A program made the position numbers and the translations under genes. From the IMG/VR virus record IMGVR_UViG_3300032217_000553, positions 1 through 28,036 of that record: a stretch of 28,036 nt of DNA. One strand, written 5' to 3'. A model generated the notes under the pieces. That model was not told where the DNA came from. It was given only the letters and a program-made list of their open reading frames with translations, and searched no databases. Numbering within the stretch: the first letter of the stretch is position 1; every line of letters begins with the position of its first letter. This DNA comes from a virus. This document shows positions 1 through 28,036 of this stretch, piece by piece.

Positions 1-1
1 C

Positions 2-229
2 AGAAGCAGAAATAGAAACAGAAATAGAAGAACAGCGGGAAATCGTTTAAGGAATAGAGAAAGAAATAGAGAAAGAAATCGGTTTGATTTTTTTGAACCA
101 AGAGGTAGACAACCTAGAGGTGGAGTGCCTCCTCCCTTTCATTTTGCTCCAGTTGCTCCTGTTGCTCCTGTACCTCCTCCTCAACCTTTTGCCGGTTTTA
201 TTTTTGGTCCCCCCATTTTGTGGCATTAG
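2..229 (+). CDS. 3' part of a plus-strand ORF, Arg/Asn-repeat and Pro-rich protein (partial)
   Basis: The frame beginning at base 2 is open from the window edge to a TAG at 227-229, giving about 75 residues with no start visible. The first third alternates Arg with Asn or Glu (RNRNRNRR, then RNRERNRERNR), written in DNA as a purine-rich AGA-AAT repeat. The rest is rich in Pro, Phe and Val ([18 protein letters not shown]) and ends FGPPILWH. The basic repeat suggests nucleic-acid binding, but I recognise no family. The stop overlaps the TAA of the minus-strand HNH gene, so the two genes converge tail to tail. Because the sequence is low-complexity, chance openness is possible; the clean Pro-rich tail and the tight convergent stop argue for a real gene. 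Confidence 0.4.
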   Translation, partial: RSRNRNRNRRTAGNRLRNRERNRERNRFDFFEPRGRQPRGGVPPPFHFAPVAPVAPVPPPQPFAGFIFGPPILWH

Positions 230-609
230 GTGAGTGGTTTGTTGCTTCTGTGTTGGTTGCAGCTTCGGTGTGCTGGGAGGAGTGGTGAGTTTGCTTGTCC
301 AGGGTAGAGGTGATCGGCTTCCCAAGGGTCATTGTGTTTCGCTGTTTCGCCACATAAATGGCAAATGATTGCGGTGTCCCTTACCTGTTTGGCTCGGGCT
401 TTATAGTCGCCTGAGTATTGGCCTGTTGCTTTTTTGGTTGCTTGGCGACGTGCTTCGTTAAGAGCTTTGATTCTTTGTTCGTGTGCAGGGCATCTTGTTT
501 GTGAGCTTAGTTGCCCACAGTCGAGGCAGGGTTTGGGGAAGTTCATCTCATTATTATTCTGCATCTTGGGCAGACAGGGAATGTTTTCGCTGTTGTTTGG
601 TAGTTGCAT
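226..609 (-). CDS. HNH endonuclease
   Basis: This is a small HNH (His-Me finger) nuclease of about 127 residues. Two Cys pairs (CLDC and ICHLCG) form the usual zinc knuckles. They are followed by WEADHLYPG, carrying the D-H catalytic pair, and by LPAHRSCNQHRSNK, the closing N/H helix. A Lys/Arg-rich linker lies between the two Cys pairs. Phage HNH proteins nick or cut DNA and often act in packaging or recombination; here the role is open. The ATG at 607-609 lies 19 nt past the methyltransferase stop. A TTG at 681 would lengthen the protein but would overlap the methyltransferase, so I prefer 609; ATGs at 564 and 546 also remain possible. The Shine-Dalgarno site is weak. Confidence 0.8.
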   Translation of the reverse strand: MQLPNNSENIPCLPKMQNNNEMNFPKPCLDCGQLSSQTRCPAHEQRIKALNEARRQATKKATGQYSGDYKARAKQVRDTAIICHLCGETAKHNDPWEADHLYPGQANSPLLPAHRSCNQHRSNKPLT

Positions 610-628
610 AGGCGGCAAGTGTATATGT

Positions 629-1924
629 TCAAAATAGTTTGTTTTCTTTGTTTTCGGTTGCCCAGCGTAGACGGCCTTCAATGATGGGTAAGTACTCGGC
701 GGTTAGTTCGATACCGATAAATTGAAAACCGTTGAGGAGTGCGGCTTTGCCTGTTGATCCTGAACCGGTGAAAGGGTCTAGGACTGTTCCGCCTGCAGGT
801 GTGACGAGTTTGATTAGGTATTCCATTAGGGCTGTGGGTTTCACGGTTGGGTGAAAGTTCTGTCTAATTGGTTGATTAGTTTTGTCACTTCGTTTATCTT
901 TGCCACCCGATAATGAACCACCTTGTTCAAATGGCAGGTTTTCTAGCCCTTCGTTGCGGTCACGTTTTGACGCTTTAGCAACATAAAAGAAACGTGAAGC
1001 CCCACCAGAATCCCCAAACTCACCGTTATCTTGACCTGCTTTAATACCAATACCTGCACCGTAAGAGTTGTTATTAAAGCCATCCGAGGTTCGCGCTCCT
1101 GGTTTACCAGACTTACTTAACCCACTTTGTTCGTCTAATAGGTCAGCGGTATAAGGATCAAGAATAATGTTTGCAGGCCAACGACCTTCTGCTTTATACA
1201 TTGATACTGTGTCACCGGGTTTGGCACCCCCAAATTTTATCGGGTTATCAGCAGATTGCCGCTGCATTGAATCAAAATCAATAGTTTCATCACCAAACTT
1301 TATGCGACTAGCGTCAATATTCAACCCACCAGTCCCCCACCGCAAAACATTAGCCGCAACAGTATCACCCTTAGCAAACGGTTTACGGGCAACAACAATA
1401 GGTTCAAACGCAGGTTTCAAAGCTGTCCCCCAACCCTGCCATTGTTCCGACTCAGGCGACTTTGATTCATAAGCTTCAACAGGATTAGAAGTTAATTTGT
1501 TTTTTTCTTCTTTGTCACTTGCTTGGTATTTTGACGCTGTTGGGATGGCCCTGCCCCGATTAGCGTGACCCATAACTTTATCAATACCTAAAGCCACGTT
1601 GTGTGATTTTGGAAAGCCTGACCCATACAACCAAGCAATAGAATCACGCATTTCAAACCCTGCATCTTCAATCGCCACTGCGAGCCGGTGCCAAGTTCTT
1701 GACCCACCAAACGCCAATAAGTGACCGCCTGGCTTCAACACCCTCAAACATTCAGTCCACAACTCGACACTATAAGCAATACCCGAGTTGTCCCACGACT
1801 TACCCATAAACCCAAGCTCATAAGGTGGATCAGTCACAATCGAATCAACCGAATTATCAGACAGCGTAGGCAACACGTCAAGGTTTGAACCATGATAAAC
1901 AACAGCCCCATCAACTTCAATCAC
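629..1924 (-). CDS. DNA methyltransferase, beta class (amino-methyltransferase)
   Basis: This is an S-adenosylmethionine-dependent DNA amino-methyltransferase of 431 residues. The catalytic motif DPPY is at residues 32-35, and the SAM-binding motif DPFTGSGSTG is near 383-392. Catalytic motif first and SAM motif last is the order of the beta class (N6-adenine or N4-cytosine). The long middle part (about 110-330) would be the target-recognition region. No restriction partner is adjacent, so it is likely an orphan enzyme that protects phage DNA or modifies its expression. It starts with GTG at 1922-1924, overlapping the preceding TGA as GTGA; no internal ATG before residue 40 fits. The recognition sequence cannot be read from here. 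Confidence 0.92.
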   Translation of the reverse strand: MIEVDGAVVYHGSNLDVLPTLSDNSVDSIVTDPPYELGFMGKSWDNSGIAYSVELWTECLRVLKPGGHLLAFGGSRTWHRLAVAIEDAGFEMRDSIAWLYGSGFPKSHNVALGIDKVMGHANRGRAIPTASKYQASDKEEKNKLTSNPVEAYESKSPESEQWQGWGTALKPAFEPIVVARKPFAKGDTVAANVLRWGTGGLNIDASRIKFGDETIDFDSMQRQSADNPIKFGGAKPGDTVSMYKAEGRWPANIILDPYTADLLDEQSGLSKSGKPGARTSDGFNNNSYGAGIGIKAGQDNGEFGDSGGASRFFYVAKASKRDRNEGLENLPFEQGGSLSGGKDKRSDKTNQPIRQNFHPTVKPTALMEYLIKLVTPAGGTVLDPFTGSGSTGKAALLNGFQFIGIELTAEYLPIIEGRLRWATENKENKLF

Positions 1925-2124
1925 AAAGTGCCTCTAATCGCTTCAATAAACAAGTTAGGTTCAACAAGGCTACCCACAAAAATACGGGATTCAACTTCTA
2001 GCAGTTCGATAATGCGTTGGCGTTCACTAGAAATAGCACCGTCAATGTCGTTATCATACATTAGTGCTTTATTTATAGGAGTGATAAGTGGGTTATTTAC
2101 CCAGTAGTCATTAGGGTCAATCAT
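1921..2124 (-). CDS. Small hypothetical protein, ER-x-x-I-x-x-LL family
   Basis: This 67-residue protein has no recognised function. The ATG at 2122-2124 is preceded by a perfect AAGGAG, which fixes the start. It carries ERQRIIELLEV followed by a short spacer and IEAIRGT at the C-terminus. The same layout (acidic/basic helix with R-I-I-x-x-LL, then an I-x-A-I-x-G motif) appears in neighbours at 2121-2336, 4699-4869, 4862-5113 and, more loosely, 5110-5337. Paralogy is inferred from the motifs only. It overlaps the genes on both sides by four bases, so it is translationally coupled. Confidence 0.75.
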   Translation of the reverse strand: MIDPNDYWVNNPLITPINKALMYDNDIDGAISSERQRIIELLEVESRIFVGSLVEPNLFIEAIRGTL

Positions 2125-2336
2125 TTGCTTTCTCCTTTGATAAGAGCGATTAGGTCGCAGGTAGGGCAGCCTTTGATACAGGTGGGCTTTGGGTTGCCCC
2201 AAATGCGGTGATGCCAAAAATCAGTGTCTAGCAGTTTGATAATGCGTTCCTCAGTGGCTTGACGTTCAAACTTTTGACCCGCTTTAAACCCTTGAGTATA
2301 AACAGTGTCAGGGTTTTTTGATTCACTGCTGAGCAT
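2121..2336 (-). CDS. Small hypothetical protein with Cys pair, ER-x-x-I-x-x-LL family
   Basis: This protein has 71 residues from the ATG at 2334-2336, which has a GGGGTAAAG ribosome site. It contains EERIIKLLD, then GNPKPTCIKGCPTCD with three cysteines (CxxxCxxC), then LIALIKGESK at the end. The central cysteines could bind a metal or form a disulfide. It shares the helix and C-terminal motif with the neighbouring small proteins but is the only one with the cysteine insert. The start overlaps the end of the FmdB-like gene in another frame. The function is unknown. Confidence 0.75.
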   Translation of the reverse strand: MLSSESKNPDTVYTQGFKAGQKFERQATEERIIKLLDTDFWHHRIWGNPKPTCIKGCPTCDLIALIKGESK

Positions 2337-2496
2337 CTTTACCCCAACCCTTACCTTTGAAACTAACAGCCGGCACAGACATAACACGCACCTTTTCAGC
2401 CCCACAATGACACACAATACGAGGCGTTAAAGCAAGACTATGCGTGATTGTGGCTTTGGAACCACACACAGGGCATTTATAGTCATACACGGGCAT
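2323..2496 (-). CDS. FmdB-like zinc-ribbon protein
   Basis: This is a 57-residue protein beginning MPVYDYKCPVCG, the hallmark of the FmdB putative regulatory zinc-ribbon family. A second knuckle, VCHCG, lies at about residues 29-32, giving a CxxC...CxC metal site. The C-terminal half (VMSVPAVSFKGKGWGKD) also matches the family style. FmdB-like proteins are common small ORFs in actinobacteria and phages, with no settled function. The ATG at 2494-2496 follows a strong GGAGG, so the start is secure. It overlaps the upstream zinc-protein gene by 14 bases and the downstream small gene by 14 bases. Confidence 0.85.
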   Translation of the reverse strand: MPVYDYKCPVCGSKATITHSLALTPRIVCHCGAEKVRVMSVPAVSFKGKGWGKDAQQ

Positions 2497-2860
2497 TAAC
2501 ATCCTCCAAAGCTTGCAGAATCCTCAACGAACCTTCCATAGTCCATTTCACAGGTTTAGGTGGTTTCTTTTTACGGTTGCGAACAATCTTTATCGGGGTA
2601 TCAGATTGAATATGTGACACACGCACACAATCTTTATGGCCACACAACCGCACCCCAGGCAAATAAAGTTTGCCCACAGAAGTTATCGGGTTGTCATCAT
2701 CATCATGTTTGCCATACCACGCAACACAATAATCTTCACCATAACCAATACGGCTTTGAGGTTTAGCAGCACACGAAGCACACAACTGTTCACCTGTGCG
2801 TTGAACACGTTTGATTATTGCTGATCCGTTTTCTTGAATCCCACAGCGATTACATATCAT
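2483..2860 (-). CDS. Zinc-finger / half-HNH-like protein (paralogue 1)
   Basis: This 125-residue protein has CxxC at residues 3-6, CASC at 27-30, and then a YGEDYC...PGVRLCGHKDCVRVSHI block with Cys45, Cys73, His75, Cys78 and His83. The block resembles the second half of zinc-bound HNH/His-Me nucleases (pattern C-x-H-x-x-C-x(4)-H), but the usual first half with the catalytic His is not obvious, so nuclease activity is uncertain. A second copy lies at 6738-7007. The C-terminal 35 residues are very basic (RNRKKKPPKPVK) and suggest nucleic-acid binding. I use the ATG at 2860 with AAAGGGA upstream; the longer open frame to 2956 is the tRNA-like element read as protein. Confidence 0.8.
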   Translation of the reverse strand: MICNRCGIQENGSAIIKRVQRTGEQLCASCAAKPQSRIGYGEDYCVAWYGKHDDDDNPITSVGKLYLPGVRLCGHKDCVRVSHIQSDTPIKIVRNRKKKPPKPVKWTMEGSLRILQALEDVNARV

Positions 2861-2880
2861 TTCATTCCCTTTGTTTCGAG

Positions 2881-2954
2881 TGGAGCTGCTGGGAATCGAA
2901 CCCAGGTGCAACGAGGCATTTCTGTTTACCCGTTGACGAAACCATAACAACCCC
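2881..2954 (-). ncRNA. tRNA-like RNA resembling the tmRNA tRNA-like domain
   Basis: Read on the minus strand, the 74 nt start GGGGTTG (2954-2948) and end CAGCTCC plus discriminator A (2887-2881). These form a 7-bp acceptor with G3-U70 and U5-G68 wobbles. A perfect 5-bp T stem CTGGG/CCCAG closes the loop TTCGATT. No 5-bp stem with a 7-nt loop containing U33 can be formed, so there is no normal anticodon arm. Instead, a stemless segment with GGTTTCG, as in tmRNA, is followed by a 7-bp stem (CAACGGG with CC-T-CGTTG, one bulge) and a 12-nt loop. G3-U70 with A73 is the alanine identity set used by tRNA-Ala and tmRNA. CCA is not encoded (CTC follows). It lies 20 nt before the zinc-protein ATG. Alternatives are an attP derived from ssrA, or a decayed tRNA. 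Confidence 0.6.
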
Positions 2955-2999
2955 AAGCACCAACAACCGGTCTAAAGTTATTGGCTATTCAGTTATAAA

Positions 3000-3028
3000 C
3001 CTGCCCTCACACCAAGATATTGGGCAGG
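3000..3028 (-). terminator. Putative intrinsic terminator after the phosphoesterase gene
   Basis: On the minus strand CCTGCCC (3028-3022) pairs perfectly with GGGCAGG (3006-3000) across a 15-nt loop and is followed by TTTAT. It sits 17 bases past the stop of the phosphoesterase gene. The U-tract is short and the loop long, so efficiency may be modest. It would separate the upstream operon from the tRNA-like RNA and the genes after it. Confidence 0.5.
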
Positions 3029-3045
3029 CCGTTCTAGAAGTCTAC

Positions 3046-4197
3046 CTAAAAACGCCAGACTGTGCCGCTAAAAACTGTGTTTCTTTGCAACTCAAAACAA
3101 CTTATGCCCGTGCCTGAGTCACTGCCCGAAGTGAGCCGATACCAGTCTGAACCATTATCGGAGGTGCTTGCTTGAATCCACCAACGAGAGCCGCCGTTAT
3201 GCGCTCGCCCAAGCTCCTCAACCCGACTGTGATGAAAATGCCCACTCACCGCAATAGTGAAATCTTTGATGGCCTGATTACCGAAAGCCTGTTTACTCAA
3301 CCAACCTTCAACCTGATTAGGGCTTTTAGCTTGATGACCATGAAATAACCCAAGAATGTGAAACGTGTCCCCAAATGGATCAAGGGTTAGTGATTCGTCA
3401 TGTAGTTGAGGCATAACAAAAGTCACATCTGTTTTTGTTTCAACTGCCAGCCGTCTAAGTTGTTGCGCAATAACAACACCCCAATCATCAATACCAGGGC
3501 GACCAACTGCTTGACGGTTCACACGCCACTGACAATGATTAGAACCCACCGTTGCATAGGTGACCGGTGCGTATTTCGCACATAATTTCAACAAATCCCA
3601 CATCAGCGAGGCAGCCAAATCGACTTGTTGCATAGGACTCATCGTGTTCGATTCAAGCTGTGCAGTCGAGGCCACATTCTCAATGCCTTCAATAATGTCC
3701 CCAGCATCAAGCACCACGGCGCGCTCATACTTGCCACGTTTCAGTTGCGCTTCAATGTTGTCAAATGAAACAAAAATACGTTCTAACAATTCTTGTGTTC
3801 CCCCACGACTAGCAGACTTACCAACCTGCCAATCCGCCGGAACAATAACCAAGACTTTACTCGACTCGACAGGTTTAGGTTTTTTAGCTTCTTTTCTTGC
3901 CTGCGACCACAAAAAAGGCAAATCAACAGCCAGATTCTTGAGGCGAAAAGTGAACCTAAACGACGTGAGCCATTCACCATCCTCACGTTGCTGCCACTTA
4001 GACGTTTTGACCGTGTTCCCAACAACTTCATAAACGTCAGGATCATAACCAGCAGACCGCAAAAACTCATCAAAGTTAGGTTCACTGTATAAGCCAGGTG
4101 TTGTTGCTTGACCTTCCCCCAACACTTCATCAAAGTTCACTTGAGGTTTCCAACCAGCAGGTGAAACAGGTGAAGCAGGTTTCAAATCATCTAGCAC
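3046..4197 (-). CDS. Calcineurin-like metallophosphoesterase
   Basis: This 383-residue protein has the ordered metal ligands of the calcineurin-like phosphoesterase fold: ADWQVGK (D122), DAGDIIEG (D164 and D167), GSNHCQW (N220, H221), LFHGHQ (H286, H288) and SGHFHHSR (H320, H322). The first motif is D-x-Q rather than the common D-x-H. The N-terminal 110 residues precede the catalytic domain and contain two similar NFDE segments; they may bind a partner or DNA. Phage relatives are usually called phosphoesterases or nucleases acting in DNA metabolism; the substrate is unknown. The start is GTG at 4195-4197 with AAGGAA upstream, overlapping the HTH gene by 11 bases. Confidence 0.85.
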   Translation of the reverse strand: MLDDLKPASPVSPAGWKPQVNFDEVLGEGQATTPGLYSEPNFDEFLRSAGYDPDVYEVVGNTVKTSKWQQREDGEWLTSFRFTFRLKNLAVDLPFLWSQARKEAKKPKPVESSKVLVIVPADWQVGKSASRGGTQELLERIFVSFDNIEAQLKRGKYERAVVLDAGDIIEGIENVASTAQLESNTMSPMQQVDLAASLMWDLLKLCAKYAPVTYATVGSNHCQWRVNRQAVGRPGIDDWGVVIAQQLRRLAVETKTDVTFVMPQLHDESLTLDPFGDTFHILGLFHGHQAKSPNQVEGWLSKQAFGNQAIKDFTIAVSGHFHHSRVEELGRAHNGGSRWWIQASTSDNGSDWYRLTSGSDSGTGISCFELQRNTVFSGTVWRF

Positions 4198-4411
4198 AAG
4201 AACATTCCTTATCCCTGTGTCGTTGCAAACTGTGACCAGACATTTTCAAACCACGTTGTGAAAGTTGCCGAGCAAGCTTTGACGTTGACCAAACAACATC
4301 ATCATTTACTGCCGCCCAATAAATCACAGCATCCTTGTCATCTAACGTTTTAGCGTGAGTCGCTATCAAACAAGTGTAGTTCGGTTTCTCAGGTGTCAAA
4401 TCTTCAAGCAT
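4187..4411 (-). CDS. Small helix-turn-helix protein
   Basis: This is a 74-residue protein. The second half, VWSTSKLARQLSQRGLKMSG followed by HSLQRHRDKECSC, reads as a helix-turn-helix: one helix, a turn at the Gly-Leu, then a recognition helix ending in an RHR-x(3)-C-x-C tail. Proteins of this shape in actinophages are annotated only as HTH DNA-binding proteins. It lies directly upstream of, and overlaps, the phosphoesterase gene. I chose the ATG at 4409-4411, which overlaps the preceding stop; a TTG at 4417 is an alternative. Its target is unknown. Confidence 0.7.
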   Translation of the reverse strand: MLEDLTPEKPNYTCLIATHAKTLDDKDAVIYWAAVNDDVVWSTSKLARQLSQRGLKMSGHSLQRHRDKECSCAR

Positions 4412-4577
4412 CAGCAATCAATTTCTCACATAGAGCAACCAACTGAGGGCTAGGTGCATCTAATCGCAACTCAGCGACAATCAATGCTCCAAGATGAGTC
4501 CGGATACGTTCAAAATCAGGTGACCAAACCAAATTCTGATCCATCAACAACAACATTGCTTTGCTTAATGCGTCCAT
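4404..4577 (-). CDS. Small hypothetical protein
   Basis: This 57-residue, mostly helical protein begins MDALSKAMLLLMDQN and ends LVALCEKLIADA. The ATG at 4575-4577 follows GGTGG, and the start overlaps the end of the preceding membrane-protein gene. It contains FERIRTHLGALI, faintly like the R-I helix of the neighbouring small family, but the resemblance is too weak to assign. The function is unknown. Confidence 0.65.
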   Translation of the reverse strand: MDALSKAMLLLMDQNLVWSPDFERIRTHLGALIVAELRLDAPSPQLVALCEKLIADA

Positions 4578-4687
4578 TGATTCACCACCATAACCACAGC
4601 AATAGTTAACACAAACACAATCAATGAAGCAGCGATTATTAGGCTGTTGATTATACGGTCAGATTCTTTTGCACAATCATCACACAT
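4565..4687 (-). CDS. Small single-pass membrane protein
   Basis: This 40-residue protein begins MCDDCAKESDR, with a CxxC, and continues into one hydrophobic segment of about 22 residues (IINSLIIAASLIVFVLTIAV). It ends VVNQWTH. The ATG at 4685-4687 has a strong GGAG nine bases upstream. The CxxC at the likely cytoplasmic N-terminus could bind a metal. It sits among small early genes. The function is unknown. Confidence 0.65.
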   Translation of the reverse strand: MCDDCAKESDRIINSLIIAASLIVFVLTIAVVMVVNQWTH

Positions 4688-4698
4688 TGTTCTTCTCC

Positions 4699-4869
4699 TC
4701 ATTCGTGAGTTCCCTCAATTAGTGCAACCAAGTGTTTGATTTCTTGCGGTGTAAACCAGGCTAAAAAAATCTGGTCTTTTTGAATGAAATCAACTATACG
4801 TTTTTGTTCGGTTTGTTGACCGGAAATGAAAGCGTTACGGATTGCTCGGTGAAGGGTAAGCTCATCCAT
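4699..4869 (-). CDS. Small hypothetical protein, ER-x-x-I-x-x-LL family
   Basis: This protein has 56 residues from the ATG at 4867-4869. It contains EQKRIVDFIQKD, then HLVALIEGTHE at the C-terminus, the same helix-plus-ALIxGE plan as 1921-2124 and 2121-2336. It overlaps the preceding gene by eight bases. The ribosome site (GGAAACGC) is moderate. The function is unknown; membership of the small paralogous family is inferred from the shared motifs. Confidence 0.7.
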   Translation of the reverse strand: MDELTLHRAIRNAFISGQQTEQKRIVDFIQKDQIFLAWFTPQEIKHLVALIEGTHE

Positions 4870-5113
4870 TTTTTGCGTTTCCGTTCCTTGCGTTGCGCTG
4901 CTTTAGCTTTGTGAGTGGGCCACCCGAATCTTGTTGCCATGTTTTCTCTCCTGTTATTGCTTCGATTATTGCTCGAGTTTGCATTGACGGATGTTTCAAA
5001 TTGATGAGCAGTTGCAGAATCCTGTAACGCTCCTCAGCAATACCCATCAAGCGACCAGCCTCACGAGAATCCTTGGCTATGCGTGAAACTTCTTCATAAA
5101 TTGGTGTAGTCAT
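4862..5113 (-). CDS. Small hypothetical protein, ER-x-x-I-x-x-LL family
   Basis: This protein has 83 residues; the ATG at 5111-5113 is preceded by AAGGGAG. It carries AEERYRILQLLINLK and then AIIEAITGEK, the family signature. Beyond that it has a basic tail (KLKQRNARNGNAKNG) of the kind seen in nucleic-acid-binding extensions. It overlaps the preceding stop as ATGA. The function is unknown. Confidence 0.75.
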   Translation of the reverse strand: MTTPIYEEVSRIAKDSREAGRLMGIAEERYRILQLLINLKHPSMQTRAIIEAITGEKTWQQDSGGPLTKLKQRNARNGNAKNG

Positions 5114-5337
5114 TGTTTCTCCCTTAATGTTGCAGCTACCTGATCATTGACTAATGCCAGGATGACTTCTTGTGCGTCTGTGAAACCTAAATCAAGGCCG
5201 TAACGTAAACGTGCTTCTTCAAGTTCTTGCAGTCTAAACAAGACTTCTTTGATGATTCGTGTTTCACCTTGTCTGCGATAAAACTCACGCACGTTTTCAC
5301 CAGGTGTTGGTTCTTGAATAAATCCGAGGTCACTCAT
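5110..5337 (-). CDS. Small hypothetical protein, possible diverged family member
   Basis: This protein has 75 residues from the ATG at 5335-5337, overlapping the preceding TGA, with a G-rich site (GGGGG) upstream. It contains GETRIIKEVLFRLQELEEARLR, a strongly charged amphipathic helix, and later AQEVILALVNDQ. Helix and C-terminal motif are in the same order as in its neighbours but less alike, so it may be a diverged member of the same family. A TTG at 5349 would add four residues. The function is unknown. Confidence 0.7.
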   Translation of the reverse strand: MSDLGFIQEPTPGENVREFYRRQGETRIIKEVLFRLQELEEARLRYGLDLGFTDAQEVILALVNDQVAATLREKQ

Positions 5338-5624
5338 TTCAACCCCCAAACAATCGCCCTACGCCCAAACAAAGTAAAGTCTGAACCCTTTTCCTCAACC
5401 AAACCCAAATCAACAAGCTCAGACCGGCGAGAACGAATACCCGACTGCGAAGCCAAAGGCACTAAACCATGCTCCATCTGTGTTTGATACAACTGTGTCA
5501 ATAACTCATCAGTCATCGGCCTCCAAAGGATATTCAGAATAGCCTGTTGAGTTTTGGTGACATTTTGCACACTCTCAGCAGCCTCATGTGACGTTTGTGG
5601 ATCAGTTACACGAGCGTTAGGCAT
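5334..5624 (-). CDS. Winged-helix DNA-binding protein
   Basis: This 96-residue protein begins MPNARVTDPQTSHEAAESV, a start typical of small phage winged-helix proteins. It continues with TKTQQAILNIL, then MTDELLTQLY, then SGIRSRRSELVDLGLVEE, which read as the three helices with the recognition helix at IRSRRSELVDLG. The wing is VEEKGSDFTLFGRRAIVW. A regulatory or replication-support role is inferred from the fold. The ATG at 5622-5624 overlaps the preceding TAA by one base. Confidence 0.75.
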   Translation of the reverse strand: MPNARVTDPQTSHEAAESVQNVTKTQQAILNILWRPMTDELLTQLYQTQMEHGLVPLASQSGIRSRRSELVDLGLVEEKGSDFTLFGRRAIVWGLK

Positions 5625-5776
5625 TATGCACGCCCAATCTTCACTAAAGCCACAATCAAGGCGACCAGCAACGACCAGATAGCGAGCGGCCCAAACCAAG
5701 GCGAAACAACACCCGCAATCAAATCAATGCCCAGGTATAAACCAAAAAATATGATTGCACCCAAAACAACTTTCAT
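5624..5776 (-). CDS. Small two-pass membrane protein
   Basis: This 50-residue protein has two hydrophobic stretches, VVLGAIIFFGLYLGIDLIAG and FGPLAIWSLLVALIVALV, separated by a short VVSPW turn and ending in a basic KIGRA. The ATG at 5774-5776 follows AAAGGGAAA. It lies just after a 96-nt spacer containing two hairpins. It could be a superinfection-exclusion or membrane-modifying protein, but nothing in the sequence decides that. Confidence 0.6.
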   Translation of the reverse strand: MKVVLGAIIFFGLYLGIDLIAGVVSPWFGPLAIWSLLVALIVALVKIGRA

Positions 5777-5796
5777 TAGATTTCCCTTTCATAATG

Positions 5797-5861
5797 TCAG
5801 CTTATGCTGATACCCCTAATCTATTGCATTTTGAGGGTTGCTACCGACATTTAGTGTGTCG
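5797..5861 (-). other. Two hairpins in the spacer upstream of the small membrane gene
   Basis: The 96-nt gap between the resolvase stop and the ATG at 5776 holds CGACA/TGTCG (5845-5861, 7-nt loop) and TCAGC/GCTGA (5797-5810, 4-nt loop). The second lies about 20 nt before the start codon. Neither has a U-tract, so they are not terminators. They could be operators or messenger structures. I see no convincing promoter here. Confidence 0.3.
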
Positions 5862-5872
5862 TTATGCAAATG

Positions 5873-6280
5873 TTACTTTTCTTTTAAATGGATGTGAACC
5901 CCTGCTGGGCGTTGATCAGCGAAAGATTTTGACGCATTAATTTCGATTATGCGTGAATCATCAGCGAAAACACCAGCGATTGTTAGGGCGTCACCAATAG
6001 CCCTCAAAAGTTTGTCCAAGTCCGGCATTGTGTGTGGGTGCAGTCGAGTCACACTTTTAGGTCTTTCCAAAAAAAAATGAGCCTCCAAAATGCAAGGCCC
6101 ATCAATGAGTTGAAACTCGGTTTGTTCTATCCGTTGTTTAGCAGCCGAAACAACGAGGTCACGCCACAACGGTAACCCTTTAGAAGCTTCCACCATCACA
6201 ACACGACCACCCCGCACAAACCCTGACTTTGATCCTTGAGGTCTCGGCACACCAACAACATCAAACTCAAGACTTGACAT
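5873..6280 (-). CDS. RusA-like Holliday junction resolvase
   Basis: This 135-residue protein matches the RusA family in length and motif order. It has GVPRPQGSKSG near residues 10-20, LPLWRDLVVSAA near 36-47, and the acidic metal-binding core PDLDKLLRAIGDALT at 86-100 (D87, D89) followed by FADDSRI (D107, D108). RusA enzymes cut four-way junctions during recombination and before packaging. It fits the module with the exonuclease and annealing protein. The ATG at 6278-6280 has GGGAAA upstream; a longer frame to 6325 overlaps the membrane gene and is rejected. Confidence 0.9.
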   Translation of the reverse strand: MSSLEFDVVGVPRPQGSKSGFVRGGRVVMVEASKGLPLWRDLVVSAAKQRIEQTEFQLIDGPCILEAHFFLERPKSVTRLHPHTMPDLDKLLRAIGDALTIAGVFADDSRIIEINASKSFADQRPAGVHIHLKEK

Positions 6281-6419
6281 GTGTTTCCCAAAACACCATG
6301 CACCCAACAATGCTGTAAAGCACACCTAACGCAAAAGCCACATAAGACAACACACCAGGAAGTGAATGTGAAGCGATAAGCAACACAAACCCTGTGATTA
6401 GTGGCAGCAGGAAACGCAT
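6267..6419 (-). CDS. Small membrane protein
   Basis: This 50-residue protein has two hydrophobic segments, FLLPLITGFVLLIASHSL and VLSYVAFALGVLYSIVGCMV, and ends FWETHVKS. The ATG at 6417-6419 overlaps the SSB-like gene stop by one base, and the 3' end overlaps the resolvase start. No strong ribosome site is seen, so translation is probably coupled. The function is unknown. Confidence 0.6.
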   Translation of the reverse strand: MRFLLPLITGFVLLIASHSLPGVLSYVAFALGVLYSIVGCMVFWETHVKS

Positions 6420-6712
6420 TAGAAAGGCAAGTCGTTTACCGTGTCAGATAGTTTCGCTTGAGCGTTGTTGACAACCAACACAAACTTTTGTTTCTCATTG
6501 CCTTCTTTGTCAGTGTAAGTGTCAATCTTTTTGCCTAACAACCCGTTGATGGTTAGTGTGTCACCTTCTTTGACTGCCGGTGCAACCTGAAACCAACAAG
6601 TGTAAGCTTCAGTAAAAGTTGTGCCTTTGTTGGTGCGTGACTCAACAACCGACAAACCCTTACCGTCGAAAAAGATGCGGTCTACGATTCCTGTGAATGT
6701 TACTTGTGCCAT
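6419..6712 (-). CDS. SSB-like OB-fold single-stranded DNA-binding protein
   Basis: This 97-residue protein has a strand pattern that fits an OB fold: VTFTGIVDRIFF, then FTEAYTCWFQVAP, then VKEGDTLTINGLLGKKI, then KFVLVVNNAQA. It ends NDLPF, close to the DDxPF tip through which bacterial SSB recruits replication and repair partners. It is shorter than typical SSB (about 160 residues), lacking the long flexible linker. It likely coats single-stranded DNA during phage replication or recombination. The ATG at 6710-6712 has AAGGGA upstream; a longer frame to 6757 would overlap the preceding gene. Confidence 0.75.
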   Translation of the reverse strand: MAQVTFTGIVDRIFFDGKGLSVVESRTNKGTTFTEAYTCWFQVAPAVKEGDTLTINGLLGKKIDTYTDKEGNEKQKFVLVVNNAQAKLSDTVNDLPF

Positions 6713-6737
6713 TTTGTTTCCCTTCGTTTTTTTTATT

Positions 6738-7007
6738 CTATTGCCAAGGTATGACATGGGTGGGAGTCACACAATCGGAATGACCGCAAGTTCGTTTGCC
6801 AGGCATAAAATAATCTTCATTTATCATTGGTTGATCTTGTTCGTTGAAAGCTCCGTGCCAAGGTGTGCAACGTTCAGTGCCGTAAGTGATGATGTTGGCT
6901 CGGCGTTGACGACACGACGCACACAACAGGTTTGTGAGTTTGCGTTTGTTTTGGGCCACACACCAGGTGAACCCACAGCGAGCGCATTTGACTTTGTTCT
7001 CCAACAC
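6738..7007 (-). CDS. Zinc-finger / half-HNH-like protein (paralogue 2)
   Basis: This 89-residue protein has the same cysteine-histidine plan as the product of 2483-2860: CxxC at 8-11, CASC at 29-32, YGTERCTPWHG with Cys47, and PGKRTCGHSDCVTPTHV with Cys74, His76, Cys79 and His84. Unlike its paralogue it lacks the basic tail. The C-terminal block looks like the second half of an HNH zinc-bound nuclease. It starts with GTG at 7005-7007, ten bases after the preceding stop, with no clear ribosome site. Metal binding is likely; catalysis is unproven. Confidence 0.75.
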   Translation of the reverse strand: MLENKVKCARCGFTWCVAQNKRKLTNLLCASCRQRRANIITYGTERCTPWHGAFNEQDQPMINEDYFMPGKRTCGHSDCVTPTHVIPWQ

Positions 7008-7016
7008 ATTGTTAGT

Positions 7017-7403
7017 CTACTTAGCCCGATACGGTCTGTTAGGGATTGTGCCAGCGTCAACAGCGATTTGGTGGCAGCAAGGCCCACAGTAAAGTAGCCC
7101 TCGACCGTGTTTGCATTTAGGCATTGGTTGACCCGGTTTCTCAGATGGCAGGGTTTGAGCTGTTTCACGTCTTTGGTTTGTTAGTTGTGTTTCTTTAACT
7201 TGACGTGCTTTTGCAATAATGTGTTTTGGTTCAACCCACCCTATTTGTGGGTCTTGACGTGCAAGCAGTGAAGCTTCTTTAGCGGTTTCAAAATCAAGGT
7301 GACCAATAATTTCGTGCCAAACTTCAGCAGACAAATCAGATACTTTGCGGTTATCAACAATTGCTAAATAGTGCAGGATTTGTGTCACGTCACTGAGTCG
7401 CAT
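7017..7403 (-). CDS. Replication-associated zinc protein (possible helicase-loader-like)
   Basis: This protein has 128 residues from the ATG at 7401-7403, which has GAGGA eight bases upstream; an ATG at 7412 adds three residues. The N-terminal 70 residues are helical (VTQILHYLAIVDNRKVSD, AEVWHEIIGHLDFETAKEA, WVEPKHIIAKARQV), a pattern seen in actinophage proteins placed next to replication genes. The C-terminal part has CKHGRGLLYCGPCCH, a compact zinc site. It overlaps the end of the replication gene, so the two products are probably made together. A helicase-loader or replisome-accessory role is inferred from context only. Confidence 0.65.
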   Translation of the reverse strand: MRLSDVTQILHYLAIVDNRKVSDLSAEVWHEIIGHLDFETAKEASLLARQDPQIGWVEPKHIIAKARQVKETQLTNQRRETAQTLPSEKPGQPMPKCKHGRGLLYCGPCCHQIAVDAGTIPNRPYRAK

Positions 7404-8172
7404 TTTGTTCATCCTCTAATCGTTCGCGTTCAATCATTCGGGCAAGTTGTGCAGCACGTTCAGCGTCCTTGTCAACAAGTTTTTGTTTTGTTGGTGCAGT
7501 AACAAAATCTTCATCTAACCAGCGATCAGCGTTCAACCAGGATTCGGGGTGTGGGATGAATCGTTTGTCTGTGATTTGTGTTTTGTCAATCCATGTTTGT
7601 AACCCAGCAATTAGGGTTTCAGGGTTAGTGCGTTTCAGGGCTTTGATGTAAGCAAGCTTGGCCCTGCCTCGAGCAACTTTTCTAGGGTAAAGGTTATAAA
7701 AGGTTTCGAACTCACGCTCGATTCGAGCATTAGTTTCTTTAACTTGTTCTTCTTTAACTTGTTGTTCTTTAATTATGTTCTTCTTATGTGTATGCCTAGC
7801 CAACGTAGGCTCACCCAACGTAGGCTCAGCCAACGTAGGTTTTTGATACACGGTGACTGGATTAGTTTCAGTGGGGTCTTGGGTTTGATATATGTAGCCT
7901 GCAAGCTGACCGTGTTCGTTGCGTTCACGTTCCTCAGACTTTGATAAATAACCGAACTCGACGAGTTGTTTCAACATTGTGCTGATAGCCATGCGCCCCA
8001 CCCCATTAGCTTTAGCCAAGTTTTCTTCAGTTATCTTCCAACCAGGTGAATGGCTGAGCAACTGTGTGAGTAATCCGCGAGCCGCTAAAGTTAGACGGTT
8101 ATCTCTGATCCATGCGTTTGGGATTTGTGTGAACTCATCATCAAAAGAATGATGGCCTCTTATTAGACTCAT
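7390..8172 (-). CDS. Phage replication protein, N-terminal winged helix
   Basis: This 260-residue protein opens with FTQIPNAWIRDNRLTLAARG and then TEENLAKANGVGRMAISTML, a winged-helix typical of phage replisome-organiser and DnaD-like proteins. A low-complexity linker (residues about 110-145) contains PTLAE/PTLGE/PTLAR repeats and KEQQVKEEQVKE. The C-terminal domain has FYNLYPRKVARGRAKLAYIKAL and FIPHPESWLNADRWLDE, common in phage replication initiators. It probably binds the origin and recruits the helicase. The linker DNA itself carries direct repeats that may be the origin. The ATG is at 8170-8172; its AAGG site lies in a hairpin. Confidence 0.8.
   Translation of the reverse strand: MSLIRGHHSFDDEFTQIPNAWIRDNRLTLAARGLLTQLLSHSPGWKITEENLAKANGVGRMAISTMLKQLVEFGYLSKSEERERNEHGQLAGYIYQTQDPTETNPVTVYQKPTLAEPTLGEPTLARHTHKKNIIKEQQVKEEQVKETNARIEREFETFYNLYPRKVARGRAKLAYIKALKRTNPETLIAGLQTWIDKTQITDKRFIPHPESWLNADRWLDEDFVTAPTKQKLVDKDAERAAQLARMIERERLEDEQNATQ
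7735..7839 (-). repeat. Iteron-like direct repeats beside an AT-rich tract; candidate origin
   Basis: Inside the replication gene, CCAACGTAGGCTCA occurs at 7800-7813 and 7815-7828, and CCAACGTAGG again at 7830-7839, with a period of 15 bp. Next to it TTCTTTAACTTGTT occurs at 7735-7748 and 7750-7763, with a third partial TTCTTTAA at 7765-7772, again every 15 bp and very AT-rich. Iterons next to a meltable tract within the initiator gene match the layout of the lambda origin in gene O. The period is also five codons, so the repeats could be protein-level only. Confidence 0.45.
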
Positions 8173-8175
8173 TTA

Positions 8176-8268
8176 CTGCCTTATCTTCGGCAGTCGCCCA
8201 CTAGAATGGGTCTTGCCGATAGGTTGATATCGGTTGAGGGGCAAGTTCTTTAACGGGGCTTGCCTCTC
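8176..8268 (-). promoter_or_regulatory. Structured leader of the replication gene: four tandem hairpins
   Basis: Read on the minus strand, four stems follow one another: GAGAGGCAAG/CTTGCCCCTC (8268-8236, 10 pairs, one G-U), CCGATA/TATCGG (8233-8216), CCCA/TGGG with a flanking G-U (about 8211-8196), and CTGCC/GGCAG (8193-8176). The last ends four bases before the ATG and holds part of the AAGG ribosome site. None is followed by a U-tract on the minus strand. This is a gene-free stretch of 125 bp, and the structure suggests translational or processing control. Confidence 0.5.
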
Positions 8269-8297
8269 TCTTTAGTTTACTAGGTCAGATACTACGC

Positions 8298-8633
8298 CTA
8301 TTCTTCCGGTTCAACAACGAAACGCCCAAACTTGTCATCCAAACGCCACCAGCAGTCCCTCACAGCGTCATAAACAGGTTCAGACAAAGGGTTCGACCAA
8401 GTAGACAATTTCCACCCATAACGCCTCCCAGCCTCCGCAAAACCAGGGTTACTTTCCAAAAGAAAATTGGCATTCGAACACAACACAATAATGTTGCTAG
8501 GCACATCACGTTTCTTCGACCCACCACTGCCCCGATTAGCTCGATGTTGCGGAATCAAAGTTTCATCCTGACAGCCACAATGCAAACAATACTGATCACG
8601 TTTCAAAAACTTGCCAAACTCTTTTGGTGTCAC
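8298..8633 (-). CDS. HNH-type endonuclease
   Basis: This 111-residue protein has YCLHCGCQDETLIPQHRANR, a Cys pair leading into an H-R site, then GSGGSKKRDVPSNIIVLCSN, carrying the N and the second Cys position, then ESNPGFAEAGRRYGWKLS. The arrangement is that of a compact zinc-bound HNH domain. The C-terminal third (YDAVRDCWWRLDDKFG) may contact DNA. It starts with GTG at 8631-8633, overlapping the preceding TGA as GTGA. It is placed between the recombination genes and the replication gene. Its target is unknown. Confidence 0.75.
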   Translation of the reverse strand: MTPKEFGKFLKRDQYCLHCGCQDETLIPQHRANRGSGGSKKRDVPSNIIVLCSNANFLLESNPGFAEAGRRYGWKLSTWSNPLSEPVYDAVRDCWWRLDDKFGRFVVEPEE

Positions 8634-8965
8634 CTTTTAAACTCAAGTTCAACTTGCCGCCCAATTACACTCACCGCCATCAAGCTCGACTCAATGCTTT
8701 TCAGTTTCATTCTGATTCGTGTCGCTTCCGCTTTCGCAATGTCACGGGCGAGCCGAGCCTGAACAGCCTCCAACTTAGCAAGGTTAGTTCGGTCTGCAAT
8801 CGTTCCCTCATGAGCAATGAACGCTTTAGCCTCCACAGTGTCCAACGATGCTTCAGCTTCAGCCAGGTGACGTTCACTTTCATAAAGGGCTTGAATTCCC
8901 TTTTCCTGCAACCCCATCAACCGGTTCATTTCCTGAATCACGTTTTGTGGTGAAATAATTTCCAT
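8630..8965 (-). CDS. Coiled-coil protein in the recombination cluster
   Basis: This 111-residue, almost entirely helical and charged protein includes LYESERHLAEAEASLDTVEA and NLAKLEAVQARLARDIAKAEATRIR, long heptad-like runs that predict a coiled coil. The end is VSVIGRQVELEFKR. Proteins of this shape recur beside exonuclease/annealing genes in actinophages, with no assigned role; they might bridge recombination partners. The ATG at 8963-8965 follows AGGAGAGGG. A TTG at 8986 would be an alternative start. It overlaps the next gene. Confidence 0.65.
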   Translation of the reverse strand: MEIISPQNVIQEMNRLMGLQEKGIQALYESERHLAEAEASLDTVEAKAFIAHEGTIADRTNLAKLEAVQARLARDIAKAEATRIRMKLKSIESSLMAVSVIGRQVELEFKR

Positions 8966-9092
8966 ACCGAACAACCCTCTCCTCAAACACTTTTGTTAAA
9001 GCCGTGAACGTATTGACTTGACCCAACCTAAACTGTTCCCAAATCAGTTCCTCAAGTTCAGTCAGACTTGCTTTCAGTATCCTTTGATTCAC
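8880..9092 (-). CDS. Possible overlapping small gene
   Basis: This 70-codon frame starts with GTG at 9090-9092, preceded by a perfect AAGGAG at good spacing. The first 43 residues (SLTELEELIWEQFRLGQVNT, then FTALTKVFEERVVRYG) look protein-like and fill the 92-nt gap between two better genes. It overlaps the annealing-protein gene by 35 bases at its 5' end and the coiled-coil gene by 86 bases at its 3' end, much more than is usual here. The second half reads poorly. It is either a real overlapping gene or a coincidence. Confidence 0.4.
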   Translation of the reverse strand: MNQRILKASLTELEELIWEQFRLGQVNTFTALTKVFEERVVRYGNYFTTKRDSGNEPVDGVAGKGNSSPL

Positions 9093-9552
9093 GACCCAAC
9101 TCCTTCAACGCTTCAAGAACATCGGGTGCAACTTGAGCAGCAACCGCTTCACTATAAAGCAAGCGTAAACCGTCAACACTCAAACCATTCGCTTCAGCAA
9201 CCCAATCCCTAGCCCTGGCAACCTTAGCCATTTCCTCACGACTAGCACGCTTATTCCCTGAATAACCTGCATTAGCCAAAGCCCTACCAATCGCACTTGT
9301 TTCAGCGTTCTCAAGGGCAGAAGTTTTATTCGCACCACCACCCCCATCAATTTCAAAAGCGTGACCCGTAGCTTTAGGTAAGTCATCAATCAAATCCAAG
9401 TAAACAGTTGCTTTCACAACCCAGGTTGAAACGGCACGGTCAGTTTCTGTTGTCAAGTTTTCGGTAATAATCCGGCCACTAGGGTTATCCGCATAAAAAC
9501 GTTTGATACGTTCCTCAACGGTTTCATAATCTTTCAAATTAAACATTGCCAT
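9058..9552 (-). CDS. ERF/Sak-like single-strand annealing protein
   Basis: This 164-residue protein begins MAMFNLKDYETVEERIKRF. It has a strand-rich core with STWVVKATVYLD and ATGHAFEIDGGGGANKTS, and then the telling helix ALENAETSAIGRALANAGYS followed by KRASREEM. This set matches phage single-strand annealing proteins of the ERF/Sak type. It would anneal single strands made by the exonuclease encoded next to it. The ATG at 9550-9552 overlaps the exonuclease TAA and has AAGGGAG upstream. Which annealase subfamily it belongs to is uncertain. Confidence 0.75.
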   Translation of the reverse strand: MAMFNLKDYETVEERIKRFYADNPSGRIITENLTTETDRAVSTWVVKATVYLDLIDDLPKATGHAFEIDGGGGANKTSALENAETSAIGRALANAGYSGNKRASREEMAKVARARDWVAEANGLSVDGLRLLYSEAVAAQVAPDVLEALKELGRESKDTESKSD

Positions 9553-10430
9553 TATTTGACTCCCTTTTTGAATTGAATAAATGGTGCGCCACCATTCCGA
9601 CTTGTTAAAGTCAAAACAGTTTGCCCATTGTAAGTGCCATTTTTAGCACCCAACATTTGATCTATCGTTGCCGACTTACATTTATTGAGTTCAGTTTCAG
9701 CAGCAACAAATCGGTCTTGCGCCAAACTCAAATGCTCCCACAAATCACCCAACTCAACACTTTCATCACTAATCTCAGGTGACAAAGCTCGCACCGTTTC
9801 ATAAGTTGATTTAGACCCATCCCATTCAGGTGGCAACCCTTGTTCAACATGTTCAACCCAACGGCGAACAGAACCCAACATCGACTCAACTTCAAAGTCA
9901 TCCCAAATAACAGGGTATTCAGTCAAGTCGCCACCAGCAACAGCAACAACACGACCCTGCCGAATACCAGTAACCCACATATACCAAAGCACCTGATACT
10001 TGTAATGCAGTGGCAGGCCATCAAAAAACGGTAAACGTGAAAATTTGATTTCTAATATTTCAAGTGAACCATCAGGATGTTCAATTACCCCATCAGGGTT
10101 AGCGTGCGCCCAATCATGTTGCAACGAAGCCCAAGTCCCTGTTTCATAAACTTTCAAACCAGGATTCTCAGCAGCAAAAATGTCGCGGATAGGTGCTTCA
10201 AAAGCAGACCCCAACTTCATAGCCATAGAAGGCACAACATGAGAATCAATCAAACCACAAGCCTTAGCCCAAGCAGTGTAAGACGACTCCCAAGGATTCA
10301 CACCCAAAATAGCCCCAACTTGTGATCCACCAACAGCACCTAACCGTTGCTCATGCCAAGCATCAGAACCAGACTCGTGTGAACCAATCAGTTTCCCTTT
10401 ACCCAACAAATTTATTGCAGAATCAATCAT
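9552..10430 (-). CDS. YqaJ/lambda-exonuclease-type recombination nuclease
   Basis: This 292-residue nuclease of the PD-(D/E)XK class has WHEQRLGAVGGSQVGAILG near residues 25-43, then GSAFEAPIRDIF with E78, then HANPDGVIE with D113, then LEILEIKF with E127 and K129, and KYQVLWYMWVTG with Q146. This is the motif order of YqaJ-like viral recombinases and lambda exonuclease, which resect duplex ends 5' to 3'. It forms the usual pair with the annealing protein encoded directly downstream. The ATG at 10428-10430 has AAGGG upstream. The region after about 210 is helical and may serve oligomerisation. Confidence 0.88.
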   Translation of the reverse strand: MIDSAINLLGKGKLIGSHESGSDAWHEQRLGAVGGSQVGAILGVNPWESSYTAWAKACGLIDSHVVPSMAMKLGSAFEAPIRDIFAAENPGLKVYETGTWASLQHDWAHANPDGVIEHPDGSLEILEIKFSRLPFFDGLPLHYKYQVLWYMWVTGIRQGRVVAVAGGDLTEYPVIWDDFEVESMLGSVRRWVEHVEQGLPPEWDGSKSTYETVRALSPEISDESVELGDLWEHLSLAQDRFVAAETELNKCKSATIDQMLGAKNGTYNGQTVLTLTSRNGGAPFIQFKKGVK

Positions 10431-10461
10431 TTTTAAACCCTTCACCTAGTAAGGTCATTTT

Positions 10462-10716
10462 ATGACTACCCACAGACAAACCCCACACCAGGTGTTAGAT
10501 GATGCAATCAAAAATAATGGTGGCACAGAATGTCAACAACTGCCTGACGTGTTTTATCCTGAAGACATTTTTGAACGTGATGGCAAAAGATTAGCCGAAA
10601 TGACAGCGAAAGCTGTTTGTGCAAGATGCCCCATTGTTTTGCCGTGTCAACAATACGCTATTGCTACTGGTGAACCTTATGGTGTTTGGGGTGGGTTGCT
10701 CGCTTCAGAGCGTTGA
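10462..10716 (+). CDS. WhiB-family iron-sulfur transcription factor
   Basis: This 84-residue protein has the four iron-sulfur cysteines C24, C53, C56 and C62 (VCARCPIVLPC) and the family turn GVWGG at 74-78. It is short after the turn, ending LLASER, so it lacks the long basic tail some WhiB proteins use for DNA contact. WhiB proteins bind the host sigma factor and alter transcription. It is the only complete plus-strand gene. Its ATG is 31 bp from the divergent exonuclease ATG, and its 3' end overlaps the convergent holin gene by 12 bases. AAGG lies upstream. It implies an actinobacterial host. Confidence 0.93.
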   Translation: MTTHRQTPHQVLDDAIKNNGGTECQQLPDVFYPEDIFERDGKRLAEMTAKAVCARCPIVLPCQQYAIATGEPYGVWGGLLASER

Positions 10717-10902
10717 CTTATATCCACCAATAGATGTGAGGATAGATAACAGGGCTGAGCCACCAGCAACCGCTAGAAGCCCCAACACGTCGACCTGAAG
10801 TATATTCACGACCCCTGCCCCTAAAACCGCTGTGGCAGTCTGTGCAGCCGTCTTAATGGCACGTTCGAGTGCGTAGTTCCAAAACTTTTTATCGTTTAGC
10901 AT
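10705..10902 (-). CDS. Holin-like membrane protein
   Basis: This protein has 65 residues from the ATG at 10900-10902, with AAGGA upstream. A charged N-terminus (MLNDKKFWNYALERAIK) precedes two hydrophobic spans, TATAVLGAGVVNILQV and VLGLLAVAGGSALLSILTSI, ending GGYKSTL. This matches small r1t-like actinophage holins, which open the membrane at lysis. It overlaps the endolysin gene and is the last gene of the late block. Confidence 0.75.
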   Translation of the reverse strand: MLNDKKFWNYALERAIKTAAQTATAVLGAGVVNILQVDVLGLLAVAGGSALLSILTSIGGYKSTL

Positions 10903-11308
10903 TTTGTTCCTTAATGTGTTTGACGGGATCAATCAAATCTGCAAAAGCAGCTAGTGACGGATTAGATTTTTTACTCATTGCAATGTGAACATGTGGGCCT
11001 GTTGAGGCTGTTCCGGTTGAACCCATGTTGCCGATTTTGGTTAAACCAATCACAACTTTTGCACCAACTTTGAGTTTGCTTGGTTGTGCCAGGTGAGCGT
11101 ATAAAAGAAACTTGTCATCTTTAGTTGTTTGAATCACAACATTACCGATAACGTCGCTCCAATAAACAGCGGTCACCGTTCCTGAAGTGATTGCACGCCC
11201 ATTCCAGGTTGTCCAATCAGCCCCACCATGTTTCCCACCATTGCGGAAACCCTCGGTTGCACCAAACTGTGATCCACGATTCTTTGACGGTTCACGATAC
11301 CTAGCCAT
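10889..11308 (-). CDS. Endolysin, M23-family zinc metallopeptidase
   Basis: This 139-residue protein has the M23 (lysostaphin-type) ligands and catalytic residues: HGGAD with H27 and D31, YAHLAQP with H72, and GPHVHIAM with H106 and H108. The surrounding strand pattern (GTVTAVYW, GNVVIQT, KIGNMGSTGTAS) is typical. It would cut peptide cross-bridges of peptidoglycan. It has no separate cell-wall-binding domain and no signal peptide, so release would depend on the neighbouring holin. The ATG at 11306-11308 is clear. It could instead be a virion-borne wall hydrolase, but the holin neighbour favours lysis. Confidence 0.85.
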   Translation of the reverse strand: MARYREPSKNRGSQFGATEGFRNGGKHGGADWTTWNGRAITSGTVTAVYWSDVIGNVVIQTTKDDKFLLYAHLAQPSKLKVGAKVVIGLTKIGNMGSTGTASTGPHVHIAMSKKSNPSLAAFADLIDPVKHIKEQNAKR

Positions 11309-11310
11309 TT

Positions 11311-13905
11311 TTATCCAATCCGATAAGTAATCATTGTTGAGCTTGAAACTACACGTGACCGCCAGCGTGATGATTCGGTTGCTGGTGTGGTGGCTGTGCC
11401 AACTATTGTGTGACCTGTGTTAGATGTCACTGTGACAACTGTCGAACCAGTGTTGATAATTGACCAATCGAATGACGTGTTATTTGAAACACTTACAAAA
11501 CCGCCAGCTATGTAACTGCCCTGCGTTCCAACTGGTAACTGTAAGTTCGCTGCGACACCTGAATAGGTGATTATGCCGGTTTGAAGTTCGGCTAGTGTCA
11601 ATGTTGCGGCAGCGGTTTTTGCGGTTGGTGTGGGTTGAATAACATACGGATAAGTTGCAACTGCTGCGTTCATTGTTTGCACACCAGTAAACGTTGCCGA
11701 TGCACCGCTAAAGTTTCCCGCATTATCAATCGAGGCTAGTAGCACACCTTCGGCTGTATAGGTTTCTAATGCTGCACCCGATGAATCATTTGTTGAACTT
11801 GCATAAATTTTTAGAGCGGATGCACCACTGCCACGCTTGCCACGAATGTTCATACTGCCGATTAGTTCGGTATAACCAGAGTTGTCGACAGTGACAGTCG
11901 ATGCTGGTGTTCCAGATGAAGTCAACCATTGCTGTTCGATACCGTAGCCAACAACTGTTCCTCCAGTGCCTGTTCCCGATGGCCCAGAGTTTACAACCAC
12001 AAAAGTAGTGGTGGTTGGAGTGCTGTAAATGTCATAAATCTGGTTGAACAAAGTTTCGCTGTTGCCCGTGATGCGGATTCTTTGACCGGCAATGAGACCG
12101 TGAGCGACAGAAGTCGTGACGGTAATGTTTGTGCCATCGCTACTAACAGCAGTTATTGTTCGTGATACTGTTGCTGGTATTTTTGTTGTTATAGCAGGTG
12201 AACCAGGTGCAGTTGAGGTTGCCGTTGTTGCACCATTAGGGTCAACTTTTAGCAGGCTTGTGCCAGCTGAGTTTTGCACTTGCAAAATGTCAGCAACCTG
12301 ACTTGACGCACCACGAATAACCTCGCCAACCACGTTAACGTTGCGAGCCACTATGGAAGATTGTGAAGCCAAGCTCACAGTTCCAGCAACCGTTTGTGCG
12401 CCTGTTGTTGCATTCAAATAAGACACAGTGAACGGGGTTGTGTTTGTGACAGCAGTGACAACAAATGTGCCGTTGTAGCCCGTCGGTGTGATACCGGCAA
12501 CCGTAATCAGATCGCCAACAGCAGCGTTAGTAGCCGTAGTTGTTGTAATTGTGGCTGTTGTTCCGTTACCTGATGTTGCTGTTGTCGCACCGCCGACAGC
12601 GGTGAGGATTGGTTTTGTTGTGCCTGTGAAAGTTTGACCGACAGCGTTCACACCGTTGACGATTGTGCCACCCGAAATCTGGGTTTGAATCAAGTCGCCG
12701 TTTTGGTTTGCGTTGCCTCTAGTGATTGCACCAACAGTTGTTGTGGCACTAGGTGTCACGTTGACTCGTGCAACATAATCAGCCGTGCCCAAAGTGAGGC
12801 GACCACCAGCAGTCATTGAGGCCGAAGGCGTTGTGTTGCTTTGCCATTCTTGAGCCACCGCAGTCTGCCCCGACAGACCGTTAACAATCAAACCTTTATC
12901 GGTTGTTGCAGCTGGGGTAATCGTTTGCGTGCCGGTGAACGTTTGGGTGGCAGTCAAATCAGCGACACCAGTGACAGCACCAGTGCGAGTGTTAACCGAA
13001 GTCACACCGCCACCAGAACCATTAGCAGCAGCTGTCAAACGGCCTTTAGCGTCAACAGTAATATTTGCGTTCGTATAAGAACCAGCAGTGACAGCAGTAT
13101 CAGCCAAACCAAGTTCAGCTGCTGAGCTAGTTCCCGAGTTTGTTATAGGTGCAGTAACACTCACAACACCTGATGATCCAGCAGCACCTGTTGCACCGGT
13201 GGCACCAGTCGCCCCAGTTGTTCCCTGAATACCCTGAATACCTTGGATACCTTGAGGCCCTTGAGGCCCAGTCGGCCCAACAGCACCAACATTCACAATA
13301 ATCAACAACACATGATGATTGTTAGGGAAGTTAGTTGTTCCAGTACCAGCAGAAGTCACAAAAGTAACAGGAAAGTTGTCCCAGGTAGAGTTATAGGTTG
13401 GGGTTGCAGTGACCTCCCATTTTTGATAACTCGTTGCATCATTAGCATCCTGAATAATAAGAAAATCACCTTGATTAATTAAGTCAAGAAACAGTGAATC
13501 GTCTTGCCCATCACGGTCAATATGGTTCACACGAATTGCAGTTGAACTTATTTGTGTGCTGTTATTCCAACCAAGTTGATTAGCAGTCGGATCACCAGAA
13601 GTTGTATTTGTTTTAGTCGTGTAATGGTAATGCGAGCTTGACCCACCCGTTGCGCCTGTCGCTCCGGTATCGCCTTTAACGCCTTGAATACCTTGAGGCC
13701 CTTGAGCGCCTGTTACGCCTGTTGCACCTGTCGCACCCGTATCACCCTTAACGCCCTGTAAACCTGTTGCCCCAGTTGCCCCTGTTGCGCCCGTAGCCCC
13801 CGTGTCACCCTTCTCACCCTTAGCAACATAAACAGCGACATTCTTTTTAGCAACCTCGCTAATGGTTACTGTGTCAACCGGTGTTGCAATGATTTGCACT
13901 GGCAT
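11311..13905 (-). CDS. Collagen-like tail fibre protein
   Basis: This 864-residue protein has two blocks of Gly-x-y repeats, at about 30-87 ([16 protein letters not shown]) and about 212-250 ([16 protein letters not shown]), which form collagen-like trimers. Between and after them come beta-rich, Thr/Val-rich domains, including the tail-fibre signature [21 protein letters not shown]-like segment and [10 protein letters not shown]. Two Ig-like segments, around [18 protein letters not shown] and [14 protein letters not shown], sit later in the protein. It is likely the receptor-binding or stabilising fibre. The ATG at 13903-13905 overlaps the previous stop. Nothing suggests a frameshift. Confidence 0.85.
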
Positions 13906-14237
13906 TATTTGACCACTTCAAGGCTAACCGTGACAGTTCCTTGCACCAGGCGAATCACAACACCAGTGCCAGCATTAGTAAGCTCCAACGCCCAGTTATA
14001 TAGTTTCTTAGTCATTAACGCCGTGTTAGTTGCACTCCAAGTCATCGACACTTTACCTGTCAAAACCGTGATAGTTGGAGTCACCTCAAACAACAAAGTT
14101 GCAGCAGCATCCTCACGCACCTGAGCTTTAGCAGTAAACCCAGTCAAATCAAAAACAGTGCCATTTTCATTTGTGTAAACGTATTCACGCACAAAAGTTG
14201 CACCAGCATCCACAAAAAGATTATCCGAAACAGCCAC
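13905..14237 (-). CDS. Small beta-sandwich structural protein
   Basis: This 110-residue protein is predicted as alternating beta strands ([73 protein letters not shown]). It resembles the small Ig-like baseplate or fibre-adaptor proteins (BppU N-domain style) that precede fibres. It starts with GTG at 14235-14237, directly after the previous stop, with GGGAG upstream. Its place before the fibre gene suggests an attachment or chaperone role, inferred from position. Confidence 0.65.
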
Positions 14238-14453
14238 CTAAACTCCCATCAACTTCATCAACAACGTCAAAACAAAAGGCACAATACCTGTAATCCCCAC
14301 AAGCACCCAACGAAACTGTTCAAGTATTCTCAAACGTTTCTCATGATCACCAATGTTGCGTTCAGTCCAGGTCACATGATTAGGCAAACGCTCATTCAAG
14401 ATAGTCACCTGGCGTGTCAGTTCAACAGCCCATTGAGGGATTTGCTCATCCAT
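14238..14453 (-). CDS. XhlA-like coiled-coil membrane protein
   Basis: This 71-residue protein has a helical N-terminal half, LTRQVTILNERLPNHVTWTE, then GDHEKRLRILEQF. It ends with one membrane span, WVLVGITGIVPFVLTLLMKL. The order of coiled coil then C-terminal anchor is that of XhlA-type lysis proteins, so it may assist the holin, or it could be a tail-associated membrane protein. The ATG at 14451-14453 overlaps the preceding TAA by one base. Confidence 0.6.
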   Translation of the reverse strand: MDEQIPQWAVELTRQVTILNERLPNHVTWTERNIGDHEKRLRILEQFRWVLVGITGIVPFVLTLLMKLMGV

Positions 14454-15064
14454 TATGAACTAACCATCGCAATCACAACTTCAATGTTTGTCGCAGCTAA
14501 GTTGCCACCAGAACCTTGATAACCCCTCACAAAAATAGTTTGCCCAGCCGTCAACGGTTTTACAGCATGCATAGTGTAAGTCTGAAAACTTGAAGCACTA
14601 GCGTTGTATCTGGCCTGTGAAGGCCTTGAACCGATATAGATTGTGTTAACGCGTTCACCCGTGCTGTTTGTTGCATAACTGACCGCATAACTTACCGAGT
14701 AAATACCCGCTTTTGAACAAGTAAAAACACCACTCGAATTTGTGATTGTTCCAAAACTTCGATTGTCAACATCTGACACAGTCAAAACAGTATCCGTTGC
14801 ACTTGTCAAAGTTTGGCTTGCAGAAGTAGCAACAACATAAGGCATAGCCCCAGCCATAGGCGACCAAGTAGAACCGGTGTAATACTCAAAACGGTCAGAA
14901 GCAAGCTGATAAGACATCATGCCTTCAGTGGGCGAAGGAATGGCAGTAGTTCGTGCAGCATCTGTAGCAAAAACCATTGCAGACTGATCAACCAATGCGT
15001 CAAGGTCAGCAGCACCCAACTTGTCGCCTGCCGCCCAAACTTTTCTACCCTGCCAAGATGCCAT
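14453..15064 (-). CDS. Tail-associated protein with C1q-like C-terminal domain
   Basis: This 203-residue protein has an N-terminal part (MASWQGRKVWAAGDKLGAAD, then SPTEGMMSYQLASDRFEYYT) that follows the short tail proteins of actinophages which anchor receptor-binding domains. The C-terminal about 130 residues (GVFTCSKAGIYSVSYAVSYA, then LTAGQTIFVRGYQGSGGNLA) have the strand spacing of a C1q/TNF-like jelly roll, common in trimeric receptor-binding proteins. It likely contributes to host attachment. The ATG is at 15062-15064. Confidence 0.7.
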   Translation of the reverse strand: MASWQGRKVWAAGDKLGAADLDALVDQSAMVFATDAARTTAIPSPTEGMMSYQLASDRFEYYTGSTWSPMAGAMPYVVATSASQTLTSATDTVLTVSDVDNRSFGTITNSSGVFTCSKAGIYSVSYAVSYATNSTGERVNTIYIGSRPSQARYNASASSFQTYTMHAVKPLTAGQTIFVRGYQGSGGNLAATNIEVVIAMVSS

Positions 15065-15084
15065 GTGTCTAGTTTACCTGTTCG

Positions 15085-16815
15085 TTAGTAAGTCAAAATG
15101 TTGCTGTCAAGAACCCCAAAAAAGTCGGAATCCAATGTGAACACTTGATTAGTTGCTAGTTGCAAATTGAACGTAATGTCATGCCTATCAATACCAATGT
15201 TTTGACTCACCCCAATAATGGTGTGCAACTTCACCAGGGCAGACCCAATTTTAGAAGGCGTGTAAGTGATGTTCAAAGCGTCATGAATGTCCAAGGCCAG
15301 CAAACTATTTTGTTGCGCCAAAGTCAGAGCATCCAAGTTGATTGTCACAGACTCAAAACGGTATTCTGGTTGCGCATAAGAAGCAACATACAAGTTGATT
15401 ATCTTTTGAGCTTCAACATCTGAAGCAGCATAACTATCAGCGGAATAAGCGTAAATGCCATAAGCATCAATAGAAGTTTGGTCAAGTTGATTCAACGTGT
15501 TAGTTGCACCAACACGAGTCACAGAACCCTTATTAGTCAATAACTCTGATCCATAAATAATGTTCAAGTTTTGGTATTGAATACCTGACCCAGTATCACT
15601 AATAGATACTGTGGTTGGTGTATCAGTGTTAGGCCAAATAACTCGAGCAGAGCTTGCAGACCGGCCTTGCAAAGCAGCCCAAGAATAATAGATTGTGTAA
15701 CCACTGCCATACGCTGTTGCAAAATCACCATCAAAATAATCGTTCAAACTTGTGCCAGCCGTAATCATAAAGCCATCAACTTGCACACTGGCAGTTGACG
15801 ATAGTGACATATAAATACCATCAACAATGTCACTGGAACTAACCGTCACATTCATACGCACCCAACCAGAAGCGGCAGCAATCGTTTGCACATTTTGTTG
15901 CGTTGTTCCCGAAGCCACCCCACCGTTAGACATCCAACCCGTCAAAGTGACAGTCAACGAACCAGAAGCAACCTTGACATAAGTGCTAAGAACATAGCTT
16001 TGACCTGTGAAGTATTTGCCCGAATCGGTTTCAGAATAAGAACCAGCATAATAGCCAGCGAAATAAATACCTGTCGCACCATAAGCAGAACCAAAATAAC
16101 CACCAGGTGAAACTTGTGTCATGTTAGTCCAGTTAGTTGTCCCAAATTCAAAACTAGGATTCAACGCCATGTTCACATAAACATCACCAACAATTTCAGC
16201 TGTCGGCAACTGTCGCTGATCCTTATATTGCAACACCCCTTGAGCGTCACCATAAAGTTCACCAAAATCTGTTGCAGCAACCGAATTCAAATAATCTAAA
16301 GCATTAGTACCTTCACTAATAGAAGTTGATTGACAATTGATAACACCCTGCTGAATCTTCCTTGCACTGTAATTGATACCAACAGATGGTTGCGCCAACA
16401 CATAAGCAATCTGTTCACCAGCAAGCAACGGTGGCACACTAATAGCAGGTAAAGTTTTAGCGGCAATAGTCCCCAACAAATCAGAACCTGTGATTGTTGC
16501 GGTTGCGTCACCGCCAGGTTGATAATCAAAACTCCAGTCAGTTATGAAACCTTGAAACTGCACAACACCATTAATTGTGATTTTGATTGCACCAGCAGGT
16601 TTCACTTCACTTGAAAACGTGCCAGAATATTGTGGGTCAAAAGCTCGTGTGTTGTTATCCAAAACAACGTTGATTGATCCTGCTTGGTAAACGTCAAGGT
16701 CACGAGATTTGCCTCGCCCAAAATCTATGCTACGAACATAAGCACTAATGTTTTGATAAACGTATAAACCACTAGATTTGCTGAAAGCAAACTCAACAAG
16801 ACGTGTCGTTGTCAT
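15085..16815 (-). CDS. Baseplate/minor tail protein with carbohydrate-binding-like insert
   Basis: This 576-residue protein sits directly after the tape measure, as distal-tail or hub proteins do. The first about 200 residues (YVRSIDFGRGKSRDLDVYQA, then GVVQFQGFITDWSFDYQP) are the tail-hub-type part. From about 210 to 370 comes an insert starting MALNPSFEFGTTNWT and containing SGWVRMNVTVSSSD and VQVDGFMITAG, the signature of a CBM-like jelly roll that binds sugars. The C-terminal part (about 390-576) returns to tail-type sequence. It likely contacts host surface glycans. The ATG at 16813-16815 overlaps the TGA before it. Confidence 0.75.
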   Translation of the reverse strand: MTTTRLVEFAFSKSSGLYVYQNISAYVRSIDFGRGKSRDLDVYQAGSINVVLDNNTRAFDPQYSGTFSSEVKPAGAIKITINGVVQFQGFITDWSFDYQPGGDATATITGSDLLGTIAAKTLPAISVPPLLAGEQIAYVLAQPSVGINYSARKIQQGVINCQSTSISEGTNALDYLNSVAATDFGELYGDAQGVLQYKDQRQLPTAEIVGDVYVNMALNPSFEFGTTNWTNMTQVSPGGYFGSAYGATGIYFAGYYAGSYSETDSGKYFTGQSYVLSTYVKVASGSLTVTLTGWMSNGGVASGTTQQNVQTIAAASGWVRMNVTVSSSDIVDGIYMSLSSTASVQVDGFMITAGTSLNDYFDGDFATAYGSGYTIYYSWAALQGRSASSARVIWPNTDTPTTVSISDTGSGIQYQNLNIIYGSELLTNKGSVTRVGATNTLNQLDQTSIDAYGIYAYSADSYAASDVEAQKIINLYVASYAQPEYRFESVTINLDALTLAQQNSLLALDIHDALNITYTPSKIGSALVKLHTIIGVSQNIGIDRHDITFNLQLATNQVFTLDSDFFGVLDSNILTY

Positions 16816-18035
16816 TGAATTATGTTGGCGAAACTAACGCCATTCTTTCTTGAATACTTTTTGAGTTCAGCAACAATTGCTTTGCCAATGTCTTGGCCAT
16901 TAGCACCTAAACCCGCCGAAACATTGACATTATTAATAATTGTTGTTCGACCATTTTGCGGATTTCCAGTAACTGAACCTCCGACTCCCCCACCACCAGA
17001 AGATAAATTTAATCCTGCTCCTGGATGTCCTTTAATGGCACCCATGGAAGGTGTCAAAGATTCCCCATTAATATTTGCAAGAAATTGACCGGCACCACCA
17101 ACAAAATTAGTAATTCCACTTGCCAATCCAGTAAGAAATCCAGCCACATTTAAAAAACCTTGAACGCCCGATTGCGTTTTTGGGTCAAAAGCTGCAAAAA
17201 AAGTATCAACACCTTTGACAGCACTACTCATGGAGTCACCTATATTTTTAATAGCTTTGCCTGCGTCGGTCTTAGGGTCACTCATCTGATCTACAAAGGC
17301 AGATAACTGATCGAATGAGCCACCAGGCTTCAGCAACTTACCAATAAAGTCTGTGAGCTTAGGCAAAATCAAAGCACCCAACTTTTCTTTCATGTTATCC
17401 ATAGCCACATTAAACTTGTCAAAAGGTGTTGCCTTAATCAGTGCTTGTCCTGCCGCTTCTTTACCCAAAGCAGCCAACATTGTCCGCGCCAAATCCGTTT
17501 TCTGTGCAACCGTTTTAGCAGCCCCATGCACAGCAATAAACTTTGCTTCAGTTTTGGCCAACTCAGGGAACATCTTTTTGAGTGCAACTGTATTACCTGC
17601 ATAGGCTTTTGCAACAGCCTTAGAAGTAGTTTCCAAAGGCTTACCCGACATGGCAGAAGCATCCAAAGCAATCTGCAACAACTTTTGTGCTTTAGAAGTA
17701 GAACCCGAGACACGAGCCAACCCAGCCAAAGCAGGTCTCAAATTATCATCTATAATGCCAACCTGATTTGACAAGGTTTGAATGAAAGCCTCATTAGCTT
17801 TCATACCGGCTTCAGTTGTTTTAGTAGTCCGCTTCAAAGTGGCGTTCATCAAATCTTGCGACACTTTGTCGGTCTGAGCCATCTTCGCAAACTCAAAACC
17901 CAAAGAACCAATCTTGAACAAAGCAGCACCAACGCCCAAACCAGCAATAGCCTTCTTCAAACCAGCAATACCCTTATTAGCTTGCTTGAAACCTTTAGGG
18001 TTATACTCCGTGATAACGGGCAGTTTAATTGGCAT
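16812..18035 (-). CDS. Tape measure protein (short)
   Basis: This 407-residue helix-rich protein is rich in Ala, Lys and Gly, with hydrophobic stretches (IAGLGVGAALFKIGSLGF and FLNVAGFLTGLASGITNFVG) as in tape measures. It ends with a Gly-rich linker and a NGQDIGKAIVAELKKYSRKN tail. It is short: at about 0.15 nm per residue it predicts a tail near 60 nm, at the low end for siphoviruses. Position after the chaperone pair supports the call. The ATG at 18033-18035 overlaps the preceding stop. Confidence 0.8.
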   Translation of the reverse strand: MPIKLPVITEYNPKGFKQANKGIAGLKKAIAGLGVGAALFKIGSLGFEFAKMAQTDKVSQDLMNATLKRTTKTTEAGMKANEAFIQTLSNQVGIIDDNLRPALAGLARVSGSTSKAQKLLQIALDASAMSGKPLETTSKAVAKAYAGNTVALKKMFPELAKTEAKFIAVHGAAKTVAQKTDLARTMLAALGKEAAGQALIKATPFDKFNVAMDNMKEKLGALILPKLTDFIGKLLKPGGSFDQLSAFVDQMSDPKTDAGKAIKNIGDSMSSAVKGVDTFFAAFDPKTQSGVQGFLNVAGFLTGLASGITNFVGGAGQFLANINGESLTPSMGAIKGHPGAGLNLSSGGGGVGGSVTGNPQNGRTTIINNVNVSAGLGANGQDIGKAIVAELKKYSRKNGVSFANIIQ

Positions 18036-18607
18036 TAGATAACCCTCAACTTCTGATTAATTCTCGACGCATAACTTTCAATAATTTTGATTGTCACAGC
18101 AGTAATTTGCGGATAATTGTTTTTAACAGTGGCAAAAGCGTAACGCCCAGGTTTACCCCCCAAACCACGAGTAAAGGCAGCACCCTGACCATTCTGAGTA
18201 GTGCGCCTAATGTTGCCATACTGATCAGTCCAAGACCTTGATGTAGCGGCAGGTTTGCGCCGATTGATACCAGCCAATTCTGCATAATCAAAACCAAGCC
18301 CCTTTTTACCTGTCACAACAATTGAAATAAGGGGCTGATATTGTCGGCCTCGAATAGCGGCACCGGGCGTAAAAGATACACGAGTTTTCACAACATCCCA
18401 CCTAGACCGCCCGTTATGAATCATGCCAGATAAAGGAGCTATCGAAGGCACAGACAACTGAATTTTATTGGCAACAGGTTTAATGCCTGCAGCCAAATCT
18501 TTCTTCAATTCTTTGACCAAATTTTTATCGGCTGATTTTAGGATTTTGGCTGTTTCAATTAACCCATCAACTTTTAGGGGTTTGAGAGTAAGAATGTCAG
18601 TAGCCAT
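18035..18607 (-). CDS. HK97-gp10-like tail completion protein (tentative)
   Basis: This 190-residue basic protein begins with a helical segment (LIETAKILKSADKNLVKELK) and continues into a strand-rich, Arg/Gly-rich half (FTPGAAIRGRQYQPLISIVV, GGKPGRYAFATVKNNYPQIT). The layout, with helix 1 leading to a beta core, is that of gp10-like tail completion or minor tail proteins. It is out of the usual order, lying between the chaperones and the tape measure rather than beside the adaptor. The function is therefore tentative. The ATG is at 18605-18607. Confidence 0.5.
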   Translation of the reverse strand: MATDILTLKPLKVDGLIETAKILKSADKNLVKELKKDLAAGIKPVANKIQLSVPSIAPLSGMIHNGRSRWDVVKTRVSFTPGAAIRGRQYQPLISIVVTGKKGLGFDYAELAGINRRKPAATSRSWTDQYGNIRRTTQNGQGAAFTRGLGGKPGRYAFATVKNNYPQITAVTIKIIESYASRINQKLRVI

Positions 18608-18623
18608 AAGCCAAGTTTACCGT

Positions 18624-19006
18624 TCAAGAGTTATGTGATTTGAGAACCATGCTCATTGTGTAAAGCATCCGGTCAGACTCCTGCAACAACACACTAGGTG
18701 CAATACCTGTGGCAACCGCTAAAGAAGCAACGAACCAATGGTGGCTAGAGTCGCCTAAGCCAACAAATCTTTTGGGTCATTGAAGCTCACACTTTTCAAA
18801 GTCAGTTTCCATTCATCCCAAGTCAAAGCAGTTGACTTATTACGAACCGAAGCAGCAAAAGCCAGGTAAGCCATATGTGTAAAAAGTTCAATGCGATCAA
18901 TAGGCACAGCAAACTTTTCTTCAAAATCAATAATGTCGGAGGCTTGAACTGTGATATCTGTCACAGAACCATTAAGAAAGCTAACCTTTAGGCTTGCTTC
19001 ATCCAT
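18624..19006 (-). CDS. Tail assembly chaperone GT, made by -1 frameshift
   Basis: This is the long product (about 127 residues) made when ribosomes slip back one base at CCCAAAA. It shares 79 residues with the short chaperone, then continues RFVGLGDSSHHWFVASLAVA and TGIAPSVLLQESDRMLYTMS to a TGA at 18624-18626. The extension is a helical domain like those of actinophage GT proteins. G and GT together coat the tape measure during tail assembly. Coordinates are for the joined reading; the shift occurs at 18770-18776. Confidence 0.85.
18755..19006 (-). CDS. Tail assembly chaperone G
   Basis: This is the short tail assembly chaperone, 83 residues from the ATG at 19004-19006, overlapping the major tail protein stop. 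It has the acidic, helical style of the family (DIIDFEEKFAVPIDRIELFT, then TALTWDEWKLTLKSV) and ends NDPKDLLA at TAG 18755-18757. An upstream ATG at 19045 is in frame but lies inside the tail protein gene, so I reject it. Position between the major tail protein and the tape measure is diagnostic. Confidence 0.85.
   Translation of the reverse strand: MDEASLKVSFLNGSVTDITVQASDIIDFEEKFAVPIDRIELFTHMAYLAFAASVRNKSTALTWDEWKLTLKSVSFNDPKDLLA
18770..18776 (-). other. Programmed -1 frameshift slippery site CCCAAAA
   Basis: On the minus strand the codons GAC CCA AAA GAT contain C-CCA-AAA, a classic X-XXY-YYZ heptamer. Slipping by -1 leads straight into an open frame of 48 codons, while the zero frame stops four codons later. 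This is how phages make the GT chaperone at a few percent of G. Confidence 0.88.
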
Positions 19007-19413
19007 TAGACGGTTGCCCTCGTGACTGCACCCGTTACAGGCCATGTAATTGAGAAAGTTGCCAGGTCACCAACAGAAGCCGAAATAGGCATGTATTGAG
19101 TGACAAGAGCAGTGCCTGAATAAGAAGGGTTAGTCACTGACACGGCCGTTGAAGTTGGTGTGATAGTGAACGCAACAGCAGAACCCAACAATGGGAAGAA
19201 CTGTGAATCAATGCTGGCAGCAGCAAAGTCTTGGTTGAACTGCAAGTTAAGTGAACCATTTTTTAGTCCACCAATACGGGTGCGGTATGTTGCACCAAAA
19301 GCAGTTGTTTCAACTTCGTCAGCCTCAAGGCTCAACTCAGCTTGGGTTAGGTTCGCTGAAACGTTAGTTGTTCCAATCGTAACCTTGTAATCTGTGGCAA
19401 CAAAAATAGCCAT
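19006..19413 (-). CDS. Major tail protein
   Basis: This 135-residue beta-rich protein has the pattern YKVTIGTTNVSANLTQAELS, ELEADEVETTAFG-like segment, TRIGGLKNGSLNLQFNQDF and LATFSITWPVTGAV. The alternating strands with a TTAFG-TRIGGL centre are characteristic of small siphovirus tail-tube proteins. It polymerises into the tail tube. Its place before the chaperones supports it. The ATG at 19411-19413 has AAAGG upstream. Confidence 0.85.
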   Translation of the reverse strand: MAIFVATDYKVTIGTTNVSANLTQAELSLEADEVETTAFGATYRTRIGGLKNGSLNLQFNQDFAAASIDSQFFPLLGSAVAFTITPTSTAVSVTNPSYSGTALVTQYMPISASVGDLATFSITWPVTGAVTRATV

Positions 19414-19425
19414 AAGTAAAGCCTT

Positions 19426-19833
19426 TCAACTAGCAAAAACAGTGGCAGTGAAGTCTGCTGATAAATAGTTTACTTCACCAATAGACACAACATTTAGACC
19501 AGTCATGTCGGTCACACGAACATCAAAAGCAGCACCCGACAAAGTTTTGTCAGACTCAACAGCAAGCTTGATTGATTTGCTTCCGGTACTTGCAACATAC
19601 TCATCAAGAGTCAACTGTGCTGTGCGATCAGACTGGCGACCAACAATAACAGTGATTGTGAACTCGAAACGTTGCGCCCCTCGGTGCATAGCCAAATCAT
19701 AACTAATCGAATTGAGGGCAACAACAGCCATAGGTGGTTGCGGTGCGTCAGGAATATTTGGGCTTGTTCGCAAGTTTGGGATTGTTGCCAGGTTAGTTGT
19801 CAACCCTGTTCTGATCGCTGAAAGACTAGCCAT
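19426..19833 (-). CDS. Tail terminator-like protein
   Basis: This 135-residue protein begins with a helix (LSAIRTGLTTNLATIPNLRT), then strands (PPMAVVALNSISYDLAMHRG, RFEFTITVIVGRQSDRTAQL, VRVTDMTGLNVVSIGEVNYL), with a helix at LDEYVASTGSKS. That alpha-beta plan and the position just before the major tail protein fit a tail terminator that caps the tube and joins the neck. The ATG at 19831-19833 overlaps the adaptor stop by one base. Confidence 0.7.
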   Translation of the reverse strand: MASLSAIRTGLTTNLATIPNLRTSPNIPDAPQPPMAVVALNSISYDLAMHRGAQRFEFTITVIVGRQSDRTAQLTLDEYVASTGSKSIKLAVESDKTLSGAAFDVRVTDMTGLNVVSIGEVNYLSADFTATVFAS

Positions 19834-20420
19834 TAGGCAACAGACCTAACCATCCTGTAAACGTCGAGCAACTGTGTGACATCGCCATCCAAATACTTTG
19901 ACGTTATACGCATAACGCCCATGTCACCGTAACCAGCCACACCCATAGGTGATTCATTACGTTTAAATAACCGGCTTGCTTGAATGATGGTGGCTTGAGT
20001 CACACTAGCAGGCACAGCAGACCAACCAAAAACACCCGTTACACGAATCAAAGCTTGTTGCCCGTTTATAGGCCATACACGCCCAATAGCACGAATACGA
20101 GTTGACGGCCAATACTTGCCATCCACAAAACCATTCAAAGGTTCAAGTTGGTAACCAGAAGTCCAAACAGTATCAATACCCGAAATAGAACTCGAAGCCG
20201 TTTTCAGTTCAGTCAAAGAAACCAAATCATCAATCTGCACAACCTCAGAATCATCTGCCGCATACAACCGCACTGCTGTTGCTGTTCCAAAAGTTCGCCC
20301 ACAATAACCCTCAACCATTTCTGAGGCAGCGTTGATAGCGTCTTGAACAGCCAAATCATCAATGTTGTCTGTAAGTCGCAAAGCGTTTTTGACTTGAGCC
20401 AAAGTTGCATAAGTAGTCAT
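19833..20420 (-). CDS. Head-tail adaptor (HK97 gp6-like connector)
   Basis: This 195-residue protein begins TTYATLAQVKNALRLTDNID and AINAASEMVEGYCGRTF, the helical opening of gp6-like head-tail connectors, followed by a strand section (VQIDDLVSLTELKTASS, RIRAIGRVWPINGQQALIRV) and a helical end (TQATIIQASRLFKRNE). These proteins sit below the portal. The ATG is at 20418-20420, after the glycosyltransferase gene. Confidence 0.8.
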   Translation of the reverse strand: MTTYATLAQVKNALRLTDNIDDLAVQDAINAASEMVEGYCGRTFGTATAVRLYAADDSEVVQIDDLVSLTELKTASSSISGIDTVWTSGYQLEPLNGFVDGKYWPSTRIRAIGRVWPINGQQALIRVTGVFGWSAVPASVTQATIIQASRLFKRNESPMGVAGYGDMGVMRITSKYLDGDVTQLLDVYRMVRSVA

Positions 20421-20444
20421 AAACCTAAGTTTACCGTTTCCAAG

Positions 20445-21644
20445 TTATCCGAGCAGTTTCTGAATAAGCGGTTGCCAATAAGTCCTAAAAACTGTTTCCG
20501 CTGAATACTGTGCAACCCAATCCAAAGTGTTTTGAGTATTCTGACCACGATTCTTATACGCCAATTTCAACGCATCAACAATGCCAGGCACACTCGGAAT
20601 CTGAAACCAAGAATCCTGCAAAGCATCCCACAAAGGTTGCCCATCCACAAGAAACGATTGAGGCCCTGCAAGCTCGGCAGAAGCAGCAAAGTTTGAAGTG
20701 ATGACCGGCACACCACAAGCCTGAAACTCGATTGTTGCTAACCCAAAACCTTCACCCAAACTTATTGTCAAACCAATATCACAAGCCGAATAAATACCAG
20801 CCAACACTTCTTGAGAATAGCCGTAACGGTATTCAACAGGATCAACAAACATAATCTGTTTCTCATTTATGCCACACGCTTGAGCCAAATTCAGCAAGTT
20901 GATACCACCAGCCAACCCAAACGGATCAGCATGCACATACAACACAGCATCAGAATGTTCTAACGCAAAAATACTGAACGCCATAAACGCTTCACCAAAA
21001 GCTTTCCGGTTAGGCATCACACCTTTATTAGCTGCATTTATACCCACCACAAAAGCGTCATCAGATATTTTCATCCATTCACGATTAGGCAGGCCTTCAA
21101 TCAAAGGAGTCGGTTTAAACACCGGTTCAAAAGCGTGCGGTGCGTATTCGCAATCAATGCCCAAACGCCTAATTTCATCTTGACCAAAACGACTCATAGC
21201 AATAGGAGTGACGTTATCTTTCTTCAACCAGGCAGCAACTTTTGGTGGAACAGGGCTGTGATCAATGGGAGTCCATGAAGCAATCGGAAACCTATCCCAA
21301 GCCTTGTTTTTAAAAACCCATGAATCATAAAGGCTAATAAATACTGATTTTTGTTTGGGATGTTTGGCAGTCCACCGTGAATGATGAATGGGTGCAATGT
21401 CGTTTGAGTAAACTTCAAAGCCTCGTTGAAAGATTGGGACAACCCCGAAACCTGAATCCCAAGAGCTTGGCAGTTCATTGCCGTAATTGCTGATAATCGC
21501 CACGTCAAGACCTTCACGTTTCAATCTTGCTGTGACTTGAGCGGTTTGTGTTCCGTAGCCTGTGGGGGCTTGTGGTGAGTTGCTATACCAAGTTATTGTG
21601 CCTTTAGGTAAAGACGTTTTTGCAGGGTTGCCTGATTTGCCCAT
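20445..21644 (-). CDS. Glycosyltransferase (GT4-like) in the head module
   Basis: This 399-residue protein has a nucleotide-sugar glycosyltransferase plan: an N-terminal Rossmann half starting ITWYSNSPQAPTGYGTQTA, and a C-terminal half with the sugar-nucleotide loop LGEGFGLATIEFQACGVPVI (E-x7-E-like) that is typical of GT-B family 4 enzymes. It could glycosylate a head or tail protein, or alter host wall glycans. It is unusual to find it between the capsid and connector genes. The ATG at 21642-21644 has GAGGG upstream, and a terminator precedes it, so it may be expressed by read-through. Confidence 0.85.
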   Translation of the reverse strand: MGKSGNPAKTSLPKGTITWYSNSPQAPTGYGTQTAQVTARLKREGLDVAIISNYGNELPSSWDSGFGVVPIFQRGFEVYSNDIAPIHHSRWTAKHPKQKSVFISLYDSWVFKNKAWDRFPIASWTPIDHSPVPPKVAAWLKKDNVTPIAMSRFGQDEIRRLGIDCEYAPHAFEPVFKPTPLIEGLPNREWMKISDDAFVVGINAANKGVMPNRKAFGEAFMAFSIFALEHSDAVLYVHADPFGLAGGINLLNLAQACGINEKQIMFVDPVEYRYGYSQEVLAGIYSACDIGLTISLGEGFGLATIEFQACGVPVITSNFAASAELAGPQSFLVDGQPLWDALQDSWFQIPSVPGIVDALKLAYKNRGQNTQNTLDWVAQYSAETVFRTYWQPLIQKLLG

Positions 21645-21669
21645 GATATCCCTCTCGTTTCTATAAGTA

Positions 21670-21702
21670 TAAAAGAAAACCCCCAGCCAAAGCCAGGGGT
21701 TT
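21670..21702 (-). terminator. Intrinsic terminator after the capsid gene
   Basis: On the minus strand AAACCCC (21702-21696) pairs with GGGGGTTT (down to about 21678) around a TGGCTTTGGCT loop region, followed by TTCTTTTAT. It is a GC-rich stem with a T-rich tail, 18 bases after the capsid stop. Confidence 0.8.
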
Positions 21703-21720
21703 CCAAGTTTGAATCTAGGT

Positions 21721-22878
21721 TTAGCTTGCGCCACCCTTAAACAATGCAACGTGTGCAGCATGAGTCAACTTACCATCAACACGCATCTGCACGCGGAAAG
21801 TAGTTGTGTCAGTGTTGAACGCGTAATCCATTGACGAATCAATCTTTAGGCCACCAGCAACACGAGCCTTGTAAGACTTCAAGTCACCGAAAGCAACAGA
21901 CAATGCACCAAGACCAACAGCAGCAACAGCAGGGTTCTCATACAAGTTGTAACCAAAGATGGTTGCAGGCTGTCCGATACCCTCGTTGAAAATGTAGTGT
22001 CCACCCGAGTCCTTGACCTTACGAATGGCAGCAATACCAGTTCGTGAAGCCATGAAGCCTAGACCTGCTGAGAGGCGTGCCTGACCATCAATCGAGTAAA
22101 CCAAGTTCACTAGATCTTCATAAGTCGGCGCACCAGCAACACCAGTTCCACCAGTTCCAGTGGTCGTTGCACCAGTGACGATACCGGTTGGTTCAACAGT
22201 TCCAGTTCCAGTTGTCAAACCAGTGTTGACAGCGAAACCAATTGAGTTACCAGCTTGTTCAGCAATCAAAGCTGAAATGTCGAAACCTGCGTCAGTGATC
22301 AACTCGTTAGCAACAGGTACAAGGAATGAATACTTGAACGCGCTTAGAGCGATTGAACTGAAGGTTGGCTCAGACTCAGCAATAGCCGTTCCAGCACCCT
22401 TGATTAGCGCGGTTGAACGTGCAGTCATAGTTGGGATGGTTAGGGTTTCACCTGAAGTGGTGTTGATAACGTCTGCAACCTGAAGCATTGGGCCAGCAAG
22501 ACGAGCAATCTGGAACACCTGGTCATAGAACGAAACCGGAACAGTGTTTGAAGATGGAACAAGAGTTCTCTTGTCAAATTCAAAACCACGACTTTCACCA
22601 CGAGCAATAGAACGCAAGATTGCGTTTGCATCCTGTGAAGGTGCAGCAACCTGAACGCCACGAGCAGCAGTTTCAGTAGCAACTGAACGCTCCTCATTTT
22701 TGCGAGCAATGTTGATTGAAGCATCACGAGAATCAATATCAGCCTCAAGACGCTCAATTTTGGTTAGATCTTCAACAGTCAGACCACGCTTTTCTGATTC
22801 TGCAGATTCGATAACATCACGAACCTGAGCAATCAGATTTAGCTTGGCTTCTTCCTGTGATTTTAGAAAGTCAGACAT
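21721..22878 (-). CDS. Major capsid protein, HK97 fold
   Basis: This 385-residue protein has an N-terminal helical, charged region (about 1-75: SQEEAKLNLIAQVRDVIESA, then TKIERLEADIDSRDASINIA) that acts as the delta domain scaffold in this family. The shell part follows (VPSSNTVPVSFYDQVFQIAR, TFSSIALSAFKYSFLVPVAN, FMASRTGIAAIRKVKDSGG) with the HK97-fold spacing, and it ends HAAHVALFKGGAS. The upstream protease would remove the scaffold. It has its own flanking terminators. The ATG at 22876-22878 has GAAAGGA upstream. Confidence 0.92.
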   Translation of the reverse strand: MSDFLKSQEEAKLNLIAQVRDVIESAESEKRGLTVEDLTKIERLEADIDSRDASINIARKNEERSVATETAARGVQVAAPSQDANAILRSIARGESRGFEFDKRTLVPSSNTVPVSFYDQVFQIARLAGPMLQVADVINTTSGETLTIPTMTARSTALIKGAGTAIAESEPTFSSIALSAFKYSFLVPVANELITDAGFDISALIAEQAGNSIGFAVNTGLTTGTGTVEPTGIVTGATTTGTGGTGVAGAPTYEDLVNLVYSIDGQARLSAGLGFMASRTGIAAIRKVKDSGGHYIFNEGIGQPATIFGYNLYENPAVAAVGLGALSVAFGDLKSYKARVAGGLKIDSSMDYAFNTDTTTFRVQMRVDGKLTHAAHVALFKGGAS

Positions 22879-22913
22879 GACAATCCTTTCAATTAGTTAG
22901 AAGGTTAATGGCC

Positions 22914-22923
22914 GAGTTAACTC
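22914..22923. promoter_or_regulatory. Perfect palindrome GAGTTAACTC in the capsid leader
   Basis: The 115-base gap between the upstream terminator tail and the capsid ATG holds a 10-bp perfect palindrome, extended on each side by imperfect pairs (CT-GAGTTAACTC-GG). It lies about 36 bp before the ATG. It could be an operator, or a short hairpin in the messenger. I see no convincing -35/-10 pair in this gap, although a transcript must start or read through here. Confidence 0.3.
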
Positions 22924-22993
22924 AGAACCGTGATGGCGATAACGCTCAATCAACTAAAAGTTTACAAAACAAAAAACATAAGAAAACAGGCAC

Positions 22994-23034
22994 AAGAAAA
23001 CCCCCCAGGCGAAAGGGAAATAAAACCTGGAGGG
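22994..23034 (-). terminator. Intrinsic terminator before the capsid gene
   Basis: On the minus strand CCCTCCAGG (23034-23026) pairs with CCTGGGGGG (23009-23001) across a 16-nt loop, nine pairs with one T-G, followed by TTTTCTT (23000-22994). It lies eight bases after a small ORF stop. Confidence 0.75.
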
Positions 23035-23041
23035 CAAACCC

Positions 23042-23200
23042 TTAACGGGTTTCTTGGGGTAGAACAATCCGTGTATCAACAGAGGGACTGTTCAAATCTA
23101 AAACAGCTTGAGCAAAAGCATCAGCCAAAACAAAAATGTCACCACAACTAGGATTCCCAGCAACCTCAAGAATAGCAGCCTTAATTTCTGCGTGCGTCAT
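23042..23200 (-). CDS. Small hypothetical protein upstream of the capsid
   Basis: This 52-residue protein begins MTHAEIKAAILEVAGNPSCG and continues with DIFVLADAFAQAVLDLNSPS, a helical, weakly acidic sequence. The ATG at 23198-23200 overlaps the protease stop as ATGA and has AAAGG upstream. It ends just before a terminator. Its position might suit a head accessory protein, but no family is recognised. Confidence 0.65.
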   Translation of the reverse strand: MTHAEIKAAILEVAGNPSCGDIFVLADAFAQAVLDLNSPSVDTRIVLPQETR

Positions 23201-24513
23201 CAATAACCTTTCATCAACAAATCAAGTTTCTTCTTCTTCAAAGCCAAAATGTCGCCTTGAACTTCTTGCACATCAGGTTCTTTGATAAGACGGTTCACAG
23301 TTTCCACCAAAACAGTCGCTAGTTCAGTTGACAATTCTTCACCGTTTTCAAGTGCCAACAAACCTTCAGCAAGTTGATCAGCGTCAAGGCCTCGCACCGT
23401 TGCAGTGCCTGTGGTGGCTTCATAAGCCGGAAACGATACAAGACTCGCCTCAAACAACCTAACAGCCTCTAGCGTGCGTTCAGTACCAGAATTTGACCAA
23501 GAATCTTTGATGACATTGAACCCAAAACTAAAAGCAGACACATCACCACGTTGCACCAAAATCGAAATGTCTTTACCTAAAGTAGTCGGAGCTAAATCGG
23601 CTTCAACTTTCAAACCTTTACTGTCCTCAATCAAACGTAAAGTACCTGCACGAGTGCTTGCCAAAGGTGCAGAAGTATCATGATTCCACAACAACTTAAT
23701 ATCGTTTCGAGCCTGCAAAGACTTTTTAAAAGCACCAGGCGCAATAACCTCAGTAAACCCACCCAAGTCTTGTGAACGACTATTAAAAATAGCCGCATAA
23801 CCAGTCAATTTCAACTTGTCGCCCACAGTTTCTGCACGCAACTCACAGTTCAAAGCTGATCGTGTTTGCATTTTAGAATTACGAGTTGACGGGACAGGCA
23901 CTTCCTGCACCGGTTCAAGTTTCGCAACAATAGCGTGAGCAGTTTTTAACCAACGATTAGTTTGCACAGCAGGCAAATCAGCAGGATTAGTTGTTGGAAT
24001 GTTCAAAGAAGCGTAAGCTGCCCGAGCATCTGGGTTATTGTCAATTGCCTCAGTGATGTTATACGTTTTTAAAAGATTCTCAGCAGCCAATTTTTTGAAA
24101 GCATTACTATCAGCCGTTGACCCATCATTCATAACCAACATGGAATAAGTAATCCCCAAATCTTCAAGTTCAGAAACAGTTTCATCTCGTTGAGAATCAG
24201 GCCTGCCAGTGACCAAAATTGTTTCACCAGGTAAAGACTGAAGATAAACCCAAGTTTTCTCCATACGCATACCAGCATGAATCAACGTGTCATCAATGTC
24301 ACAAATAACTGCGTCAGGCCCAGAAGCATTACGGTCAGCCCAATCACCCATAAAATCATGACCTTCACCCTCAGCCTGAGCAATCGCCAAAGCCGTATCA
24401 ATAGCTTTCTGTTTTGAATCAGTGCAGCCCACAGTTTCAGGCATACCATCTTCATCTTTAACAACTGCCCAACCAGTGCAGTCAAGTTGTTGATCACTAA
24501 TCCAATAAGGCAT
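23200..24513 (-). CDS. Fusion: HAD phosphatase domain plus HK97 prohead protease
   Basis: This 437-residue protein has three parts. Residues 1-50 hold CTGWAVVKDEDG and KQKAIDTALAIAQ, a short module seen at the N-terminus of some phage head proteins. Residues 65-200 are a HAD domain: VICDIDDTLIHAG with D72 and D74, ILVTGRPDSQRDET with T102, and AIDNNPDARAAY with D158. Residues 215-370 are a prohead serine protease: LTGYAAIFN, LLWNHDTSAPLASTR with H278, VSAFSFGFN with S329, and EASLVSFPAYEA. The tail is charged. The protease matures the capsid. Having the HAD domain upstream in the same chain is unusual. The ATG at 24511-24513 has GGGAG upstream. Confidence 0.88.
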   Translation of the reverse strand: MPYWISDQQLDCTGWAVVKDEDGMPETVGCTDSKQKAIDTALAIAQAEGEGHDFMGDWADRNASGPDAVICDIDDTLIHAGMRMEKTWVYLQSLPGETILVTGRPDSQRDETVSELEDLGITYSMLVMNDGSTADSNAFKKLAAENLLKTYNITEAIDNNPDARAAYASLNIPTTNPADLPAVQTNRWLKTAHAIVAKLEPVQEVPVPSTRNSKMQTRSALNCELRAETVGDKLKLTGYAAIFNSRSQDLGGFTEVIAPGAFKKSLQARNDIKLLWNHDTSAPLASTRAGTLRLIEDSKGLKVEADLAPTTLGKDISILVQRGDVSAFSFGFNVIKDSWSNSGTERTLEAVRLFEASLVSFPAYEATTGTATVRGLDADQLAEGLLALENGEELSTELATVLVETVNRLIKEPDVQEVQGDILALKKKKLDLLMKGY

Positions 24514-25815
24514 TTATGCTCCCGTTGTTGGTGCTTGCAGTTGAACCGACAAATTGCCGGTGTGTTGAATAGAAGGTAAATCAAGGGCTTTCAAAGTTTC
24601 AGCAGGATCAAAACCAACAGCAATAAGTTTTTGAGCCATCGCAACCTTCTTGTCCTCACCAATAAGGTCAGCACTCGGCAAGTCAATGTTTGCTAATGGA
24701 ACACGCAACACGTCACCACCATCAATAGGGGTCATGTCCTCGAACTTGCGAATGTCGTTGATTGTGTAAAAACCTTGTTGTGAAGCAATCGAATAACCTT
24801 GCATGCGACTAGCGAAATCGCCACGCAACAAACCATCAACACTGAACCGTAAAAACACTTGGTCAGGTAACAAACGTGTAAAGGCTTGCTCAATCTTGCC
24901 AATAATCGGGCGCAACGTGTGAACCACAAACGCAATGTTTTGTTGCTCAATGCTTGCATAACTTGTGGCATTAGGAAGCCCCAATAAGTTAGTTGGCACA
25001 TTGAAAGCGCGAGCTACATCCTCAACCGCCAAACGGCGGGAATCTAAAAACTGTGCCTGATCGTTTGGAACAGTTGTCGGGTTGTATTTTGCCCCACCCG
25101 AAATGACGGCTGTTCGGTTAGAACGTGCCAAACCTCGGTGGCGTGCATCAAAACCATCAGCCAAATTTTTAGCTTGTTCAGGGGTCAGTGGGCCAGGGTA
25201 TTCCAAAACACCAGACGTTGACGAACCAGACCCAAAAAACTTTGCAGCATAAGTTTCCAAAGCCATAGCCAAACCAAAGTTTTCTTTCAACGCATCAACA
25301 CGTGAAACACCACGCAACTCACCAGGTCTAACAACGTCAGGAATGTGCAACAAATCATCTGGACTTAACGCCGCAGCTTCGCCCTCGTGAACATACATCA
25401 CACGCCCAATACCGTTGCGTGACACTTTCACAGACGTAGGATTCAACACAGTCAAGTTCACAATGTCGCCAGAACCATCCCTGAAAATACGCACAAAAGC
25501 ATTACCGTCAAGCAACATTGACACAATGATTGCACCCCAAAAAGCCGGTGGCGTCGTATCCAGGTCAGGGGTTGAAACCCATAAAGGTTTAGGCCTGTAA
25601 GGGAATCTAGCCCCGTTACGGCGAATGTAAGCATCAACTGGCAGGGTTGCAATCGTGTCTGAAATCAAAGACACAGCCGAGAAAATAGCGTTTACTTTGA
25701 AAGCATTTTCGTTAGTGACAGCCATACCGGTTGCGTTAGTGATTCCAAAGTCATCACCTGAACCCCAAATGGATTGAAAGTTTACTGTTCTTTGTTCACC
25801 AAGTCGTCTAAGCAT
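24514..25815 (-). CDS. Portal protein, HK97 family
   Basis: This 433-residue portal begins with MLRRLGEQRTVNFQSIWGSG and the characteristic first helices VNAIFSAVSLISDTIATLPV. Then it has the crown/wing sequence WGAIIVSMLLDGNAFVRI and LLHIPDVVRPGELRGVSRVD, followed by the helical hub RRLAVEDVARAFNVPTNLLG, and an acidic, disordered end. Twelve copies form the ring through which DNA is packaged. The stop abuts the protease ATG. The ATG at 25813-25815 overlaps the small membrane gene stop. Confidence 0.93.
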   Translation of the reverse strand: MLRRLGEQRTVNFQSIWGSGDDFGITNATGMAVTNENAFKVNAIFSAVSLISDTIATLPVDAYIRRNGARFPYRPKPLWVSTPDLDTTPPAFWGAIIVSMLLDGNAFVRIFRDGSGDIVNLTVLNPTSVKVSRNGIGRVMYVHEGEAAALSPDDLLHIPDVVRPGELRGVSRVDALKENFGLAMALETYAAKFFGSGSSTSGVLEYPGPLTPEQAKNLADGFDARHRGLARSNRTAVISGGAKYNPTTVPNDQAQFLDSRRLAVEDVARAFNVPTNLLGLPNATSYASIEQQNIAFVVHTLRPIIGKIEQAFTRLLPDQVFLRFSVDGLLRGDFASRMQGYSIASQQGFYTINDIRKFEDMTPIDGGDVLRVPLANIDLPSADLIGEDKKVAMAQKLIAVGFDPAETLKALDLPSIQHTGNLSVQLQAPTTGA

Positions 25816-25949
25816 TAGTCACCTTCAATCGCAAGTCCAAAAAGAATAACGGCTATACCGCCAACAATCACGCCCAAAGGCAACGCCAAAAAACTGACAC
25901 CCAAAGTCAAAATGGCGAAACCTGCCACTTGCAAAATAGTCGCTTTCAA
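25815..25949 (-). CDS. Small two-pass membrane protein
   Basis: This 44-residue protein is nearly all hydrophobic, ILQVAGFAILTLGVSFLAL, then LGVIVGGIAVILFGLAIEG, with one Lys near the start. It has no ATG: the frame starts at TTG (25947-25949) preceded by AGGAG, which supports a real start. It fits exactly between the terminase stop and the portal ATG. It is like small membrane proteins found in siphovirus head modules. The function is unknown. Confidence 0.55.
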   Translation of the reverse strand: MKATILQVAGFAILTLGVSFLALPLGVIVGGIAVILFGLAIEGD

Positions 25950-25956
25950 CCCACTC

Positions 25957-27489
25957 CTAAATAAAAACTTCTGGAACAGTAAACTGTTCGCTCTCTAGTC
26001 TAACTGTCGCCCTATCATGTGCCACAACGAAAGCAACTGCTGCGTCAATACGGCGTGAGCTTGCACGATTCTCTTTCACAATACGAGGCCCCAAGTTATC
26101 AATCTTTACCACAGCATTAGCCAGGTGACGTGTCAATAAAGGGTTGCCGTCATGTGTGAGCTTCTGTTCAACAACAGCATCAAACGCTTTTGCACAACTT
26201 GTCACCATACGTCTAGCAGAAGTGGACGGATACTCAACAATGGGCAAACCGTATTCTTGCAACGCTTCCATTGATCGTTGCCAGCGAAAAGGGTCACACG
26301 CTATTTCACGCACTTTTGGAAACTGTTGACAAAAATCACGTATCCGATTCTCAACTTCCAACATTTCAACACGCCAGGTGTCATCATCTTCAGGTTGTTT
26401 CTCCCAAGCTTGCACCATAAAAATGTGTGGCAAGTCATCACCTTGCGGAATAGTGCAACCAACAATGACAGTCGAGTCACCCGAAAATGAACCATCAAAA
26501 CCCAAAACGTATTCATCATCAGGCGACAACTCAAACTCGGCCTGACACGCCTCCCATGACCCCGTAGGCAACCAAGCAGTCTGAGAAGAAACCCACTGAT
26601 TCAAACGCTTAGTTCGAAACTCAGCCTCCGGTGTTCGCCTAACCGCTGAAACAAAATCTTCTTCAGAAACAATATCAGCAAAACCAGGGTTAGCAATAAC
26701 CCAATTCTTTGGGTCTTTGTGATCAGCGTTTTGCGGTGCTTCCCACCACGCCATAAAAAAAGCAGGGTCAACAAGTTCACCACGAGCCACCTTTTGCCCA
26801 TACTGATATAACGTGTAAGCAATCGAGTCCTGACCTGTAATGTCAGTTTTGACTCCGGCAGTTGTCACCACATACAACTGTGCAATCTTGCCTCGGTTAC
26901 CCATAGCCAAAGAAAACACATCAAACAGTTCACGATTCCTATGAGCGTGAAGTTCATCAAGAATCACAGTTGAGGGGTTACGGCCCTCCTTAGAATAAGC
27001 TTCAGCAGAAACAACCAACAACACATTCCCTGAAGTCGGCACATAAATTGAATCTTTATACACCTGGCACAACTCAGATAACTCAGGGCTATCAGTAATC
27101 ATGCGTTTACACTCACCAAAAATGATTCTCGCTTGTTCTTTTTCAGCTGCCGCAATAATAATTTCCGCACCCTGCACACCCTCAGCAAACAACTTGAAAA
27201 TAGCAATAGCAGCAGAAGCCCAAGCAGACTTACCATTCTTGCGTGGCTCACCAATCACACACAACTGAAAGTTCAAATCACCATCAGCATTACGCGCATA
27301 AACGCAACGAGTCAGTTCTTTCTGCCACCCACGAAACCGCAACGAGTCACCCCGAACCCCAGCAATCCCATCCTTACCAACCGACCCATAAGTTTCCGCA
27401 AACTCAACAGCAAACAACCCATCGCCACGAGCTTTATCTTCTTCAGAAACCGGAGTCAACCAGGCAGGAGGCCAAGACTCAACGGCCAT
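25957..27489 (-). CDS. terL: Terminase large subunit
   Basis: This 510-residue packaging motor has the Walker A motif GEPRKNGKS at 80-88 and Walker B VILDELH at 175-181, followed by a coupling motif VVTTAG near 207-212. The C-terminal nuclease domain carries acidic residues in FDGSFSGDS (D332, D338), ACDPFRW (D399) and RRIDAAVA near 488, as in the RNase H-like nuclease fold. It pumps DNA into the prohead and cuts the concatemer. The ATG at 27487-27489 overlaps the small-subunit gene by 11 bases. It belongs to the Terminase_1 type. Confidence 0.95.
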   Translation of the reverse strand: MAVESWPPAWLTPVSEEDKARGDGLFAVEFAETYGSVGKDGIAGVRGDSLRFRGWQKELTRCVYARNADGDLNFQLCVIGEPRKNGKSAWASAAIAIFKLFAEGVQGAEIIIAAAEKEQARIIFGECKRMITDSPELSELCQVYKDSIYVPTSGNVLLVVSAEAYSKEGRNPSTVILDELHAHRNRELFDVFSLAMGNRGKIAQLYVVTTAGVKTDITGQDSIAYTLYQYGQKVARGELVDPAFFMAWWEAPQNADHKDPKNWVIANPGFADIVSEEDFVSAVRRTPEAEFRTKRLNQWVSSQTAWLPTGSWEACQAEFELSPDDEYVLGFDGSFSGDSTVIVGCTIPQGDDLPHIFMVQAWEKQPEDDDTWRVEMLEVENRIRDFCQQFPKVREIACDPFRWQRSMEALQEYGLPIVEYPSTSARRMVTSCAKAFDAVVEQKLTHDGNPLLTRHLANAVVKIDNLGPRIVKENRASSRRIDAAVAFVVAHDRATVRLESEQFTVPEVFI

Positions 27490-27913
27490 TGCGTTCCATC
27501 ATTTCCTGCAACTTAGATTTTGTTTTCACAGACACTAAACCCAAACGAGTCCGGTCAGACGGAGTAAACCCAAGCAAAGACAAGTTCGACTGAATCAACC
27601 GCTCCAAATCATTAAGCTGTTTGAACATATGCCATTCATCAGGATGTTCAGCAATCCAAGACTCAAGCCTCACTTTACGATCAAGTTGCTCACACACCAA
27701 TTGCAAAAGTTGCGTATCAGTTTGCGAACTAACCCACAACTCACCAGCAGCAAAAACAGAATCCCACATCATCTGCCCAGCCCACTCCAAAGGCCTCAAC
27801 GGATCAACACGACCATAAACAACAGGGGCAATATCTGAGCTTGTTTTGATAGGTTGTCTACCAGGATTACCCTGCGCCAGACGCAATTCAAGGGGTTTAG
27901 CGGTTCTAGGCAC
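27479..27913 (-). CDS. terS: Terminase small subunit, P27 family
   Basis: This protein has 144 residues from GTG at 27911-27913, which has a near-perfect AAGGGAG seven bases upstream. A longer frame to a TTG at 27937 lacks such a site. The N-terminus PRTAKPLELRLAQGNPGRQP is the P27 small-terminase signature (GNPGRxP). The rest is helical (LLQLVCEQLDRKVRLESWIA, NDLERLIQSNLSLLGF). It recognises the packaging site and recruits the large subunit. It is the first gene of the late block, about 100 bp from the sequence end. Confidence 0.9.
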   Translation of the reverse strand: MPRTAKPLELRLAQGNPGRQPIKTSSDIAPVVYGRVDPLRPLEWAGQMMWDSVFAAGELWVSSQTDTQLLQLVCEQLDRKVRLESWIAEHPDEWHMFKQLNDLERLIQSNLSLLGFTPSDRTRLGLVSVKTKSKLQEMMERNGR

Positions 27914-27960
27914 ACAATCTCCCTTCCAAGATTTCAAGCCCTCCAGCAGTCGCTAGTGCC

Positions 27961-27989
27961 TTATTAGGCTACCACCAGAAAATGTTGAA
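27961..27989 (-). promoter_or_regulatory. Weak promoter candidate upstream of the small terminase
   Basis: On the minus strand TTCAAC (27989-27984) and TAATAA (27966-27961) are separated by 17 bases. Each matches about half of the consensus -35 and -10, so this is only a candidate. The leader to the GTG would be about 40 nt. Confidence 0.25.
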
Positions 27990-28010
27990 TCTCGCATACA
28001 CACAAAACCG

Positions 28011-28036
28011 AGATCGGAATAGCGTCGTGTAGGGAA
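28011..28036. other. Illumina adapter sequence (assembly artefact)
   Basis: The last 26 bases read AGATCGGAATAGCGTCGTGT followed by AGGGAA. This is the standard Illumina TruSeq-type adapter with one change (T for G at the tenth base). It is not biological. The true sequence ends at about 28010. Confidence 0.95.

Follow-up and report, generated by a model that had tools for sequence, protein, structure and literature searches.

A phage-encoded tmRNA reduced to its tRNA-like domain, and its relatives in environmental phages

A 74-nt element on the minus strand of a 28,036-bp IMG/VR virus contig (analysed over its whole length and referred to below as the window) resembles the tRNA-like domain (TLD) of a tmRNA standing by itself. 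This raises the question of whether it is an RNA gene in its own right and, if so, what it does for the phage. Our literature search found a single published phage TLD-only RNA, that of mycobacteriophage DS6A, listed as 'TLD only' (tmID 11587; Hudson, Lau & Williams 2014, PMC4131195, where Mao et al. 2009 is cited for this phage). A DS6A-like molecule, chargeable or not, is described as strongly inhibiting tmRNA, perhaps via titration of SmpB (PMC4131195; repeated in PMC11915505). The TLD serves as a binding site for AlaRS, EF-Tu and SmpB, the last of which stands in for the anticodon arm (PMC3929946).

A tRNA-like domain without the remainder of tmRNA

Positions 2881-2954 of the minus strand comprise a 73-nt tmRNA TLD plus A73 (Table 1). 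Read from 2954 to 2881, the segments are GGGGTTG TTAT GGTTTCG T CAACGGG TAAACAGAAATGC CTCGTTG CAC CTGGG TTCGATT CCCAG CAGCTCC A. The Rfam tmRNA model RF00023 matches 2878-2954 with 57.3 bits (gathering score 47, E 3.5e-20), and in this match 77 bases cover model positions 1-374, the entire mRNA-like domain being deleted. Taken alone the match is weak evidence, since RF00023 also scores tRNA-sized places in actinobacterial genomes at 35-48 bits, one of them exceeding the gathering score, and short full-span matches therefore need a second test. For this we used a family model, R2, whose seeds exclude the window; it was made in place of model R1, which has the window among its 25 seeds and whose score is therefore unused as independent evidence. 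In an R2 search of the window the TLD is the sole match (65.9 bits, E about 6e-14). Both models thus bear out the first-pass annotation of this DNA, which had recognized both halves of a tmRNA-like TLD together with its stemless D region.

Table 1. Features of the element and its surroundings in the window
Feature	Position	Strand	Evidence or remark
TLD-only tmRNA-like RNA	2881..2954	-	RF00023 57.3 bits; model R2 65.9 bits
Acceptor stem, 5' strand GGGGTTG, G3 at 2952	2948..2954	-	pairs 7/7 with 2882-2888
Stemless D region GGTTTCG	2937..2943	-	motif common to the family and actinobacterial tmRNA 5' ends
P2 stem, 5' strand CAACGGG	2929..2935	-	paired to 2909-2915; in the family alignment 8/8 pairs of this helix co-vary
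P2 loop TAAACAGAAATGC	2916..2928	-	family alignments; shortened form of family cap AAARCCRCANGYGGA
P2 stem, 3' strand CTCGTTG	2909..2915	-	pairs with CAACGGG
T arm CTGGG-TTCGATT-CCCAG	2889..2905	-	direct reading; T stem covariation
Acceptor stem, 3' strand CAGCTCC (U70), and A73	2881..2888	-	direct reading
Phosphoesterase-like protein gene, 383 aa, upstream of TLD	3046..4197	-	protein-similarity search
7-bp inverted repeat, 3028-3022 / 3006-3000, loop 15	3000..3028	-	direct reading; between phosphoesterase stop and TLD
Zinc-finger protein gene	2483..2860	-	ATG 20 nt past TLD

The acceptor stem (GGGGTTG/CAGCTCC) is paired in all seven positions, G3-U70 included, and the T stem in all five around the loop TTCGATT, as originally described; the linker TTAT follows the acceptor and CAC precedes the T arm. 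The alanine identity signal, G3-U70 plus A73, can be read directly in the window, and C74 alone of the CCA end is encoded, C75 and A76 being absent from the DNA. A further stem had been drawn as 7 bp with one bulge. Its seven pairs hold, but the bulge does not, as CAACGGG/CTCGTTG is better read as a bulge-free P2 helix with one G-U pair. For the window copy RNAfold prefers another structure (minimum energy -27.3 kcal/mol) to the TLD fold (-21.3 kcal/mol); for relatives such as L287 it returns the TLD fold, as expected.

In the window 13 nt alone lie between the P2 strands, and the 74-nt element has neither an mRNA-like domain (resume codon and tag frame included) nor pseudoknots PK1-PK4; the earlier reading that these parts are missing agrees with their deletion in the RF00023 match. 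The lack of an anticodon arm is likewise corroborated: ARAGORN calls neither a tRNA nor a tmRNA on the element, Rfam tRNA gives no match at the gathering threshold, and these searches found no cloverleaf with a D stem and a 5-bp/7-nt anticodon arm in the window. Compared with full tmRNA (RF00023, including phage one-piece and permuted forms), the element has in common the acceptor and T arms, the GGTTTCGA D region, the start of P2 and G3-U70/A73, whereas the phage RNA lacks the mRNA-like domain, resume codon, tag frame and pseudoknots, and its P2 ends in a short loop or hairpin.

A co-varying family associated with viruses

Our first scan of IMG/VR used a pattern in which the two TLD halves flank 20-50 unconstrained bases, and gave 117 loci, nearly all with a TLD-only architecture of ~75-80 nt. 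The 70 unique sequences parsed from it carry G1-C72, G2-C71, G3-U70 and A73 without exception, although acceptor conservation in this set is partly selected because the pattern imposed a GGGG start. That bias is removed by a second scan, in which the acceptor stem was left free, and by the protein-selected set described below. The second scan gave at least 120 loci and, among the matches listed, includes 36 of the 77 eligible loci of the first set (roughly half). G3-U70 is present in 98 of 101 unique structures among the matches listed in this free-acceptor scan, and acceptor pairs 4-69 to 7-66 of the same structures take many forms. At the encoded 3' end C74 is found nearly always and a full CCA in 20 of 119 loci.

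P2 was no part of the search pattern; its sequence differs widely across the first-scan members, with pairing kept. In 25 aligned members all eight P2 pairs have changed on both sides and 91.5% of cells are paired. The whole-structure covariation score of these members is 0.661, against 0.134 when shuffled; sliding the structure by 1-3 columns brings it to about 0.1 or below.

As a sample selected on protein rather than RNA, we fetched 80 phages solely by similarity to the phosphoesterase gene (window 3046-4197), and 26 of them carry a TLD. The 16 distinct sequences obtained in this way, the window and Pontimonas phage phiPsal1 counted, have a covariation score of 0.787 vs 0.251 shuffled, and compensatory changes occur in 15 of 20 base pairs. 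All 16 retain G3-U70 and A73, with acceptor pairs 4-7 variable, which extends to relatives the alanine signal first read in the window. The acceptor, P2 and T stems thus co-vary strongly, and we conclude that the window element is a real, conserved RNA gene. A diverged TLD in L257 (about 5176-5237) has its acceptor, with G3-U70, its P2 and its T stem intact, and a T loop that reads TGCAACT, not TTCGANT.

Where a tmRNA would run into its mRNA-like domain, most family members have AAAR-CCR-CANG-YGG-A, an A-rich bulge followed by a 3-bp hairpin with the loop CACG, CATGT or CAAG. A hairpin of at least 3 bp is possible in 73 of 84 loops, compared with about 42 in shuffled loops. The window cap is degenerate, with a shortened loop and a CA/TG hairpin of 2 bp at most; Streptomyces phages Riptide and Naboo have retained the cap despite diverged D regions. 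In 22 actinobacterial tmRNAs the region near the 5' end showed no such cap. In a minimal subset (L162, L203, L214) P2 is closed by GCAA or a similarly short loop, L162 being only 62 nt long. A hidden tag is not supported, as a mini reading frame begun at the GCA of the cap lacks an in-frame stop in the members read by eye. The engineered TLD of SmpB crystal structures, with its UUCG-capped P2 (PMC3929946), is hairpin-closed as in the phage RNAs; that molecule is man-made, whereas phage caps are mostly AAA-CCR-CANG-YGG and in a few cases plain GCAA.

A similar pattern run against 84,980 bacterial and archaeal species gave 22 matches, of which four were upheld as TLD-only elements (L131, L134, L137, L139). 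L133 was dropped as part of a complete tmRNA, and most other matches in these genomes (L119-L140) are tRNAs or chance. With 117 viral loci against four upheld in 84,980 species, the TLD-only element is strongly virus-associated. A full TLD-only element (L368, 5001-5079, 68.4 bits) is also found on NZ_CP053567, a 27-kb plasmid of Pseudonocardia broussonetiae that carries an integrase gene as well and may be a phage-plasmid.

Genomic setting in relatives and named phages

The window element is located between a phosphoesterase-like and a zinc-finger protein gene. The ATG of the latter (2483..2860, minus strand) lies 20 nt past the element, a spacing already given in the first-pass annotation. 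Upstream, the 7-bp inverted repeat proposed there as a candidate terminator is present, but a terminator scan gives it (3000..3028, minus strand) no score. The proposal that the element starts a transcription unit is not borne out: no promoter-like site was found near the TLD on the minus strand, and in relatives the RNA directly follows a stop codon. In 25 of the 26 TLD-bearing phosphoesterase relatives (L291 is the exception) the TLD starts 3 to about 65 nt behind the phosphoesterase gene, and in most relatives a stop codon precedes it by 3-9 nt, which suggests that the RNA is cut out of a longer transcript. Strand bias among the neighboring ORFs is only weakly informative owing to noisy ORF calling. 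In the window the motif TAACTGAATA (2965-2998, minus strand) precedes the TLD, but L258, L261, L265 and L267 have it immediately downstream. The window also encodes two similar zinc-finger proteins with a CGHxDCV motif (2483-2860 and 6738-7007, minus strand), which are probably duplicates.

The remaining 54 of the 80 phosphoesterase relatives have no TLD in the fetched stretch, indicating an accessory gene. The closest named relative of the window is phiPsal1 (31,069 bp), whose terminase is 56% identical to that of the window and in which a phosphodiesterase-like 'repair endonuclease' is annotated (cf. window 3046..4197). This phage is known solely as a culture-derived sequence and is described as a lytic phage for which nothing indicates integration (PMC6106888). 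Its TLD (L150), unannotated, is at 5569-5647 between the prohead protease and major capsid genes, and a further relative (G083/L364) has a TLD at the same site. Two different TLD sites in related phages, together with absence in others, again suggest an accessory gene, retained or re-acquired.

A blastn search of phages with a 701-nt region of the window gave no match, and short-query blastn returned mostly tRNA or tmRNA 3' ends. Unannotated TLDs are present in the Streptomyces phages pSt2308 (L141), Alone3 (L142), BRock (L143), LuckySocke (L151) and Riptide (L153) and in Stenotrophomonas phage Jojan60 (L145). Those of the named Streptomyces phages are mostly in gaps of tRNA clusters, and the BRock copy is inside a tRNA cluster; BRock is virulent and without lysogeny genes (PMC7453282). 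The TLD of Streptomyces phage Naboo, from an unannotated record, scores 49.5 bits, and in GiJojo a BLAST match over the full query lies under a gene called hypothetical protein. Matches in Gordonia GMA2, Streptomyces Wakanda, Enterococcus EfsSzw-1, Pseudomonas PaMx31, Stenotrophomonas QDWS359 and Sphingomonas and Sinorhizobium plasmids were not counted, being full tmRNA, tRNA, chance or unclear. Longer TLD variants occur directly 5' of tRNA genes in Microbacterium phage Skylord (L144, 2938-3027) and in Quenya (L147, 1439-1527); both have the acceptor GGGCCTG/CAGGTCC, which retains G3-U70, and a larger P2 region that carries a hairpin of its own. In Mycobacterium phage Nibb a TLD-like element with G3-U70 (L146, 1454-1523) is followed, at a distance of about 90 bp, by a tyrosine integrase gene; the element may be a TLD used as attP, or else an attP located in the end of a tRNA or tmRNA.

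Proposed function and competing explanations

The phage RNA retains the parts recognized by AlaRS, EF-Tu and SmpB, and everything that tagging requires is gone. We therefore favor, with moderate confidence, a functional phage RNA gene encoding a TLD-reduced, alanine-charged tmRNA, a rival of the host tmRNA in binding SmpB, AlaRS and EF-Tu; such an RNA probably interferes with or re-routes host ribosome rescue. The decoy role put forward in the first-pass annotation is thus the most plausible mechanism at present, and DS6A provides one precedent for it in the literature. Of this explanation the structure, conservation, synteny and alanine signal are direct observations. P2 is closed by a short loop in place of the mRNA-like domain. 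In the proposed mechanism, the RNA would be excised at both ends from a phage transcript as a tRNA is, and a host enzyme would complete the CCA end. Host AlaRS would then charge the RNA with alanine through G3-U70, and SmpB and EF-Tu would bind the charged RNA as they do tmRNA. Competition with host tmRNA for SmpB, AlaRS, EF-Tu and stalled ribosomes would damp trans-translation, that is, the tagging and proteolysis of nascent proteins, during infection.

The strictness of G3-U70 suggests, from sequence conservation, selection on charging or at least on recognition by AlaRS, since plain titration of SmpB would not require this pair. Given that inhibition is reported to be independent of chargeability (Hudson et al.), pure SmpB titration would leave the strict G3-U70 unexplained. 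The pair thus speaks less for simple titration of SmpB than for engagement of AlaRS or an active part at the ribosome, through alanine transfer or untagged release.

A possible though not probable alternative is that the TLD, once charged, joins SmpB in stalled ribosomes and there extends the nascent chain with alanine in the absence of mRNA, so that this chain is freed or marked without the ssrA degradation tag, rather than SmpB merely being titrated. The retention of G3-U70 and A73 while the rest of the acceptor varies is as expected if charging matters, mRNA-free synthesis of polyalanine by TLD and SmpB in vitro is on record (Shimizu & Ueda 2006, as cited in PMC3929946), and mitochondrial tmRNAs without a tag frame are still conserved alongside SmpB (PMC11915505). 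However, common ancestry alone could partly hold G3-U70. We consider doubtful the broader proposal that phages widely encode a chargeable, message-less tmRNA which, with host SmpB, would convert trans-translation at stalled ribosomes to template-free alanine addition or untagged release and let phage proteins avoid ssrA-directed proteolysis, the recurrent P2 cap functionally replacing the mRNA-like domain.

The kept alanine identity, and the placement of some members within phage tRNA clusters, would also fit a bait for other readers of tRNA-Ala, acting by depletion of AlaRS or as a shield against a tRNA-targeting defence nuclease. This is unlikely, however, as the tmRNA-specific stemless D region and P2 are kept without an anticodon arm, and a decoy for AlaRS or a nuclease needs neither. 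The position 3-9 nt past a stop codon in most relatives could instead reflect a tRNA-like processing signal at which RNase P and tRNA 3' cleavage cut the operon transcript, with no role for the free RNA; yet RNase P requires neither G3-U70 nor the P2 cap, and the element occupies sites as unrelated as tRNA clusters, the gap ahead of the capsid gene and the 3' side of the phosphoesterase gene, making this explanation quite improbable. Finally, although ssrA is a common integration site and temperate Nibb has its TLD-like element close to an integrase gene, a copy of host ssrA acquired by an integrating ancestor, either as attP (raised earlier as a simpler reading) or as a relic, is very unlikely, since both TLD halves are present and co-vary, P2 included, members lie between genes in lytic phages, the site of the TLD differs among relatives, phiPsal1 and BRock are described as lytic and virulent, respectively, and no integrase was found in phiPsal1 or, in Pfam among the matches listed, among the 44 window proteins.

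The window RNA belongs to a barely documented kind, the TLD-only phage tmRNA. Like that of DS6A, it is a phage-borne tmRNA cut to little beyond the TLD, a likeness drawn from the description of DS6A alone; DS6A is a single reported case, whereas here many environmental phages are involved. The tag-less mitochondrial tmRNAs and the plastid forms of ~65 bp (PMC11915505; Jacob et al. 2004, as cited there) likewise have no tag frame, but an organellar tag-less tmRNA is the organelle's only tmRNA and the phage RNA is an addition to that of the host. New here are the family's breadth, the strictness of its alanine signal and the recurrent hairpin capping P2.

With these results the TLD-only phage tmRNA, previously reported for one phage, becomes a large co-varying family that spans many environmental phages. 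Its members have been overlooked by gene finders, which look for an anticodon or a tag frame. Named records with a TLD are tied to Streptomyces, Stenotrophomonas and Pontimonas, hosts being known for the named records alone. The family poses a testable question, namely whether a viral RNA mimic silences or re-routes ribosome rescue, and whether alanine is needed for this; the TLD RNAs of pSt2308, Alone3, BRock, LuckySocke, Riptide, Jojan60 and phiPsal1 are good laboratory test cases.
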